A DNA stretch of 64,000 nt from Desulfurivibrio alkaliphilus AHT 2 (GTDB lineage: Bacteria > Desulfobacterota > Desulfobulbia > Desulfobulbales > Desulfurivibrionaceae), in the NCBI RefSeq assembly GCF_000092205.1, contig NC_014216.1, positions 992,001 through 1,056,000 of the forward strand, written 5' to 3'. This document shows, piece by piece, positions 1 through 64,000 of the stretch. The stretch's first letter is position 1, and each line of letters begins with the position of its first letter. A model generated the notes under the pieces. It ran no database searches and had not been told where the DNA came from. It saw only the letters and a list, made by a program, of their open reading frames with translations. Both the position numbers and the translations under genes were made by a program.

Positions 1-617
1 GCGGCAAAACGTTCCATGTTGTAGATGATCTGGGTTTGAACAAAATCGGCCCCGTTGCTCACCTTCTTGCCCAACCGGGCGGCCCGGGCCGCTTCACTGG
101 GGCCGGCGAAGGGATTGGCGGCGCACCCCAGGAACAGACGGGGTTCATGGGCCTTGATCGCCTCACCGCACTGGAATTTTTGCTCATCCCGCATATCCCG
201 CATCATGCCAAGCAGTTGAATGGAGTCCATATCGAAGACCCCTTTGGCGCCGGGATGGTTGCCGAATTTCTGGTGATCGCCGGTGAGGCAGAGCAGGTTT
301 TTCAGCCCCAGGGCCGAGGCCCCGAGGATGTCGCTCTGCATGGCCAGACGGTTGCGGTCCCGGCAGGTCATCTGGATAACCGGTTCCACCCCCTCGGCCT
401 GCACCAGCAGCCCGGCCCCGATGCTGGACATGCGGACAATGGCGGTCTGGCAATCGGTGATATTGACCGCGTCCACCCGGCCCTTGAGCAGCCGCGCCTT
501 CTTGCGCACCACCTCGGGGTCGGCGCTCTTGGGCGGCCCCAGTTCCCCGGTCACCGCAAAGGCCCCGGACTTGAGCACCCGCTCCAGCCGACTACCGGCT
601 TTCATCGCTGTTTCCAT
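1..617 (-). CDS. metF: Methylenetetrahydrofolate reductase, MetF family (3' part cut by window edge)
   Basis: The first 205 codons of a MetF-type flavoprotein that reduces methylene-THF to methyl-THF in the methyl branch of the Wood-Ljungdahl pathway. The N-terminal strand reads TGELGPPKSAD, followed by VNITDCQTAIVRMS, QMTCRDRNRLAMQSDILGA and LCLTGDH, all typical of the TIM-barrel of this family. Start ATG at 617 has GGAAGGA about 6 nt upstream. The C-terminus lies beyond position 1. It is the third gene after folD and cooS on the same strand, separated from cooS by about 205 bp that hold a large palindromic repeat. Family assignment is firm; whether it works alone or with a MetV-type partner cannot be seen here. 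Confidence 0.88.
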   Translation of the reverse strand, partial: METAMKAGSRLERVLKSGAFAVTGELGPPKSADPEVVRKKARLLKGRVDAVNITDCQTAIVRMSSIGAGLLVQAEGVEPVIQMTCRDRNRLAMQSDILGASALGLKNLLCLTGDHQKFGNHPGAKGVFDMDSIQLLGMMRDMRDEQKFQCGEAIKAHEPRLFLGCAANPFAGPSEAARAARLGKKVSNGADFVQTQIIYNMERFA

Positions 618-719
618 ATCAATCCTTCCGTAGTTTTTGAAGGTTTAAATTTACACCAAACCAAGCGGTCACCTTACCAGGCATTACCAAAAGCCTGACC
701 ATCAACCAGCCAAGGAGCA

Positions 720-825
720 TAAACGTGCGACAGTGCCGCAGATTCGGGCAAGCGGTCAGGCGCCGCGTACCCCAGGTACGCAAGCCAGACCGATCGCCCG
801 AAGATGTGGTGCTGTCGTGCGTTTA
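720..825. repeat. Long palindromic repeat, copy 1
   Basis: An inverted repeat of about 106 bp with outer arms TAAACGTGCGACAG and CTGTCGTGCGTTTA, inner blocks CAGTGCCGCAGATTCGGGC and GCCCGAAGATGTGGTGCTG, and a centre containing GTACCCCAGGTAC. Near-identical core sequence recurs at 31674-31783 in the opposite orientation, and related copies lie at 37180, 53236 and 56294. The right end supplies the TAA stop codon of cooS (823-825). It lies between cooS and metF, so it could attenuate transcription within the operon. Confidence 0.85.
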
Positions 826-2808
826 TGCAGGACCATGGCAGCCGGCGCCCGGCACTCCTCCGGTGAGATCTCGGCGCATGGCCATGTCGAAGAGCACCCG
901 CTCGCTCTTCTTATTGATCCCCAGCGCCTCGCGCTTGGCATCGATTTTAGCCACCATCAGCTCGGCCAGCTTCTGCGGATCGCTCTCCACGTTCCAATGA
1001 GCCCCCAGGGGACCCATCAAGCCTTCCAGCAGGTACTTGTTGAACTTTTTGGCCCCGGAAACCGGCAGATCCTGGAACACCACCTGGGCGCCGCTGGCGA
1101 CAAAATACTGGCCGATTGCCACCGCCTTCTCGCTCATCCACAGCGGCGCGGTGCCGATGGCCGGCAGATCGGTGATGTCCTCGCCCAAGCCACCTTCCTT
1201 GACTATCTGGGTGGCGGCTACCAGGATCCGCGAGTTATCGACGCAACTGCCCATGTGCAGCACCGGCGGCATCCCCACCGTTTCACAGATCTCTGCCAAG
1301 GAGTCGCCGCAGAAGCGGGCCGCCTCGGGATTAACCAGACCGGCCCGCCCCAAAGAGGTGGCGGCGCAACCGGTGGCCAGCACCAGGACGTTATTCTTGA
1401 TGAGATGCCGGGCGATCAATTCGTGGGTGTCATCGGCCAGCCGGAAGTTGTCACAGCCCACCATCACCCCGATCCCGCGAATGCGGCCGTTGATAATGTT
1501 GTCGTTGAGCGGCCGGTAGCTGGCCCGGAAACGGCCGCCCAGCATGTAGTTGATGGTTTCATGGCTGAAGCCCACCACCACGTCGAGCTTCTTCTCTTCG
1601 GGGATAAAACATTCGCCCCGCTTTTTGAAGTTTTTGATGGCGTGGGTGAGGATCTGCTTGGCGGAGTTGAGGGCCTCGTGCTCGTCGAACTGGATATGCA
1701 CCCCGCCGGGCATTTTGGCCCGGTAGTTGGTGGTGATGATATCGGTGTGGAAACCATTGGCCACCTGGGCCAGTGACTCCATGGTGCACTGGACGTCCAC
1801 AACCATGGCCTCGAGAGCGCCGGTGGCGATGGCGATCTCCTGCTGGACAAAGCCGGCGGCCACCGGGATGCCGCGACGCATCAAAATTTCGTTGCCGGTA
1901 CAGCAGACCCCGGCCAGGTTGATCCCCTTGGCCCCCTGCTTCTTGGCCAGTTCCACCATCTCCGGGTCCTGGGCGGCAATACACAGGGATTCGGCCAACA
2001 GCGGCTCATGGCCGTGGACGGCGATGTTGACCTGGTCGGGCTTGAGCACCCCGAGATCGACGATGGAACGGCGCGGTACCGGAGTGCCGAACATGATATC
2101 GGTGAGTTCGGTGGAAAGCATGGAGGAGCCCCAGCCGTCGGACAGGGCGCAACGGGAAGCCTGGAGCATGATGTTTTCGTAATCCTGATCCACACCCATG
2201 TGGGTGCGGTGCATCATCTCCACCACCTCGCGGTCGACGCCGCGGGGAAAGATATTGAGTTTCTTCCACAGGGCCTGGCGCTTTGCGGTGGCCCGCTTGG
2301 TCATGGAAAGGGGCTCATCGTCCTGCTTGCCGAACTCGGCCAGGGCCTTTTCCCCCACCTCCAGGGCGATCTCGTTGATCTCCCGATCCTCGGTGGCGAC
2401 ATCGAAGACAGCGGCCAAGGATTTCAGCTTCTCCACATCCTTGATCTGGTGCGGCCCATGTCCTTTGGCGGTTTCAATAAACCCCTTGACCATCTCTCGG
2501 GCATGGTCGGTATGGGAGGCGGAGCCGGCGGCGACGATCCGGGCGAAGTTACGGGCGGCCACGGTATCGGCGCTCACCCCACAAATGCCGAGCATATCTT
2601 CGATGCCGTCAATGATCTGGCAGGGCCCCATGTTGCAGTTACGGCAACAGGTGCCGCCGGAACCGAACAGACAGGCGCTCATGCCCCGGCGTTGGACCCG
2701 GTCGTAGGCGGTTATTACGTTCTGGGCCGGCTTGGCCGCCAGAACATCCTTGCTGGAGCCGCATTTGATAATATCGCTGCAGCCCTCACATCCGTTTCTC
2801 ATAGCCAT
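823..2808 (-). CDS. cooS: Anaerobic Ni-Fe carbon monoxide dehydrogenase catalytic subunit
   Basis: A 661-residue CooS-type CO dehydrogenase interconverting CO and CO2. D-cluster cysteines are C46 and C54, B-cluster cysteines C55, C58, C63 and C76 (block TCCRNCNMGPC). C-cluster ligand segments are visible as HGHEP, VQCTMESLAQ, VGCDNFR, ATGCAATSLG and HMGSCVDNSR. Three further cysteines (C7, C10, C16) precede the D-cluster. The ATG at 2808 is preferred because GGGGA lies 6 nt upstream; an upstream in-frame TTG at 2823 has no such site. The gene lies between folD and metF on the same strand, suggesting a role in acetyl-CoA pathway carbon flow, but no acetyl-CoA synthase gene is in the window. 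The stop codon lies inside the palindromic repeat at 720-825. Confidence 0.96.
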   Translation of the reverse strand: MAMRNGCEGCSDIIKCGSSKDVLAAKPAQNVITAYDRVQRRGMSACLFGSGGTCCRNCNMGPCQIIDGIEDMLGICGVSADTVAARNFARIVAAGSASHTDHAREMVKGFIETAKGHGPHQIKDVEKLKSLAAVFDVATEDREINEIALEVGEKALAEFGKQDDEPLSMTKRATAKRQALWKKLNIFPRGVDREVVEMMHRTHMGVDQDYENIMLQASRCALSDGWGSSMLSTELTDIMFGTPVPRRSIVDLGVLKPDQVNIAVHGHEPLLAESLCIAAQDPEMVELAKKQGAKGINLAGVCCTGNEILMRRGIPVAAGFVQQEIAIATGALEAMVVDVQCTMESLAQVANGFHTDIITTNYRAKMPGGVHIQFDEHEALNSAKQILTHAIKNFKKRGECFIPEEKKLDVVVGFSHETINYMLGGRFRASYRPLNDNIINGRIRGIGVMVGCDNFRLADDTHELIARHLIKNNVLVLATGCAATSLGRAGLVNPEAARFCGDSLAEICETVGMPPVLHMGSCVDNSRILVAATQIVKEGGLGEDITDLPAIGTAPLWMSEKAVAIGQYFVASGAQVVFQDLPVSGAKKFNKYLLEGLMGPLGAHWNVESDPQKLAELMVAKIDAKREALGINKKSERVLFDMAMRRDLTGGVPGAGCHGPA

Positions 2809-2854
2809 GATGGTTCCCCACAAGTAATTTCGTTAATGATCGGCGTAAAATTAA

Positions 2855-3742
2855 TCAAGCCAAGCCGGCGGCCTGCTTGGCCGCCTGCACGGTGTTTTTC
2901 ATCAGCATGGTGATGGTCATGGGGCCCACCCCGCCGGGCACCGGCGTAATGCAGGCAGCCTTTTCCTTGATCCCTGCAAAGTCCACATCACCGGCCAGGA
3001 TGGCCTTGCCGGAGTCGCTCATGCCGATACGGTTGACCCCGACATCGATCACCGCCACCCCATCCTTGACCATATCGGCGGTGATCATCTTGGGCACGCC
3101 GACGGCGGCGATGATGATATCGGCCCGCTTGGTGTGGGCGGCGATATCCTTGGTGCGGGTGTGGCAGAGGGTAACGGTGGCGTTGCCGCCGTCCCGTTTT
3201 TGCAGCATCAGGTTGGCGATGGGCTTGCCGACGATGTTGCTGCGGCCGACAATCACCACCTCGGCGCCGCTGGTCTCCACCCCGCTGCGGGTGAGCAGTT
3301 CCAGGATACCGTGGGGGGTGCAGGGCAGGAAGCACTGCTCACCCAAAACCATCTTGCCCACGTTGACCGGATGGAAACCGTCCACGTCCTTATCGGGGTC
3401 GATGGCGTAGAGCACCTTGGCTTCGTCGATATGCTTTGGCAGGGGGAGTTGGACGAGAATGCCGTTGATCTTGGGATCCTGGTTGCACTTGGCCACCAGG
3501 TTGAGCAATTCGTCTTCGGGGGTGTCGGCGGGCAGGGTGATCTGCTCGGAATGGATCCCCAGCTCCTTGGCGGTCTTGTTCTTGGCGGCCACGTAAGACT
3601 GGGAGGCGGGATCTTCGCCCACCAGGATGGTAACCAGGCCGGGCACCACATTGTGCTTGGCCTTAAGGGTTTCAACTTCGGTCTTCAACTCGGCGCGAAT
3701 TTCCTTGGCCACCTCGGTTCCACTGATGATTTTGGCACTCAT
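2855..3742 (-). CDS. folD: Bifunctional methylene-THF dehydrogenase/methenyl-THF cyclohydrolase
   Basis: A 295-residue FolD that interconverts methylene-, methenyl- and formyl-THF in the cytoplasm. Visible motifs are YVAAKNKTAKELGI with the catalytic lysine, GILVQLPLPKH, VIVGRSNIVGKP for the dinucleotide fold and the C-terminal PGGVGPMTITMLM. Start ATG at 3742 follows AGGAGG 11 nt upstream; a longer in-frame reading to 3838 has no supporting ribosome site or homology. It heads the folD-cooS-metF run, with 46 bp to cooS, and links with fhs at 12120-13883 to complete formate-to-methyl-THF conversion. Confidence 0.96.
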   Translation of the reverse strand: MSAKIISGTEVAKEIRAELKTEVETLKAKHNVVPGLVTILVGEDPASQSYVAAKNKTAKELGIHSEQITLPADTPEDELLNLVAKCNQDPKINGILVQLPLPKHIDEAKVLYAIDPDKDVDGFHPVNVGKMVLGEQCFLPCTPHGILELLTRSGVETSGAEVVIVGRSNIVGKPIANLMLQKRDGGNATVTLCHTRTKDIAAHTKRADIIIAAVGVPKMITADMVKDGVAVIDVGVNRIGMSDSGKAILAGDVDFAGIKEKAACITPVPGGVGPMTITMLMKNTVQAAKQAAGLA

Positions 3743-4034
3743 GGTTTTGCTGCCCTCCTGATTCTGGAACTTTAATCGAAAAAAATTCAGAAACGTGCAC
3801 CGCTGCCTCTTGGCGCAGTTTCTTGTCGGTCTGATCAAAGCACGCTTGTCCCCTCTCGTTTTCCTGGCCTTGAAGTGGTCTGGAAAGCGCGCTGAAGCGA
3901 GGGTATTGCTACCATGGGGAAAATAACAGCGAGCCGGAACTGAATTTCTTAACGAATTTCTATTCCATTTTCAAGAAATTTTCCAAGAAAATGCTGGCAA
4001 CGTGGCCGGTATTACAAAAAAAATGAAGGTGTGC

Positions 4035-6263
4035 TCAGCTTTTCGACGCCCTGGCGGTCCGGTCATTGGCCAGTTTTACAATGATTCCGTTGGCCTGATT
4101 CAGGCGGCTGACCAGGGATTTGAACAGGTGTTTGCCCACATCCGGGTATTTCTCAATCACCTCCAGCAACTTATCCCCGGGGAACCGTTTGACCTTGCAA
4201 CGCCCCTGGGCCAGAATCGTGGCACTGCGCGGTTCCCCGGAAATGGCGCTCATCTCGCCAAAGTACTCGCCGGGCTCGGTGATTTCAGCGATTTTTTTAC
4301 CGTCCCGGACCACGTTGAGGGCGCCGTTGACCAGCTTGAAGAAGTCCCGATCGGTGTTGTCCTGGCGGATGATAATGTCACCATCCTGGTACTCTTCGAT
4401 ATCCGGATGCACCAGATAAGCCGGCAGGCTCTCTTCGGTGATCACTGTACGCCGCAGCACCTCTTCAATGCTGGTCATCCCTTCCCGGACCTTTTGCAAG
4501 CCCGCATCCCGCAAGGGAGTCATTCCCTCCTGGACGGCGATTTTACGCAACTGGTCCTCCGGGACCTCGGCATTGATGGCCTTGGCCACCTCATCGGTGA
4601 CCTCCATCAGTTCAAACAACCCCACTCGTCCTTTGTAGCCGCGCCCGTTGCAGGCCGGACAACCCACGGGGCCAAATATTTTCAGATCAGAGAGTTCCTC
4701 TTCATCAAAGCCCATTTTGACCAACTCTTCCTGGTCCAGGGAAGCTACATCCACCGGCGCCTTGCACTTCGGGCACAGCCGCCGGGCCAGGCGCTGGGAG
4801 AGCACCATGGTCACCGCCGAAGCCAGCATGTACGGAGGGATCCCGATGTCCACCAGGCGGCCGATGGTGGCCGGGCAGTCATTGGTATGCAGGGTGGAAA
4901 GCACCAGATGGCCGGTCATGGCTGCCTTGATTGCAATCTCGGCGGTTTCCATGTCCCGGATCTCACCCACCATGACAATGTCCGGATCCTGCCGGAGAAA
5001 GGCCTTGAGGGCGGCAGCAAAGGTCATTCCCACCTCGTTGATGACGTTGACCTGGTTGATCCCCTTGAAGTTGAACTCCACCGGGTCTTCCGCGGTGAGA
5101 ATCTTGATGTCTTCACTGTTAAGTGAATTGAGAATGGAGTACAGGGTAACGGTTTTACCGCTACCGGTGGGGCCGGTAACCAGCAGCAGGCCCTGGGGCT
5201 GGGAAATACAGCGTTTCAACATCTCGAAGGTCTTGCGCTCAAAGCCCAGTTGGGTGAGATCCACGTTAAGGCTGCTCTTATCGAGGATCCGCATGACGAT
5301 GGATTCCCCAAACAGGGTGGGCAGGGTGGAAACCCGAAAATCAATGGCCCGGTTGCGCCCCATCTTGATCCGGATCCGGCCGTCCTGGGGCACCCGGCGC
5401 TCGGTGATATCGAGCTGGGACATGATCTTGATCCGCGAGTTGAGCGCATTTTTGATGCTCAACGGCAGATTCATCGACTTATACAGCGCCCCGTCCAGGC
5501 GATAGCGGACCTGCAGGTTCTTCTCGTAGGGTTCAATGTGGATATCACTAACCCCGTCCTGTACCGCCTTGACCAGGATGCCGTTGACCAGCTTGATGAT
5601 CGGCGCATCGGAGGCCGAATACTCACCGCTGATCTCTTCCTCCTCAAAGCTTTCCAGCTCCAGGCCTTCGGCGGCTTCCGAGGCCAGGGCCCCAAAGTCA
5701 TCGATCTGGGTAACCGGCACCTCATCTTCAAGCTGCTGATCCTTCTCGTTCTGCAGCAGCTTCTGGTACTCATCATCGCTGATCTTGTAATGGGTACGAT
5801 AGGCCTCGATAATATCCCGTTCGGAGGACACCCCCACGGTAAGAGGCATCCCGACTTCACCCTGCAGATTTTCCACCGCCTGGGTATCGGTGGGTTCGGC
5901 CATGGTGATCTGCAGGTTTTTTCCGATGATCCGCAGCGGGAAAGCCAGGTATTTGCTGGCGATCTCATAGGACATTTTGGCCAGTGCTTCGGCCTTGGGC
6001 GTTTCCCGGCTAATGGTTACCGGCTGATAGTTGTGCTGACGACTGAGAAAATTGATAACCGTGTTTTCATCGATATAACCGAGTTGCAACAGGATGGAAC
6101 TAAGGCGGCCGCCCTTTTTCTTTTGCATGGCCAGGGCTTCATCAAGCTGGTTGCTGCTGATCTGCCCTTCTTTGCGCAGCAATTCGCCGATCTTTACTTT
6201 GCCGGCCCCCGACTGGTCCTTGACCGAGGCGCGCAGGGTGGATTTTTGAGTTTTTTGAGCCAT
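4035..6263 (-). CDS. pilB: PilB/GspE-type assembly ATPase with C-terminal cyclic-nucleotide-binding domain
   Basis: A 742-residue hexameric secretion/pilus ATPase, probably powering type IV pilus extension since pilC lies at 39194-40402. An MshEN-like N-domain spans about residues 20-165. Walker A is GPTGSGKT (364-371), the Walker B region DPDIVMVGE (427-434), and a zinc tetracysteine uses C497, C500, C535 and C538. After the normal PilB end (about 612) there is a complete cNMP-binding fold, 624-735, with phosphate-binding cassette FGEMSAISGEPRSAT (668-682). That domain is not part of standard PilB and implies nucleotide control of the motor. ATG at 6263 is chosen with CAGGGA upstream; codons back to 6344 lack support. 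Cyclic nucleotide identity is unknown. Confidence 0.92.
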   Translation of the reverse strand: MAQKTQKSTLRASVKDQSGAGKVKIGELLRKEGQISSNQLDEALAMQKKKGGRLSSILLQLGYIDENTVINFLSRQHNYQPVTISRETPKAEALAKMSYEIASKYLAFPLRIIGKNLQITMAEPTDTQAVENLQGEVGMPLTVGVSSERDIIEAYRTHYKISDDEYQKLLQNEKDQQLEDEVPVTQIDDFGALASEAAEGLELESFEEEEISGEYSASDAPIIKLVNGILVKAVQDGVSDIHIEPYEKNLQVRYRLDGALYKSMNLPLSIKNALNSRIKIMSQLDITERRVPQDGRIRIKMGRNRAIDFRVSTLPTLFGESIVMRILDKSSLNVDLTQLGFERKTFEMLKRCISQPQGLLLVTGPTGSGKTVTLYSILNSLNSEDIKILTAEDPVEFNFKGINQVNVINEVGMTFAAALKAFLRQDPDIVMVGEIRDMETAEIAIKAAMTGHLVLSTLHTNDCPATIGRLVDIGIPPYMLASAVTMVLSQRLARRLCPKCKAPVDVASLDQEELVKMGFDEEELSDLKIFGPVGCPACNGRGYKGRVGLFELMEVTDEVAKAINAEVPEDQLRKIAVQEGMTPLRDAGLQKVREGMTSIEEVLRRTVITEESLPAYLVHPDIEEYQDGDIIIRQDNTDRDFFKLVNGALNVVRDGKKIAEITEPGEYFGEMSAISGEPRSATILAQGRCKVKRFPGDKLLEVIEKYPDVGKHLFKSLVSRLNQANGIIVKLANDRTARASKS

Positions 6264-6353
6264 GCAGTGTCCCTGAATATAAAAAAACCAAACGCCCCCC
6301 ACCTTCACGGCAAAAAAACGACGGAGGGAGGCATTATTTATCAAAAATAGCAG

Positions 6354-6388
6354 AAAGATGGATTTAACTGTAAAAATAATCCATCTTT
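6354..6388. promoter_or_regulatory. Perfect 11-bp inverted repeat upstream of pilB
   Basis: AAAGATGGATT at 6354-6364 is repeated as AATCCATCTTT at 6378-6388 around a 13-nt AT-rich spacer. It lies 91-125 bp upstream of the pilB start. It could be an operator or a hairpin in the pilB leader; no known binding consensus matches. Confidence 0.5.
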
Positions 6389-6504
6389 GTCGATTGCCCA
6401 GAATAACCGTCTAACCGCTCTTTTGCAAGCATCCAGCCAGGGATTACAAGCCCCAGCCAAGGTCTTTTGCGGCAGGCAGCCGAAAGGGGTTACAAGACTT
6501 TGAC

Positions 6505-6532
6505 TTGACCAACTGTCCATTGTTCGGATAAT
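6505..6532 (+). promoter_or_regulatory. Candidate sigma-70 promoter for the acidic zinc-ribbon gene
   Basis: TTGACC (6505-6510), a 16-nt spacer, then GATAAT (6527-6532), placing a start near 6539 and giving a 5' leader of about 48 nt to the ATG at 6587. Match is by eye only. Confidence 0.45.
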
Positions 6533-6586
6533 CTGATTGATATTATGCAGTTCCAACCATATATCAGATAAAAATGGGAGATGCCC

Positions 6587-8137
6587 ATGCGTTGTCCTAA
6601 ATGCGGTTTTATTTCTTTTGACGGTCAGGAAAGCTGCGGCAAATGCCATCGTGATCTGACCGAAATCGCCGGCAAACTCAACGGGACCGTCTACCAGGTG
6701 ACTCCCCCCGCCTTCCTGGTTGAAGCCCTGAACGATATCACCACCGCCGGGGCAGAAGACGACGCCTTCGACCTGGAAGCCGCCGAGAGCGAAGAAAGCG
6801 CTTCGGCACCCTTTGAACTCGAGCCGGACAGCCCGGAACCGCTGACAGGAGATGAAGAACCAGGCGACCTCGACCTGGATCTCGATGACCTGGAACCAAT
6901 GGCGGAACTCGCCGAAGAAGGTGCCGATGGGATAGAGTTCAGCCTGCCGGAGCCGGAAGAAACCACAACCGCAACGGGCGCTGAGTCCACCGCCGCCGAT
7001 CTGGAACAGGAAACTGCCGGGCCGAGCGAAATGGAGTTGGAACTGGAGATGCCCGAACAGTTACCGCCGGAGCCGGAAGAAGTGGAGCTGGAATTTGCCA
7101 TGCCGGAGCCGGTCGCTCCACCGGAGCCAGCCGCCCCAACTGAAACACCGCAACCGCCCCTACCCCAACCAGCAGCAGACGAACCGATCATCCCTGAGTT
7201 GGAACTGGCCCTGGAGGAACCGGAGTTGGCCGAGCCGGAACTGGAAACAGCAGCTCAACAGCCACCGGCGGCGGCCGAACCGGAAGAATCGGAGGAATCA
7301 GCAGGTTCGGAGTTGGAACTGAGCATGGAAATCCCGGAACTGGAAGAGCCATGGACGGGCACCCAGGCAAGTGCGCCACCGCCCGAGGAAGATAAACCGG
7401 CACTGGTTGAACCGGAAGGCCTGGATCTGGAACCCTCGCTGCCGGAGGAAGAGGCGGTGGCTGCACCGGCCCCCGAGGAAGAAGCCGAGGCGGGCAAAGC
7501 GACGGCAGAGGCACCCGCACCGGCGGGTATTGTCATGGAACCGGCCGCCGCTGCCCAGTCTTCGCCACCGGATAACCTGGAAGAAAAAGTAGCCGAAACG
7601 GCAGCCAGCGAGCTGGAGCCGGCGGAGTTCGACTTCGACAGCCTGGAGCCGTCGGCCATGGAGCCGACGGAGATTGAACTGGCCCCGCCGGAACCCAGTG
7701 ATGCCGATTTCGATTTTGACACGGTAGAAGTAGATGAAACCACTGCGGGAAAGCTGGACCTGGAGGCGCAGGAAGAGGTTTTTGAGCTTGAAGGCGAGGA
7801 GACCGTCGCCCCGGGCGAAACAACTGCCGCTGCTGCCGCCGGCGCCCATGATGAAGAAACCCTTGACCTGGTTGACGCAGTGGCCAGTGATGTGGCCGAT
7901 ATGATGAGCGAACCCGAGCCGGCTATGCCGTCGGAAGAGGAGGACCGGAGACCACCGGTCAACATGGCCGCCCTGACCGACCTGACCGACCTGACCGACC
8001 TGGTGTCCCCCCGGCGCCCCGATGGTTCATCGCCCGGCTCGAGGGAACCGCAGGGAGAACAGGTGTTCGAGGATATTCTGGGGCTGCTGAAAGAGCCGAC
8101 CACTACTGGAGCCGGCCCCGACAAGCGCCGGCGTTAG
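6587..8137 (+). CDS. Acidic, Glu/Pro-rich zinc-ribbon protein of unknown function
   Basis: A 516-residue protein starting with a zinc ribbon (MRCPKCGF, then CGKC; four cysteines within the first 25 residues) followed by more than 400 residues of low-complexity sequence rich in Glu, Pro, Ala and Leu, with many PEPEE- and LELE-type blocks. Near the C-terminus is a tandem TDL repeat (ALTDLTDLTDLV) and a short ordered-looking tail FEDILGLLKEP. Start ATG 6587 is preferred because GGGAG lies 6 nt upstream; the ATG at 6581 abuts that site. A hairpin terminator follows at 8138. The long disordered acidic stretch suggests a scaffold or linker. It is convergent with a ParA gene whose product also starts with a zinc ribbon. 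No family assignment beyond the zinc ribbon. Confidence 0.85.
   Translation: MRCPKCGFISFDGQESCGKCHRDLTEIAGKLNGTVYQVTPPAFLVEALNDITTAGAEDDAFDLEAAESEESASAPFELEPDSPEPLTGDEEPGDLDLDLDDLEPMAELAEEGADGIEFSLPEPEETTTATGAESTAADLEQETAGPSEMELELEMPEQLPPEPEEVELEFAMPEPVAPPEPAAPTETPQPPLPQPAADEPIIPELELALEEPELAEPELETAAQQPPAAAEPEESEESAGSELELSMEIPELEEPWTGTQASAPPPEEDKPALVEPEGLDLEPSLPEEEAVAAPAPEEEAEAGKATAEAPAPAGIVMEPAAAAQSSPPDNLEEKVAETAASELEPAEFDFDSLEPSAMEPTEIELAPPEPSDADFDFDTVEVDETTAGKLDLEAQEEVFELEGEETVAPGETTAAAAAGAHDEETLDLVDAVASDVADMMSEPEPAMPSEEEDRRPPVNMAALTDLTDLTDLVSPRRPDGSSPGSREPQGEQVFEDILGLLKEPTTTGAGPDKRRR
7971..8001 (+). repeat. Tandem 9-bp repeat inside the acidic protein gene
   Basis: CTGACCGAC is repeated three times and partly a fourth, giving the TDL TDL TDL peptide. 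The repeat is in frame, so copy-number change would alter length without frameshift. Confidence 0.8.
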
Positions 8138-8164
8138 CGGCCCGCCATGGCAAAGGGCCGTTTT
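8138..8164 (+). terminator. Rho-independent terminator
   Basis: Stem CGGCCC (8138-8143) pairs with GGGCCG (8155-8160) and is followed by TTTT. It begins directly after the stop codon at 8135-8137. Confidence 0.7.
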
Positions 8165-8208
8165 AGACCGGCGCCTGGCTCAAGCTGCCGATCGCCCTCC
8201 TCTACCGA

Positions 8209-9141
8209 CTAGCGGAAGAGCTTATCGTTGTTGGCAACCTTGCGCACCAACTCACGGTAATCTTCCGCCCCGGTGGAGCCGGGAGCGAATTCGAAGATGG
8301 TCTGACCGGCCGAGGGTGATTCCGACAGGTGTACATTGTGCCGGATCGGCTTGCACAGCATGTGCCCGTACAACTCCTCAATCTTTTCGAGAATATTATT
8401 GCACTTCTTAACCCGTTGATCGTGAAAGGTGGGCAGAATGTACTTCAATGCCACCTCCTTGCGGTGCTTCTGGATGGCGGACAGGCTCTTGAGAAATTCC
8501 ACCAGACCCTGCAGCGTCATAATCTCCAGCGAAACCGGGGTCAGCACCTCGTTGACATAAAACAGCACGTTGACCGTGAGCGGGTCCCAGCCCGGCGAGG
8601 TATCAACCACGATGTAATCAAATTGGTGCTCCAGTGGTTTCAGTGCCTCGGCAATGGTCAGCTCTCCGCCGAAGTCCTTGCGGTCAATCAAGCGCTTGAG
8701 GCCAGCCAGGGATTTCCCGCCAGCCAACAGCCAGAGCCGCTCCCGGGCCTTGAATACCGCTTCCTCCGGGGTCAGTTCTTCGGTCACCAGCTCGGTGAGC
8801 CCGCCTTTGGGCCGCACCCCCAACACAAAGCTGTCCTGCCCCTGCGTATCGGTATCAACCAGCAGCACCCGGTAACCGGCGTAGGCCAGACCGGCCGCCA
8901 GGTTGACCGAAGTGGTGGTTTTGCCAACCCCGCCCTTGCTGATACACACTCCGATCCGGCGCACCGGCTGCGCCCCGGGGGTCACCAGTGGTGAGGAGGG
9001 TTTTTGAGGGGAAGCGGCCGGTGCCGATGGCAAGGGAAATTGCTGCCCGCAATTTTTGCATTTCACATTCTTTACATTGGGAGGGATTTTGCCTTTTTCA
9101 ATATTATATTGCTGCTTGCAGTGCGGGCAGATCAATAACAT
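8209..9141 (-). CDS. ParA/MinD-type ATPase with N-terminal zinc ribbon
   Basis: A 310-residue ParA-family ATPase. Residues 1-35 form an MJ0042-type zinc ribbon (C5, C8, C28, C31); after a Pro/Ser linker the deviant Walker A is KGGVGKTT (69-76), followed by LLVDTDTQGQ and YIVVDTSPGWD. ParA proteins use ATP-dependent dimerisation and nucleoid binding to position cargo such as plasmids, chemoreceptor arrays or pilus machinery. Start ATG 9141 has GGAGG 10 nt upstream. It is the last gene of a minus-strand run with a ribbon-helix-helix protein, PilZ, CheC-like, CheY and PAS genes. No parB or parS is visible, so a role in positioning a surface or chemosensory complex is more likely than chromosome segregation; this is inference. 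Confidence 0.9.
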   Translation of the reverse strand: MLLICPHCKQQYNIEKGKIPPNVKNVKCKNCGQQFPLPSAPAASPQKPSSPLVTPGAQPVRRIGVCISKGGVGKTTTSVNLAAGLAYAGYRVLLVDTDTQGQDSFVLGVRPKGGLTELVTEELTPEEAVFKARERLWLLAGGKSLAGLKRLIDRKDFGGELTIAEALKPLEHQFDYIVVDTSPGWDPLTVNVLFYVNEVLTPVSLEIMTLQGLVEFLKSLSAIQKHRKEVALKYILPTFHDQRVKKCNNILEKIEELYGHMLCKPIRHNVHLSESPSAGQTIFEFAPGSTGAEDYRELVRKVANNDKLFR

Positions 9142-9299
9142 GTCTGTATCGCCTCCTCATTGGTCTATCAATATCAGATAAATTCAGGTAAGAGTTCACA
9201 GGGCGCCCAGGCTTACGGCAATCAGGCCGGCCCAGCGCAGATCAGGTACTCAAGCCGACCTGAGCGCTGCTTTCGGGGTGCTACTGGACAGTTTTACCG

Positions 9300-9668
9300 T
9301 CACGATTTATTTTGCAGCCACTGTGCCAGCAGGCTGTACTCCCGCTGATGTTCAAAGTCCTGTACCACAATCCGCACCGCCGCTTCCAGCAGGGCTGAGC
9401 GGGACGGGGGGCGACCATTGCCCACCGGAAAAAGCCGGTCAATCTCCGGCATCACCCTCTCCAGCCGCTCCAGAATCTCCGGGGTAAGGTAATGGGTCAC
9501 CTTCTTTTTCTTGCCCGCACCGACATGGTCGGGCCATTTTCCGGCACTGTTGGTCGGCGGCTGTTGCTGCTGTAAAAAGCGGCTCAACTCATCCAATTCC
9601 AGTGAGCCATCCGACGCGCCACCGGTAAGCACATCGGTAAGGATATCATTATTTTTCCGTGAAGCCAT
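9300..9668 (-). CDS. Ribbon-helix-helix-like DNA-binding protein next to ParA
   Basis: A 122-residue protein with a polar, probably disordered N-terminus and a C-terminal segment (about 53-105) reading KKKKVTHYLTPEILERLERV then SRSALLEAAVRIVVQDFE. A basic beta strand followed by two helices is the pattern of ribbon-helix-helix proteins such as ParG-type centromere binders. ATG at 9668 is chosen because AGGA sits 9-12 nt upstream; the ATG at 9701 overlaps the PilZ stop (ATGAGTAA) and could be used by translational coupling, giving 133 residues. It lies upstream of the ParA gene on the same strand, so it may be the ParA partner. Fold assignment is by pattern only. Confidence 0.72.
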   Translation of the reverse strand: MASRKNNDILTDVLTGGASDGSLELDELSRFLQQQQPPTNSAGKWPDHVGAGKKKKVTHYLTPEILERLERVMPEIDRLFPVGNGRPPSRSALLEAAVRIVVQDFEHQREYSLLAQWLQNKS

Positions 9669-9693
9669 GCCTTTTCCTGCCATTACTGGTTTG

Positions 9694-10047
9694 TTACTCA
9701 TCGCTTTTGAACAGTTGGGCCCGCAAACGGGCAACATGGGCCAGCAAATGCTGCCTGCTCGTCTCATCCAGATCCACCAGGTCAATCCCGCAAAGATAGT
9801 CGTTACCCTCCCGGGAGATATGCACCACCTTGCCGGTGAGACGCAAGTCGACATCGCCCAGTTTAAGCTCCACGGCCAGCGGTGGCCCTTCAGGATCAAA
9901 AGCTTCCGGGGGCCGGAAACGGACGCCGATCCCGTGATTGCTCAAATTAAAGATCTCCCGTTCCCGGCCGTTGATTTTAACCGTTACTTCATCAAGCCCG
10001 GAAACCGGCAGCCGAAAGCTGTGGCGGGTAACCTGTTCCTGGTTCAT
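9694..10047 (-). CDS. Single-domain PilZ protein (c-di-GMP receptor)
   Basis: A 117-residue stand-alone PilZ domain. The c-di-GMP-binding motif is complete: RHSFR (R8-R12) and NLSNHG (N34, S36, G39). PilZ proteins bind cyclic di-GMP and switch pilus, flagellar or exopolysaccharide machinery. Start ATG 10047 has AGGTGG 4 nt upstream. Its 3' end overlaps an ATG for the ribbon-helix-helix gene; upstream at about 100 bp is the CheC-like gene, so it is probably in the same transcription unit. Confidence 0.93.
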   Translation of the reverse strand: MNQEQVTRHSFRLPVSGLDEVTVKINGREREIFNLSNHGIGVRFRPPEAFDPEGPPLAVELKLGDVDLRLTGKVVHISREGNDYLCGIDLVDLDETSRQHLLAHVARLRAQLFKSDE

Positions 10048-10147
10048 TTATCCACCTATTTACCATGCAAGGGTTTCTTTTTTTGTTTACCCAAAGACCA
10101 TTTTTGCCCACAAGCCTTGATTGGGCGCCACGCAACCGGAGCCCTGG

Positions 10148-10801
10148 TTAAAATTTGGCCATAAAGTTTTTAAGCGCCATCTTAAGCCATTGCATTGATT
10201 CCTCGCCGGCCACCAGAAAAAGAAAGCCTTTAACGTCCTTATCTTCAAAATTGAACACCGTTTTAATCAAAATCGCCATCTTGTCCGGATCATTGAGTTT
10301 GGAGGAAATGGCCTCACTGGAAAGGTTGTCGATCACCAGTTGCGGCACCAGCCGGGGAGGCGAAAACGAAACATTGTCGTCCAGCAACTCGGCCACCTTG
10401 CCGACACAGGCGCCGATCAAGATATTGCCAACCTCCAGCAGGGTCTCCTTTTCCAGCAAGGGGCTCTTTTCTCCCAAAGGCAGTTCATCATCGTCGTCGA
10501 ACAGGCTGATCAGCCCTTTGCTGGCCGAAGAAGGAAAGGCCAGGAAGGCCGAACCGGTATATTTACCCCAGAAATTCTGTTCAATCATATTCAGGGTATC
10601 GTCGGTTTTGGTATCCTGCTTGATCCATTGCAAAAGGTCATCGGCCTTGAGAAACTCCACCTTGGGTGCGGTCAGCAGGATCCGGATATCCACCACCTTG
10701 GCAAGATCCGCGGAGGCCTTGCCGAAGGCAATGTTCATGACCTCCTCCAGGATCTTTGCGTCGTCTTGCGAGAATGCGGTTACCTCTTGAGATCTGTTCA
10801 T
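10148..10801 (-). CDS. CheC/CheX-like chemotaxis phosphatase
   Basis: A 217-residue protein with the two pseudo-symmetric helices of CheC-type phosphatases: ILEEVMNIAFGKAS near the N-terminus and LLEVGNILIGACVGKV in the middle, each carrying the E-x-x-N catalytic pair. Family members dephosphorylate CheY-P. The usual D/S residue four before the Glu is not conserved in either helix, so activity may be reduced or altered. Start 10801 has GGGGAT directly upstream. It follows a CheY-like gene by 19 bp, which fits a CheY/phosphatase pair. Confidence 0.87.
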   Translation of the reverse strand: MNRSQEVTAFSQDDAKILEEVMNIAFGKASADLAKVVDIRILLTAPKVEFLKADDLLQWIKQDTKTDDTLNMIEQNFWGKYTGSAFLAFPSSASKGLISLFDDDDELPLGEKSPLLEKETLLEVGNILIGACVGKVAELLDDNVSFSPPRLVPQLVIDNLSSEAISSKLNDPDKMAILIKTVFNFEDKDVKGFLFLVAGEESMQWLKMALKNFMAKF

Positions 10802-10820
10802 TTTATCCCCGCTTTATTTT

Positions 10821-11186
10821 CTATATCAGACCAGTTTTGGCCAAACCGTCGGCAAGCGTTTCCGGCGAAGGCGGTTTTGGGATAACCATGGCGGCCCCCA
10901 AAGCCATAACCTTCTCATAAGCTTTCGGCTGAATATCGGCGGTAAGCACGATTACCAGCGCGTCGGGATCGACCTTTTTAATCTCCGCCAGAGCCTCAAA
11001 GCCATCCATCACCGGCATAGTGAGATCCAGCAGGGTTGCATCCGGCCTGACTTCCTGGAACTTTTCCAGCCCCTGGCGACCGTCATCGGCCTCATACAGT
11101 TCAAAATCATGCCCTTTGGGCAGGCATTTTTTAATTATCGACCGTGATACGGGTGAATCATCAACAACCAGCAGTTTTTTGGCCAT
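10821..11186 (-). CDS. Single-domain CheY-like response regulator
   Basis: A 121-residue receiver domain: acidic pocket D9/D10 (VVDDS), phospho-acceptor D54 (LLDLTMP), switch threonine in VLTAD and lysine in VIPKPP. There is no output domain. ATG 11186 is used because GGAGGGG lies upstream; a TTG 21 nt earlier overlaps that site. It is tightly packed between a PAS protein gene and the CheC-like phosphatase gene, which supports a short phospho-relay module. Confidence 0.93.
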   Translation of the reverse strand: MAKKLLVVDDSPVSRSIIKKCLPKGHDFELYEADDGRQGLEKFQEVRPDATLLDLTMPVMDGFEALAEIKKVDPDALVIVLTADIQPKAYEKVMALGAAMVIPKPPSPETLADGLAKTGLI

Positions 11187-11210
11187 AATCAAGTCCCCTC
11201 CAGACAACGT

Positions 11211-11825
11211 TTATCGATTGCTACCGGCAATCTCCGAAAGGATATCCACCAGTTGATCACCAATAACCGCATGGGTATCCTTATCTTTCGGCGACTTGCC
11301 ATGTTTGGCCAACACCTCCTTGCTGGAGGTCGGCAGCAGTTCATCCAGAATAGATTGCGCCGCTTCCGCCGGAATTTCCTCTTTGTCGACATACTTTTCC
11401 AGCAAGGTCAACAGGGCGGAGGCCAGGTTGGTTTCGTAAATGTAGGCCTCGGTTACATCGTTCACCGAGATGTAGACGTACTCAATCTCCTTGTTTTCGT
11501 TTCGCAACGGGCCCATGGTGCAGCTCTGCTGCATGTAGTTGATTTCTGATACGAAATTGCTCTCCGGCTTGAAAGGAAAAATGTAACCGTAAAGCTTCTG
11601 GGGGAAGAAGTAGTGGTTGCCAAAGGTTACCACTGCCCTGAAATTACGAAGAAATTTCTTGTTTCTGAAGTGCGGGTAGTAATCGAAGATGGCAGCCCCT
11701 TTGATTTCGTTAAAGGGGATGCCGCTGTGTACTGCCATCCAGCGATTCCAGTATCTAATCCTGAAGTCCCGGTCGAGAATAACCAGCCCCAGGTCGATGG
11801 AATCCAAAATCTGATTAAGAATCAT
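11211..11825 (-). CDS. PAS-domain sensor protein without output domain
   Basis: A 204-residue cytoplasmic protein with an N-terminal PAS fold (about residues 1-125: ILDSIDLGLVILDRDFRIRYWN, then YVYISVNDVTEAY). The C-terminal part is helical and has no kinase, GGDEF or HTH motif. It appears to be the first gene of the six-gene signalling cluster running down to ParA. The start at 11825 lacks a strong ribosome site. The PAS domain could sense a ligand or redox state and hand over by protein contact. Confidence 0.82.
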   Translation of the reverse strand: MILNQILDSIDLGLVILDRDFRIRYWNRWMAVHSGIPFNEIKGAAIFDYYPHFRNKKFLRNFRAVVTFGNHYFFPQKLYGYIFPFKPESNFVSEINYMQQSCTMGPLRNENKEIEYVYISVNDVTEAYIYETNLASALLTLLEKYVDKEEIPAEAAQSILDELLPTSSKEVLAKHGKSPKDKDTHAVIGDQLVDILSEIAGSNR

Positions 11826-12021
11826 TAGCGGCTTGTCGTGGTAAATTCCCTGCCTTATCGGCAGTATAAGTTGATAGTTTCAAACAAATTAAGCCCTGAC
11901 CACAATTTGCAGGTATCTTATAGTAAACAATCAGATTTAGCAAGAAATACATCATTCTGCGCCCGGCGGGCAAGCTTTGGCATCACTTCACTGGAAGCTT
12001 CGGCAGAGTTGGCGCCAGAAC

Positions 12022-12064
12022 AAAAAAAGGCACCCGGTGGCGGAAAGCCACCAGGTGCCTTTTT
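12022..12064. terminator. Bidirectional Rho-independent terminator
   Basis: A-tract, stem GGCACCCGGTGGC pairing with GCCACCAGGTGCC around a GGAAA-type loop, then a T-tract. On the minus strand it ends in seven Ts, 55 bp beyond the fhs stop. Confidence 0.88.
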
Positions 12065-12119
12065 GTTGTGCGGCAAGTAAACAGCCCGTTGCAAAACGGT
12101 GGCTGTTAGCCGGTCTGGA

Positions 12120-13883
12120 TTAGAATACGCCCTTAACCTTGCCGGTTTCCACGTCGACATCGATCCGGCGGTAGGCGGGATCGGAGGCGGTACCGGGCAT
12201 CAGGCTGATGGCCCCGGCCACTGGCACGACGAAACCGGCCCCCTTGTAGGTAAGGATGTCGCGCACCGGCAGGGTCCAGCCCTTGGGTACACCCTTGAGG
12301 GTCGGGTCGTGGGACAGAGACAGATGGCTCTTGACCATGCAGGTACCCATTTCCTTCATCTCCGGGTCGGCTTCCATACGCTTGAGCTTGGCCTTGGCAT
12401 CCGGGGTGTAGCTGACGCCGTCGGCCCCGTAGACCTCCTTGGCGATCAGTTCGATGCGTTTTTCAAGCGGGGTGTCCAGCTCGTAGAGGAAACGGAAATC
12501 GTTCTCTTCCTCGCAGGCATCCACCACCGCGTCGGCAAACTCCAAGGCCCCGTCGCCGCCGTGCTCCCAGTGGCGTGACAACGCCACCCGGGCCCCGGCC
12601 GCTTCGCAGAGCCGCCGTACGGCCTTGATCTCGTTGTCGGTATCGGTGTAGAAGGCGTTGATGCAGACCACCGGATTAATCCCGGCCTTCTTGACCGTTT
12701 CGATGTGATGCAGAAGGTTCTTGCAGCCCTCTTCCACCCAGCCGACGTTCTCCTTGCCGTACTCTTCCGGCATGGGCCGGCCCGGTACGGGGATGGGGGC
12801 ACCGCCGTGGCACTTAAGCGCCCGGATGGTGGCCACCACCACCGCACAGTGCGGCTTGAGCCCGGAGTAGCGGCACTTGAGGTTCCAGAACTTCTCAAAA
12901 CCGATATCGGCACCGAAGCCGGACTCGGTAACGTTGTAATCGGCCAATTTCAGGGCCACCCGGTCGGCGATAACCGAACTCTGGCCAATGGCGATATTGG
13001 CAAAAGGACCGGCGTGCACCACCACCGGCTGACCTTCCAGGGTCTGCATCAGGTTGGGGTTAAGGGCCTCCACCATCCAGGCGGTCATGGCCCCGGCCAC
13101 GTCCAGATCGGTGGTGGTGATGGGCCGATCCTGCTTGTCGTAGGCCACCACGATCTTGCCGATCCGCTCACGCATGTCCTTGAGATCCTTGGCCACCGAG
13201 AGGATGGCCATGATCTCGGAGCTTACCGCGATGGCAAAGCTGCTCTGCATGTTGAAACCATCCATCTTGCCGCCCTGGCCGATGGTGATGTTGCGCAGAG
13301 CCTGGGCGCAGTAATCGATGATCCAGTTGAACTCCACCTTTTTGGGATGGATATCCAACCGTTTCAAGCCGCGTTTGGCCAACTGCTCGTCGGTGTAATT
13401 GGCCTCGTGCTGCATCCGCGAGGTAAGCGCCACCATGCCCAGGTTGTGGGCGTTCATAATGGCGTTGATATCACCGGTGAGCCCCAAAGAGAACGGGGTC
13501 AAGGGGATGCACTGCGCCAGACCGCCGCCGGCGGCGGAACCCTTGATGTTCATGGTCGGACCGCCGGAAGGCTGGCGAATGGCGCCCACCACCGACTTGT
13601 TGCGCTTGCCCAGGCCCTGGACCAGACCCATGGCGCAGGTGGACTTGCCCTCGCCCAAGGGGGTGGGGGTGATGGCGGTGACATCGACATACTTGCCGTC
13701 GGGCTTGTCTTTGCAGCGATCCAGAATCTTGCGGTAGTCGAGCTTGGCCACGTAATGGCCGTGGGGCAGCAGTTCCTCTTTTTGCAGGCCCAGCATCTCG
13801 CTCAGCTCGAAGACGTCTTTCATGCGGCTTTCCGCCTCTTCCGCAATTTCCCAGTCCGCATGTTTGGTCGGATCTAATGCCAT
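12120..13883 (-). CDS. fhs: Formate-tetrahydrofolate ligase
   Basis: A 587-residue ATP-dependent ligase making 10-formyl-THF from formate, the entry step of the acetyl-CoA pathway methyl branch. The P-loop is TPLGEGKST; further signatures are [20 protein letters not shown] and [13 protein letters not shown], and the C-terminus carries [15 protein letters not shown]. Start ATG 13883 has GGAGGGAAACACC upstream. It stands alone, with a clear terminator downstream, although folD, metF and cooS lie only 8 kb away on the same strand. Confidence 0.97.
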
Positions 13884-14029
13884 GGTGTTTCCCTCCTTAG
13901 TTTTGCCTTGGTTAATAATGAAAGGTTGCCGGAATATCTTCCGAATGGTTGAACCGTTGAAGAAACCTCACCCCAGTGCCCTTGCATATCCTGATCCCCG
14001 CTTCACTGCCGGCGGCCGGGCCGCTACTC

Positions 14030-14063
14030 GTAAGCGATCACGGGGCACCATGTGACCGCTTAC
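14030..14063. repeat. Short palindrome related to the long repeat (collapsed copy)
   Basis: GTAAGCGATCAC and GTGACCGCTTAC (one mismatch) flank a short GGGGCACCAT centre. The arms match those of the copies at 37180 and 40436. It lies upstream of fhs, between fhs and thyX. Confidence 0.7.
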
Positions 14064-14104
14064 TCCTTGGATTATCGTCACCCATGGGTATCCATCAGTT
14101 ACCG

Positions 14105-15061
14105 CTACTCCCCCTGCAGGGCGTCAAAGACCCCCGGAAAACGCCTTTGCATTTCGAGCAGCAGCGGGTTCATCACCTCGCGCATGGAAGGTTCCGCCGC
14201 CCGGGTGGTACGCAGGCGAAAGATGTGCAGCCATTCCAGCAGGTTGGCGTAAACGATTATTTCAGTCTTGCAGGAGTTGGGCAAAACGGTGCGGGCCGCC
14301 TGGGGGGAGGAGGTTTCCAGCAGTTGCAGATAAATCTTTTCGCACCCCTGCATGGCCTGCTGCCAGAGCCGGTATTCCTCACTGCCCTCGGCATAAAACA
14401 GCGGCCGGATAAAGGTTACTTCGTTGCCGAACTTGTCCTGGGAATAACGGCAGTAACGCTGGCTTTCCTGGAGAAAGGAACAGGGCCGGTGGCGGACCAA
14501 CTCATGGGTTACCGCCCGGTTGGTGATAAAGCGCACCGCCAGGTGCCGGTGCTTGACCAGCAGGTCGGCAGGCAGGGCGTCCACCTCGGCCAGGGTTAAT
14601 TTTTCCACTTCCACCCCGGTCTGGGGCAGAAAGCCGCGCTTGCCGGCGAGATCAAAAAAAAACAAAGGGTGGCGCTGGGCCAGCATGGCGGTCATGCCCT
14701 TGACCAGCTTGACGTTGCCGCAGTTCTGGTAAATCTCCCGGAAGGCCCGGACGGTACCGCTGACCAAAAGCATCTTTTCCTTTTTGGCCGGCCGGTCGAT
14801 CTGCATGTATTTGGGCTGGGCGGCCAGGAACTGGTCGATGATGGCTTCGGTCTCGCAATAGACCCGCAGCGACAGGGCTGCCATTTCCATCACCGAGTTG
14901 TGCCCATACTCCATGACCTTGCGGATGAAAGGTTCGGCCGAGCTGTCGGTGATCCTGTCTTCGCTTTTGTAGCAAAGCCGGCCGCAGCTTTCAATCCGCC
15001 GGGCCATGCTCTGGCGGTCGAGATCATCGAGTATGGTGGCCGAAGCCGGCACAATCCGCAT
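14105..15061 (-). CDS. thyX: Flavin-dependent thymidylate synthase
   Basis: A 318-residue ThyX, making dTMP from dUMP with methylene-THF and FADH2. The family signature is present as RHRPCSFLQESQRY; substrate-site residues also appear in YGHNSVMEM near the N-terminus. It is longer than many ThyX proteins because of an insertion before the signature. ATG 15061 follows GAGAGGAG. The neighbours fhs and nifS are on the same strand. Confidence 0.94.
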   Translation of the reverse strand: MRIVPASATILDDLDRQSMARRIESCGRLCYKSEDRITDSSAEPFIRKVMEYGHNSVMEMAALSLRVYCETEAIIDQFLAAQPKYMQIDRPAKKEKMLLVSGTVRAFREIYQNCGNVKLVKGMTAMLAQRHPLFFFDLAGKRGFLPQTGVEVEKLTLAEVDALPADLLVKHRHLAVRFITNRAVTHELVRHRPCSFLQESQRYCRYSQDKFGNEVTFIRPLFYAEGSEEYRLWQQAMQGCEKIYLQLLETSSPQAARTVLPNSCKTEIIVYANLLEWLHIFRLRTTRAAEPSMREVMNPLLLEMQRRFPGVFDALQGE

Positions 15062-15080
15062 GGTTCAACTCCTCTCCGGT

Positions 15081-16307
15081 TCAGGAACACTCACAGCGAC
15101 AGCCGGTCCCACCCACCGAGCCCTGGTGGCTGGACTGCCAGAACGGCGACATCTCGCGGAGCTTGGCGATAATTCCCGGCATCTTGGCGATCACGTAGTC
15201 AATTTCTTCCTCGGTATTGAAGACACTGAGGCTTAAGCGCACCGAGCCGTGGGCGGCGGTGAAGGGAACCCCCATGGCCCTGAGCACATGGGAGGGCTCC
15301 AGGGAGCCGGAGGTGCAGGCGGAACCGGAAGAGGCACAGATCCCGTACTGATCGAGATGCAGCAGGATGGACTCCCCTTCCACATATTCGAAACTGATGT
15401 TGGTGGTGTTGGGCAGCCGCTGCTCTTTGTGACCGTTTAAGATGGCGTTGGGAATTTGGCTCAGCAGCCCCTCTTCCAGCTTGTCGCGCAGTTGCCGTAC
15501 CCGGCTGTTTTCTTCTTCCAGGCGGGCGGCGGCCAACTCGCAGGCCTGGCCCAGGCCAATGATGGAAGTGACGTTTTCGGTCCCGCCCCGGCGCCCCTTC
15601 TCTTGGTGGCCGCCGATGATCAGCGGGGCAAAAGGGGCTCCCTTGCGAACATAGAGCGCGCCGACCCCCTTGGGGGCATGCAGTTTGTGACCGGAGATGG
15701 AAAGCAGGTCGATGGCCGACTCAGCCATGTTGATGGGGATCTTGCCCACCGCCTGCACGGCATCGGTGTGAAAGAGCACCCCTCGACTTTTGGCTATTTT
15801 AGCCATCTCCTCCACCGGGAAGAGCACCCCGGTTTCGTTGTTGGCCCACATCACGCTGACCACCGCGGTGTCATCGTTCAAGGCAGCTTCATACTGTTCA
15901 AGGTCCAACAGGCCATCACGATCCACCGGCAGTTTGGTCACCCGGTGTTTGTGGCCGGTGAGCCGGTCGAGATGCTCGCAAAGATGCTTCACCGCCGGGT
16001 GTTCCACCCGGGTGGTGACGATATGGCGTTTTTCGGGAAAGGCCTGGAGGGCGGCCAGAATGGCAGTGGAGTCGCTCTCGGTGCCGCAGCTGGTAAAAAC
16101 AATCTCCTCGGCGGTGGCCCCGATCAGTGAGGCCACCTGCTGGCGGGCGGTGGCCAGGGTGCGACCAACTTGGCCACCGAAGGAGTGCATGGAGGAAGGG
16201 TTGCCGTAAAGTTCGCCGAAATAGGGCAGCATGGCCTCCAACACGGCAGGGTCGACCTTGGTGGTGGCGTTGTTGTCCAGGTAAATAACCGGGGGCTGAT
16301 CAGCCAT
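15081..16307 (-). CDS. nifS: NifS-type cysteine desulfurase
   Basis: A 408-residue PLP enzyme that takes sulfur from cysteine for Fe-S cluster assembly. It begins VIYLDNNATTKVDP; the PLP lysine is in SGHKLHAPKG and the persulfide cysteine in the long group I loop SSGSACTSGSLEPSHVL. The extreme C-terminus is cysteine rich (GTGCRCECS), which is unusual and might carry persulfide or metal. It directly follows nifU, two bases after the nifU stop. Confidence 0.96.
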   Translation of the reverse strand: MADQPPVIYLDNNATTKVDPAVLEAMLPYFGELYGNPSSMHSFGGQVGRTLATARQQVASLIGATAEEIVFTSCGTESDSTAILAALQAFPEKRHIVTTRVEHPAVKHLCEHLDRLTGHKHRVTKLPVDRDGLLDLEQYEAALNDDTAVVSVMWANNETGVLFPVEEMAKIAKSRGVLFHTDAVQAVGKIPINMAESAIDLLSISGHKLHAPKGVGALYVRKGAPFAPLIIGGHQEKGRRGGTENVTSIIGLGQACELAAARLEEENSRVRQLRDKLEEGLLSQIPNAILNGHKEQRLPNTTNISFEYVEGESILLHLDQYGICASSGSACTSGSLEPSHVLRAMGVPFTAAHGSVRLSLSVFNTEEEIDYVIAKMPGIIAKLREMSPFWQSSHQGSVGGTGCRCECS

Positions 16308-16309
16308 GA

Positions 16310-17143
16310 TTAACGGGCCTCCTCGACGATCAGGCTATCGAGCACCTGTTCGCGCAGCTTCTTCTCCACGTATTCCTTCAGGGTGAGCTTCGATTTTTTA
16401 CAGGTGACGCAAGCGCCGCGCAGGGCCACGGTGACAAAATCGCCGTCGAGGTCCACCAGTTCGATGTCTCCCCCGTCCTTGCGCAGCGCCGGCCGGATCT
16501 CCCGCTCGAAAAGCTCCTCGATCATCTTGATCTTCTGGATATTGGTCAGCTTTTTGGCCGGCTCGGCGGCCGGTTCCGCCTTGCTCTCCTGCCGTTCTTC
16601 CCGCAAAATCTCTTCCAGCCGCTCATGGCAACGGCCGCAGCCGCCGCCGGCCTTGGTGAAGTTGGTGATCTCCTCCACCGACTTGAGCTTGCTTTCATGA
16701 ATGGCCCGCCTGATCTCCAGGTCGGTGACCCCGAAACATTCGCAGACCACCTCGCCCTGAGCCATGGGAATGGGGATGCCACGATAGTTGGCAATGGCCG
16801 CCTCCAGGGCCTCGCGCCCCATCACCGAGCAGTGCATCTTTTCCTTGGGCAGCCCACCAAGTTCCTGGGCGATATCCTCGTTGCTGATCTTCTCGGCTTG
16901 ATCCAGGGTCAACCCCTTGATCATCTCAGTTAAGGCCGAGGAAGAGGCAATGGCGCTGGCGCAACCAAAGGTTTTGAACTTGGCGTCGGCGATTTTGCCG
17001 TCCGGGCCGAGTTTGATAAAAAGCTTCAGGGCATCACCGCAGGCCAGGGAGCCCACCTCGCCAATGCCGTCGGCATCGGGAATTTCCCCAACGTTACGGG
17101 GGTTCATGAAATGCTCCCGTACCTTATCCGTATATTCCCACAT
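16310..17143 (-). CDS. nifU: Three-domain NifU Fe-S cluster scaffold
   Basis: A 277-residue full-length NifU. The IscU-like domain has its three cysteines in LACGDA, FGCASA and HCSVMG; a BFD-type [2Fe-2S] domain follows (VCECFGVTD and GGGCGRCHE), then a C-terminal NifU domain with ACVTCKKSK. It builds clusters with NifS sulfur. Start ATG 17143 has AGAGG upstream. No nitrogenase genes are in the window; in many anaerobes this pair is the general Fe-S assembly system. Confidence 0.96.
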   Translation of the reverse strand: MWEYTDKVREHFMNPRNVGEIPDADGIGEVGSLACGDALKLFIKLGPDGKIADAKFKTFGCASAIASSSALTEMIKGLTLDQAEKISNEDIAQELGGLPKEKMHCSVMGREALEAAIANYRGIPIPMAQGEVVCECFGVTDLEIRRAIHESKLKSVEEITNFTKAGGGCGRCHERLEEILREERQESKAEPAAEPAKKLTNIQKIKMIEELFEREIRPALRKDGGDIELVDLDGDFVTVALRGACVTCKKSKLTLKEYVEKKLREQVLDSLIVEEAR

Positions 17144-17412
17144 TCCAAACCTCTAGCGCCGGCACCCGCCGGACAAATGGCGGCTGCATTTTATCAATTG
17201 ACCGTTTAGCGCCTGCCAACGAGGCCTAACTGGTCGTATTTTTCCCCAAAAGAGCGAAGGACCATGAGACGGCCGGGGCCCCAGCACAGCAGCCCAAGGC
17301 CACAAATCACGACAGGATAATTTGTCATTACCTAAAAATCAACGTAAACCTTGAGGGTGGGCAGGACAACGTCCAAGTCATTTGGTTGTGGTTAGTGGCC
17401 GAGCCTCCGGCG

Positions 17413-18198
17413 TCAGCCAAGCCGGTAGGTAACCGGGACCACCAGGATGGCCCTGGCCGGGGGACTGGGGAAGGGAGCTGATTTTTTTATGGTCTGCACG
17501 GCATTGTCATCCAGCAGGGAGAAACCGGAGCTTTCCATCACCTCGATGTTTTCCACCCCGCCGTCTTCCAAAATAACAAAGGAAACCAAAACCTTACCCT
17601 CCCAACCCATGCGCCGGGCCAGGCGCGGATAAACAATCCCCCGCTGGATCTCTTCCATGATGTAGTGGAAGTTGACCTCGAGATACTGGTCAACCAAAGG
17701 AGGTTCGGTGGGCGGCGATGGGCCGCCGGCCGGACCGGCGGCCAGCTCCTCGGAAGGGGCGCTGGCCCCCGGTCCGATCTCGGCAAGGCTCTGTGGCGGA
17801 GAGAATGGTTCGGGGCCGGCCGCCGGCGCCTGCTCCGGCAACTCTTGCGGCAGGGGTGGCACTGCCACCGGCGCCGGTTTCGGATCCGGTTCGGGTTCCG
17901 GTTCCGGTTCGGGCTCCGGTTCGGCAATGGGTAGTAGTACCTCGGGTTCACTTTTCAGCGGCTTAGCCGCGGCCAATTCCACCGACGGCTTCACCGGTGG
18001 CTCAACAGGGGCCACCGCCACCTCTGCAACTGCCGGCGGCGCCGGTGCCGCCGCCGGACCGGGGCCGTGGCTGATGGAAAAATCGATGACCAGCAGGTCC
18101 GGTTCGGTGGGAGTCAACCGCACCATCGCCACCAGCAACAACACCAGTGCTCCGTGCACCAGGCAGGAAATGATAAGGCCGCGCCACCGGTAACTCAT
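17413..18198 (-). CDS. tonB: TonB energy-transducing protein
   Basis: A 261-residue inner-membrane protein: one N-terminal transmembrane helix (LIISCLVHGALVLLLVAMV), a long periplasmic Pro/Glu-rich spacer with repeated PEPEPE, and a C-terminal TonB domain (IVYPRLARRMGWEGKVLVSF through FPSPPARAILVVPVTYRLG). It carries the ExbB/ExbD proton-motive energy to outer-membrane receptors. It overlaps exbD by 4 bp and is the last gene of the run that starts with a TonB-dependent receptor. Confidence 0.94.
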   Translation of the reverse strand: MSYRWRGLIISCLVHGALVLLLVAMVRLTPTEPDLLVIDFSISHGPGPAAAPAPPAVAEVAVAPVEPPVKPSVELAAAKPLKSEPEVLLPIAEPEPEPEPEPEPDPKPAPVAVPPLPQELPEQAPAAGPEPFSPPQSLAEIGPGASAPSEELAAGPAGGPSPPTEPPLVDQYLEVNFHYIMEEIQRGIVYPRLARRMGWEGKVLVSFVILEDGGVENIEVMESSGFSLLDDNAVQTIKKSAPFPSPPARAILVVPVTYRLG

Positions 18199-18575
18199 GA
18201 AATCTTTTCGGTCTGCAGGCTGACCCGGGTAAACCCGAGCTCTTTAACCACATCCATCACCTCCACAAAGGTCTGCAGGGCAATGGAACGGTCAGCCTTG
18301 ATCAGAATGGGCAGGGAGCGCTCTTTATGCCCCAGGCTCCGGCGCAGTTCGGCCAGTGATACCTCCCTGGCCTCAAGATAAAGATTGCCCCGGGCATCAA
18401 CTTCAATGGTGCTCGGCTCTAACGGTGCGGCTTCCGACGAGGCGGCCTCCGGCAGTTGCACCGGAATGGCCCCGGCGGCAATAAAGGTCGAGGTGGTGAG
18501 CACGATCACCAGCAGAACGAGCATTACATCCACCAGCGGAATCACGTTCATGTTGTTGAAACCCTGCTCATCCAT
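18195..18575 (-). CDS. exbD: ExbD-family biopolymer transporter
   Basis: A 126-residue protein with one transmembrane helix near the N-terminus containing the essential aspartate (IPLVDVMLVLLVIVL) and a periplasmic domain ending in KELGFTRVSLQT. It forms the TonB motor with ExbB. Overlaps exbB by 8 bp and tonB by 4 bp. Confidence 0.95.
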   Translation of the reverse strand: MDEQGFNNMNVIPLVDVMLVLLVIVLTTSTFIAAGAIPVQLPEAASSEAAPLEPSTIEVDARGNLYLEAREVSLAELRRSLGHKERSLPILIKADRSIALQTFVEVMDVVKELGFTRVSLQTEKIS

Positions 18576-18990
18576 GCCTGATCTCCCAGTTGGTTACCAG
18601 TACCTTTACCCGCCGCTGCAGCAGGTTGTAGGCGGTCACCGCCGGAATCGCCACCAGCAACCCGGCGGCGGTTACTTTCAGGGCCAGGGACAGGCCCACC
18701 ATAATCTGACCGGCATCCATCCGGCCGCTGGCCCCCATGTCGTAAAAGGTCAGCATAATTCCCAGAACGGTGCCCAACAGCCCCAGGTAGGGGGCATTGC
18801 GGCCGACGGTGCCGATCAGGTGCAGATTACCCGTCAACTCCAGTTCCAGCTTTCTCTTATCCTTGAATTCATCAAGCCGCAGGTTCCGGTAAACCATGAG
18901 CCGCTCGATGACGATGGCCAGCACCACGATGCTCATCAGGATGAGCAAACCGATAATGCCGTAATCTACCGTATATTTAATCCAATCCAT
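18568..18990 (-). CDS. exbB: ExbB/MotA/TolQ-type proton channel
   Basis: A 140-residue, rather short ExbB: a first transmembrane helix (IIGLLILMSIVVLAIVIE), a cytoplasmic loop, then two helices in the conserved block APYLGLLGTVLGIMLTF and KVTAAGLLVAIPAVTAYN. It provides the proton path for ExbD/TonB. It lies 62 bp below the TauE/DsbD-like gene in the same orientation. Confidence 0.95.
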   Translation of the reverse strand: MDWIKYTVDYGIIGLLILMSIVVLAIVIERLMVYRNLRLDEFKDKRKLELELTGNLHLIGTVGRNAPYLGLLGTVLGIMLTFYDMGASGRMDAGQIMVGLSLALKVTAAGLLVAIPAVTAYNLLQRRVKVLVTNWEIRHG

Positions 18991-19052
18991 AACAACTCAC
19001 CTCCTGCCGTAACAATCAATTTGGACTCGCTAAAACCGCCACCGGCACCTCG

Positions 19053-19667
19053 CTAAACCGCGGTGAGCAGCCGCCAGCCCATGGTCAACATAATCAGCAT
19101 ACAGGCACCCTGCAGCCAGGGCTTGATTCCGGCGCATTGCCGCCGGATTTGCTGGCCGATCAGGGCCAGTCCACCGCCGGCGATAAGCAGCGGAGAAATC
19201 ATCAAGGCCGTGCCGTAAAGCAGCCCGTAACCGCCACCGGCCAGCCAGGAGCCGCTGGCTGCAGCCAAAACCAGAATGGCCGCCAGCGGTGGACAGGGGA
19301 CCAAGCTGGTGGCCATACCCAGCAACAGCAACGAGCCCCGCTTACCCGCCTGCGCCGGCCGGGGCCGGCAACCCTCTTTGGCAAACAGCGGCAGCAGCAG
19401 GGCCGCCCCGATCAGGGCCAGGCCAGGGATGAGCCGCTGCTGTTCGGCCCCGATGGTCAGCACCTGCCCCAGCAGCCCGGCGACGGCCCCCAGGAAGGCG
19501 TAACTCAAGGCCTTGCCCAACATGAAGAAAAGGGCCGCCAACAGCCCGTCGCGAAAACCACTGCCACACCCCAGCAAGTAGGGCCCCAGCCAGGGCAGGC
19601 AGCTTAAACTGCAGACCGTGGAACCGTACGCCAGCCCCAGCAGGAAAATACCCGCCGGCTCAAGCAT
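19053..19667 (-). CDS. TauE/SafE- or DsbD-like polytopic membrane protein
   Basis: A 204-residue protein with about six hydrophobic helices. The first carries STVCSLSCLPWLGPYLLGCG and the fourth ATSLVPCPPLAAILVLAAA; this C-P placement resembles the CcdA/DsbD transmembrane domain and related exporter families. It could move reducing equivalents or a sulfur or metal species across the inner membrane. The ATG at 19667 overlaps the stop of the activator ATPase gene. Its place in the receptor/double-cubane operon is its best functional clue. Confidence 0.78.
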   Translation of the reverse strand: MLEPAGIFLLGLAYGSTVCSLSCLPWLGPYLLGCGSGFRDGLLAALFFMLGKALSYAFLGAVAGLLGQVLTIGAEQQRLIPGLALIGAALLLPLFAKEGCRPRPAQAGKRGSLLLLGMATSLVPCPPLAAILVLAAASGSWLAGGGYGLLYGTALMISPLLIAGGGLALIGQQIRRQCAGIKPWLQGACMLIMLTMGWRLLTAV

Positions 19668-20484
19668 TTTCCCCTTCCCCCTCGCCGGCCAACTCTTCGC
19701 CGGTCTCCAGGGCCAGCAGGGCCGCACCTAAAGCGGTGGTGATCTGCGGGGTGGGCGGCACGATCACCGGCCGCATCAGTTCATCTTCCAGAGCCGCCAC
19801 CAACCCCTGGTTGCGGGCCGGCCCACCGTCGAAAAACACCGCGCCTTCGCCGGTAAAACGTTTGGCCAGCCTGGCCACCCGTTTGGCGATGGAATAATGC
19901 ACCCCGGCGATCAGTTCCTCTTTGCCGTGGCCATTGGCCAGCAGGCTGATGATTTCCGACTCGGCAAAGACCGTGCAGGTGCTGTTGATGGTCAGGGGCA
20001 CCCCCTGGGCCCGCATATGCAACGCGCCCAGCTGGTCCACCTCCACTTCCAGGTTGCGCGCCGTCATCTCGAGGAAACGGCCGGTACCGGCGGCACACTT
20101 GTCGTTCATGGCAAAGTTCTGGATCTGCCCCTCCCCGTCCAACTGGATCACCTTCAGGTCCTGGCCGCCGATATTGATGATGGTCCGCACCGGCTCCCCT
20201 TCCCGGCTGAAGGCCACCGCCCCTATGGCATTGGCGGTTATCTCGCTGATGGTCTCATCGGACTCCTTGAACAACTTACGGCCGTACCCGGTGGAGAAGA
20301 TATAGGCCACATCTTCACGCTGCAATTGATGATCGGCCAGCAAGCCGGCAAAGGCATTCATGGTGTTCTGATGGAAATGACTACCGGTTGGGCAGGTGGC
20401 GTCGGCCACCAACCGTTGCTCCTGATCCACCAGCACCAGCTTGATACTGGTGGAGCCGATATCGATGCCGCCGTAATATTTCAT
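19660..20484 (-). CDS. ATPase activator of a 2-hydroxyacyl-CoA dehydratase-like enzyme (BadF/HgdC family)
   Basis: A 274-residue actin-fold ATPase. It opens GGIDIGSTSIKLVLVD and contains NIGGQDLKVIQLD, NDKCAAGTGRFLEMTA and FAESEIISL. The cysteines in NDKCAAGTG and STCTVFAESE are those that bind the bridging [4Fe-4S] cluster of the homodimeric activator. These proteins use ATP hydrolysis to push an electron to a very low potential in a partner. It overlaps the double-cubane-like gene by 4 bp (ATGA), so partner identity is clear by context. Confidence 0.92.
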   Translation of the reverse strand: MKYYGGIDIGSTSIKLVLVDQEQRLVADATCPTGSHFHQNTMNAFAGLLADHQLQREDVAYIFSTGYGRKLFKESDETISEITANAIGAVAFSREGEPVRTIINIGGQDLKVIQLDGEGQIQNFAMNDKCAAGTGRFLEMTARNLEVEVDQLGALHMRAQGVPLTINSTCTVFAESEIISLLANGHGKEELIAGVHYSIAKRVARLAKRFTGEGAVFFDGGPARNQGLVAALEDELMRPVIVPPTPQITTALGAALLALETGEELAGEGEGENA

Positions 20485-21776
20485 ATTTCCCTCTTTTTCC
20501 TGGCCGTCTTTCTCTTGCGAGCCTTGATCGACTCAATAAAGGCCTCCACCCGGGTGGAAAGCTGGCCCGAGTCCTCGGGGCTGTAATCGGTTTCCACATA
20601 GAGCATGGGAGTTCCCCGGGCGCTCAAAATTTCATTGACCTGCCGGCGTTCCATCTCATAGGGCAGACAACCGGAAAAGGCCTGGTAAACCACGCCATCC
20701 ACCGCAAATTCGTCGATCATGGCGAGCAGCTTGCGCAGGCGGTCGTGGTTGGGGGTCAGACAGGGGCAAGTGCATGGTTTCAGGTAACGGTCGGCCACCG
20801 CCGGCACCATATCATTGAGCCCCGCCTCGTCATAGGCCACGGCATCGGAGAGCAGCCGGGTGGAAGAACATGACTCGTCGGCGACGATGATGCCGCCGGA
20901 TTGCTCCACCAGCACCGGCAGTTTGAAGTTGGGAAAGATCGGCGGCGAACCGGTAAACAGCAGCCGCGGTGCCCGCCGGTTGGTAACCCGGACCTCTCCC
21001 TGGCGGCGCTGCTCAAGCTCGGCCAGCAACGCCTCCACCGCCTGGCACCAGCGCTCGATATCGGCCAGAAAATAGGCGTTGTAGACCAAAAACAGGTCGG
21101 ATCCCAGGATCAGGGGCGGGCGGTTGCCCCGCAGGCGGTGCAACTGCCGAAACAGGGCCGCCGCCCGGCCCACCTGGCCAATGGCCTGCCTTAATCCGGC
21201 GGCGGTTACCCGGCGGCCGACCATGCGCTCCAGGGCGATGGCGAACTGCTTGACCGACTCCTGCCAGTAATACCGGGACAGCTCACTATCCTTGCCGGCC
21301 GGCATCTCCAGGCTGTAAACCGGGTAGCCCAGGGCGGCAAGCTGTTCGCAGGCCTTCTTTTTCTGATCGCAGGTGGTGGGCACCACCACCCCGCCCAGGT
21401 CCTCCCCCCACAAAGACTGGTTAAGCTTGAGCATCCCCAGGGTGGAGCGCACCACCGGGCAGGATTTGGCGGGCATGAATTCGGCCCCCACCTGATCGTA
21501 AGCATTAGCGCCGCTGCACAGCCGCCAGGGGTATGCGCCGACGGCCAGGATCAACTCCTGGGGCACCTGCATGCACATGGTGGCGACAATTTTACGCCCG
21601 CCGGCCAATGAGGCCGGCCCCGCACCATTGGCCAGATCACGGAACAGGGAATAAAAATAGTCCATGGCCGCCAGCCGTTCGGGAAATTCCGCCAACCTTT
21701 GCAGGGTCTCCTCCCCTTCCATGGCCAGATGCAGCCGGGTGGTTTTGCGCATCCGCTGCCCTAATTCATGTTCCAT
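20481..21776 (-). CDS. Double-cubane cluster / 2-hydroxyacyl-CoA dehydratase-like reductase
   Basis: A 431-residue HgdB-family protein. Cysteines that can bind an Fe-S cluster are C68, C87, C106, C136, C143, C303, C335, C337, C339 and C370, with family blocks PTTCDQKKKACEQL, DESCSSTR and SGCLPYEMER. A single such gene with one activator, rather than a two-subunit dehydratase, fits the double-cubane protein subfamily, which performs ATP-driven reductions of small molecules. ATG 21776 follows AGGAAAAACA. It sits between a polyferredoxin gene and the activator gene in an operon led by a TonB-dependent receptor. The substrate is unknown. Confidence 0.88.
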   Translation of the reverse strand: MEHELGQRMRKTTRLHLAMEGEETLQRLAEFPERLAAMDYFYSLFRDLANGAGPASLAGGRKIVATMCMQVPQELILAVGAYPWRLCSGANAYDQVGAEFMPAKSCPVVRSTLGMLKLNQSLWGEDLGGVVVPTTCDQKKKACEQLAALGYPVYSLEMPAGKDSELSRYYWQESVKQFAIALERMVGRRVTAAGLRQAIGQVGRAAALFRQLHRLRGNRPPLILGSDLFLVYNAYFLADIERWCQAVEALLAELEQRRQGEVRVTNRRAPRLLFTGSPPIFPNFKLPVLVEQSGGIIVADESCSSTRLLSDAVAYDEAGLNDMVPAVADRYLKPCTCPCLTPNHDRLRKLLAMIDEFAVDGVVYQAFSGCLPYEMERRQVNEILSARGTPMLYVETDYSPEDSGQLSTRVEAFIESIKARKRKTARKKREI

Positions 21777-22761
21777 TGTTTTTCCTGTCCATTCGTTTAA
21801 AAAAACCTTCAGCGGTGGAGCTGTACACCGGCAGGGTCAGGAATCTGGCCTGCAGGCAGTCATCCTCCGGGCAAACCTCGATGCATTTGCCGCACATCAT
21901 GCAGTCGTCCTGGACGATATTGTAACTCTCCAGGTCGTCGGCGATGGCTCTAATGCCCACATCACAGGCCCGGTAGCAGTTGCCGCAGCGGGTACACTTG
22001 GCACCGTTTTTGGTCAGCCGCAACAGCCCGAGCCGGGAAAAGATATAGTGGAAAGCGCTCATGGGGCAAAACAGGCAGAAAAAGCGGGGCTTGACCAGCG
22101 AGCCGATAATAAACAGACCGGTGATCGCCATCCCCAGGGCGGTCAGGGTCAATTTGGCCACCGAGCTGAAATCGATGGCCAGCTGGCTGAAATCGCCGGC
22201 GAACAGCGGCAGGATGGTACGCCCCGGGCAGATCATGCAGAATGGCACCCCCCAATCGTGACTGAGTTTGGGCAGACCGAAAAAACTGTTGCCGATGGCC
22301 ATGGGAATCAGGATCAGCAACGCCAGCAGGATATATTTGATTTTGCCGAGGCGCTGAAAAACCGGCTCGGAGTAGGTGGCGGGACGGATTTTCAGCTTGC
22401 GCCGCAAAGCGCTTAACCAGTCCTGGATGGTCCCCAAAGGGCAGACAAAACCGCACCAGGCCTTGTTGAAGAACACAAAAAAGGCCACAAAGGTGGCCAG
22501 GCCGATCAAAATCGCCATCCCGCGGCCGCCGAACCACTCCGGCCAGGGGGTGACCATCTGGTGCTGGAACCCCAGCAGGTAGCAGGCGCCGCCGTGCAGG
22601 TCGCTGTACAAACAGGCAAAGGTGGGCAAATGATTACCGACGTTGATGGCCAGGTAACCACCATATATCAGCAAGGCAAAGGAAAAGAGCTGCACATGAA
22701 AACGGAACCGGCTGAGGTTGCCGCGGTTGACGGCCCGTTGCAGGTTTTTCAGGCTATTCAT
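21766..22761 (-). CDS. NapH/NosR-like membrane polyferredoxin
   Basis: A 331-residue inner-membrane protein with about five transmembrane helices, two C-x3-C-P loops (WCGFVCPLG, FCLFCPM) and two C-terminal [4Fe-4S] motifs (CTRCGNCYRACDVG and CMMCGKCIEVCPE). Such proteins pass electrons from the quinone pool or cytoplasm. ATG 22761 is used with a GGGGGG tract upstream. Overlaps its upstream and downstream genes by a few bases, so it is probably the electron donor or acceptor for the double-cubane module; the direction of flow is not evident. Confidence 0.9.
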   Translation of the reverse strand: MNSLKNLQRAVNRGNLSRFRFHVQLFSFALLIYGGYLAINVGNHLPTFACLYSDLHGGACYLLGFQHQMVTPWPEWFGGRGMAILIGLATFVAFFVFFNKAWCGFVCPLGTIQDWLSALRRKLKIRPATYSEPVFQRLGKIKYILLALLILIPMAIGNSFFGLPKLSHDWGVPFCMICPGRTILPLFAGDFSQLAIDFSSVAKLTLTALGMAITGLFIIGSLVKPRFFCLFCPMSAFHYIFSRLGLLRLTKNGAKCTRCGNCYRACDVGIRAIADDLESYNIVQDDCMMCGKCIEVCPEDDCLQARFLTLPVYSSTAEGFFKRMDRKNNGT

Positions 22762-23776
22762 CAAAAACAACCCCCCGATAGGGCCGCCGGCGTCGTTCCC
22801 GGTATAGGTAGACCCCGCCCCCGCCGGCGATCATCATCGTGGCCGCCAGCAGCAGCCCGGAGGCGTAGGAGGAATACTCCCGCTCCGGCGGGGAATAGAC
22901 CCAGGGGTGGGTGATTTGATAACTGACTGCGCCATAGGGCTCACCCCGGAACTCGCCTGTTTTTTCCGTCCGCCAGCGGGCGCTTACCTCGAAGGGGCCG
23001 CGATGGCTGCGCCGAAACTCCTGCCACAGCGAGGGGTAGTAATCGCGGATCAACTGGATGCGGGCCATCCCCTGTTCATCGCTGGTTACTGTTTTCCGCC
23101 AGCCCTGCTCGGTGGTGAGGGTTACTTCGGCCCCGGCCACCGGCGCCCCGTAAGAAAGCACGGTGATCCGCAAGTTGTCGCCGGACCTCACCGCGGCGTG
23201 AAAATTGCGGCTCCAGAGATCATCCACTACGATTTCAAACGGCACCGTGTCGAGCTGTTGAGGGTTGATCAGGTCCGGATTGAACTTCCCGTCATGGCCC
23301 CAACGGCAGCTGTGGTGCATGGTGATCCATTTGGCCACCCGCACCGCCAGCACCCCGTCTTCAACCCCCTCTTCCACCAGATAAACGTTATGGGCGCCAT
23401 GGGTCGGGCCATCCCCCGGTGGGGTGGCAAAAGTCAGCCGGGGGCTGGCCCCCAGGATCAGCTCCGGCTCGAACACCGCCCCGTCGGGCCGGCGGACATA
23501 TGCCCTGATCGCGGCCCCGCGCCGGTACTGGTTGAGATGATAGGTACGCTGGGAAACCGGGCGGTGTTCCGATTCCAGCCTCGGCCCACCGTTACCCCGT
23601 CCCCCGCCATGCCCGACATGCCCCTCGGCACACTCCTCCCCCGCCGCGGCGGCCGAATCAACCGGCGGGGCCAGGGTAAGGCGCAGGGGTGGCAATTCGT
23701 CGGCCACCACCGCTGACAGCAGCCCAGGTAGCAACCAAAACATCAGCAGCAGTGCTGTCTGGCGGACGACCACCAT
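22754..23776 (-). CDS. Exported DUF4198-like periplasmic protein with C-terminal membrane anchor
   Basis: A 340-residue protein with a signal peptide (VVVRQTALLLMFWLLPGLLSAVVA), a His/Gly-rich patch (HVGHGGGRGNGG), a beta-sandwich-like region with GAPVAGAEVTLTTEQG, and a C-terminal transmembrane helix (ASGLLLAATMMIAGGGGVYLY) followed by basic residues. The pattern resembles DUF4198/carboxypeptidase-regulatory-like proteins that accompany metal-uptake receptors. The start ATG at 23776 overlaps the receptor stop (TAATG), which favours it over an upstream TTG. Histidines MHHSCRWGHD could bind metal or haem. Function not established. Confidence 0.78.
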   Translation of the reverse strand: MVVVRQTALLLMFWLLPGLLSAVVADELPPLRLTLAPPVDSAAAAGEECAEGHVGHGGGRGNGGPRLESEHRPVSQRTYHLNQYRRGAAIRAYVRRPDGAVFEPELILGASPRLTFATPPGDGPTHGAHNVYLVEEGVEDGVLAVRVAKWITMHHSCRWGHDGKFNPDLINPQQLDTVPFEIVVDDLWSRNFHAAVRSGDNLRITVLSYGAPVAGAEVTLTTEQGWRKTVTSDEQGMARIQLIRDYYPSLWQEFRRSHRGPFEVSARWRTEKTGEFRGEPYGAVSYQITHPWVYSPPEREYSSYASGLLLAATMMIAGGGGVYLYRERRRRPYRGVVFDE

Positions 23777-25839
23777 TACCCGTTGCCCCCCCAACGGTAG
23801 GAAAGTCCGGCAAAAAAGGTCCGGGGTGAGCCGGAGTACAGCCCCATGCCGGTAACACTGGTTGAACTTTCAGAAACATAGCTGGCATACTCCTTGTCGG
23901 CCAGGTTGTTGACGTGGGCCCACAACGACCAGCTCTGCCAATTGTAGGCCGCCCGCAGATTGAACAGGGTCGGCCGGGAATAGGTCAACTCGTTGGCGTT
24001 ATCGGCGTACTGCTGGCTGATCTCATCCATTTCCAGCTCGACCTCGAAACCCTCGTAAGGCAGGACGGTCAAGCGGAGATTGAGCCGGTGTTTGGGCGAG
24101 CGCGGCAGCCAATTGCCGGAGTAGTCGACCCCGGCGTCACGGAAGCGGTCGAACTTGTTCTCGGCGTAGGTGTAAGACATTCCCAGCCTGGCCCAGGCCA
24201 CCAGGGCGTAATCGGCGGCAAGCTCCAGGCCGGTATGCTCGGTCTTGGCGGCATTGCGGTACTCCGAGGTAAAGGGACCGGTGGTGACGTCGACGATTTT
24301 TTCCCGGATGGTCATATGGTAGAGGGCCAGATCGACGCTGGCCCGGCCGTCAAGGAGAATGCTACGCAGCCCGACTTCATAGTTGTCGGCCTTTTCCGGG
24401 TCCAGATCGGGATTGCGCAACCGCGAGGTAAAGAGCTGGCTGGTGGTGGGCACCACAAAACCCTGGGAATAGCTGCCGTAGAGATTGAGGTGGGGCAAGG
24501 GATTGTAGGTTAAACCCACTTTCGGGCTAAGGCGGGAAAAACTCTGTTTTCCTTCCATGCCGGCAGTACCCAGCAGGTTATCGGTTAAATCGTAGCGAGC
24601 CCAGTCATAGCGGGCTCCCGCCTGCAGTTTGAGATTATCGCCCAGCCGGCGATCAAGCTGCAGGTAAGGCGCCGCCGCGTCGGTTTCGATATCATAGGAG
24701 TCCCGCAGGCCGGTTACCGTGTAAGAGGTATATTTTTTGCTCACCGGATCGCGGGTTACCGCCAGGTTGTATACCTCGGCCTCATGCTTGCTGGTCTGCA
24801 GATCGAGCCCGCTTACCAGTTGGCTTTCAACGGAGGGAAGCTCCCGGGCATAGAGCAGTTGCAGGTCGATGTCATACCCCTCGATGTCGGAATAGGTGCT
24901 CAGGGCCTGGACATTGGGGTCACCGAACACCGGCCGGAAGCTGTAACCGGGATAGACCACATGGTCGATCCGACGATAGCCCAGGGTAAGGTCGAAATCA
25001 CCGCCGGCCAGGTCGGTGGCGTATGAAATCGCCGGCGCCACCTTTTCCATTTCCACATTGGCGAAGGTGTGATAACTCTGCTGCCAGTCATCGTTGAAAT
25101 CCTGCTCATCCAGGGAACCGGCGGTGTTGTTGTCGAACTTGACATAGTCAAAGTTGAAGGTCCAGATGGAGGCCCCGGCGGTAAAGTGTTGCAGTCGGAT
25201 ATTGGCCGCCTGTCGTTTGCTCTCGGTGTTTTCCCGCCAACCGTTGCGGTCTTTGAAGTTGAAATCAACGTTGTAGCTCAGCGATTGGGAGGTGCCGCTG
25301 GCATATGCCCCGCCCCGGTATTCATCATACTCGCCGGCCTCGCCCCAGGCGGTGACCTGCGGCTGGGCGGTGGGTTTTTTGGTGATCAGATTGATCACCC
25401 CGCCGATGGCATTGCTGCCGTAAAGGGCCGAGGCCGGCCCCTTGACCACCTCGATTCGTTCAATATTGGCACTGTTGATCTCGCGAAAGTTGACCCCGCC
25501 GCTGCCGTAAGTTCGGCTGGGGCGGCCATCGATGAGCACCAGGGTGTAGGGATTGGTGAAGTGGGTGGGCACCCGGATGGAGGTCAGTTCCTCATCGCCG
25601 CCGAAGTTGCTGGTCAGGACCCCGGGCACCCGCTGCAGAATTTCCCCCGCATTACGGTATTTGACCCGCTCCACCTCGTCCTGGCCGATGACCTCGATGG
25701 TGGCGGTGGAATCCTGCCGCTGTTCTTCAATGCGCGACGAGGTTACCACCACCTCACCCAGTTCACGTTTGATCTCTCCGGCCAGGGCCGGTCCGGCCAG
25801 AGCCCCGACGGCTACAATGGTGATAACTCCCCGTTTCAT
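23776..25839 (-). CDS. TonB-dependent outer-membrane receptor
   Basis: A 687-residue receptor: signal peptide (residues 1-20, ending PALA), a candidate TonB box GEVVVTSSR, plug domain (IEVIGQDEVER through INLITKKP) and a beta barrel with a TonB-dependent receptor C-terminal segment. It resembles colicin I receptor/BtuB-type receptors; ligand is unknown. ATG 25839 has GGGGAGAGTGGG upstream. It is the first gene of the nine-gene operon, and a strong 15-bp palindrome lies about 85 bp upstream of the start. No substrate-binding protein or ABC transporter is present, so the inner-membrane step is unclear. Confidence 0.93.
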   Translation of the reverse strand: MKRGVITIVAVGALAGPALAGEIKRELGEVVVTSSRIEEQRQDSTATIEVIGQDEVERVKYRNAGEILQRVPGVLTSNFGGDEELTSIRVPTHFTNPYTLVLIDGRPSRTYGSGGVNFREINSANIERIEVVKGPASALYGSNAIGGVINLITKKPTAQPQVTAWGEAGEYDEYRGGAYASGTSQSLSYNVDFNFKDRNGWRENTESKRQAANIRLQHFTAGASIWTFNFDYVKFDNNTAGSLDEQDFNDDWQQSYHTFANVEMEKVAPAISYATDLAGGDFDLTLGYRRIDHVVYPGYSFRPVFGDPNVQALSTYSDIEGYDIDLQLLYARELPSVESQLVSGLDLQTSKHEAEVYNLAVTRDPVSKKYTSYTVTGLRDSYDIETDAAAPYLQLDRRLGDNLKLQAGARYDWARYDLTDNLLGTAGMEGKQSFSRLSPKVGLTYNPLPHLNLYGSYSQGFVVPTTSQLFTSRLRNPDLDPEKADNYEVGLRSILLDGRASVDLALYHMTIREKIVDVTTGPFTSEYRNAAKTEHTGLELAADYALVAWARLGMSYTYAENKFDRFRDAGVDYSGNWLPRSPKHRLNLRLTVLPYEGFEVELEMDEISQQYADNANELTYSRPTLFNLRAAYNWQSWSLWAHVNNLADKEYASYVSESSTSVTGMGLYSGSPRTFFAGLSYRWGGNG

Positions 25840-25921
25840 CCCACTCTCCCCTTGCATGGTGATCTTGTCCGGTGATCAATTGATCGCGGTGACAATTAAA
25901 AGGGGAAATTATAACCGGCTT

Positions 25922-25958
25922 TGCCGGTGCGACAATGTGGCGAATTGTCGCACCGGCA
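25922..25958. promoter_or_regulatory. Perfect 15-bp inverted repeat upstream of the TonB receptor operon (candidate operator)
   Basis: TGCCGGTGCGACAAT (25922-25936) and ATTGTCGCACCGGCA (25944-25958) flank a 7-nt centre, about 83-119 bp upstream of the receptor ATG. The length and perfection suggest a dimeric regulator site or a leader hairpin. Half-sites point the opposite way from CRP/FNR-type TGTCG-N6-CGACA sites, so CooA/HcpR is not supported. Confidence 0.65.
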
Positions 25959-26129
25959 TGGTTAGTGCCAAGCATGCCGAGCGTCATCCACTCGCGAAAA
26001 ACAGCAAGACACTGCCAAGGCACTGCCAAAACACTGATGGATTGGCAAAAACGGCAAGCTGTTGTAAAAGATTACAGGCGGGAGATGGAGGCGCTGGACA
26101 ATAAGCAACGACAGCAGCGAGGAAGCACC

Positions 26130-26282
26130 ATGAGTGACAAGCGCAAAAAGAGGCGGGCCGCACAGCGCCGCCTGGTCAAACAGCAGCAACGGCGCAAGAC
26201 GCCGATAACTTTCTGGACCATCGTTATCGTCTGCGTAGCAGCCCTGGCCCTGTTTCTGGCCCGGGCCACCCGCCTGCTGTAA
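26130..26282 (+). CDS. Small basic single-pass membrane protein
   Basis: A 50-residue protein: the first 24 residues are strongly basic (KRKKRRAAQRR and QQQRRK), followed by one transmembrane helix (ITFWTIVIVCVAALALFLA). ATG at 26130 has GAGGAAG 6-7 nt upstream, a good site. It is the only plus-strand gene here, between the divergent receptor operon and the convergent uvrC. The TAA stop belongs to a repeat module (26279-26319). A twin-basic or nucleic-acid-tethering role is possible but nothing is established. Confidence 0.6.
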   Translation: MSDKRKKRRAAQRRLVKQQQRRKTPITFWTIVIVCVAALALFLARATRLL

Positions 26283-26319
26283 CCGACCGGCAGGTTAGCA
26301 CCCTCGGTGAACGGTTACA
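26279..26319 (-). repeat. Secondary repeat module, copy 1
   Basis: On the minus strand it reads GTAACCGTTCACCGAGGGTG then CTAACCTGCCGGTCGGTTAC. It matches the modules at 53192, 54981 and 56251 (shared pattern GTAACCGTTCACC, GGGTACTAACCT, CCGGT). It lies between the 50-residue protein gene and uvrC. Confidence 0.65.
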
Positions 26320-26327
26320 CCGGCCGC

Positions 26328-28160
26328 TCAGTTGGCCGCCGGCGTTTCTCCATCCCGGGGAAGCTGCAGGTGCCGATGAATAACCGCCGCCAACTCCGGG
26401 CCGATACCGGGAACGGCGGCCAGTTGCTCCGGCGTGGCGGCGGCGACCCCGGCCAGGCTGCCCAGCTGTTTAAGCAGGGCCTGTTTGCGCCCGGGCCCCA
26501 CCCCGGGAATTTCTTCCAGCCTGGAAACAAGCTGTTTTTGGCGCCGCAGCCGGCGGTGGAAGGTGATGCCGAAGCGGTGTGCTTCATCCCGGATCTTCAT
26601 AAAAAAAAGCAACACCGGGGAGTGCTGGGCCAGCTTCAGATGGTTTTTTCGGCCCGGCCGAAAGAGGCGCTCCCCCGACCCTTCCCGATCCTTGGCAATG
26701 GAAACCAGTTCCGGGCCGGGCAGCGCCAGCTCGGCAAGCACCGCCTGGGCCACCCCGAGTTGCCCCTTACCGCCATCCAGCACCAGCAAATCAGGCAGGG
26801 TTTCTGCCGCGGCGGCACGGCAAAGATGGCGCAGCAGCACCTCCCGCATCATGGCATAATCGTCGGGGGTGGCAAGATTACGGATATGAAAACGGCGGTA
26901 GCGGGAGCTTTCCTTCTCCCCCTGCCGGAAAGAGACCAGGGAGCCGACGGCCTCCCGGCCGCCCAGGTTGGAAATATCCAGGCATTCGATCCGCTGGGGG
27001 CTGCTGGTCAGCCGCAGGGCCCGGCGAATCTCTTCCCCCAGGGAAAGCCAACCGGCCTGCTGCTTTTCCCGGGCCGCCAGCAGTTGGCCGGCATTGTCGC
27101 CGGCCATGGTCACCAGCGCTTTTTTGTCACCCCGCCGAGGAACCAGCAACCTCACCGGACCGCCCCGTTTTTCACTCAACCATTCCGTAAGCGCCGCCGC
27201 ACCTTCGGCCGGCAGGGGCAGCAAGATGCTCCGGGGAATCGGTCGCTGGGGATGTTCGTAGAAGCGGCGCAGCAGTTCTGCCAGCACCTCATCATCCTCC
27301 CCCACCGGTTCGGCCAGAAAAAACTCCCGTTTGTCGGCCAGGGCCCCTTCCCGGATGAACAGCAGGGCCGCCGCCACCTGCCCGTGCCTTCGTACCAGGC
27401 CAAACACATCAAGGTCCACCCGCTCCCGGCCCAGCACCACCTGCTTTTCCAGGGTCTGATTAAGGGCCCGGATTTGATCCCGCAGGGCGGCAGCTTCCTC
27501 AAAGTTCAACCCGGCGGCGGCCTCCTGCATGCGACCGGTCAGCTCCCGGGTCAGCTCCCGTTTGCGGCCTTCCAGAATCGCCAGCACCTGACTTACCCGC
27601 TGCCGGTATGCCTCCGGGGTGATGGCCCCGATACAGGGAGCGGGGCACCGCCCCATTTGGTGGTTAAGACAGGCCCGCTGGCCGGGGGCGAACTTTTTGG
27701 CCTTGCAGCGGCGCAGGGGAAAAAGTGAGTTGAGCAGGCGCAGGGTCTCCCACATGGCCGCCGGCGAGGCGTAGGGGCCGAAGTAGCGGGCGCCGTCTTT
27801 GCTCACCCGGCGGGTCATCAGCAGCCGGGGCCATTCTTCCTGCACCGTTACCTTAAGATGGGGGTAACTCTTGTCATCGCGGAGAATTACGTTGTAACGG
27901 GGGCGGTGCTGCTTGATCAACCCGGCTTCCAGGATCAGGGCTTCCTTTTCGGTGCGGGTGAGCACGGTGTCCACTTTGGCCACTTTGCCCAGCATCACCG
28001 AGGTCTTGCTGCGCCCCGCCGGATCGATCCGGCTGTAAGACTGCAGGCGCTTGCGCAGGCTGACGGCCTTGCCCACGTACAACACCTGCCCGCCGGCGTC
28101 CCGCATCAGGTAGACCCCGGGAGCATCCGCCGCATCGGCTATCATCACCGGGTCAAACAT
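26328..28160 (-). CDS. uvrC: Excinuclease ABC subunit C
   Basis: A 610-residue UvrC, the dual-incision endonuclease of nucleotide excision repair. GIY-YIG domain at the N-terminus (GVYLMRD, LYVGKAVSLRKRL), zinc-like cysteines in FPLRRCKAKKF, RACLNHQMGRCPAPC, UVR motif LNFEEAAALRDQIRALN, the RNase H-like nuclease (IECLDISNLGG, LVLDGGKGQLG) and C-terminal helix-hairpin-helix repeats (IPGVGPGRK, VPGIGPEL). Length is normal. It may be cotranscribed with the V4R protein gene 75 bp upstream. Confidence 0.97.
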   Translation of the reverse strand: MFDPVMIADAADAPGVYLMRDAGGQVLYVGKAVSLRKRLQSYSRIDPAGRSKTSVMLGKVAKVDTVLTRTEKEALILEAGLIKQHRPRYNVILRDDKSYPHLKVTVQEEWPRLLMTRRVSKDGARYFGPYASPAAMWETLRLLNSLFPLRRCKAKKFAPGQRACLNHQMGRCPAPCIGAITPEAYRQRVSQVLAILEGRKRELTRELTGRMQEAAAGLNFEEAAALRDQIRALNQTLEKQVVLGRERVDLDVFGLVRRHGQVAAALLFIREGALADKREFFLAEPVGEDDEVLAELLRRFYEHPQRPIPRSILLPLPAEGAAALTEWLSEKRGGPVRLLVPRRGDKKALVTMAGDNAGQLLAAREKQQAGWLSLGEEIRRALRLTSSPQRIECLDISNLGGREAVGSLVSFRQGEKESSRYRRFHIRNLATPDDYAMMREVLLRHLCRAAAAETLPDLLVLDGGKGQLGVAQAVLAELALPGPELVSIAKDREGSGERLFRPGRKNHLKLAQHSPVLLFFMKIRDEAHRFGITFHRRLRRQKQLVSRLEEIPGVGPGRKQALLKQLGSLAGVAAATPEQLAAVPGIGPELAAVIHRHLQLPRDGETPAAN

Positions 28161-28235
28161 AACTTGCAGGCAACACCATGCATTCTGATCTGAACTGAAG
28201 CATCAATTCCCCGCTCACTCCTGCCGGCTTAGCTG

Positions 28236-28766
28236 CTATGGCGCTTTTACCGGCTTAACTTCAAAACGGCAGACCCGATCTCCAGTGCACCAGCAATCGG
28301 TTTCCTTAACCATGAAGTCATCGCCCAGATATGCGGCAAACAGCCCGGCCAACAAGCCTTCGTCGAAGGTGCAAAGCATCTCGTTGCTTTCCGGCAGCCC
28401 GGAGCAGTCCAAATCCTCGGCCACAGTCAGGGTGAAGCGGTTGTTGTCCAGATCGGCCTTTTCCACCTTCAACAGGCCGATGGATTGCTCCTCCAGCAGA
28501 TCGGTGAGTTGTTGGACGAAATGGGTAAAATCCTCCGGGGCCGCCAACTGCTGATACATGGCCTTACCGGCCTGCTGCCCGGCCTCGTAAAAGATCCTGT
28601 TGGCCAGCTCCACTCCGACATGCCTGATCATCGCATCCCGCAGGGTAAACTGCATAAGGCGGTAGGCCATAACCGTGGTCCGCGAACCCAGAATGGGACG
28701 CCCCCAGATAATGTCGCCCAACTGGTTCCAGTCAAACTGCGGGCTGTCCCGTTCCTCGTTAAACAT
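28236..28766 (-). CDS. V4R-domain sensory protein
   Basis: A 176-residue protein whose C-terminal half is a V4R (vinyl-4-reductase) ligand-binding domain, with the cysteine-bearing end DCWCTGDRVCRFEV. Such domains bind small hydrophobic ligands or metals in signalling proteins. ATG 28766 with AAAGGTG upstream. It is downstream of an unrecognised protein gene and a CheY-PilZ regulator on the same strand, so it is probably a sensor for that set. Confidence 0.8.
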   Translation of the reverse strand: MFNEERDSPQFDWNQLGDIIWGRPILGSRTTVMAYRLMQFTLRDAMIRHVGVELANRIFYEAGQQAGKAMYQQLAAPEDFTHFVQQLTDLLEEQSIGLLKVEKADLDNNRFTLTVAEDLDCSGLPESNEMLCTFDEGLLAGLFAAYLGDDFMVKETDCWCTGDRVCRFEVKPVKAP

Positions 28767-28854
28767 AGCCACACCTTTTTTTAAGGTCAATCGTTGCCGG
28801 GCCCGACGGATGCCAGCGACCACCCACGGGCTTGAACCCCGCAAACAGCTGTCT

Positions 28855-29361
28855 TCATTCGAGCTCCGGGGGGCATAATGACAACCAGGCAGAGCAGGAC
28901 GGAGCCTGCTCAAGACCCAGGTGTCGCAAAAAATCAGCCAGCTGCGACGAGGTGCAATTCAAGCAGGAAGTGCGGGTGCCGGCCTGCACCTCGTGCAGTT
29001 CATTATCCAGAAAAGCGGTCAGGGCCGCAACAACTTCCTGCTGCAACTCAAGGCAAGCGGGCAACTGGTGGCGCTCAATAAATTTTTCCAGCCTTTGCCA
29101 GTTCCAGATCACCCGGCCAATCCCCCGGTAAAGCGCTAAATCACGGTTGCCAGGCTCCAGATCCCGCAACAGTATCTCCCGGTAACGGGCGATGGCCTGC
29201 CCCTGCAAATAATCAAGTTCGGCGGCGGCCAGCTCCAGGCCGGGACCCTGGGGATCGTCGCTTAAGTAATAAAGGGAGTTGTAGTAGGCGATTTCCGGGA
29301 TCTCCCCGGCATGACGCACAATCAATCCTTCATCGGTGAGTAGTTGTTGACGTTGATCCAT
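28855..29361 (-). CDS. Unrecognised 168-residue protein with C-terminal cysteines
   Basis: I do not recognise this family. It is mostly helical (for example ELDYLQGQAIARYREILLRD), slightly acidic, without signal peptide or membrane helix. Four cysteines cluster at the C-terminus (TSCLNC, then SC and LC), which could bind a metal. The ribosome site before ATG 29361 is weak. Coding potential is supported by its position between two signalling genes with normal spacing (88 and 88 bp). A role with the V4R and CheY-PilZ proteins is inferred from context. Confidence 0.7.
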   Translation of the reverse strand: MDQRQQLLTDEGLIVRHAGEIPEIAYYNSLYYLSDDPQGPGLELAAAELDYLQGQAIARYREILLRDLEPGNRDLALYRGIGRVIWNWQRLEKFIERHQLPACLELQQEVVAALTAFLDNELHEVQAGTRTSCLNCTSSQLADFLRHLGLEQAPSCSAWLSLCPPELE

Positions 29362-29449
29362 AGCTGGCTGGGGAGAGGTAAAAGGCAGAAAAATTCTGAT
29401 AAGGCAGGCAAGCGATATTCAGCCCCGGTCATGGGGGGCGGGCCCGCAC

Positions 29450-30226
29450 TCAGTCTTCGGCGATGACATCCGGGGCCTGAGCGGCCAGCCACTTGATCAG
29501 TTTACTGAGTTGACGCTCCACATCCCGTTCCATGGTGCCTGGGTGAAAATAGAGAGCCAGTTGAAAATCAAGGGAGGTGGGATGAAAGGTATCGGTAGCC
29601 TCCAGGCGTACTATCCGGCCGAACAGCCCGCTGATCAGCGAGGTTTCCTGTTCCAGCCCGGCGGGGTCCTGCAGTTTGAGTTCCAGTTCCGCCATACGGA
29701 ACAGTCCCAGAGCGGGGTCAAACTTCATTCCGCCCAGGGCGGCGCCGGTCCGGCTGATATCAAGCAGCCTGCCACTGAAAATCTTTTTATCTACCCGCAG
29801 CGTGGCCACATGTTCCGGCAGGGCATAGCGCTGTTCCCGGCGCCGGTTCATGACGTTGAGCGAGGAGCGGATTTTCTTCTCCAGCTCATTGGCGGTAAAC
29901 GGCTTGACGATGTACTGGGTGACCCCCAACTGAATGGCCATGATAATGAAATCACGATCCCCGTTGGTGGTCATCATGATAAAGGGAATTTCTTTCAGCT
30001 TGGCATCGTTGCGGACCTCGTAGAGCAGCTCTTCCCCGCTGACATTGGGCATATTCCAGTCGGAAAGGATGATGTCGACCTTCTCCCGCCGCAAAATCTC
30101 CAGGGCCATCCGCCCGTCTTCCGCCAGAAAGATCTGCTCAGGGGCGAAAATAAGCCGCAGGGTGCGTTCCACCAAGGTGCGGATGGTGGCGCTGTCATCA
30201 ACCACCAGAAAGGATATTTTATACAA
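29450..30226 (-). CDS. Response regulator with receiver and PilZ domains
   Basis: A 258-residue protein: receiver with D10/D11 and phospho-acceptor D56 (LSDWNMP), switch region MMTTNGD and lysine in YIVKPF; then a PilZ domain with RREQR (R129-R133) and DISRTG (D156, S158, G161), the c-di-GMP motif. It joins phosphorylation and c-di-GMP signals. There is no ATG; TTG at 30226 is chosen because AGGGG lies 6 nt upstream, while the TTG at 30232 abuts it. It heads the group with the unknown protein and the V4R protein. Confidence 0.88.
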   Translation of the reverse strand: MYKISFLVVDDSATIRTLVERTLRLIFAPEQIFLAEDGRMALEILRREKVDIILSDWNMPNVSGEELLYEVRNDAKLKEIPFIMMTTNGDRDFIIMAIQLGVTQYIVKPFTANELEKKIRSSLNVMNRRREQRYALPEHVATLRVDKKIFSGRLLDISRTGAALGGMKFDPALGLFRMAELELKLQDPAGLEQETSLISGLFGRIVRLEATDTFHPTSLDFQLALYFHPGTMERDVERQLSKLIKWLAAQAPDVIAED

Positions 30227-30355
30227 GGCCAACCCCTGCTCGTATTAGCTCTATCTACCTGTTTGGAAAACAAAATATGTGCTCAAGTTGCCCCAGTTGC
30301 CCTTTGGTGTCAAGAAAATATTAATCATTGTGGCACCCTCCGGTGCTCCCTGCGG

Positions 30356-31819
30356 TCAGCGTTTGTGTCGGAAGAAAATCCGCAGAGGGACCTGCTCCAG
30401 CCCCAGGGCCTCTCTAAAGCGATTAACCAGAAAACGGGAGTAGGAAAAATGGATCCCCTTGGGATCATTGGTAAAGATGATCAAAGTGGGTGGCGAAGAG
30501 GCAATCTGGGTCACATAATTAAGCTTCACCCGGCGCCCCTTGTGCAAAGCGGGGGGATGGGCCTGCACCGCCTCCTCAAGAATCCGGTTAAGGACGGCGG
30601 TGGTGAATTTGCGCCGATACTGTTCAGCCACTTTATCGATAAGGGGAAAGAGTTTCCCCAAACCGTGGCCGGTGAGGGCGGATACCCGGTGGACCGGGGC
30701 GTAGCCGGCGAAATGCACCGCCCGCTTCACATCCTCCAGCAGCCGCTGCTGCTGTTTGCGATCATGCTCAATCAGATCCCACTTGTTAAGCAGAACCAGG
30801 CAGGCCCGGCCCCGTTCCAGGCCGTAACCCAGAACTTTGGTGTCCTGCTCGGTCACCCCTTCCAGGGCATCGATCACAATCAGAGCCAGATCACAGCGTT
30901 CCAGCGTGCGCAGGGCCCGCAGCACGCTGAACTTTTCCACCTTTTCATGGACCTTGCCCTTGCGCCGAATACCGGCGGTGTCGATGAGCAGATACTTTTT
31001 ATCCGCCCGGGTCAGCAGGGTGTCCACCGAATCCCTGGTGGTTCCGGGCAGGTTGGAAACCACCATCCGCTCTTCCCCCAGCAACCGGTTGATCAGCGAC
31101 GACTTGCCGACGTTGGGGCGACCAATAAAAGCCACCCCCACCGTGTCCTCGGCGCTTACTTCCTCCCCCGGCTCTTGCGCAGGCGGTAACTCGGCCGCCA
31201 CCCGGTCCAGCAGGTCGCCGATGCCCTGGCCATGCTCGGCGGAAACCGGCCATAATTCTTCCACCCCCAACTCGTAAAAGGTCGGCAGCAGTTTGGCCGC
31301 CTGCTCCGGGGCGTCAATTTTGTTGATCAGGTAAAACACCTTTTTTCCCGAGCGGCGCAGGATCTCCACCACCTCCTGATCATCGGGCAGGATCCCCTCC
31401 CGGCCGTCCAGCAAAAAAAGTACCACATCGGCTTCAGCCACCGCCTGGCTGGTCTGCTCCTGGATCAGGCGATTGATCTCAGTGGTGGTGTCGCTTTCCA
31501 GCCCACCGGTGTCCACCAGGATAAAACGTCGATCATTCCAGGTGATTTTTTCGTAGTGTCGATCCCTGGTCACCCCCGGGGTGGGATCGACAATGGCCTT
31601 GCGGCTGCCGGCCAGGCGGTTGAACAGGCTGGATTTGCCGACGTTAGGACGCCCCACCAACGCTACCAGCGGTAAAAAACCTGCCGCAGCACCGCATCTT
31701 GGGGCGATCGCCCCGGCTTGCGTACCTGGGGTACGCGGCGCCGGGGCGCTTGCCCCAACCTGCGGCACTGCGACAGGTTTTTTGGGGGTTGTGGATGTTT
31801 TTTTTTGGTTTTTGGGCAT
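30356..31819 (-). CDS. der: Ribosome-assembly GTPase EngA/Der with repeat-encoded N-terminal extension
   Basis: A 487-residue double-GTPase. First G domain starts at LVALVGRPNVGKSS (about residue 50), second at VAFIGRPNVGKSS, and a KH-like domain ends the protein. Der helps mature the 50S subunit. About 48 residues precede the first G domain, and roughly residues 13-48 (AVPQVGASAPAPRTPGTQAG and onward) are encoded by a palindromic repeat at 31674-31783. No start codon between the repeat and the P-loop strand would leave a complete G domain, so the repeat must be translated. Last gene of the lipid A operon, 45 bp below the kinase-like gene. Confidence 0.95.
   Translation of the reverse strand: MPKNQKKTSTTPKKPVAVPQVGASAPAPRTPGTQAGAIAPRCGAAAGFLPLVALVGRPNVGKSSLFNRLAGSRKAIVDPTPGVTRDRHYEKITWNDRRFILVDTGGLESDTTTEINRLIQEQTSQAVAEADVVLFLLDGREGILPDDQEVVEILRRSGKKVFYLINKIDAPEQAAKLLPTFYELGVEELWPVSAEHGQGIGDLLDRVAAELPPAQEPGEEVSAEDTVGVAFIGRPNVGKSSLINRLLGEERMVVSNLPGTTRDSVDTLLTRADKKYLLIDTAGIRRKGKVHEKVEKFSVLRALRTLERCDLALIVIDALEGVTEQDTKVLGYGLERGRACLVLLNKWDLIEHDRKQQQRLLEDVKRAVHFAGYAPVHRVSALTGHGLGKLFPLIDKVAEQYRRKFTTAVLNRILEEAVQAHPPALHKGRRVKLNYVTQIASSPPTLIIFTNDPKGIHFSYSRFLVNRFREALGLEQVPLRIFFRHKR
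31674..31783. repeat. Long palindromic repeat inside the der coding sequence, copy 2
   Basis: Outer arms AAAAAACCTGCCGCAG and CTGCGACAGGTTTTTT flank the same core as copy 1 (inverted relative to it), including GCTTGCGTACCTGGGGTACG. It is read through in frame by der. Confidence 0.88.
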
Positions 31820-31864
31820 TTTTGATCTCTGTTTTTTGGGTTTTTTTTTTGGTTGCCGCTTTCT

Positions 31865-32926
31865 TTATAGCTTGCTGTTTTTTAGTTGCTGATTGATTTC
31901 CCGGCTTAGTTTGCGCAGAAGTGGGAAGGCTTTCCCCTGGGGGGTGGCCAGCAGGTCTTGCAGTTGGGCGGCGGCGGGCTTGACGAAAGCGGCGAAAAAT
32001 CTTTTGCCCTTCTGTTGGCTTAAAAAGGCGAAGGCCCCCAGGATTTGCAGGTTACGCTGCAGGGCCAGAAAAAACCAGCCTTTGCTGAAGGCGGTGGGGT
32101 CGAAGTCCTGGATCATGGTGCAGGCCTTTTGCCGGTAGAAGTCCAGCAGTTCTTCTCGCATGGCCGGGGGCAGAGCGGCATAGGGGTCATTTAGCAGGGC
32201 GGCCAGGTCGTAAGCCAGGGGCCCCAACCGGGCCCCCTGGAAATCGATGATCCTGATTTGCTCCTGCTGCAGCATCAGGTTGCGGCACTGGTAATCCCGG
32301 TGCAGAACATAATCCGCCGGTTCGGCGGCGGCCCGGTCGGCCAGGGCGGCAAACTCCTCCGCCAGCCCGGCCGGCAACTCCTCCCGGCCCAGCATTGCTC
32401 GAACCAGGGCCTGGTAAAAATAACCCGATTCCCGTTCCAGCATCAGGCGGCGGTCGTAGCGGGGGGTATCCCAGCAGGAGGTTACCGGAAACCCCGGCCG
32501 GGCGGCGACCTGCAAGGTCAGCAGCGCTGTTATGGCCTGCCGGTAGAGACTTTTCAGTTCATCGGCCGGCGGTCGGCTCTGCAGCCGGTGGTAAAGCAGG
32601 GTCTCTCCCAGGTCTTCCAGCACCAGGATGCCGCCGGCGACCTCGAAACCGTAAACGGCCGGCACCGGCACTCCGGCCTGCTGCAGGTGGCGGCCGATGG
32701 CGGCCGCCGCCCGGGCCTCGGCCAGCTCCCGCGCGCTGCTTCCGCCGGGGGTGACCAGCAGTACCGACGGCCCGTCGCTGAAACGGCAGCGAACAAAACA
32801 ACGCTCCGAGCCATCGGCGGCCATCGGGGTTGCCGCAACCAGCCCGGCGGCGCGATAACCGGCCCGGGCCAGCAGTTGCGCGACCCGGACCAGGTCCACC
32901 GGCGGAAAGCGATCATTTATTACCAT
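31865..32926 (-). CDS. AmgK-like sugar kinase (aminoglycoside phosphotransferase fold)
   Basis: A 353-residue kinase of the APH family with catalytic loop HRDYQCRNLML and the DFG-like IDFQGARLGPLAYDLA. Paired with a nucleotidyltransferase gene that overlaps it by 7 bp, it matches the AmgK/MurU arrangement that phosphorylates the anomeric position of MurNAc/GlcNAc and then makes UDP-MurNAc in peptidoglycan recycling. That role is inferred from the pair; the substrate could be another hexose. It lies within the lipid A operon, upstream of der. Confidence 0.85.
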   Translation of the reverse strand: MVINDRFPPVDLVRVAQLLARAGYRAAGLVAATPMAADGSERCFVRCRFSDGPSVLLVTPGGSSARELAEARAAAAIGRHLQQAGVPVPAVYGFEVAGGILVLEDLGETLLYHRLQSRPPADELKSLYRQAITALLTLQVAARPGFPVTSCWDTPRYDRRLMLERESGYFYQALVRAMLGREELPAGLAEEFAALADRAAAEPADYVLHRDYQCRNLMLQQEQIRIIDFQGARLGPLAYDLAALLNDPYAALPPAMREELLDFYRQKACTMIQDFDPTAFSKGWFFLALQRNLQILGAFAFLSQQKGKRFFAAFVKPAAAQLQDLLATPQGKAFPLLRKLSREINQQLKNSKL

Positions 32927-33804
32927 AATATGGCATCCTCGGCCACCGTGCCGGCCGGCACGGTGGCCCCGTCCCAGACCACGCAGCGGCGCAACTGCAC
33001 CTTATCGCCGAGCATCGCCCGGCGGCCCACCGCCACCCAGTCGCTGAAGCATACCTCCCGGCCCAGGACCACCCCGGGGCCCAGCCAGAAAGGGGTTTGC
33101 CGCTCCGCCCGGGCGTTCAGCAGCCGGCCATGCAGTTGCAGATATTCTTCCGGAGTGCCGATATCGCTCCAGCAGTGACCGCTGACCGTCAGGCCCCTGA
33201 CCCGGTGCCCCAGCTCGATCAACTGCCGGTACCAATCGATGCTGTGGTAAAAGCCTTGGGCGGGGATCAGCTCCAACAGGGCCGGCTCGATCACCTGGAT
33301 GCCGGTGAAGGCCAGTGGCTGGTTACCCCCGGCCACCACCGAACCGGCGGCCTCGACGGTGAAAGAGAGAATATTCCGATCGCCGTCCGTTAGCACCTTG
33401 TTGTGAGGCGGCCGGTCATGCAGCACCAAGGTGGCATCGTTGCCGGCCTGCCGGTGGTGCTCCATAATCAGGCGGTAATCGAGGTTGTGAAAGAGATCAC
33501 CGTTGACCACCAGTACCGACTGCGCCCCGAAGCGGGAGCGGGCCAGGCGCAGGCCGCCGCCGGTGCCCAACTCCATCTCTTCCAGCTGGATTTCGATATC
33601 GCCCGCACCGGTCAGCAGAGAAGCAATCTGTTGGCGCAGGTGAAAGGCGTTGACCACTATGCGACGGCAGCCGGCCCGGCGCAGGTCATCGATGATGCGC
33701 AGCAGCAACGGTTGGTCCAGGACCGGAAACAGCGGTTTGGGCCGCAGCAGGGTGTGGGGCCGCAGGCGAGTGCCCAGGCCGGCGGCCAGAATCATGGCCT
33801 GCAT
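32920..33804 (-). CDS. MurU-like sugar-1-phosphate nucleotidyltransferase
   Basis: A 294-residue nucleotidyltransferase with the signature AMILAAGLGTRLRP, VNGDLFH and LGTGGGLRLA, followed by a short left-handed-helix-like tail (LGPGVVLGREVCFSDWVAVG). It resembles MurU, which couples MurNAc-1-phosphate to UTP. The start overlaps the lpxI stop and the end overlaps the kinase gene. The C-terminal hexapeptide-like extension is more like other sugar nucleotidyltransferases, so a different sugar is possible. Confidence 0.85.
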   Translation of the reverse strand: MQAMILAAGLGTRLRPHTLLRPKPLFPVLDQPLLLRIIDDLRRAGCRRIVVNAFHLRQQIASLLTGAGDIEIQLEEMELGTGGGLRLARSRFGAQSVLVVNGDLFHNLDYRLIMEHHRQAGNDATLVLHDRPPHNKVLTDGDRNILSFTVEAAGSVVAGGNQPLAFTGIQVIEPALLELIPAQGFYHSIDWYRQLIELGHRVRGLTVSGHCWSDIGTPEEYLQLHGRLLNARAERQTPFWLGPGVVLGREVCFSDWVAVGRRAMLGDKVQLRRCVVWDGATVPAGTVAEDAILW

Positions 33805-34628
33805 GACAACTCACCGCCCTCCTCTTCGCTCAGGCCCAGAATGGCGATCCCGGCCCGATCGGCCAGCCTGACGGTCTCTTCGGGGTCAAAAAGCAGGGCC
33901 TGCCCGGCCTCCACCGCCAGCACCGCCGCCTTGACCTCGCTCATCCCGCTAATGGTCCGGGGGCCGATGGCCGGCAGGTCGAAGCGAAAATCCTGGTTGG
34001 GCTTACGCACCTTGACCACCACCGCCAACTCCCCGGCCAACTCGCCGCCCCGTTTAATGGCGGCATCGGTGCCCTCGATGGCCTCCACCGCCAACACCGC
34101 CCGGTCTCGGACCACCACACACTGACCGATATCCAGGGCGCCCACCTGACGGGCGATACGCCAGCCGAAACGAATATCCTCCCACTGTTGCTCATCCGGT
34201 TTTTTCTGCCCCAACACGCCCCGGGGGAACAGCAGGTTCTGCAAATAAAGGGTGGAAGGAGCCACCTGGATGCCTTCATCTGCCAGCAGGCCGGCCAAGG
34301 CTCGTAAAATGGCATCATCCTGGCGGGCGTCAATCCGGCGCCAGAGGGCCAGGGCCTTAAAATCAGGCCATATATCCCGGAACATTCTGGTCTTGGTAAT
34401 GGTTCCGGCCAGCACGCACTCCGTTACCCCGTGACGGTGAAAAAAGTTAAGCAATTTCTGAAGTTGGCCCAACTTTACCCACTGGCAATGATCGGCCACC
34501 TCCGCCAACTCCGGCCAGGACTCCCCACGGTGGGCCACCACCACCGTTTCCCGGCCATTGTCCCGGGCCGCCTTGGCCACCAGCAACGGAAACTGACCGC
34601 CACCGGCAATAATCCCCAGCTTAGTCAT
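33792..34628 (-). CDS. lpxI: UDP-2,3-diacylglucosamine pyrophosphatase LpxI
   Basis: A 278-residue LpxI (DUF1009) that makes lipid X in lipid A synthesis; it replaces LpxH. The family blocks are LGIIAGGGQFPLLVAKAA, VLAGTITKTRMF, and C-terminal GPRTISGMSEVKAAVLAVEAG. ATG 34628 overlaps the lpxA stop (ATGACTAA). Gene order lpxD-fabZ-lpxA-lpxI is the usual one. Confidence 0.95.
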   Translation of the reverse strand: MTKLGIIAGGGQFPLLVAKAARDNGRETVVVAHRGESWPELAEVADHCQWVKLGQLQKLLNFFHRHGVTECVLAGTITKTRMFRDIWPDFKALALWRRIDARQDDAILRALAGLLADEGIQVAPSTLYLQNLLFPRGVLGQKKPDEQQWEDIRFGWRIARQVGALDIGQCVVVRDRAVLAVEAIEGTDAAIKRGGELAGELAVVVKVRKPNQDFRFDLPAIGPRTISGMSEVKAAVLAVEAGQALLFDPEETVRLADRAGIAILGLSEEEGGELSCRP

Positions 34629-35424
34629 CGCTGCCATCGACCTGACGCAACACTCCTTGCTTGGAGTTGCGGAAAAAATCAACCAGGTGCCGGACTTCGG
34701 GGTAGTTTTCGCCGGCCTCCAAAGCCCGCTCCAAGGCCTCCTGGAGCAGCAGATCGGGGGTGCGGAAAATAATTTTATAAGCCGCCTGCAGTTTTTTGAT
34801 ATTCTCAGGGGCAAACCCGGCCCGCCGCATGCCGATCTGGTTGATCCCGCCGATCCGCATCTGTTTGCGAACCCCCGCCATTACCACATAGGGGGGAACG
34901 TCTTTGCTCAGGCCGGACATGCCGCCGATATAGGTAAAGGTGCCCACCCGGACAAATTGCTGAATGGCGGTAAGGCCGCCGATAATCGAGCGATCTTCAA
35001 TAAGCACATGACCAGCCAGGGTAACGGCATTGGCCATAATCACCCCATTACCAATCACGCAGTCATGGGCCACATGAACATAGGCCATGAGCAGGTTGTC
35101 ATCACCGATCCGGCTGTAACCGAGACCGGCAACGGTGCCGCGATGCAGCGAGGCATATTCCCGGATTATGTTGCGGTTACCGATAACCAATTCGGTGGGC
35201 TCGCCCCGGTATTTGATATCCTGGGGCGGGGCACCAACGGTGGCAAAGGGGCCGATCCGGTTCTCCTCGCCGATCACCGTGGGGCCGCTGAGGGCGCAAT
35301 GGGCCCCAATTTCGCTGTCAGCGCCGATTTTAACCCCGGGGCCGATCACGGTATAGGGGCCGATGCTGACTGTTTCGTGGATTTCAGCTTTGGGGTCTAC
35401 AACGGCGGTGGGATGTATCTTCAT
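34621..35424 (-). CDS. lpxA: UDP-N-acetylglucosamine acyltransferase LpxA
   Basis: A 267-residue left-handed parallel beta-helix acyltransferase for the first lipid A step. Hexapeptide repeats run through the first 190 residues, with the catalytic histidine in YVHVAHDC and the helical C-terminus GMRRAGFAPENIKKLQ. Start ATG 35424 has GGAGG 7 nt upstream. Cytoplasmic enzyme in the lipid A operon. Confidence 0.97.
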   Translation of the reverse strand: MKIHPTAVVDPKAEIHETVSIGPYTVIGPGVKIGADSEIGAHCALSGPTVIGEENRIGPFATVGAPPQDIKYRGEPTELVIGNRNIIREYASLHRGTVAGLGYSRIGDDNLLMAYVHVAHDCVIGNGVIMANAVTLAGHVLIEDRSIIGGLTAIQQFVRVGTFTYIGGMSGLSKDVPPYVVMAGVRKQMRIGGINQIGMRRAGFAPENIKKLQAAYKIIFRTPDLLLQEALERALEAGENYPEVRHLVDFFRNSKQGVLRQVDGSDD

Positions 35425-35539
35425 AGCGCGGCCTCCAGCCGCCACAACAGGTTAAAGTAAAAATGGTTTGCGGGGGAAATAGTTACCCTGGCCCTGAGCT
35501 GCCCCGGACGGCCGGGGGCAGCAACTCAAAAGGGGAAAA

Positions 35540-35989
35540 TCAGCCAAAAGTGGCCATTAACTGAGCCTCGGCGGCCAGCGCCTCAGCGACATAGGCCCGC
35601 CCTTCCATGACCCAGAAACGGCTTTTTTGTTTCTTCACCGTCAAATCGTAAATCAGTTGATCCCCCGGGGTTACCTTGCGGCGGAACTTGACTGCATCCA
35701 GGCCGGCGAAATAGACCAGCTTGTCGGCGGTCTGCTCCCGGTCGGTAAGGTAAGCCAGGATCGCCCCCACTTGGGCCATTCCTTCCAGCATCAACACCCC
35801 GGGCATCACCGGCTCCCCGGGGAAATGCCCCTGGAAAAAGTTCTCATTGATGCTGACATTTTTAAGACCCCTGATGCTCACTCCGGGCTCCACCGACAAA
35901 ATACGGTCAACCATGATAAAAGGGTAACGATGGGGCAACAGCTCAAGAATCTGCTTAATATCCAGGGACTGCCAATCCTGTTCACTCAT
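35540..35989 (-). CDS. fabZ: (3R)-hydroxyacyl-ACP dehydratase FabZ
   Basis: A 149-residue hot-dog-fold dehydratase. The catalytic pair is H55 and E69 in GHFPGEPVMPGVLMLE. It draws the shared hydroxyacyl-ACP pool toward fatty acids and balances LpxA/LpxD. It overlaps lpxD by 8 bp. Confidence 0.97.
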   Translation of the reverse strand: MSEQDWQSLDIKQILELLPHRYPFIMVDRILSVEPGVSIRGLKNVSINENFFQGHFPGEPVMPGVLMLEGMAQVGAILAYLTDREQTADKLVYFAGLDAVKFRRKVTPGDQLIYDLTVKKQKSRFWVMEGRAYVAEALAAEAQLMATFG

Positions 35990-37061
35990 CTCCAGACTCC
36001 TTGCCAGAATTGTTATTTGCTTGGTTATCCGCGCTCAGGGTCGCCACCTGCCGGCGCAACTCCCGCACCTCACGCACCAGATCGGGCAGTTTGCCGAAGG
36101 CAATACTGGCCCGCAGCCATTTTTTATGCTCGATGGCCGGCATCCCGGATACCACCGCGCCAGGTTCCTGGTCGTTGTGTACCCCGGATTTGGCCGCCAC
36201 CATCACCCCGGCCCCGATCCGCAGGTGCCCGTTTAAGGCCACCTGACCGCCCAGCACCACTTGGCGGTCCAGTACCGTACTGCCGGCGATCCCGGCCTGG
36301 GCCACAATCAGGGTGTTTTCACCCACCACCACATTGTGCCCGATCTGGACCAGGTTGTCGATTTTGGCCCCCGACTTGATCAGGGTTTCACCGAAAGTCC
36401 CGCGGTCGACACAGCAATTGGCGCCGATCTCCACATCATCTTCGATTCGGACAATACCCAAATGGGCCCGTTTATGATGATTACCCTGCCGGTCGGTGGC
36501 ATAACCAAAGCCGTCACTGCCCAGCACACTGCCGCTGTGCACAATCACCCGGTTGCCCAGCACGCTGCGCGGATAAACCGTAACATTGGCATGCAGCACC
36601 ACATCATCCCCGATGACACTGTCATCGCCCACCACCACCCCGGCTTCCAACTTCACCCGGCGGCCCAGGCGCACCCGGTGGCCCAGTACCGCCCCGGCGG
36701 CGATGCTGACCTCTTCAGGAATCGAGCAATCTTCTCCAATCAGGGCACCGGGATGCACTCCGGTGGGGGCAAAGGGGGTGGCCAGCAAAAAATTCTGGAT
36801 CCGGGTGGCGGCCAGGTAGGGGTTGGAGACCTTAATCAACGCCATACCGGCGGGGATGGTGCACTGTTCGGCCAGCGGGGGAGAAATGATCAGGGCCCCG
36901 GCTCGGCACCGGGCCAGTTTGTCCGCCAGCTTATGGTCGGCCAGAAAAGTGACCTCCTGCGGCCCGGCACGCTCCAGGTCATTGAGGCCGGTTACCATAA
37001 CGTCGCCATCACCAGCCAGGATCCCGTCAACCATGGCGGCCAACTCTTTTATCGTCGCCAT
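35982..37061 (-). CDS. lpxD: UDP-3-O-acylglucosamine N-acyltransferase LpxD
   Basis: A 359-residue trimeric acyltransferase: N-terminal uridine-binding domain (LAAMVDGILAGDGDVMVTGL), hexapeptide-repeat helix, catalytic histidine region KIDNLVQIGHNVVVGEN, and a C-terminal coiled helix (LVREVRELRRQVATLS). Start 37061 follows GGAGGAGG with short spacing. First gene of the lipid A operon. Confidence 0.97.
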   Translation of the reverse strand: MATIKELAAMVDGILAGDGDVMVTGLNDLERAGPQEVTFLADHKLADKLARCRAGALIISPPLAEQCTIPAGMALIKVSNPYLAATRIQNFLLATPFAPTGVHPGALIGEDCSIPEEVSIAAGAVLGHRVRLGRRVKLEAGVVVGDDSVIGDDVVLHANVTVYPRSVLGNRVIVHSGSVLGSDGFGYATDRQGNHHKRAHLGIVRIEDDVEIGANCCVDRGTFGETLIKSGAKIDNLVQIGHNVVVGENTLIVAQAGIAGSTVLDRQVVLGGQVALNGHLRIGAGVMVAAKSGVHNDQEPGAVVSGMPAIEHKKWLRASIAFGKLPDLVREVRELRRQVATLSADNQANNNSGKESGDE

Positions 37062-37394
37062 CCATCCTCCTCCATGTCAGGACGCTGAACCGGCTGTAAA
37101 CCGCCTGCAGGGTAGCGGCAACCGACCTTGCCACAAAAAACAGGCGCTCCCGCCGCTTACGGAAACGCCACCTTAACGCAAGCGATCACAGGGCACCGCC
37201 GAAAGCGGCGATCGCGCCGGCTCACGTACTGATGTACGCATCGCCGTCTCGCTTGCCGCAACCTGCGGCACCCTGTGACCGCTTACTCCGTAGACCCGTG
37301 ATCAGTTACACCGTAACATTCCGTTACCCGAGCCACCCCTGGCTTGGGCAACCAATGGGCTGCCAAAACCACAAAACAAATCGTGCTTTATCGA
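37062..37394. other. Intergenic region between ihfA and lpxD
   Basis: A 333 bp spacer on the minus-strand path from ihfA to lpxD. It contains the palindromic repeat at 37180-37285 and must also hold the lipid A operon promoter unless ihfA reads through. No gene is supported in it. Confidence 0.6.
37180..37285. repeat. Long palindromic repeat, copy 3
   Basis: Outer arms AAGCGATCACAGGGCACCG and the complement-like TGCGGCACCCTGTGACCGCTT flank a core with CGTACTGATGTACG. Arms equal those of the collapsed copy at 40436-40484 but differ from copies 1, 2, 53236 and 56294. Confidence 0.85.
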
Positions 37395-37682
37395 CTATTC
37401 CTTGCCATTTACCCGCTGGCGAAGAAGCCCCGAGGGCTTAAAGGTAATCACCCGGCGCGGGGCCAGCATCAGCTCTTCCCCGGTTTGGGGGTTGCGCCCC
37501 CGCCGGGAATTTTTCTGTTTAACGCTGAACTTGCCAAAACCGCTCAACAGCAGGTCTTCGCCTTCCTGCAGGGAATCTTTGGCAACGCTTAAAAAAATCT
37601 CCACCACCTCGGTGGCCTGCGACTTGGACAGGTTGTGTCGTTGATAAACTTCCTGGATCAAATCCGCCTTGGTCAGGGTCAT
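37395..37682 (-). CDS. ihfA: Integration host factor alpha subunit (HU/IHF family)
   Basis: A 95-residue DNA-bending protein: LTKADLIQEVYQRHNLSKSQA, the GFGKFSVKQKNSRRGRNPQTGE arm and FKPSGLLRQRVN. The alpha assignment rests on the RRGRNPQTGEE-type arm and is fairly likely. ATG 37682 has GGGAGGG 4 nt upstream. It follows eno on the same strand, after 188 bp. Confidence 0.9.
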   Translation of the reverse strand: MTLTKADLIQEVYQRHNLSKSQATEVVEIFLSVAKDSLQEGEDLLLSGFGKFSVKQKNSRRGRNPQTGEELMLAPRRVITFKPSGLLRQRVNGKE

Positions 37683-37870
37683 GATTCCCTCCCCTGTTAA
37701 GGTGATAAAGGCCGGCCAACCCATAAACAGCCCAAAAGGGGCAGACCGGCCCGGAATATAAATTTCCGACGGCAGCACTGCGGCCATGGCCAATAGTTTT
37801 TCACCTCTGCGGCCGGCTTTGGTTAAAGGTCGAACGGCCGGCGCCAGAAGATCAAAACAACAGCGCGTTG

Positions 37871-39178
<1,308 letters not shown>

Positions 39179-39193
39179 TTACTGTTTGTTTAT

Positions 39194-40402
39194 TTAACCA
39201 ATGGCCTCGGCCATGCCGAAAATAGGCAGGTACATGGCGACCACCAGGCCGCCGATCATGCCGCCCAGAAAAACCATCATCAACGGCTCAATGGCCGCCG
39301 TCAGGTTCTCCACCGCCTGGTCCACTTCCTCGTCATAAAAATCGGCGATCTTGACCAGCATGGTATCCAGCGCCCCGGTCGCCTCACCAACGTTGATCAT
39401 CTGCACCACCATCCCCGGGAAAACCCCGGTTTCGGCCAGGGGTTCGGCGATTGCCCGCCCCTCCCGGATGCTGTCGGTAACCCGCAGGACCGATCGTTCA
39501 ATTACCTTGTTGCCGGCCGTCCGCGCCACCACCCGCAGCGATTCGAGAATGGGCACCCCGCTCTGCAGCATGGTACCAAGGGTCCGGGAAAACTTGGCCA
39601 CCGCCACCCGGCGCAACAGGGTGCCGACAATGGGCATCCTAAGCAGCAGATCATCGATTTTAAGCTGCCCCTTTTCGGTCTTGTAGATTCGCTTGACGGC
39701 GTAGACCAGCAGGAACAGGAAAATCAGCATGTATATAAAATAACTTTGGGCAAACTCACTGAAGTTTACCACCACCTGGGTGGGCGCCGGCAGGGCCGAA
39801 CCAAAATCGGCAAACATCTCTTCAAAGACCGGGACCACGAAAATCAACATCACCGCCATAACAATCAGAGAAATGGCCAGGCAGATAATAGGGTAGGTCA
39901 TGGCCCCCTTGACCTTTTTCTGCAGGGCCTGGCTTTTTTCCATGAAAACAGCCAGCCGGGAGCAGATGGTATCCAAAATACCGCCCACTTCCCCGGCTTC
40001 CATCATGTTGCAGTACAGATTATCGAAAATCTCGGGGTGTTTTTTCAGGGAATCGGCAAAGGTGGAACCGGTTTCCACATCGGTCCGGACCTCTTTGAGC
40101 ACCTTTTTAAAGGTGGGATTTTCCTGCTGATCGCCAAGTATTTGCAGGCTCTGCACCAAAGGCAGGCCGGCATCGATCATGGTGGAGAGCTGACGGGTGA
40201 AGATCACCACATCTTTGCCGGTTACCTTGGGCTGAAATAAAGCGATATCGGCAAAAAGATCTTTGGGGGCCTCCTTAACCGTCGAAGGAGTGACCCGCAT
40301 CCGCTTCAACTGTGCCCGGGCGGCTGCCTCGTTGGGTGCTTCCAGCTTGCCCTTACGTTTCTCACCGTAGGAATTAACCCCTTTCCAGACATAAAAAGGC
40401 AT
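39194..40402 (-). CDS. pilC: Type IV pilus inner-membrane platform protein PilC
   Basis: A 402-residue GspF/PilC protein with two repeated cytoplasmic domains (FTRQLSTMIDAGLPLVQSL and FSRTLGTMLQSGVPILESL) and three transmembrane helices, the first after KGAMTYPIICL. It anchors the pilus motor formed by PilB. ATG 40402 has AGGAG 11 nt upstream; reading back to 40459 would run into a palindromic repeat and is not credible. The matching ATPase gene is 33 kb away at 4035-6263. Confidence 0.95.
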   Translation of the reverse strand: MPFYVWKGVNSYGEKRKGKLEAPNEAAARAQLKRMRVTPSTVKEAPKDLFADIALFQPKVTGKDVVIFTRQLSTMIDAGLPLVQSLQILGDQQENPTFKKVLKEVRTDVETGSTFADSLKKHPEIFDNLYCNMMEAGEVGGILDTICSRLAVFMEKSQALQKKVKGAMTYPIICLAISLIVMAVMLIFVVPVFEEMFADFGSALPAPTQVVVNFSEFAQSYFIYMLIFLFLLVYAVKRIYKTEKGQLKIDDLLLRMPIVGTLLRRVAVAKFSRTLGTMLQSGVPILESLRVVARTAGNKVIERSVLRVTDSIREGRAIAEPLAETGVFPGMVVQMINVGEATGALDTMLVKIADFYDEEVDQAVENLTAAIEPLMMVFLGGMIGGLVVAMYLPIFGMAEAIG

Positions 40403-40435
40403 CGGTTGTGGTGCTCCTGTCAGCAAAGTTTTCGG

Positions 40436-40484
40436 GTAAGCGATCACAGGGCACCGCATCTTGCGGCACCCTGTGATCGCTTAC
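40436..40484. repeat. Minimal palindromic repeat, copy 4 (core deleted)
   Basis: GTAAGCGATCACAGGGCACC and the matching GGCACCCTGTGATCGCTTAC are joined by GCATCTTGC, that is the outer arms and the GCATCTT end-block of the long repeat without its central stem. It lies 34 bp upstream of the pilC start. Confidence 0.85.
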
Positions 40485-40611
40485 AGGACAAGCCCTGTGG
40501 CGGGTTACTTTTACGGGAATCGGTAACCTCCCCGTTTCGTCACTTATAGCCCATGCGGCCTATAAAGACAAGAAAGGAATCAACAAGTTAGAGAGATGAT
40601 CGGCTTTTCAT

Positions 40612-40640
40612 TTGACATCATGCCGACAATCTTTTATATA
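40612..40640 (+). promoter_or_regulatory. Strong sigma-70-type promoter for the PxxKW gene
   Basis: TTGACA (40612-40617), a 17-nt spacer and TATATA (40635-40640). Transcription would start near 40647, about 190 nt ahead of the ATG at 40839. Confidence 0.72.
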
Positions 40641-40781
40641 AACCCGTTTCTTAGCGTTGTCACAAAACAGCTTTCGGTTTCTTATTGATCCCTTGATCCC
40701 TTTAAGATACAGGTTTCAAGCTCTTTGCAAGCCGACGACCGTGACGGGGCCCAAGTTCAACCGCTTATTTTTGCATTACCG

Positions 40782-40804
40782 ACCAACCCTATTGGCTGGT
40801 TTTT
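40782..40804 (+). promoter_or_regulatory. Terminator-like hairpin in the PxxKW leader (possible attenuator)
   Basis: ACCAACC pairs with GGCTGGT (one mismatch) around CTATT, followed by TTTT, about 35 nt before the start codon. In a leader this layout can be an attenuator. Confidence 0.4.
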
Positions 40805-40838
40805 GCGAGTCTATTATTTTTGTTTTTGGAGGTTTATC

Positions 40839-41105
40839 ATGGCAAAGGCAGCACCCCAACAGGAAGACACCAGCAAGTACACCAGCGGCCAGTTTCAGAC
40901 GATCATCGACCAATGTGAAGGCTGCGGCCGGATCGTGACAGCCGGCGCCGACAAGTTCTGCCGGACCTACGCCGTTCCGGCGGCCAAATGGCGCCAGGGT
41001 CTGTGCAACTTTGCCACCCACGCCAAGCCGGAAATCGTGGCCGCCGCCGCCAAGATCAATCCGCTGAAGGCCTCCAAACGGGCCGCGGCCAAAAAGAAGA
41101 AGTAA
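40839..41105 (+). CDS. PxxKW-family cysteine-rich protein
   Basis: An 88-residue protein with the family hallmark VPAAKW preceded by CEGCGRIV and KFCRTYA and followed by LCNFATHAK, so four or five cysteines are placed to bind a metal or Fe-S cluster. The C-terminus is Lys/Ala rich (KRAAAKKKK). This family is typical of deltaproteobacterial anaerobes; its function is unknown. GGAGG lies 7 nt before ATG 40839. It has its own promoter, long leader and terminator, suggesting high, single-gene expression. Confidence 0.9.
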   Translation: MAKAAPQQEDTSKYTSGQFQTIIDQCEGCGRIVTAGADKFCRTYAVPAAKWRQGLCNFATHAKPEIVAAAAKINPLKASKRAAAKKKK

Positions 41106-41157
41106 AGCCACCGGGTTGCCCGCCGGGCTCGTTTTTACCAGCCCGGCAGCCAACGAC

Positions 41158-41192
41158 AACGCCGACTTCCGCATGGGAGCCGGCGTTTTTTT
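41158..41192 (+). terminator. Rho-independent terminator after the PxxKW gene
   Basis: AACGCCG (41158-41164) pairs with CGGCGTT (41181-41187), with a run of seven Ts to 41192. Confidence 0.78.
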
Positions 41193-41222
41193 ATTCCTGG
41201 CTAAGCTACTTCGAGGGGATTT

Positions 41223-41840
41223 TCAAAAAAAGATCCAGCGTCGCTCCAGGCGGCTGCGGCACTGGTTGTACTGCTGCTCGTAACGGTTGGCCTGGGCGGC
41301 AACCCGACGTGCCACCCGCTGCAACTCCGGCTTGTTCCGGTAAGTTCCCCGGCGGTAGCCACCATGGCCTTCATGATAGGCCAGGTAAAGCCGATAGGCA
41401 TCATTGGGGCGAATATTGCAGCAACGGACACTTCTGGCGTTGTACCAGCCGACAAAATCGATGGCATCCCCAAAATTGTTGCGCCGGGCAAGCCGCCTGC
41501 CCGCATCCTGCCGGTACTCCTCCCAGGTACCGTCCAGCGCCTGGGAGTAGCCATAGGCGCTGGACGGCCGGGAACCTGGGAAAATCCGCAAAAATCGCTT
41601 GCGGGGCGGCTTGGCCCGGGCCTGGAAGCTCGACTCCTGATGCACAAAGGCCATCTTCACCGGCACCGGAATGCCCCAGCGCTTTTCCGCTTGCCGGGCC
41701 TGGCGATGCCAGCTCCGGTTTTCCTCGAAAATTTCGCACAGATTATTGGAGTTGGCCGGCGGCCTGGTCGCACAGCCACCCAGCACCAGCGTAGCCGCCA
41801 GCAGCAACAAAAACACCAGAGTACGACTGGTTGCCAGCAT
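41223..41840 (-). CDS. Lipoprotein lytic transglycosylase
   Basis: A 205-residue lipoprotein (lipobox LVLGGC, C23) with an SLT-like goose-lysozyme fold: catalytic glutamate E69 in HQESSFQ, then AYGYSQALDGTW and FVGWYNARS. It cuts peptidoglycan strands in the periplasm, for remodelling or pilus/secretion passage. ATG 41840 has GAGGAATTT upstream. Convergent with the PxxKW gene. Confidence 0.92.
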   Translation of the reverse strand: MLATSRTLVFLLLLAATLVLGGCATRPPANSNNLCEIFEENRSWHRQARQAEKRWGIPVPVKMAFVHQESSFQARAKPPRKRFLRIFPGSRPSSAYGYSQALDGTWEEYRQDAGRRLARRNNFGDAIDFVGWYNARSVRCCNIRPNDAYRLYLAYHEGHGGYRRGTYRNKPELQRVARRVAAQANRYEQQYNQCRSRLERRWIFF

Positions 41841-41941
41841 AAATTCCTCGAAGTTAAATAATATATTGATCGGCCACGCAGGTTTAACCGGCCGGGAAGC
41901 GCCCCCTTAATACCGGAGACCGGAAATCAGGCGGAACTTAG

Positions 41942-41981
41942 CAAAAAACACCCCCGGAGGCAAGGCCAGGCCGACCTCCGG
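41942..41981 (-). terminator. Rho-independent terminator ending the HcyS operon
   Basis: CCGGAGG (41954-41960) pairs with CCTCCGG (41975-41981); on the minus strand the hairpin is followed by a GGGTGTTTTTTG tail. It lies 58 bp beyond the permease stop. Confidence 0.75.
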
Positions 41982-42038
41982 TTAACAGGGAGGGCAAATT
42001 AGTGGGCTGTGCCAACGGGTTGCCCTGGGGTCGCTTAC

Positions 42039-43121
42039 CTAAAAGAAGCGGCGGCGTATCGGTCTTGCAGCCAGGCCCAGCAATAATAGCAGGGAGGCAT
42101 ACCTGAGCCAAAGGGGCAACAGCTCCCTGGCCGCCCCAACCTGGGCGGCCAGATCCACTGCCCAAAAAGTTATCAGCGCATCGGTCAACACCCCGCCAAG
42201 CACCGCGCTCCCGGCCACTCCAGCCAGATAAAGGACCATGGCCGCAGTGCCGAACTCGTTACGAAACACCGTCAGGGTGGCAATGCTGGTAATGGGGCCA
42301 GCCAACAGGAAAACCAGGGCGGTACCAGGCGAGACCCCGCTGATGATCAGGGCTGCCGCCACCGGCGTGGCAGCTTGGGCACAAAGATACATGGGAATCC
42401 CAACCACCGCCATCAGCAGCATGGCGGGCAGACCGGTGGCATACTGGGCCAGAAACCCAGGGGGCACCAGAGTCAGCAACAGACCGGCCAGCAGCAGCCC
42501 CAACAGCAGCCACCAGGAGATATCATCAAGAACTTCAGTGAAAGCGTAGCGAAGCCCCGCCGTCAAGGCCGCAATTCGAGAAGCGGCCGTCTCGGTGGCG
42601 GCGGTGGAGGCAGCAGGGGAAGTGGGCAAACGGCAGGCGCAGGAGTTAGAACAGGAATCGACGGCCGATGAAGATGCAGATTTAAGCGCAACTCCGGTTG
42701 CCGCCTGCTTGGCGGCGGTCTTGCCGGTCAGCCCAACAAGCATCCCGGTCGTCAGGGCACTGAAGATGGCCGCCAGGGGGCGGATGATTGCCAGCAGAGG
42801 GCCCAGCAGGACATAGGTCAGGGCTACGGAATCGACCCCGACCCCGGGCGTGCCGACCATGAAAGCGGTGCAGGGGCCGCGGGAGGCGCCGCCCCGGTGA
42901 AGGGCCAAGGCCAGAGGGATTGCCCCGCAGGAACAGAGGGGCAAAGGTGCCCCGACCAACGAGGCTCGAAGCACGGCCGATATTCCGGTACCGCCCAGCC
43001 AGCGGGTAAGCAACCGCTCCGGAATCCAGGCCTTGATAAGCCCGGCCAGGGCCAGACCCAAAAGCAGCCAGGGGGCGGCATCCAGGGCCAGCCCCAGGGT
43101 ATTGCTAAAAAAAAGCAGCAA
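42039..43121 (-). CDS. SO_0444-type permease (putative Cu/Zn efflux)
   Basis: A 360-residue permease with about eight transmembrane helices and the family motif PLPLCSCGAIPLALAL. A central cytoplasmic or periplasmic loop is Cys/Ser rich (CSNSCACRL), a candidate metal-binding site. It resembles the SO_0444 family of predicted copper/zinc exporters. There is no ATG; TTG 43121 lies 7 nt after the tusA-like stop. Why it ends a homocysteine operon is unclear; a thiol- or sulfur-linked transport role is possible. Confidence 0.8.
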   Translation of the reverse strand: MLLFFSNTLGLALDAAPWLLLGLALAGLIKAWIPERLLTRWLGGTGISAVLRASLVGAPLPLCSCGAIPLALALHRGGASRGPCTAFMVGTPGVGVDSVALTYVLLGPLLAIIRPLAAIFSALTTGMLVGLTGKTAAKQAATGVALKSASSSAVDSCSNSCACRLPTSPAASTAATETAASRIAALTAGLRYAFTEVLDDISWWLLLGLLLAGLLLTLVPPGFLAQYATGLPAMLLMAVVGIPMYLCAQAATPVAAALIISGVSPGTALVFLLAGPITSIATLTVFRNEFGTAAMVLYLAGVAGSAVLGGVLTDALITFWAVDLAAQVGAARELLPLWLRYASLLLLLGLAARPIRRRFF

Positions 43122-43128
43122 GCCGAAA

Positions 43129-43374
43129 TCAGCCGGCCTTGCGCACCAGAACCGACCAGGCGCCGTCTTCCAGCCTGGTCTGCGACAAGACCTCGTGCCC
43201 CTCTTTTTTCACCGAGCCCGGCACGTTGTTGATGGGAGGGCCTTCATCAAGAATGATTTCCAGAATCTCGCCGGGCTGGATATCTTTCATGGCCACCTTG
43301 GTGTAAACCAGATTCATCGGGCAGTTGACCCCGCGCAGGTTTTTGGTGGCGGCGACTGACTGTTCTGCACTCAT
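43129..43374 (-). CDS. TusA-family sulfur-relay protein
   Basis: An 81-residue TusA fold with active-site C18 in the motif CPMN (NLRGVNCPMNLVYTKVAM); many TusA proteins have CPxP. It can carry persulfide sulfur. It lies between the JAMM peptidase and permease genes and may bring sulfur to the HcyS carrier. Confidence 0.88.
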   Translation of the reverse strand: MSAEQSVAATKNLRGVNCPMNLVYTKVAMKDIQPGEILEIILDEGPPINNVPGSVKKEGHEVLSQTRLEDGAWSVLVRKAG

Positions 43375-43456
43375 CGGATGTGTTCTCCATGTCCCTGATT
43401 AAACCCTGTGGGCTACCCGGGTTTTCGACCCGTAAAGGCTTGGTAACGAATCTGTT

Positions 43457-43864
43457 CTAGCGTTCGGCCAGCACCCGGATCGGCACCTCGCTGACCTCGC
43501 CCCGGTTGATCCGGAAAGCCCGAATCGGCTCCACCCCGGTCAGCAGGCTGACTATAACGTACACCATGGCGGGGTCATGAGCCAGACGAATATCCTCTTC
43601 CGAAGGCCTGGCCGGCGTTTCCGGGTGGGTGTGGTAGACCGCCGCCATCTGCAGCCCCTCTTCCCGCATTTTGCGCATGGCCGCAAACTGTTCCGCCGGA
43701 TCCATGGTGAAATGATCCGGGGCGGCATCCTGGTTGGTCAACTCAAGATGGCACCCCACCACCCCATTTTTGGCCGCCAGATAACCGCAGGCCTCGTTGG
43801 GCATCTCCCGCCGCCCGTGTTCCAGTATAGCCGCCAGCACCTTTTCTTCAATCTCTAAAGTCAT
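43457..43864 (-). CDS. hcyD: JAMM/M67 zinc peptidase, HcyD-like
   Basis: A 135-residue stand-alone JAMM metallopeptidase. The metal site is complete: E24 in PNEACG, H78-x-H80 in VYHTHPET, S88 and D91 in RPSEEDI. In the Wolinella-type homocysteine pathway a protease of this family trims the sulfur carrier to expose Gly-Gly. Here the carrier gene in the same operon encodes two residues beyond its glycines, which fits that job. The symbol is by analogy. Confidence 0.88.
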   Translation of the reverse strand: MTLEIEEKVLAAILEHGRREMPNEACGYLAAKNGVVGCHLELTNQDAAPDHFTMDPAEQFAAMRKMREEGLQMAAVYHTHPETPARPSEEDIRLAHDPAMVYVIVSLLTGVEPIRAFRINRGEVSEVPIRVLAER

Positions 43865-43937
43865 CGTCTTTAAAAAACCTTCAGGGTTTTAGGATAGTTA
43901 TCGGCCAAAAACCGGGGATGTCTTTGGCAGCAGCGGG

Positions 43938-44738
43938 CTAAATGGCGCAGGCGGCCTGCTCGTAATCCACCAGTTCGGTGATGGTGGGGTTGCTGCCGCA
44001 CAGGGGGCAGTTTTCCTGGCGCCGCAGGGGCACGCGACGGAAGGTCATATTGAGGGCATTGAAGCTGAGCAGCGTATCGGTGAGCAGCTCCCCGGTGCCG
44101 ATGAAGTATTTCAAAGTTTCGGCGGCCTGGATGGTACCCAGCATTCCGGCAATGGCCCCCAGCACGCCGGCTTGGGAACAGGTGGGGACGGCATCCGGCG
44201 GTGGCGGTTGCCGGAAGGTGCAGCGATAGCAGGAGGATTTGCCCGGCAGCACAGTCATGGTCTGACCGTCGAAGCGCAGAATACCGCCGTGGGAAAAGGG
44301 AATATTTTCCATGACACAGGCGTCGTTGACCAGAAATTTGGTGGGGAAATTGTCGGTGCCGTCCAGCACAAAATCGTAATCCCTGATCACCTCCCGGATG
44401 TTATCGGCCTTAAGCAGCATCCGGTGGGTCTGCACCTTGACCCCGGGGTTGATGGCCACCATTTTTTCCTGCGCCGAGAGCACCTTTTCCCGTCCTACAT
44501 CCTTGGTGTGGTGGGCGATCTGGCGCTGCAGGTTGGAAAGATCCACCACATCGCCATCGACAATCCCGATGGTCCCGATCCCGGCCGCCGCAAGGTAAAG
44601 GGCCGCCGGAGAACCCAGCCCCCCGGCGCCGACGATCAGCACCCGGGCGGCGGCGATCTTTTCCTGCCCTTCCACCCCTACTTCCTGCAAAATAATATGC
44701 CGGCTGTACCGTTCCAGTTGCTCCGCTGAATAATCCAT
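43938..44738 (-). CDS. hcyF: ThiF/MoeB-type carrier-activating enzyme, HcyF-like
   Basis: A 266-residue E1-like adenylyltransferase: nucleotide-binding VGAGGLGSPAALYLAAAGIG, DGTDNFPTKFLVND, zinc cysteines SCYRC and CPLC, and the catalytic region PTCSQAGVLGAIAG. It would adenylate the C-terminal glycine of the sulfur carrier before sulfur transfer. It starts 4 bp before the metY stop region. MoeB for molybdopterin is an alternative, but metY and hcyS neighbours favour homocysteine synthesis. Confidence 0.92.
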   Translation of the reverse strand: MDYSAEQLERYSRHIILQEVGVEGQEKIAAARVLIVGAGGLGSPAALYLAAAGIGTIGIVDGDVVDLSNLQRQIAHHTKDVGREKVLSAQEKMVAINPGVKVQTHRMLLKADNIREVIRDYDFVLDGTDNFPTKFLVNDACVMENIPFSHGGILRFDGQTMTVLPGKSSCYRCTFRQPPPPDAVPTCSQAGVLGAIAGMLGTIQAAETLKYFIGTGELLTDTLLSFNALNMTFRRVPLRRQENCPLCGSNPTITELVDYEQAACAI

Positions 44739-44742
44739 GAAA

Positions 44743-45981
44743 TCACGCGCTCCTTATGGCCTGTTGCAAGTCCTGTTGCAGATCTTCACTCTCTTCAATG
44801 CCGGTGGAAATTCTGATCATCCCTTCCCGTACCCCCATGGCGGCCCGTTGCTCCGGGGAAAACTCGGTAAAAATGGTGGAGGCGGGATGAATGGCCAGGG
44901 TTTTATTATCGTTGATGTTGGTGGCTCGTTTGATCAGGCGCAGCCGGTCCAGGCAGGCAAAACACTCGTCCCGGCCGGCCAGCTCAAAGGTGAGAACGCC
45001 GCCATACCGGCCGGCAAACTGCCTTGAGGCCAGTTGATGATAAGGGTTGTCCGGCAGGCCGGGATAGTTAACCGCCCCAACCTCCGGCAACCGGCTGAGA
45101 AAACGTGCCAGATCAAGGGCGTTTTGGCAGCTTTTCTCCAGCCGCAGCGCCAGGGTCTCCAGGCCCAGGGTCTGCAGCCAGGCATTGTGCGGTGCCAGAC
45201 AGGCCCCAATGTTGCGGGAAATCTCCCGGCGCAGGGCAACTAGCAGGGCAAAGGGTCCAAAGCCCTTGGCAAACTCCACCAGCCGGGGTGATTTTTGCCA
45301 GTTGAAACTGCCATGATCGATGATCAGACCGCCCACCGACGTGCCGCCCCCGGAAAGATACTTGGTGGAGGAGATCACCTCGATGTCCGCCCCCAGTTTG
45401 CCGGCCGGGCAGAGATAAAAGGTGGTGGCGGTGTTGTCCACCACCAGGGGCACCTCTTTGGCCCGGCAAATGGCGGCCAGGGCGCCAAGGTCGACCACTT
45501 CCAGTTGAGGATTGGTAATACTTTCGCAAAAGACGGCCCGGGTGTCGGCATCGATGGCGGCCGCCACCTGCTCCAGGTCGTCCATATCGACAAACCTGGT
45601 TTCCAGCCCCCAGGGGGCCAGGGTGTGGGCCAGCAGGGAAGCGGTGTTGCCGAACAGTGAACGGGCGGCGACAATATTGGTGCCGGCGCCGGCCAGGGCC
45701 ATGATGGTGGTGGAAATCGCCGCCATCCCGGAAGACAGAGCCACCACCCCGCGCCCGCCGGCCAGAGCCTGCACCCGGCCTTCCAGTTCAGCCACCGTGG
45801 GGTTGGTTATCCTGGTGTAGGAATGGGCCGCCTTGCGACCGGCAAAGGCATCGGCGATTTCGGCGGCGGAGGTAAAACCGAAGGATACTGTGTCATAAAC
45901 CGGGCCACGCAGGGCATGATGGGCCGGATCGGCCGTCCCGCCGGGGCCACCATGTACCGCCCTGGTGGCAAAACCGCTCAT
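44743..45981 (-). CDS. metY: O-acetylhomoserine sulfhydrylase-type PLP enzyme
   Basis: A 412-residue Cys/Met-metabolism PLP enzyme; the lysine is in SSTKYLSGGG, with SYTRITNPTVAELE and ALSSGMAAIS typical of the family. It would make homocysteine from an O-acylated homoserine with sulfur from the HcyS thiocarboxylate. ATG 45981 overlaps the carrier stop (ATGA). Homoserine would come from Hom, whose gene is at the end of the window. Sulfide could also be the direct donor. Confidence 0.9.
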   Translation of the reverse strand: MSGFATRAVHGGPGGTADPAHHALRGPVYDTVSFGFTSAAEIADAFAGRKAAHSYTRITNPTVAELEGRVQALAGGRGVVALSSGMAAISTTIMALAGAGTNIVAARSLFGNTASLLAHTLAPWGLETRFVDMDDLEQVAAAIDADTRAVFCESITNPQLEVVDLGALAAICRAKEVPLVVDNTATTFYLCPAGKLGADIEVISSTKYLSGGGTSVGGLIIDHGSFNWQKSPRLVEFAKGFGPFALLVALRREISRNIGACLAPHNAWLQTLGLETLALRLEKSCQNALDLARFLSRLPEVGAVNYPGLPDNPYHQLASRQFAGRYGGVLTFELAGRDECFACLDRLRLIKRATNINDNKTLAIHPASTIFTEFSPEQRAAMGVREGMIRISTGIEESEDLQQDLQQAIRSA

Positions 45982-46190
45982 ACCGCGCCGCCACCCATAA
46001 AGTACAGAAACTCCACACTGTCGCCTTCCTGCAGCACCCGCTGGTCGAATTCGCCTTTATCCACGAAAGCGCCGTTGACCTGTACGGCCACCATGTCCGG
46101 CGATTCAACATTCTGCTGGGTCAGAACCAAGGTGACATTAACCTGATCTTCCGAAAATTCTTTGGCCTCACCATTCACTGTAATCTGCAT
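45978..46190 (-). CDS. hcyS: MoaD/ThiS-like sulfur carrier with extra C-terminal residues, HcyS-like
   Basis: A 70-residue beta-grasp carrier (MQITVNGEAKEF through GDSVEFLYFMGGGAV). The glycines at 66-68 are followed by A69 and V70, so the usual C-terminal Gly-Gly is masked and would need proteolysis. A JAMM peptidase gene lies three genes downstream. ThiS or MoaD proteins normally end in GG. First gene of the operon; ATG 46190 has GGGGTGCG upstream. Confidence 0.9.
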   Translation of the reverse strand: MQITVNGEAKEFSEDQVNVTLVLTQQNVESPDMVAVQVNGAFVDKGEFDQRVLQEGDSVEFLYFMGGGAV

Positions 46191-46530
46191 ATCGCACCCC
46201 GCAACGCAATAATCTTGAAAAATTGAAAAGTTAAACGGTTTTGTTTTTGGTAGCTGGTTGTGTTAATAAATTACCTGTCACCAGTCGGTGGCAAGGACCC
46301 TCATATATGCCATGACCTCCTGGTTTTTTCAAGCTTAATAAACCGTAAAATCGTGCCGACCAGCTCTTTTCACCGGGAACAATGTGGCAACATGCCTTAC
46401 CTTAACCAGGTTGACTGCTGCCACCTCACGGGTGGCGATAATTTTCTCTGTGAACCCTCTCCTTCTCATGGTAAATTTCCGAATTAAGCCGCAAACCAAA
46501 TCTTTACCATAGCAGCCTGAGGAGATATTG
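46191..46530. other. Divergent intergenic region between hcyS and the FIST gene
   Basis: A 340 bp spacer. On the minus strand it includes a possible leader ORF (46278-46313) with an AGGAGG site, followed by about 90 nt of AT-rich leader before hcyS. No promoter is clear, and I could not match any riboswitch class by eye. Confidence 0.5.
46278..46313 (-). other. Possible leader peptide upstream of hcyS
   Basis: AGGAGG at 46316-46321 precedes two ATGs (46313 and 46304), giving MAYMRVLATDW or MRVLATDW before TGA. A CACC/GGTG hairpin overlaps its end. Too short to prove; a regulatory leader is possible. Confidence 0.3.
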
Positions 46531-47730
46531 ATGAAAATCGCCACCAGTCACAGTTGCCAGCCTGACACCTTGTCTGCGGTACAGGAATCCTGCCGGCAAC
46601 TGCGGCACCGACTTGCGCAAGACCCGGACATTCTTTTCGTTCATTGGTCGGTGCTTTACCCGGGAGAGGAATTGCGGAAACTGCTGGCCGACCAATTCCC
46701 CGACTGCCGGATCCACGGAGCCAGCTCATGCCTGGGGGGGATGACCGAAGAGGGGGTTTTTTCCCAGGATGGCCGAGGAATGGTGCTGATGGGCCTGGCC
46801 GACCCCCAGGGGGCTTACGGGGTTGCCGGCGGCAAGTTGGGAGCCAACACTCGCGAAAGCGCCGCCGACATCGTTCTTGAGGCCATCAATAACGCCGGGC
46901 GACCGGGAGAAATGCCCGATCTGGTCAGAATTTCCTCCGCGCCAGGCTACGAAGATGACATCATCACGGGTATTGAGACCGTACTGGGCCCGGAAACTCC
47001 TATCATTGGAGGCAGTGCCGCCGACAACCAAGTCCGGGGAGAATGGGAACTGATCACCCACCGGCAGCATTTACGCCAAGGCCTGGTGATCACCGTTTTT
47101 TATCCCTCCACCACGCTCTCCTTCGCCTTTCACAACGGCTACAGCCCCACCCAGGCCAAAGGGCGAATCACCAAAGGTGCCGGCCGGGTTATCGAGCAGA
47201 TAGATCACCAGCCGGCGGCCCTGGTTTACAATGACTGGACCGGCGGCATCATCTCATCGGCCCTGGAAAATCAAGGGTCGGTACTGGCCGACACCACCCT
47301 TTACCCTTTAGGTCGAGTGGTGGGGGAGATCGGTGGAGTGCCTTATTTCACCCTCGCCCACCCCGACCGGGTTACCGCCGGCCAGGGCTTAAGCCTTTTT
47401 GCCGACATCAAGGAAGGCGACGAAATCATTCTCATGCGAGGTACCGTGGAGACCCTGATTTCCAGGGCCGGCCGGGTAGCCCAGGCGGCCCTGCAGGCCA
47501 ACCGGTTGACCCCGGAGGAAATCAGCGGGGCCATGGTCATTTACTGCGCCGGCTGCATGCTCACCGTTAAGGACCGTATCGATGAGGTGTCACAATCCCT
47601 CAACTCGGCCCTGGGCGGGAAACCTTTTTTGGGGGCTTTCACCTTCGGCGAGCAGGGCTGCTTCCCGAGCGGGGAAAATCGCCACGCCAACCTGATGATT
47701 TCCGCCATAGTTTTCGGCCCCACCAGATAA
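46531..47730 (+). CDS. FIST-domain sensory protein
   Basis: A 399-residue cytoplasmic protein with FIST N (residues about 30-220; IHGASSCLGG, GPETPIIGGSAADN) and FIST C (about 225-395; CAGCMLTVKDR, GAFTFGEQG). FIST domains are thought to bind small ligands such as amino acids. ATG 46531 with GAGG upstream. It is followed 9 bp later by a hybrid kinase gene, so it is probably its input protein. Confidence 0.92.
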   Translation: MKIATSHSCQPDTLSAVQESCRQLRHRLAQDPDILFVHWSVLYPGEELRKLLADQFPDCRIHGASSCLGGMTEEGVFSQDGRGMVLMGLADPQGAYGVAGGKLGANTRESAADIVLEAINNAGRPGEMPDLVRISSAPGYEDDIITGIETVLGPETPIIGGSAADNQVRGEWELITHRQHLRQGLVITVFYPSTTLSFAFHNGYSPTQAKGRITKGAGRVIEQIDHQPAALVYNDWTGGIISSALENQGSVLADTTLYPLGRVVGEIGGVPYFTLAHPDRVTAGQGLSLFADIKEGDEIILMRGTVETLISRAGRVAQAALQANRLTPEEISGAMVIYCAGCMLTVKDRIDEVSQSLNSALGGKPFLGAFTFGEQGCFPSGENRHANLMISAIVFGPTR

Positions 47731-47739
47731 CGAACCGCC

Positions 47740-49473
47740 ATGCAACCGCTCAACAACGACGAACTGCTACGCGAGGCGCTGCTCGACCTGGCCAAAGCCC
47801 GCGAACTGGAGGAGCGCCAGCGGCGCAAATCGGAGGCCCTGTTGACCGGCCTGCGGGTGCTGATCAAACCGGCGGACAGTGCCCGGATGTTCAAGGAACT
47901 GCTGGCCGTATTACAGGAGATCCTCAACTTCGAAGAGGCCTTTGTCCTGGCCCGTCGCCCCGACGGCTCGCTGGTGCCCACCGTTGCCACCAGCGAGACC
48001 ATGCTGGCCGGCCGCTGGTTACCGCAGGCCATGTTACAGCGGGTGTTGGCCGGCAGGCCGGTCACCGTTTTTGATGTCGGGCAAATTGAGGAGTGGCGGC
48101 AACAACCGGCAGAGATTCTGGCCAAGGTCTCTTCGGCTCTGCATGTCCCCTTGCGCGAGGGGGAGCAGGCGGCTGTTCTGGTCTGCACCCATTCCCGGCG
48201 CAGCTTTTTTAACCGTAACCACCAGCGGCTGGCGGAAAATTTTTCCACCCTGGCCTCCCAGGCCCTGCTCAACGCCGAACGCCAGCAAATGGAGGACCAG
48301 CTTTTCCAGGCCCGCAAAATGGAGGCGCTGGGCATTCTGGCCGGAGGAATCGCCCACGACTTCAACAACATCCTGACCCCCATCCTCATCAACGCCCAAA
48401 TGGCCAAGCTGGAAGCGCGAGACAACCCCATTCTGGAGCAAAGCCTGCAACAAATCGAACAGGCCACCGAGCGGGCCGGGGCCTTGATTCAGCAAATTCT
48501 CGACTTCAACCGCCAGGGCAAACATGAACCCCAACCCATCCAGCTGGGCCCAATTATCAAGGAAGCCTTAAAATTTCTACGTTCCACCGTTGCTCCAAAC
48601 ATTGAAATGGAGTATACAAAAAAGGTGGACCACGACATGGTGGCCGCTGACCCCACGCAGATGCTGCAGGTAATCATGAACCTGGCCTTGAATGCGGCTT
48701 ATGCCATGCGGGATAGCGGCGGTCGGCTGGAAATTGAACTGAACGCCGGTGATCGCCTGCCACCTGTTGCCGCACCGGATGCCGAACAACAAGAGTCCTG
48801 GCTGAAGATGGTGGTCAGAGACCACGGCCCGGGGATCAACCCGGAACACCTGCATCGCATTTTTGATCCTTTTTTCACCACTAAAGGCAAAGGTGAAGGC
48901 TCCGGCATGGGCCTGGCCGTGGTCCACGGTATTGTCAGCAACCATGGCGGCACCATCAACTGCTACAGCCAGCCCGGCCAGGGTGCCACTTTTGAAATTC
49001 TGCTGCCCGAGATAACCGGGCGGCAACCGGCAACAACCGGCTCCTCCCCGCCGGCAGAGATGACCGGCGGACAGGAAACAATACTCTTGGTGGATGACGA
49101 ACTGCCGGTGGTGCAGGCCTTTGCCCCCAACCTGGAGAAACTCGGCTACCGGGTGGACACCACCACCAACAGCGAAGAGGCCTTGGCCATGATCCGCCGG
49201 TCCCCTAAGGCCTATGATCTGTTGATTACCGATTACAATATGCCGAGGCTAAACGGCCTCGAGCTGGCCCGCCAGGTGAAACAAACAGTGCCGCAACTGC
49301 CGATTATACTCTGTACCGGCTTCAGCGGTTATCTGGATGATGAGCAACAGGCACAAGACATTGCCACCTGCATAAGCAAACCATTCAGTATCGGCGAGAT
49401 TGCCGCCGTCATCCGCAATACTTTGAACCAAGATGGAAGACAAAACGATGGCCCACGTGCTGGTAATCGATGA
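47740..49473 (+). CDS. Hybrid histidine kinase with GAF and receiver domains
   Basis: A 577-residue soluble kinase: coiled N-terminus, GAF domain (about 40-180), HisKA with H206 (GGIAHDFNN), an HATPase (MNLALNAAYAM, DHGPGI, GSGMGLAVVHG), and a C-terminal receiver (LLVDDELPV, TDYNMPRLNG). No transmembrane segment. Its 3' end overlaps the sigma-54 regulator gene, so FIST protein, kinase and regulator form one signalling unit. Confidence 0.94.
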   Translation: MQPLNNDELLREALLDLAKARELEERQRRKSEALLTGLRVLIKPADSARMFKELLAVLQEILNFEEAFVLARRPDGSLVPTVATSETMLAGRWLPQAMLQRVLAGRPVTVFDVGQIEEWRQQPAEILAKVSSALHVPLREGEQAAVLVCTHSRRSFFNRNHQRLAENFSTLASQALLNAERQQMEDQLFQARKMEALGILAGGIAHDFNNILTPILINAQMAKLEARDNPILEQSLQQIEQATERAGALIQQILDFNRQGKHEPQPIQLGPIIKEALKFLRSTVAPNIEMEYTKKVDHDMVAADPTQMLQVIMNLALNAAYAMRDSGGRLEIELNAGDRLPPVAAPDAEQQESWLKMVVRDHGPGINPEHLHRIFDPFFTTKGKGEGSGMGLAVVHGIVSNHGGTINCYSQPGQGATFEILLPEITGRQPATTGSSPPAEMTGGQETILLVDDELPVVQAFAPNLEKLGYRVDTTTNSEEALAMIRRSPKAYDLLITDYNMPRLNGLELARQVKQTVPQLPIILCTGFSGYLDDEQQAQDIATCISKPFSIGEIAAVIRNTLNQDGRQNDGPRAGNR

Positions 49474-50866
49474 CGACAAAATGGTCTGCGAGACCCTCAA
49501 AACCCTGATCAGCTCCCAGGGTCACCAGACCGAAAGCGCCCTGACCCTGAAAGAGGGCATGGAGAAAAATACCGCCACCACCTTCGACCTCGTCTTTCTC
49601 GATATCAACCTGCCCGACGGCAGCGGCCTGGATGCGGTGGCAGACTTCCGCCAGGTCCCATCCCGGCCCGAGATAATCATTATCACCGGTGAAGGCGGGC
49701 CGGACAACGCCGCCCTGGCCATGAAGAGCGATGCCTGGGATTATGTTCGCAAACCGCTTTCCATACAGGATGTGCTCCTGCCACTGACCCGGGCCTTGCA
49801 GTACCGCCGGGAAAAGGCGGAGCAAAAACCACCACGGGCCCTGCGCCGCACCGAGATCATCGGCAACAGCCCGCCGGTCAATGCCTGCCTGGACCTGGTG
49901 GCCAAGGCGGCCGGCACCGACACCAGTGTGCTGATCACCGGTGAAACCGGCACCGGCAAAGAGCTTTTTGCCCGGGCCATCCACGCTAACAGTGAGCGCG
50001 CCGGCGAGGATTTCGTGGTGGTGGACTGCGCCTCTCTCCCTGCCACCCTGGTGGAGAGCATTCTCTTCGGCCATGAAAAAGGCACTTTCACCGGCGCCGA
50101 ACAGGCCCGGGAGGGGCTGTTTCACCAGGCTCACCGCGGCACCCTGTTTTTAGACGAAGTTGGCGAACTGCCCCCGGATACCCAGAAAAGTCTGCTGCGA
50201 GTGCTGCAGGAACAGCGTTTTCGCCCCATCGGCAGTTCCCGGGAAGTGGAAAGTCATTTCCGGCTGGTGGCCGCCACCAACCGCGACCTGGAAGCCTTGG
50301 TTGCCGGCGGCGACTTTCGCCGGGATTTGCTTTATCGACTCCGGGGCTTTGCCATCAACCTCCCCCCGCTGAAGCAGCGGGGGGAAGATGTGGTTGAACT
50401 GGCCCTGGCACAGCTGAACAAGTTAAGCAAACACTACCGGATTCCCACCAAGGGGCTCTGCCCCGGGTTCATGGAAACCCTGCGGAACTACGACTGGCCC
50501 GGTAATGTCCGGGAGCTGTTCAACGCCGTAGGGGCCGCCTTTGTCCAGGCCAAGGACGAACCCACCCTCTTTTCCATGCACCTGCCGGCCGACGTCCGGG
50601 CCGGAGCCAAACTCAAACAGGTTCAAGGCCAAAACGAAACCGGTCGCCACCCACTCCCCGCCGCCTCCGCTTCCGGCAACTTCGACCTCCCTCCCCCACC
50701 TCCCCTTAAGGCGGTGCGGGAAAAATCCCTGGTCAGCACCGAGCGCCGCTATCTTTTTGAACTGCTCAGCTATGTCAATCGCGATATGAACGAGGCCTGC
50801 GCCATTTCCGGGCTTTCCCGTTCCCAGCTTTACCGCTTGCTGCAAAAACACGGGGTTCAACGTTGA
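49448..50866 (+). CDS. NtrC-family sigma-54-dependent response regulator
   Basis: A 472-residue activator: receiver with D52 (VFLDINLPDG), AAA+ domain with Walker A GETGTGKE and Walker B GTLFLDEVGEL, and a Fis-type HTH (NEACAISGLSRSQLYRLLQKH). The sigma-54 contact loop reads GTFTGA in place of GAFTGA. ATG 49448 has GGAAG 8 nt upstream; the ATG at 49433 has none. Its targets are unknown; a nearby chemoreceptor gene follows at 51137. Confidence 0.94.
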   Translation: MAHVLVIDDDKMVCETLKTLISSQGHQTESALTLKEGMEKNTATTFDLVFLDINLPDGSGLDAVADFRQVPSRPEIIIITGEGGPDNAALAMKSDAWDYVRKPLSIQDVLLPLTRALQYRREKAEQKPPRALRRTEIIGNSPPVNACLDLVAKAAGTDTSVLITGETGTGKELFARAIHANSERAGEDFVVVDCASLPATLVESILFGHEKGTFTGAEQAREGLFHQAHRGTLFLDEVGELPPDTQKSLLRVLQEQRFRPIGSSREVESHFRLVAATNRDLEALVAGGDFRRDLLYRLRGFAINLPPLKQRGEDVVELALAQLNKLSKHYRIPTKGLCPGFMETLRNYDWPGNVRELFNAVGAAFVQAKDEPTLFSMHLPADVRAGAKLKQVQGQNETGRHPLPAASASGNFDLPPPPPLKAVREKSLVSTERRYLFELLSYVNRDMNEACAISGLSRSQLYRLLQKHGVQR

Positions 50867-50884
50867 ACGAGGGTGCTCACGCGA

Positions 50885-50920
50885 CAAAACTGACTCCCCG
50901 TTTTTAAACAGTCTGTTTTG
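50885..50920. terminator. Imperfect inverted repeat after the sigma-54 regulator
   Basis: CAAAACTGACT and AGTCTGTTTTG (one mismatch) around a T-rich loop, 19 bp past the stop. No T-tract follows on the plus strand, so it may be a processed hairpin or weak terminator. Confidence 0.4.
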
Positions 50921-51136
50921 CCGCCGACCGACCCCGGCCAATTCCGCCATCTGCAGTCTCTGGTGGTCAGGAAAGGACGTTAATTTAGGTTTGTAGTTTT
51001 CAACCATCCTATGGTATGGTTGCCGGATGTAAAGACACTGCCGCCACCTGGGGCCTATTGCCACATGGTGTCAGCCGCACCGGCTGCCTGAGCGCGAGCC
51101 ACCGCACGACTTTTTTCATGCTGCAAGGAGGGATGA

Positions 51137-53083
51137 ATGGGGTTCATCAACAGTCTTACCATCCAGAAGCGGCTGGTACTCGTACTGGCCATACCACTGC
51201 TTTTTTTATCTTTCATCCTCATCAGTGAGGCGAGAAACAACTTCCTTGACCTGCGGCAGGCCAGAACAACGCTGAACATCGCCGATATCGCCATCCATAC
51301 CGCCAACCTGGCCCATGGGCTCCAGGATGAGCGCACCTATTCCGATGCCTATCTTGGGAGCCGGGGCCAACAGAGGGGCAACGAGCTGGCTAGCACCCGG
51401 GCGACCATTGACCGCTCCTTGGCTGAGTTGCGGGAACACCTTGCTGCCACCGGAGCCGACCGGCATGTACCGGAACTGCAAACCCAGGTCCGCCAAGCTC
51501 TCAACGCGCTGGGCCGACTGCCGGAACTCCGCCGGCAGGTGGATAATTTTAGCATCGGCGGCGGCGACTCTTTTGTCGCCTACGCCGAGATCCTGGCTGA
51601 GGTACGAGCAACCTTGCAGGTGGTCTCGCAGGTTATCCCCAACCAGGAATTGATGCGCCTGATCGCCGCGCATTACAACTTCCTGGAATTCGTCATGCGC
51701 CTTAACGGCGAACGGTTGCTGATGGCCAACACCTTTGCGGCCAATGAGTTCGCCCCCCTGGCCTTTATGCGTTTTGCCGAAAGCCTGGCCGAGCAGAGGG
51801 TTTACCTGGAGAGTTTTGAAACCCTGGCCGACCCGGAAATTCGCCAGTACTACCAGGACCAGATGAACGCCCCTGCCGTCACCCGAGTTGCCGATCTGCG
51901 GCAGGTGGCCATCGACCACCGTTTCGGGGGTGGCTTCAACGTCGACCCCAACCGCTGGCTACAGGCCGTCAACGGCAAGCTAGACCTGATGAGCCAGGTC
52001 GAAGGGCGATTGATTGATAATTACCTGGAGCACGGCGCCGCCTACCGCTCGCAAAGCCTGACCCAGTTGATCAGCAAACTGGGTTTCGGCTTTGTGATCT
52101 GGTGGTCCACCGCCATCGTCGGCGCGGTGGTGATCATCAACCTGGTTCGCGCCTTCAAATCCATTTCCAGCGAGATCGGCGACGGCACCATCCAGGTTAA
52201 CTCGGCGGCCCATCAACTGGCCGCCACCAGCCAGATGGTGGCCGACAGCTCGTCACGGCAGGCGGCGGCGGTGGAGCAAACCTCCGCCTCCATGGAAGAG
52301 ATGAGTGCAATGATCAACCGCGATGCCGACAACGCCCTGCAGGCGGATGCCCTGATGCGGGAGGCCAACGACGTCTTGAGCAGGGCCGACGGCTCGATGA
52401 AAAAGTTGATTGAGTCGATGAACGAAATCAGCAGCGCCTCCCTGGAAACCCAAAAAATCGTTAAAACCATCGACGAGATCGCCTTTCAAACCAACCTGCT
52501 GGCCTTGAACGCCGCCGTGGAAGCGGCCCGGGCCGGCGAGGCCGGCGCCGGCTTTGCAGTGGTGGCCGACGAGGTGCGGAACCTAGCCATGCGGGCCGCC
52601 GAAGCGGCCCAGAACACCTCCTCCCTGATCGAGGGGACCGTCCAGAAGGTCCAAGGCGGCACCACCCTGGTGGACGAAACCGGGGGTTCCTTTACCGCCG
52701 CCCGGGAGGCAGTGCAGAAAATTGCCATCCTGCTGGCGGAAATCGCCACCGCCTCCCGGGAAGAGGCCGACGCCGCCAAGCAGGTTAACGAGGCCATCAG
52801 CCACATCGACAGCGCTACCCAGGAAAACGCCGCTTCCGCTGAAGAAACTGCCTCGGCGGCCAACGAACTGTCCAGCCAGGCCGAATCCATTCAGCAGCGG
52901 GTGGCCGAACTGATGGCCATGGTGGGCAAGGAGATTGAGACAACGTATGAAGACCGCAGCCTGAAGAGGCCGTCATCGGCACCCCCAAGGGAACCGAGCC
53001 GAGCGGCCCTGCCGGCCCAAAAACAAGAGGCCAAACCAAAACCACCGCCCAAACAGGAATTGGAACCTTTTGACGATTTTTAA
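51137..53083 (+). CDS. Methyl-accepting chemotaxis protein with NIT-type sensor domain
   Basis: A 648-residue receptor: transmembrane helix 1 ([15 protein letters not shown]), a periplasmic nitrate/nitrite-sensing-like all-helical domain (about 40-300, with [16 protein letters not shown]), helix 2 ([19 protein letters not shown]), and the MCP hairpin ([32 protein letters not shown]). The tail is Pro/Lys rich and lacks a CheR-binding pentapeptide. ATG 51137 follows GGAGG. Followed by a strong terminator. Confidence 0.94.
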
Positions 53084-53118
53084 CCGCATCCCACGGATGC
53101 GCTAACCTGAACAGCACC

Positions 53119-53170
53119 AAACAAAAGCGACCACCGGGCTCCACAATAGCCCGCGTGGTCGCTTTTGTTT
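53119..53170 (+). terminator. Long perfect-stem terminator after the chemoreceptor gene
   Basis: AAACAAAAGCGACCAC (53119-53134) and GTGGTCGCTTTTGTTT (53155-53170) are perfectly complementary, with an inner GGGCT/AGCCC stem in the loop and a TTTTGTTTATT exit. Confidence 0.85.
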
Positions 53171-53191
53171 ATTCCACCACGGTGAAACAAG

Positions 53192-53235
53192 GTAAACGTT
53201 CGGCAGAGAGTACTAACCTGCCGGCCTATCAGGCC
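53192..53235 (+). repeat. Secondary repeat module, copy 2
   Basis: GTAAACGTTCGGCAGAGAGT then ACTAACCTGCCGGCCTATCA; it abuts the long palindrome starting at 53236. Same order as at 56251-56401. Confidence 0.75.
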
Positions 53236-53342
53236 GTAAACGTTCAGCAGTGCCGCAGGTTCGGGCAAGCAGCCAGGCGCAGCGTACATCAGTACGTAAG
53301 CCTGGCTGCTTGCCCGAAGATGCGGTGCTGCTGAACGTTTAC
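53236..53342. repeat. Long palindromic repeat, copy 6
   Basis: GTAAACGTTCAGCAGTGCCG and its inverse CGGTGCTGCTGAACGTTTAC, with an inner stem TCGGGCAAGCAGCCAGGC against GCCTGGCTGCTTGCCCGA. Its end supplies the TAA stop of pepA (53339-53341). Lies between the convergent chemoreceptor and pepA genes. Confidence 0.9.
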
Positions 53343-54943
53343 CGCCAGTGCCGGATCAGTTCTACCAGGGTCCGCACCCCGAATCCTGATGGCCCTTTGG
53401 GAACGTAAGATTTCTCGGTGTAATTCCAGGCCGTGCCGGCGATATCCAGGTGCACCCAGGGCGTTTGACCGACAAACTCCTCCAAAAACACCGCCCCTAA
53501 AATGGTGCCGGCGTCACGCTTGTCGACATTTTTCAGGTCCGCCACCTTTGATTTAAGCTGCTTGCGGTACTCCTGGCCCAAGGGCAGGCGCCAGAGCGGC
53601 TCTCCAGCCCGCTCTCCGGCTTCCAGCAGCCGGCAGCACAACTCATCATCGTTGCCCAGCAACCCGGCCCGATGATGCCCCAGGGCCACAATCACCGCCC
53701 CGGTAAGGGTGGCCAGGTCGATCACCGCCGCGGGCTTGAACTTCTCTACCCCGTAAGCCAGCGCATCGGCCAGCAACAGGCGCCCTTCGGCATCGGTGTT
53801 GATCACCTCCACGGTTTTTCCGCCGTACTGGCGGATAATATCCCCCGGCTTTACCGCGGCCGGGCCGGGCAGGTTTTCTGCGGCCGGAATCATGGCCACG
53901 ATATTGATCCCTTTCGGCTGTTCCCGCGCCACCACAGCCATGGCGGCCAGCACCGCCGCCCCGCCGCACATGTCGTATTTCATCTCTTCCATGCCGCTGC
54001 CGGGCTTTAAAGAAATTCCCCCGGAGTCAAAGGTCAGCCCTTTGCCCACCAGCAGCAGCGTGGGAATCGTCTTCCCGGCCTGCTCTCCGCCGCTTTGCCG
54101 GGCGGCGGACGTTGGCTGGCCATGATACTCCAAGACCACCAAACTGGGCGGCTGCTCGGAGCCCTGAGAGACCGCCAGAATCCCCCCCATGCCAAGTTTT
54201 TCCATGGCCTGGCGATCTAAAACCGTTGCTTTCAGACCCTGTTTTCTGGCCATTTGGCGGGCCTGCCGGGCAAAGTCGGTTGGCGTCCAGCCGTTGCCCG
54301 GTTCATTGGCCATGTCCCTGGCCAGACAAACCGCCGCGGCCAGTTCCGCCGCCTGCTTGACAGTCTTAGCTATTCCTCGGGGGCCTTTAAATATGAGGCG
54401 CCGCAGATTCGGCTCACTATCTTCGGTACCAGCTGCCGAGGCCTTGTCGGCCCCGTTTGAGGAGGGTGCTGTTGCGGCCGAGCGGTATTTGCCAAATCGA
54501 TAAGCGGCCAGCAGCATTCCTTCACACAAAGGGGCGGCAATCTCCGTGGCCGTCTCTTCCATCTCTTCGGGCAGCAGGACCGTGGTTGCAACGGTCCGGG
54601 TTTTGAGCAAAGCGGCCATGGCAGTTCCCCCCGCCTGCCGCCAACTTTCAGCACCGGGCCGCAACTCCCCCAGCCCAACCAAGACCACCCTTTGCAATTT
54701 GCCGTCTGCCGCTAAGCCGGCAGGATAACAGACCAGCACCTGATCTTTCTTACCGCTAAAATCGCCGCTTAGATAAGCGCCGGCAACACATTCGGGCACC
54801 CCCTGACAATCCTGGGTTGCAGGCGGACCCTGGCCGTCACCGCCCCTGACGAAACAGAGCAGGGTGTCGCCTTCAATGGTCGCCGCAGCACTGGTTTTTA
54901 CGGTTATTTGCCGTTCATTATGATCTTTTCCTTGCTTGCTCAT
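53339..54943 (-). CDS. pepA: Leucyl aminopeptidase (M17)
   Basis: A 534-residue dizinc aminopeptidase. Metal and catalytic residues lie in LLLVGKGLTFDSGGISLKP, KYDMCGGAA and the signature NTDAEGRLLLADALAY. The N-terminal domain is more variable and has an Ala/Ser/Gly insertion (SAATAPSSNGADKASAAGT). ATG 54943 has AAGGAT 4 nt upstream; reading back to 54982 is not supported. Stop codon comes from the repeat at 53236. Confidence 0.96.
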   Translation of the reverse strand: MSKQGKDHNERQITVKTSAAATIEGDTLLCFVRGGDGQGPPATQDCQGVPECVAGAYLSGDFSGKKDQVLVCYPAGLAADGKLQRVVLVGLGELRPGAESWRQAGGTAMAALLKTRTVATTVLLPEEMEETATEIAAPLCEGMLLAAYRFGKYRSAATAPSSNGADKASAAGTEDSEPNLRRLIFKGPRGIAKTVKQAAELAAAVCLARDMANEPGNGWTPTDFARQARQMARKQGLKATVLDRQAMEKLGMGGILAVSQGSEQPPSLVVLEYHGQPTSAARQSGGEQAGKTIPTLLLVGKGLTFDSGGISLKPGSGMEEMKYDMCGGAAVLAAMAVVAREQPKGINIVAMIPAAENLPGPAAVKPGDIIRQYGGKTVEVINTDAEGRLLLADALAYGVEKFKPAAVIDLATLTGAVIVALGHHRAGLLGNDDELCCRLLEAGERAGEPLWRLPLGQEYRKQLKSKVADLKNVDKRDAGTILGAVFLEEFVGQTPWVHLDIAGTAWNYTEKSYVPKGPSGFGVRTLVELIRHWR

Positions 54944-54980
54944 TACTATCCTTAGCTGATTAAAGTTAACGTAATGGTTC

Positions 54981-55031
54981 ACGTTTACGGACCGTTATAT
55001 CAGCAGGTTAATACCCCTGATAAACGTTTAC
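54981..55031 (-). repeat. Secondary repeat module, copy 3
   Basis: On the minus strand: GTAAACGTTTATCAGGGGTA, then TTAACCTGCTGATATAACGG and TCCGTAAACGT. It matches 56251-56300 closely. Next to it, 54965-54988 is a short GTAAACGT/ACGTTAAC inverted repeat that looks like a collapsed palindrome. Divergent region of pepA and the CBS gene. Confidence 0.7.
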
Positions 55032-55151
55032 GATTATCCTGGAATCTTGCCGGTAAGCCCGGTAATATCGGGCCAACTGTTTTCCGGAGTCATTAGCAGT
55101 CCGTTGGCGACGGGCTGTTAAAACTCGTATTGCCTTTTTAACTGGAGGTTC

Positions 55152-56207
55152 ATGGTGCTAACCCAGCTAATACTTGCCGTTGGTTTTGCCGTGGTGGTAT
55201 CGGCCCTGTGCAGTATTTTTGAAGCGGTCCTTTACTCGGTACCTTTAAGCCGGGTGGAACTGCTGGCCCAGAAACGACCCTATGTGGGCAACATTTTAAA
55301 AAAACTCAAGCAGGATGTCCACCGGCCCATCACCGCCATTTTAACCTTGAATACCATCGCCAACACCGCGGGCGCCGCCGTGGCGGGAGCCGCCGCCGCC
55401 GTGGTCTTTGGCGAACAGCACCTGACCATTTTCTTTGCCGCTTTCACCGTCAGCATCCTGCTGTTTTCTGAAATTATCCCCAAAACCCTGGGGGTCAGCT
55501 ACAGCAAGCTGCTTGCCCCCTGGGTGGCCCTGCCCCTGCACTGGCTGGTGAAGCTGCTGGCCCCGGCAGTGTGGGTGATCCATTTGATTACCCGCCGGCT
55601 GGGCAGCGGTCAGAGCCAGGAGGTGCTGGTTTCTGCCAAGGAGGTAGCGGCATTTGCCGCCATCAGTCAGCAGACCGGCGCCATCGACGCCCAGGAGGCC
55701 AGTGTGATCACCAATATCCTTGAACTGCGCCACCAAAGAGTGCGGGACGCCATGACCCCGCGCACTGTCACCTTCATCCTGGATGCCGAACTCACCGTCG
55801 GCGAGGCCCGGGAGTTTGAGAAAAAATGGAACTTTCACAGCCGGGTGCCGGTATACAGCGGCGAGATCGACAATATCGTGGGCATGGTCCTGCGCAAGGA
55901 TGTCCTGCTGGCCGCCGCCGCCGATAAACATCAGGTGAAGCTGAAAGAGCTGATGCAACCGGTCCATTTCGTACCGGAATCGGCCCGGCTGACCAGGGTA
56001 CTGCTGGACTTTTTCGAGTTGCGCCGCCATCTCTTCGTGGTGGTTGACGAGTACGGCGGTTTTACCGGGGTCATCAGCCTGGAAGACGTTATTGAAGAGA
56101 TCGTCGGCCGGGAGATCATCGATGAGTCCGACCAGATCAAGGACATGCGGGAGTTGGCCAAACACAAACGGGAAACCTTTCTCCGGCAGCTCAACCGCCT
56201 GAAGTAA
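55152..56207 (+). CDS. CNNM/CBS-domain membrane protein (HlyC/CorC family)
   Basis: A 351-residue protein: CNNM-type transmembrane domain (residues about 1-150, FEAVLYSVPLSRVELLA, FSEIIPKTLGVSYSKLLAP) and a CBS pair (about 200-320; MTPRTVTFIL, FVVVDEYGGFTGVISLEDVIEEIVG). Shorter than HlyC/CorC proteins with a C-terminal transporter-associated domain, which is absent. Family members handle magnesium or cobalt. ATG 55152 follows GGAGGTTC. Confidence 0.93.
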   Translation: MVLTQLILAVGFAVVVSALCSIFEAVLYSVPLSRVELLAQKRPYVGNILKKLKQDVHRPITAILTLNTIANTAGAAVAGAAAAVVFGEQHLTIFFAAFTVSILLFSEIIPKTLGVSYSKLLAPWVALPLHWLVKLLAPAVWVIHLITRRLGSGQSQEVLVSAKEVAAFAAISQQTGAIDAQEASVITNILELRHQRVRDAMTPRTVTFILDAELTVGEAREFEKKWNFHSRVPVYSGEIDNIVGMVLRKDVLLAAAADKHQVKLKELMQPVHFVPESARLTRVLLDFFELRRHLFVVVDEYGGFTGVISLEDVIEEIVGREIIDESDQIKDMRELAKHKRETFLRQLNRLK

Positions 56208-56210
56208 GAT

Positions 56211-56247
56211 GTAACCGATCACGAAAAACCCCTGCGTGACCGCTTAC
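56211..56247. repeat. Short palindrome related to the long repeat, collapsed copy
   Basis: GTAACCGATCACG and GCGTGACCGCTTAC (two mismatches) around AAAAACCCCT. It is 3 bp beyond the CBS gene stop and matches the arms of 14030-14063. Confidence 0.65.
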
Positions 56248-56250
56248 TAA

Positions 56251-56293
56251 GTAACCGTTCACCAGGGGTACTAACCTACCGGTATAACGGGCC
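56251..56293 (+). repeat. Secondary repeat module, copy 4
   Basis: GTAACCGTTCACCAGGGGTA then CTAACCTACCGGTATAACGG, directly before the long palindrome at 56294. Same order as 53192-53342. Confidence 0.75.
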
Positions 56294-56401
56294 GTAAGCG
56301 AACAGCCGTGCCGCAGGTTCGGGCAAGCAGCCAGGCGCAGCGTACCCCCTGTACGTAAGCCTGGCTGTTCGCCCGAAGATGCGGTGCGGCTGAACGCTTA
56401 C
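56294..56401. repeat. Long palindromic repeat, copy 8
   Basis: GTAAGCGAACAGCCGTGCCG and CGGTGCGGCTGAACGCTTAC with core shared with 53236-53342 (GGCAAGCAGCCAGGCGCAGC, ACGTAAGCCTGGCTG). Outer arms differ from that copy yet are complementary apart from one mismatch. Between the convergent CBS and polyferredoxin genes. Confidence 0.9.
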
Positions 56402-56405
56402 CTTA

Positions 56406-57764
56406 CTAAAAGATCACCACCAGATAGGCCACCAGTAAGGCGATAATCAGCAGGTTGATGCCGATGAAGTTGCGAAAAGCGACCAACCCGGCAAAATCGC
56501 GCAGACAGAATTGCCACAAAATATAGCACCCGGCAATGGTGCCGTTGAGCATGAAAACGGCGGCCAACATCTGGACCGGGAAATCCGGCACGGTAAAATG
56601 CAGCCGCTCCAGCAGCGCCAGCCCGAACTGGCGCCCGGCGGTGGGAATAAAATCACCAACCCCGGCGGTGAAATAGTGCATCCGGTAAACCAGTTCCCCG
56701 GTAAACGACATGGGGATCAGGATCGGCACCATGGGCGAAAACTTGCCGAACATCGGGTCCTCGGTAATCCCGAACAGTCTGGAGCCGTAATGAATAATCC
56801 CCAGCACCACGGCAAATCCCAGCACCAGCAGCAGGCTGAACAGCACCGCATCCGACAGGCCAAAGGCCGCCTGCAGTTGGGTGTAGTTGGGAGTTTCCCG
56901 GAAAAAACGAGCCAGTTGGGAGCCGATCAGAAAGGGAACAATATAAGTGCAGGTGATGTAGCGCCCTTTGTTGCGAATCAACTCCGAATAGGGGTTGCGT
57001 AACAGAAACTGGGGCGAGTCGCGGTCGCAGGCGGGCAGGCAATGCCCGCAGACCAGGCAGTGCAGGTTGTTCTGCACGTTAAAGGCCCCAAGATACACCG
57101 GGCAGCCGCGCTTGCCGGGAGCCCCGCGCTTACAGGCAAAGGTGGTACAGCCCCGGCACTTGTCGTGATCGGGGCGGAATTCAGTGATCGCCAAGGTCGC
57201 CGCCGCACCGCTGATCCGACCCAGGGGGCAGAGATGCCGGCACCAGGCCTGACCGGAAAACAGCACCGACAACAATGATGCGCCAAAAACAATGGCCAGC
57301 AGGAAATAAGCGGTACCAAGCGGAGAGCGATCCAGGCCGCCGACAATTTCCGTCCAGATAATCAGGGCCAGCAGGAAAACCGAGCTGTAGACCCCGTATT
57401 TCTGCAGGAACCTGGGCACCGGCAAATTCAGGGTCCAACCCTTGTTCTGGAGAAAGACCCCCAGGCCGGGAAAGGGGCAGATTCCGCACCACATCCGACC
57501 AACAAAAAACCAGCTCAACACAATGGCCGGCCAGATCACCCCCCAGCTTAAAAATACCGCAATATTATTCTCGGGTTCCCGGGGGCCAAAAAGCCCCAGC
57601 AGCAGGATAAAGATAAAAAGCAGATCACTGGCGATCCGCATATAGGCATAATGATGCCTGGCAGCCAGAAAACGACGGATGCTGGGAAACATCCGAAACA
57701 GATCGAGCCGGTCCCGCTCATCGGCGGAAATCAGACTTTTCAGGGCCCTGGTCCACCAGTTCAC
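56406..57764 (-). CDS. NapH/MauM-like membrane Fe-S protein
   Basis: A 452-residue inner-membrane protein with about nine transmembrane helices, two C-x3-C-P motifs (WCGICPFPG, WCRHLCPLG) and cysteine clusters CRGCTTFACKRG and CLVCGHCLPAC that would bind [4Fe-4S]. It likely shuttles electrons at the membrane. The start is GTG 57764, 3 nt after the protease stop, with AGAGG upstream. Distinct from the shorter polyferredoxin at 21766. Partner unknown. Confidence 0.88.
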   Translation of the reverse strand: MNWWTRALKSLISADERDRLDLFRMFPSIRRFLAARHHYAYMRIASDLLFIFILLLGLFGPREPENNIAVFLSWGVIWPAIVLSWFFVGRMWCGICPFPGLGVFLQNKGWTLNLPVPRFLQKYGVYSSVFLLALIIWTEIVGGLDRSPLGTAYFLLAIVFGASLLSVLFSGQAWCRHLCPLGRISGAAATLAITEFRPDHDKCRGCTTFACKRGAPGKRGCPVYLGAFNVQNNLHCLVCGHCLPACDRDSPQFLLRNPYSELIRNKGRYITCTYIVPFLIGSQLARFFRETPNYTQLQAAFGLSDAVLFSLLLVLGFAVVLGIIHYGSRLFGITEDPMFGKFSPMVPILIPMSFTGELVYRMHYFTAGVGDFIPTAGRQFGLALLERLHFTVPDFPVQMLAAVFMLNGTIAGCYILWQFCLRDFAGLVAFRNFIGINLLIIALLVAYLVVIF

Positions 57765-57766
57765 CG

Positions 57767-58885
57767 TCAGTCAACCTCTTGCAGCACCACTTCCACCAGC
57801 TTCTCTTCGCCGTCGCGGATGATCATCAGTTCCACAACGTCCCCCACCCGGAAATTGTCGAGGACATTGCGCAAATCATCGAAGTTTGCCACTCGGCGCC
57901 CCGCCACCGACACAATGATGTCCCCCAGAATCAAATCTCGGCCAACCTGCCGGCTGCCCCGCAAACCGCTCTTTTCCGCCGCCCCGCCAGGTTGAATATT
58001 GACCACCAGAATACCATCAACGCCCAGGCGCCGGGCCAGTTGTTCGTGGGCCACGGTGATCCCCAGCCCGGGCTGGATCACCCGACCGTAGCGGATGATC
58101 TCCGGCACCACCCGGTTGACCACATCCACCGGGACGGCGAAACCGATCCCGGCACTGCCCCCGGAGGGGCTGAAAATGGCGGTATTAACCCCGATCAGGC
58201 GACCGGCGCTGTCAAGCAGCGGACCGCCGGAGTTGCCGGGGTTGATGGCCGCATCGGTCTGGATCACCCCCTGGATGGTCCGGCCGGTAACCGCCTTGAT
58301 CTCCCGCCCCAGGGCGGAGACAATCCCCGAGGTCATGGTCTGATCAAGGCCGAAGGGGTTACCGATGGCAAAGACCTTCTGCCCCACCAGCAAATTGGCC
58401 GATTCCCCTACCGGCAGCGGCGCCAGTTTTTCCGGCGGGGCATCGATTTTCAGCACAGCGATATCCTTGTCCGGCGCCACGCCCACCACCCGGCCCGGCC
58501 AGGAGGTCTGATCGGCCAGGGTAACCTCGACCCGGCTGGCATCTTCAATGACATGGTAGTTGGTCACCACATGCCCTCGTTCATCCCAGATAAAACCGGA
58601 ACCGGTTCCCCGGGGCAACTCATAAATATTGAGGGTAAAGAGGCTGCGACGCAACTCTATGGTGGTGATGAATAGAACCGCAGGCGAAGCTGACTGAAAA
58701 ATTTCAATGGCCGTCTTTTCCGCCACCGCCAGATCACCCCGGGCGGTGACGGCCCGGGGTTCCACCGGCGGCAGGTGCGCCTCTCGTTCCTGAAAAAACC
58801 ACCACCAGCCAGCGGCAATAACCACCAGCAGCAAAAGGATGGGCACCCGGCGGGCGGGTTTTTTACTTTGCGGGGCAGCGCTCAT
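57767..58885 (-). CDS. DegP/DegS-type periplasmic serine protease
   Basis: A 372-residue trypsin-like protease anchored by one N-terminal helix (ILLLLVVIAAGWWWFF). Triad H111 (TNYHVIED), D141 (DKDIAVLK), S219 (NPGNSGGPL); one PDZ domain after about residue 275 (LGITVAHEQLARRLGVDG). A single PDZ and membrane anchor resemble DegS. It ends just before the polyferredoxin gene. Confidence 0.94.
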   Translation of the reverse strand: MSAAPQSKKPARRVPILLLLVVIAAGWWWFFQEREAHLPPVEPRAVTARGDLAVAEKTAIEIFQSASPAVLFITTIELRRSLFTLNIYELPRGTGSGFIWDERGHVVTNYHVIEDASRVEVTLADQTSWPGRVVGVAPDKDIAVLKIDAPPEKLAPLPVGESANLLVGQKVFAIGNPFGLDQTMTSGIVSALGREIKAVTGRTIQGVIQTDAAINPGNSGGPLLDSAGRLIGVNTAIFSPSGGSAGIGFAVPVDVVNRVVPEIIRYGRVIQPGLGITVAHEQLARRLGVDGILVVNIQPGGAAEKSGLRGSRQVGRDLILGDIIVSVAGRRVANFDDLRNVLDNFRVGDVVELMIIRDGEEKLVEVVLQEVD

Positions 58886-58888
58886 GAC

Positions 58889-60274
58889 CTAGAGACCAAG
58901 CAGAACTTTGGCAATGACAAAATAACCGGTAACCCCGACGATATCCATGGTGGTGGTGATAAACGGCCCGGTGGCCACCGCCGCATCGACATTGAGGCGC
59001 CGCAGAATCAGAGGAATCGCCGCCCCGATACTGGCCGCCAAAGTCATCACCATAAAGATGGAAAGCCCGATCACCAGCCCCAGCAGTGCCGGTTCGGCAT
59101 AGCCCAGCCAGGCCAGGATCCCCAGGAACAGTCCATACACCGTACCCAGGATCATCCCCACCCGCATCTCCTTGAAGATCACCCTGAACAGGGCTTCCAT
59201 ATTAACCCGGCCGGTGGCGATGCCGCGCACCACAATGGTACTGGACTGGGTGCCGATGTTGCCGCCCATCCCGGCCACCACCGGCATGAAAGCGGCCAAA
59301 GCCAGCACCTGCGCCAGCTCTTCTTCAAAGAGGGTGATAATCACCGCCGCGGCCACCCCGCCCAGCAGAGTGGCAAAGAGCCAGGGGGCCCGGGTTTTGG
59401 CGTTGGCCACCACCGGCTTGAGCAGAATCTCCTGGTCCTTGCCGGCACCGGCCATCTGCAGGAAATCTTCGGTGGCCTCATCGCGGATAACATCGATGAT
59501 ATCATCAACGGTGACGATCCCCAGCAGCTTGTAAGATGAGTCCACCACCGGCAGGGCCAGAAAGTTATACTGGGAAACCAGATGGGCCACCTCATGCTGC
59601 GGGGTGGTGGTGGAAACGGCGATCACGTTGGGATTCATCACGTTTTTCAACTGCCGGTAGGGAGGATGCAGCAGCAGTTCGCGCAGGGAAAGCACCCCGG
59701 CCAATTGCTGCTCATGGCCGTGGGTGATGTAAAGATAAAAAGAGGTCTCCGATTCCTCGCTGCGCTCTTGGACGTTTTTAATCGCCTCATCCACCGTCAT
59801 CTCTTCATCAAAGGCCATGAAGTCCGGCGACATCAGGCCGCCGGCGGTCTCCGAGTCGTACTTGAGCAGCGCATCCACCTCTTCCCGGTCAGCCTTGCCC
59901 ATGACCTGGCGGATGTCGTTGGCGATTTCCTCGGGCAGGGCTTCAAGCAGATCGGCGGCGTCATCTTTGTCCATCTCTTTGACGATGGCCGCCATGTACT
60001 GGGGGGTGAGTTCGCTGACCAGCTCCAGCATGATGGATTCATCAAGCTCGCTGATGAAATCCCCCACCATATCGGTCTGGGCGATGATATTGAAGATACT
60101 GCGTCGTTCGGCGGGAGTTAGGTGACGGAAGGTCCAGGCGATATCGGCGGGGTGGGTCTTTTTGAGCATCTTCAGGAGATGATCCACGGCATGGCGACGG
60201 TTCAACCGCCGGATGGTCTCCAGGATCACCCGCCCTTCGTTGCCAATCAGTTCTCGCTTGTGCCCTTTCCGCAT
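58889..60274 (-). CDS. mgtE: Magnesium transporter MgtE
   Basis: A 461-residue MgtE: cytoplasmic N-domain (DDAADLLEALPEEIAND), CBS pair (LVSQYNFLALPVVDSSYKLL, VTVDDIIDVIRDEATEDF), then a five-helix membrane domain with the signature GMGGNIGTQSSTIVVRG. ATG 60274 follows GGGAAACGG. Directly upstream of the DegS-like gene (3 bp gap). Confidence 0.97.
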   Translation of the reverse strand: MRKGHKRELIGNEGRVILETIRRLNRRHAVDHLLKMLKKTHPADIAWTFRHLTPAERRSIFNIIAQTDMVGDFISELDESIMLELVSELTPQYMAAIVKEMDKDDAADLLEALPEEIANDIRQVMGKADREEVDALLKYDSETAGGLMSPDFMAFDEEMTVDEAIKNVQERSEESETSFYLYITHGHEQQLAGVLSLRELLLHPPYRQLKNVMNPNVIAVSTTTPQHEVAHLVSQYNFLALPVVDSSYKLLGIVTVDDIIDVIRDEATEDFLQMAGAGKDQEILLKPVVANAKTRAPWLFATLLGGVAAAVIITLFEEELAQVLALAAFMPVVAGMGGNIGTQSSTIVVRGIATGRVNMEALFRVIFKEMRVGMILGTVYGLFLGILAWLGYAEPALLGLVIGLSIFMVMTLAASIGAAIPLILRRLNVDAAVATGPFITTTMDIVGVTGYFVIAKVLLGL

Positions 60275-60372
60275 GAACCGTTTCCCGTAGTTTCTCGATC
60301 CCGCCAGCTATAATTGCCGCTACTGCAGCCGGATTTATTCTTATATCGTGTCCCCTGTGGGGCGTCAATCCT

Positions 60373-60427
60373 GTAATCGTTCAGCAACACGGCACTGTAC
60401 GGCGATCATACCTGCGGTAAACAATTA
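60373..60427. repeat. Degenerate relic of the palindromic repeat
   Basis: GTAATCGTTCAGCA and a distal AACAATTAC (one mismatch to the first arm) with CGGCAC and TGCGGTAA fragments between. Weak but in the same kind of position, between mgtE and the 98-residue gene. Confidence 0.4.
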
Positions 60428-60459
60428 CTCAATACTTCTCCTGGCCGCAAAAGGCAAAA

Positions 60460-60756
60460 TCAGGCTGCGGGGGATTCCTGCAACCAGCGGCCAAGGATCT
60501 CGACAATCCGGCCGGCCTGATCCCGGCTGGAGATGTTGAACTTGGACTGCTGGCGGTATTGACCGTTCATCTTGCGGTAGCGGCGAATGGTGTACTGCTC
60601 GGGGCCATAGGCCTCTTTTTTCCGGTCCCACTGCTGGTAGCGAAAGATGATGGTGGTCCAGGCGCCCTTGCTGAGCACCTCCTTGTCCAGTTCCTTGACC
60701 AGCAGGACCCCATCCTCTTCGTAATTAATCGTGATATCGGATATTTCAGCAGACAT
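60460..60756 (-). CDS. Conserved-looking small protein of unknown function
   Basis: A 98-residue protein, beta-rich with a C-terminal helix (FNISSRDQAGRIVEILGRWLQ). No cysteine motif, signal or membrane helix. The arrangement of basic strands (FRYQQWDRKKEAYGPEQ, IRRYRKMNGQYRQQSK) resembles PC4-type single-strand-binding folds, but this is only an impression. ATG 60756 has AAGGAA upstream. Lies downstream of the initiator tRNA. Confidence 0.72.
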   Translation of the reverse strand: MSAEISDITINYEEDGVLLVKELDKEVLSKGAWTTIIFRYQQWDRKKEAYGPEQYTIRRYRKMNGQYRQQSKFNISSRDQAGRIVEILGRWLQESPAA

Positions 60757-60781
60757 AAAAAATTCCTTGGGAGTCACCAAC

Positions 60782-60820
60782 AAAAAAAGGGTTCAGCAAC
60801 GCAATCTGCCAAACCCTTAA
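60782..60820 (-). terminator. Terminator after the initiator tRNA
   Basis: On the minus strand AAGGGTT (60812-60818 region) pairs with AACCCTT (60789-60795) and is followed by seven Ts. It lies 14 nt past the tRNA 3' end. Confidence 0.72.
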
Positions 60821-60833
60821 GGATCATAAAAAG

Positions 60834-60910
<77 letters not shown>

Positions 60911-60947
60911 TCGCATCTGTGCTATACTACCCCTTTTTGAAAAAAAG

Positions 60948-61385
60948 TCAAGGCGTGGCGGCGAGTTTTTGCAACCCGGCGAGAATTTCTGGCGGCAAGC
61001 GGGTCAGTTTGCCGCTCCGGTCCACGGCGGCGTGGGTGGTATAAGCCAAGGCCAGCAGGCGACCCTGTTCATTGCTGAGCCGGTAGTTGAAGCGGCAGGA
61101 GACGGCCTTTACTTCCACCAGGGAGGTTTCCACGGTGAGCAGATCGTCGTAACGGGCCGAGGCCTTGTAGCGAACCCGGCAATCCACCACCGGCAGAATG
61201 ACCCCCTGCTCTTCCAGGCTGCGGTAGCTGACCACCTGCGCCCGCATCAACTCAGTCCGACCGGCCTCACAAAAACGCAGATAGTTGGCATAGTAGACTA
61301 CACCGCCGGCGTCGGTATCACCGTAAAGCACCCGCAGGGCATGGCGATGCACCGGCTCCTGCAGGGCAAACTCGTCTTTCTGCAT
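60948..61385 (-). CDS. YbgC-type acyl-CoA thioesterase (4HBT family)
   Basis: A 145-residue hot-dog-fold thioesterase; active site in RVLYGDTDAGGVVYYANYL. Family members hydrolyse 4-hydroxybenzoyl- or short acyl-CoA and some act with Tol-Pal. No Tol genes are next to it. Upstream of the tRNA on the same strand. Confidence 0.92.
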   Translation of the reverse strand: MQKDEFALQEPVHRHALRVLYGDTDAGGVVYYANYLRFCEAGRTELMRAQVVSYRSLEEQGVILPVVDCRVRYKASARYDDLLTVETSLVEVKAVSCRFNYRLSNEQGRLLALAYTTHAAVDRSGKLTRLPPEILAGLQKLAATP

Positions 61386-61501
61386 GGCAAAGTCTCTCTT
61401 TCAACCTTACGGTATTACTTAGCACCGGTGACCTGCCGGTGGTCCTGGCGACAGGCAGGCAGGTCGCCGGCTAAAGATCGGGGGCAACTGCAGCGGCAGA
61501 T

Positions 61502-62743
61502 TTAGTCGTTGCCAAGCAGCAGGGAGAGAAATTCTCGGCCGTCGACCAGCAGTTCGGCGTCGGCGGCACTGCGTTCGCTGTAGTTGCCCCTGACCGGTTC
61601 CATCCAGCAGGACCCGTCGGCGCAGGCCGGGTCCCTGGCGTCCCGCTGCGAATCAAAGAGCAGGAAAGGCACCGGCAGATCGGCGTGGGTGCGGGTCGCC
61701 AAGGGAGTGAAATGATCCATGGTGACCACCAGCCGGAAAGCCTCACCGCTTCTTTGCAGCCCTTCCAACATGGGCCCCACCACCTTATGGTCAAAGTCGC
61801 TGATAGCCTGAAGCTTATCATCAAGCCTGCCCTGGTGAGAAACTTCGTCAGGGGCCTCGACATGCACAAAAACCAGGTCGTGGCGCTTCAAGGCCTCCAG
61901 GGCCGCCGCCACCTTGCCGGCATAGTTGGTGTCGAGATAGCCGGTAACCCCGGGTACATTGATAATCTCCATGCCGGCATAAACCCCGATGCCTTTCAAA
62001 AGATCGACGGCGGAAATCAAAGCGCCGCTAACCCCGAACTGCTCAGCTAAGGTGGCCATGGCCGGCGGCCGCCCCTCGCCCCAAAGCCAGATAGCATTGG
62101 CCGGGTTTTCACCGTTTTCACGGCGCCGCTGGTTGGCCGGGGCGGCAGCCAGCAGCTGGGCCGCCCGGCTGACCACTTCCCCCAGGCCCGGCACAGCCAG
62201 GTAACGGCGCCAGTACTCCCCCACTTCCCGGTCGCTGTGATCGTGGGGCGGTACGGTTTGCAAACCGGCGCACCCACGGCGCCAGACCAGCAGGTGGCGG
62301 TAACTGACCCCAGGGTAAAAACGGCAATAGTCGTCACCCAGTTCACGGTCCAGAAGGCCGATCAACTCCGCCGCCGTGGCGGTATCGATATGCCCGCCAC
62401 TGTAGTCCACCATGCGCACCTGTCGATCATCCTGGCGCTCCAGAGTGACCAGGTTGCAGCGAAAGGCGATGGCATCCGGCGGCAGTTCCACCCCCATGCT
62501 GGCCGCCTCCAGCGGCGCCCGGCCGCTGTAACATTCCGCCGGCCGGTAGCCCAACAGCGAAAGGTTGGCCACATCGCTGCCCGGGGCAAACCCCGGCGGC
62601 ACCGTCTGCAGGCGGAAAAGCCGGCCGCGCCCGGCCAGGAAGTCCATTACCGGGGTATCGGCAGCCTCGAGAGGGGTGCGGCCATCCAGGGACTCCAGGG
62701 GAAAATCCCCCATCCCGTCTCCTACCAGGATAATATATTTCAT
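61502..62743 (-). CDS. ApgM-like phosphoglycerate mutase homologue (possible homoserine kinase analogue)
   Basis: A 413-residue alkaline-phosphatase superfamily enzyme of the archaeal cofactor-independent mutase type: metal and nucleophile motifs IILVGDGMGD and GSDVANLSLLGY, later VHVEAPDEVSHQG and VVTMDHFTP. It is 26 bp downstream of homoserine dehydrogenase, a pairing that has led to the prediction that this subfamily phosphorylates homoserine. No ThrB/ThrC is visible here. Glycolytic mutase remains the default. Confidence 0.88.
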   Translation of the reverse strand: MKYIILVGDGMGDFPLESLDGRTPLEAADTPVMDFLAGRGRLFRLQTVPPGFAPGSDVANLSLLGYRPAECYSGRAPLEAASMGVELPPDAIAFRCNLVTLERQDDRQVRMVDYSGGHIDTATAAELIGLLDRELGDDYCRFYPGVSYRHLLVWRRGCAGLQTVPPHDHSDREVGEYWRRYLAVPGLGEVVSRAAQLLAAAPANQRRRENGENPANAIWLWGEGRPPAMATLAEQFGVSGALISAVDLLKGIGVYAGMEIINVPGVTGYLDTNYAGKVAAALEALKRHDLVFVHVEAPDEVSHQGRLDDKLQAISDFDHKVVGPMLEGLQRSGEAFRLVVTMDHFTPLATRTHADLPVPFLLFDSQRDARDPACADGSCWMEPVRGNYSERSAADAELLVDGREFLSLLLGND

Positions 62744-62769
62744 TGGGCCAACCGTTTTACGCTTATATT

Positions 62770-64000
62770 CTACTCATCTTCCATGATGCGAATCTTCACC
62801 GTGGGGGCGGCACATACCTCCAGGGCGTCGATTTCCTTCAAGGCCGCCCTTACCGCTTCTTCTTCCGCCTCGTAAGCCCGCATCATTACCGGCACCACAC
62901 CCTTCTCTTCCCGGCCCTGCTGCAGCACCGACTGAATACTGATGCCATGACGGCCGAGAATACCGGTAATGGCCGACAGCACCCCGGGCTTGTCCTGGAC
63001 CGTCACCCGAAAGTAATAGGGGCAACGCAGGCTGGCCAGCGGGGTAATGACCGCTTCCCGCAAATTCTCCGGCAGGTAGCTGAGACTGGGTACCCGGTTG
63101 ATCGCCCCGTTTAAGATATTGCGGGCGATATCGACGATATCGGCCACCACCGCGCTGCCGGTGGGCATTTTGCCGGCCCCCTGACCGTAGAGCAAAACAT
63201 CGTCCACCATGTCGCCGGTAAATTGAATGGCGTTGAAAGCCCCACCGATATTGGCCAGCAGTTCCTGGTTGGGCACCATGGTGGGATGGACCCGAGCCTC
63301 GAAGGAGTCTCCATGGTTACGGCTGATGGCCAGCAGTTTGATGCGGTAGCCAAACTCCCGGGCAAACTCGATATCGACCGGCTCAATATTGCTGATTCCT
63401 TCGGTGCTCACCTGGTCCAGCCGCAGATGCACCCCGTAGGCCATGCTCATCAGAATAACCAGCTTGTGGGCGGTGTCGATTCCTTCCACGTCGTAAGTTG
63501 GATCGGCCTCGGCATAACCATGAGCTTGGGCATCTTTGAGCACCGTATTGAAATCCAGGCCCTCGTCGGTCATCCGGTTTAAAATGTAGTTGGCGGTACC
63601 GTTCATAATCCCAATGATGGACTCGATCCTATTGGCCACCAGCCCTTCTTTCAATGCCTTGATCACCGGAATACCACCGCCGACACTGGCTTCAAAACCA
63701 ACCTCCACGTTGGCCGCCGCAGCAGCAGCAAAAATCTCCCGGCCGTGCTGGGAGATCAGCGCCTTGTTAGCGGTCACCACATGCTTGCCGGCGGCAATGG
63801 CTTTCAAAATAAAGGTTTTGGCCGGTTCGATGCCGCCGATGAGTTCCACCACGATATCGATATCGGGAGCCGCCACCACCTCGTCGGCGTCCCGGGTCAA
63901 CTCCACCTCGGCAAACTCCGGCGGCAACTGCTCAATGGCAATATCCGCCACCCTATGCAGGCGCACATCCGCCCCGGTTTTTCGCTGCAGCCTTTCTCTC
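62770..64000 (-). CDS. hom: Homoserine dehydrogenase (5' part beyond window)
   Basis: The C-terminal 409 codons of a Hom enzyme that reduces aspartate semialdehyde to homoserine. Seen: substrate-domain motifs VELIGGIEPAKTFIL, TANKALISQHG, GIMNGTANYILNRM, DVEGIDTAHKLVILM, and a C-terminal ACT domain (YFRVTVQDKPGVLSAITG), the site for threonine feedback. The nucleotide-binding N-terminus is outside. Feeds both threonine and, with metY/hcyS at 42-46 kb, methionine synthesis. Confidence 0.95.
   Translation of the reverse strand, partial: RERLQRKTGADVRLHRVADIAIEQLPPEFAEVELTRDADEVVAAPDIDIVVELIGGIEPAKTFILKAIAAGKHVVTANKALISQHGREIFAAAAAANVEVGFEASVGGGIPVIKALKEGLVANRIESIIGIMNGTANYILNRMTDEGLDFNTVLKDAQAHGYAEADPTYDVEGIDTAHKLVILMSMAYGVHLRLDQVSTEGISNIEPVDIEFAREFGYRIKLLAISRNHGDSFEARVHPTMVPNQELLANIGGAFNAIQFTGDMVDDVLLYGQGAGKMPTGSAVVADIVDIARNILNGAINRVPSLSYLPENLREAVITPLASLRCPYYFRVTVQDKPGVLSAITGILGRHGISIQSVLQQGREEKGVVPVMMRAYEAEEEAVRAALKEIDALEVCAAPTVKIRIMEDE

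Follow-up and report, generated by a model that had tools for sequence, protein, structure and literature searches.

A nine-gene operon of Desulfurivibrio alkaliphilus as a possible redox-regulated system for TonB-dependent uptake and reduction of a metal complex

A single operon of Desulfurivibrio alkaliphilus AHT 2 may encode a self-contained TonB system, under redox regulation, that takes up a metal complex and reduces it, a reading to which we give slightly less than even confidence. In a more specific and more tentative form, the module would act as an ATP-powered electron pump across the inner membrane: an activator and a double-cubane protein would load electrons at a very low potential, and a NapH-type protein with a periplasm-facing iron-sulfur site would hand them on to TonB-imported metal complexes, with branches for corrinoids or cobalt (cobalamin riboswitches) and for another metal complex (RegA redox control).

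The window, a stretch of 64,000 nucleotides (positions 992,001 to 1,056,000 of contig NC_014216.1), carries in its ORF list nine ORFs between 17413 and 25839, all on the minus strand (Table 1). A sequence-only reading of this DNA had described them as one operon in which most starts overlap the previous stop. The order is as first described and, with the start codons chosen, overlaps of 1-11 nt occur at seven of the eight junctions, the only exception being a 62-nt gap before exbB. The receptor start given earlier, 25839 (an ATG after GGGGAGAG), is preferred over the longer ORF start at 25857. The same nine-gene order is found again in other genera, with ORFs called mechanically.

Table 1. Features of the nine-gene operon, in order of transcription (window coordinates)
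Feature	Position	Strand	Evidence
Putative RegA/PrrA/RegR-type operator	25922..25958	-	Perfect inverted repeat of 15 bp that includes TGCGACAATTCGCCACATT (25934-25952)
TonB-dependent receptor, siderophore-type best match (below cut-off)	23776..25839	-	PF00593, PF07715
Exported, C-terminally membrane-anchored DUF4198-fold protein	22754..23776	-	Invariant H161, C163, H167, H199 (346-aa ORF numbering)
NapH-like membrane polyferredoxin	21766..22761	-	Fer4_5 + 4Fe-4S domains
Double-cubane cluster reductase (HgdB/DCCP family)	20481..21776	-	NF040772 365 bits, cut-off 350
BadF/HgdC-type ATP-dependent activator	19660..20484	-	TIGR00241 236 bits, cut-off 125
DsbD_2 membrane protein, accessory	19053..19667	-	PF13386 59 bits, cut-off 25; four mostly conserved cysteines
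ExbB	18568..18990	-	TIGR02805 165 bits, cut-off 135
ExbD	18195..18575	-	PF02472
TonB	17413..18198	-	PF03544

A neighbourhood check named beforehand was that receptor and tonB genes stay with the double-cubane and activator genes in other genomes, and its outcome favours this linkage. All nine genes occur in order in 12 of 20 non-truncated relatives (L032, L034-L042, L044-L047, L060, L062-L066), the receptor in 19 and the core of four in all 20, whereas among control double-cubane loci, five of whose 22 stretches are only 5-13 kb long, a receptor occurs in 1/22 and a NapH-like gene in 0/22. Three loci on contigs of 3.9-7.0 kb (L033, L043, L061) were left out, L052-L059, L067 and L068 are repeats of genomes already counted, and the short loci L065 (9.6 kb) and L062 (10.7 kb) still count; the named relatives are all metagenome bins except L052. 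The receptor match is split in two pieces in L039, a locus scored as complete. In L042 the receptor gene is the last of the set, in L062 it follows the core, in L063 and L064 it lies kilobases off on the opposite strand, and in L066 none was seen. The double-cubane proteins of L063 and L066 are nearly identical despite labels of different phyla, hence the bin label of one of them may be wrong. Of 19 more distant loci, L077 is without a BadF match, L078 shows just the edge of a DCCP, and no DCCP could be recognised in L081; 5 of the 14 that span at least 9 kb are without a receptor match.

The double-cubane protein passes the curated model of its family, bearing out the earlier HgdB-like assignment, and from its sequence is a putative [8Fe-9S] ATP-dependent reductase. 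Its residues C68, C87, C106, C136, C303, C337 and C370, candidate ligands, align in sequence with cysteines of 6ENO and are invariant in 26 sequences; the activator cluster cysteines C130 and C170 are present in 26/26. A two-subunit 2-hydroxyacyl-CoA dehydratase or benzoyl-CoA reductase was ruled out, because this is the only HGD-D protein of the genome (a single PF06050 match, at E 0.001). In a tree made by a quick method from 50 rows, after dropping L061, L073, L078 and L081 (fragments or without DCCP), the window DCCP falls in a separate, supported branch apart from known DCCP, and in the class search matches outside the branch reach 44% identity once, over a 120-residue fragment. As to the membrane protein labelled TauE/DsbD-like, the DsbD half of the label stands and the TauE half does not. 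It has no solved sequence relative at E 1, and three of the related loci (L032, L042, L047) lack it or keep only a remnant.

The NapH-like protein is the marker and constant partner of this double-cubane branch: in the class Desulfobulbia, 22 of 257 genomes have it, and in all 22 it adjoins a double-cubane gene. It shares with NapH/NosR-type polyferredoxins four hydrophobic segments, cytoplasmic cysteine pairs and two ferredoxin motifs, but has 25% identity to E. coli NapH and, at 92 bits, misses the TIGR02163 (NapH) cut-off of 213. Its membrane part holds eight invariant cysteines, of which C53, C63, C178 and C181 (334-aa ORF numbering) are missing in E. coli NapH and present in 39/39 partners (rows longer than 250 aa; the fragments L061 and L076 were left out, as were L078 and L081). 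In NapH, the ferredoxin domain lies on the cytoplasmic side. The four extra cysteines are probably on the periplasmic face, which suggests that iron-sulfur clusters of the NapH-like protein form a wire across the membrane.

The receptor reaches none of the curated model cut-offs, scoring 206.3 bits against TIGR01783 (TonB-dependent siderophore receptor; cut-off 223.5) and 162 bits against TIGR01779 (BtuB; cut-off 599.7), on which the other receptor of the genome scores 568. The whole genome encodes two TonB receptors and two TonB_C proteins, and the other pair belongs to a riboswitch-BtuB-ExbB-ExbD-TonB operon, with BtuF-BtuC in the set. These counts favour the dedicated ExbBD-TonB motor proposed earlier; however, such a motor is not obligate everywhere, as no ExbBD-TonB match lies beside the core in the other-phyla relatives L062-L064 and L066, nor in L047. 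The BtuB operon likewise joins a receptor to its own motor but differs in its riboswitch control and ABC importer, and no DCCP or NapH-like gene was seen there. Both FecCD permeases that exceed the cut-off in the genome lie within the cobalamin region, which leaves the receptor studied here without an evident ABC importer; a third FecCD-like match, at 0.813 Mb, scores 22.6 bits, below cut-off. No inner-membrane importer was found among the nine operon proteins, and none is evident for this receptor elsewhere in the genome.

The DUF4198-like protein scores 22.5 bits against PF10670, under the gathering score of 34, and carries an invariant H-x-C-x3-H motif. Its predicted structure (pLDDT 82.7) matches Zcp (Z 17.5) and the Ni-DUF4198 structure 9gcb (Z 14.4), the next row reaching 8.7; on this model, it is predicted to share the fold of these metal-binding proteins. 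A profile search of its alignment, from which the L035 row was left out, gave chance matches only against PDB sequences.

Upstream, the operator is placed 95 nt ahead of the receptor's longer ORF start. In the 400 nt preceding the first gene of 21 operons, its consensus was found 12 times at no more than two mismatches and four times at four mismatches, and was not found before five (L034, L047, L060, L062, L065). Across 16 genomes, a scan returned 61 sites versus 0 for the reversed control. The site differs by two mismatches from the RegR box GNGRCRTTNNGNCGC quoted in PMC5506826; published boxes of this type are degenerate. D. alkaliphilus encodes, at 1.776 Mb, a RegA-like regulator with 62% identity to that of genome G014, whose best NCBIfam match is ActR/PrrA/RegA (182.5 bits, below the cut-off of 250). 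The nine-gene operon is thus predicted to be under RegA-type control, and an operator of this type speaks for redox rather than metal control. A second inverted repeat, CCAC-n3-GTGG, was observed near some operators.

In sister branches, the module is tied to metal-complex uptake by cobalamin riboswitches or by CbiZ and CobN neighbours. Of the 18 distant loci covered by an Rfam scan (19 without L077), 7 have cobalamin riboswitches, which places the module itself in an uptake regulon there; CbiZ lies near the module in L083 and L084, and CobN-like genes in L048, L049 and L080. These branches seem adapted to taking up corrinoids, cobalt or tetrapyrroles. In the nine-gene branch, a scan of 22 of the 23 loci (without L033) found no riboswitch, Rfam found nothing in the window between 10000 and 34000, and CobN had no match in the 23 loci scanned nor among the nine proteins.

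In the proposed mechanism, the receptor and its own ExbB-ExbD-TonB, whose identity and linkage are seen in the genes, would bring a metal complex into the periplasm, where the membrane-anchored DUF4198-fold protein may bind either the complex or metal released from it. The BadF-type activator, in the cytoplasm, would use ATP in passing low-potential electrons to the double-cubane protein, as is established for these families. The NapH-like protein, with its two ferredoxin motifs and cysteine quartets at both membrane faces, would then move electrons outward, reducing the complex and releasing the metal. Where present, the DsbD_2 protein could be an accessory thiol conduit or a metal permease. 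The window branch would serve another, non-B12 complex under RegA-type control, and the sister branches corrinoid, cobalt or tetrapyrrole uptake.

It is rather unlikely that the ligand instead passes into the cytoplasm to be reduced there by the double-cubane protein, with the NapH-like protein taking electrons from the quinone pool or the periplasm and passing them inward to the activator. DCCP resides in the cytoplasm, but the potential of a quinol is too positive for it to reduce a double cubane, unless all the work is done by ATP. Inward flow would suit DCCP and activator being soluble in known cases (accessible text of PMC11971306) and NapH proteins being thought to hand on electrons from quinol (likewise PMC8238504); the missing importer and the probable periplasmic side of the extra NapH-like cysteines argue against it. 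That the window branch also serves corrinoids, cobalt or another tetrapyrrole, as its sister branches may, is unlikely. This possibility arises because cobalt(II) corrinoids need electrons of very low potential, the Co(II)/Co(I) potential being near -0.6 V, and the riboswitches, CbiZ and CobN genes of the distant loci favour it. However, B12 uptake was rejected for the window branch, and kept for the sister branches, on account of the absent riboswitch, the separate riboswitch-controlled BtuB system of the genome and the low score on the BtuB model; moreover, a search of the c3 branch did not find the putative metal motif that the anchored protein carries.

Finally, the transcript could combine two functions, TonB uptake and an unrelated, RegA-controlled double-cubane redox task such as stress defence or small-molecule reduction, which we consider very unlikely. 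RegA-type operators do also precede genes for NosL, for C_GCAxxG_C_C redox proteins and for a kinase-regulator pair, and acetylene, azide and hydrazine are in vitro substrates for reduction by DCCP, whose physiological role is described as unclear (PMC11971306). Nevertheless, a receptor is repeatedly a neighbour of the module in branches that differ in regulation and receptor type, and the riboswitches of the sister branches place the module itself in an uptake regulon.

Judged by open-access text searches, the proposed uptake-and-reduce system appears new as a whole, each part belonging to or resembling a known family: no described system of this composition was found within that scope. More cautiously, it may be a variation on TonB uptake with reduction. 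Known DCCP and activator pairs (PDB 6ENO, 7YYL) share the double-cubane family, the aligned cysteines and the adjoining BadF/HgdC-type activator; here they form a separate branch with a NapH-like partner, a TonB receptor and a DUF4198-fold protein. The PepSY-DUF2271-DUF4198 (ApbE-flavinylated) clusters, some with TonB genes, were proposed for periplasmic iron reduction (accessible text of PMC8238504 and PMC11870441) and similarly combine, within a locus, uptake through TonB, a DUF4198-type protein and electron transfer across the membrane, but the nine proteins have no PepSY, DUF2271 or FMN-binding domain, and an ATP-driven double-cubane donor and a polyferredoxin instead. In the Hmu system of Bacteroides, also an anaerobe TonB receptor operon, metal is freed from an imported complex with a reductant; unlike here, the metal is freed by the de-chelatase HmuS, which is CobN-like and uses NADH (PMC12583661).

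The operon family gives one double-cubane reductase branch a concrete setting, metal-complex uptake. If electrons do cross the membrane, cytoplasmic ATP would power periplasmic reductions at potentials beyond the reach of quinols, NADH or flavin systems, which would bear on metal and corrinoid acquisition by anaerobes in sulfidic, alkaline or metal-poor sediments. Copper is a candidate metal beside iron, nickel and cobalt. Nickel was considered in view of one DUF4198 protein that binds Ni with a Kd of 18 nM (accessible text of PMC12537917). Copper was considered as the operator is shared by NosL genes and, in G014, by one TonB-copper-like receptor (L146; TIGR01778 248.5 bits, below the cut-off of 472.5), with the counterpoint that Cu(II) reduction needs no ATP-driven electrons.

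All nine genes proposed for the operon lie on the minus strand in the stated order: receptor, DUF4198-like, NapH-like, double-cubane (DCCP, HgdB-like), activator (BadF/HgdC-type), DsbD_2, exbB, exbD and tonB. Most starts had been described as overlapping the previous stop, and 7 of the 8 junctions do so by 1-11 nt, the sole exception being a 62-nt gap before exbB. Domain and curated-family searches back all nine parts. The HgdB-like protein is indeed of the double-cubane type (NF040772, 365 bits for a cut-off of 350) and aligns to the PDB structures 7YYL (E 9e-70) and 6ENO (E 3e-69), sharing with the latter seven cysteines that are invariant in 26 sequences. Because it is the sole PF06050 protein found in the whole D. 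alkaliphilus AHT 2 genome (one contig, 3,097,763 bp), the two-subunit dehydratases and benzoyl-CoA reductases are excluded. In the activator, C130 and C170 are kept in 26/26 sequences.

Double-cubane relatives occur in 112 of the 257 genomes of the class Desulfobulbia (own genome counted) and their identities split in two, 17 genomes showing at least 52% and the rest at most 41%, except for one 120-residue fragment at 44%. Neighbourhoods were compared for the 17-genome group and for named relatives, metagenome bins labelled Thermodesulfovibrio, Nitrospirota, Gammaproteobacteria, Sedimenticola, Krumholzibacteriia and Polarisedimenticolaceae. The receptor was expected to stay with the double-cubane and activator genes, and does so in 19 of the 20 non-truncated relatives; the complete set in identical order is found in 12, and the core DUF4198-like - NapH-like - double-cubane - activator in all 20. 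Four loci (L062-L064, L066) hold the core and DsbD_2 without an ExbBD-TonB match, L047 holds receptor and core only, and the receptor is not in front of the operon in L042, L062, L063 and L064. An intact DsbD_2 is missing from L032 and L042; as this gene is lost or a remnant in L032, L042 and L047 while the remainder of the core is retained, its product is not essential to the system. Antisense ORFs set aside, no gene family beyond the nine is common to more than 5 of the 26 compared loci. Among 22 control double-cubane loci of the class without a NapH-like gene, searched with the identical query panel, one has a receptor (L156, about 8 kb off) and none a NapH-like or DUF4198-type match. The DCCP and locus of L063 (Polarisedimenticolaceae bin) and L066 (Sedimenticola bin) are nearly identical under different phylum labels, reflecting either recent transfer or a misassigned contig.

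The NapH-like protein marks the system. It has matches in 22 of the 257 genomes, its gene adjoining the double-cubane gene in every one; the 17 with at least 53% identity are exactly the close-DCCP genomes, and the other five reach 34-41%. An even phylum-wide sample gave matches in 14 of 395 genomes. A tree of HgdB-like proteins, made by a quick method, parts 39 NapH-linked from 11 NapH-free double-cubane proteins by a branch with support of 100. The 39 form three branches, nine-gene (support 98), c6 (99) and c3 (100). Of the 14 distant loci (c3, c6) that span 9 kb or more, 9 have a receptor; the gene order in L086 is receptor - DUF4198 - anchored protein - NapH-like - DCCP - activator - ExbB - TonB.

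The NapH-like protein (334-aa ORF) has four hydrophobic segments and a C-terminal two-cluster ferredoxin domain. In NapH, the ferredoxin domain lies on the cytoplasmic side. Provided that this applies here, C106/C110 and C232/C235 would be cytoplasmic and C53/C63 and C178/C181 periplasmic. All eight cysteines are kept in 39/39 partners, whereas E. coli NapH, the one yardstick protein, has equivalents of C106/C110/C232/C235 and lacks C53/C63/C178/C181. The simplest reading would be that the periplasmic face carries a second site, for a metal or an iron-sulfur cluster, and this anatomy suggests an electron wire through the membrane.

The DUF4198-like protein (346-aa ORF) carries a signal-like helix at its N-terminus, an anchor helix at its C-terminus and, in 20 sequences, invariant H161, C163, H167 and H199. 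In structure comparison its predicted fold (pLDDT 82.7) comes closest to Zcp loaded with Cu, Zn or Co (Z 17.2-17.5), then to a Ni-bound DUF4198 (Z 14.4), the next-best row being at Z 8.7; it is a putative periplasmic metal protein. PMC12537917 gives a DUF4198 protein a nickel Kd of 18 nM and places DUF4198 genes near TonB receptors. The c3 anchored protein has no BLAST match to the window protein and no invariant histidine or cysteine was found in it; its model (pLDDT 72.7) has a matching fold (Zcp Z 12.8, next 6.3). The c6 protein shows weak sequence similarity to the window protein (34-41 bits).

Genome-wide, two receptors with a plug domain and two proteins with TonB_C are encoded. The other pair belongs to a riboswitch-BtuB-ExbB-ExbD-TonB-BtuF-BtuC set (BtuB 568 bits for TIGR01779; BtuF and BtuC named from sequence and place, BtuC also matching FecCD), which bears out the proposal of a dedicated ExbBD-TonB motor for the window receptor. 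Two FecCD permeases score above cut-off, both in the cobalamin region, and a third match falls below; this search made no ABC importer evident for the window receptor. Its own motor, together with the lack of an evident importer, favours processing of the ligand in the periplasm. The gene set was observed along with its conservation and co-inheritance, its residues, its predicted folds and its regulatory sequences; from these we infer electron direction, site of reduction and ligand as follows. An ATP-driven step would load the double-cubane protein with electrons, which would then pass outward through the NapH-like wire; a TonB-imported metal complex would be reduced at the anchored DUF4198-fold protein and its metal then released.

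One main rival to this outward scheme has electrons flowing inward, with reduction in the cytoplasm. The other holds that corrinoid or cobalt is the ligand in the window branch too. Cobalamin riboswitches occur in 7 of 18 distant loci scanned, before the module in six (L073, where exbB-exbD-tonB come first, L074, L075, L080, L083, L084) and before a neighbouring receptor in L049; an ATP-driven double-cubane reductase thus lies in a B12 regulon in these genomes of the phylum. In L083 the activator is directly followed by a CbiZ protein, which gives a weak periplasmic-binding match; the CbiZ homologue lies 1.7 kb on in L084, and CobN-type chelatases occur in L048, L049 and L080. Riboswitches and neighbours together tie the sister-branch module to the uptake of corrinoids, cobalt or tetrapyrroles. 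In the window and the 22 nine-gene loci scanned there is no cobalamin riboswitch, and the four of the own genome all lie elsewhere (table). The best curated match of the window receptor, as of six other nine-gene-branch receptors tested, is of siderophore type, and that of the three c3-branch receptors tested of heme type, all below cut-off. The c6-type module of L048, L049, L069 and L070 (genomes G055, G056) sits among CobN-type chelatases, radical SAM, nitrilase-family and Gate-family membrane proteins.

Searches of open-access PMC text found no described system of this nine-gene combination. The closest are DCCP itself, the PepSY-DUF4198 flavin-based clusters (PMC8238504) and the HmuS heme system (PMC12583661), none of which has the full combination.

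The operator consensus precedes 12 of 21 operons with at most 2 mismatches and four more (L042, L063, L064, L066) with 4, and was not found before the other 5; among 200 shuffles of every upstream stretch, none came closer than 5 mismatches. Across 16 genomes, 61 occurrences have no more than 2 mismatches, and the reversed control has 0. Further sites stand in front of NosL genes, of genes for C_GCAxxG_C_C redox proteins and of kinase-regulator pairs; in genome G226, a NosL-kinase pair diverges from the receptor operon with one site before each. The pair of genome G014 best matches ActS/PrrB/RegB and ActR/PrrA/RegA in NCBIfam, both below cut-off. The motif differs by two mismatches, and in NosL sites by one, from the RegR box that PMC5506826 quotes, GNGRCRTTNNGNCGC. 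The window operator fits a putative RegA-type site.

Positions of the operon, candidate operators and neighbouring features
Feature	Position	Source
Nine-gene operon, minus strand	receptor start 25839 to tonB end 17413	window
Candidate operator TGCGACAATTCGCCACATT, in 15-bp perfect inverted repeat upstream of receptor	25922-25958	window
Candidate RegA-type operator sites	13676, 509659, 1017934, 2792809, 3085935	own genome
RegA-like regulator (62% identity) beside kinase-like ORF	1.775-1.777 Mb	own genome
Four cobalamin riboswitches	1.83-1.87 Mb	own genome
Activase-type protein	about 2.794-2.798 Mb (L110:3798-8000)	own genome
TonB-copper-like receptor	L146:2978-5011	G014
Selenocysteine tRNA	L060:14598-14691	Thermodesulfovibrio bin

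In 16 genomes of the class, the RegA-type candidate operator TGCGACAATTTGCCACATT links NosL genes, C_GCAxxG_C_C proteins, regB-regA pairs and the nine-gene operon. A second inverted repeat, CCAC-n3-GTG(G/A), follows the RegA-type site upstream of the receptor at a distance of 8 to about 56 nt in L036, L037, L039, L040, L044 and L045; absent in the window, it hints at a possible second regulator. The selenocysteine tRNA directly follows a nine-gene operon on the opposite strand. Behind a RegA-type operator lies the TonB-copper-like receptor (TIGR01778, 248.5 bits, below cut-off), and near another site the very large activase-type protein, of which the stretch contains 1401 aa or more, with BcrAD_BadFG twice plus DUF2229.
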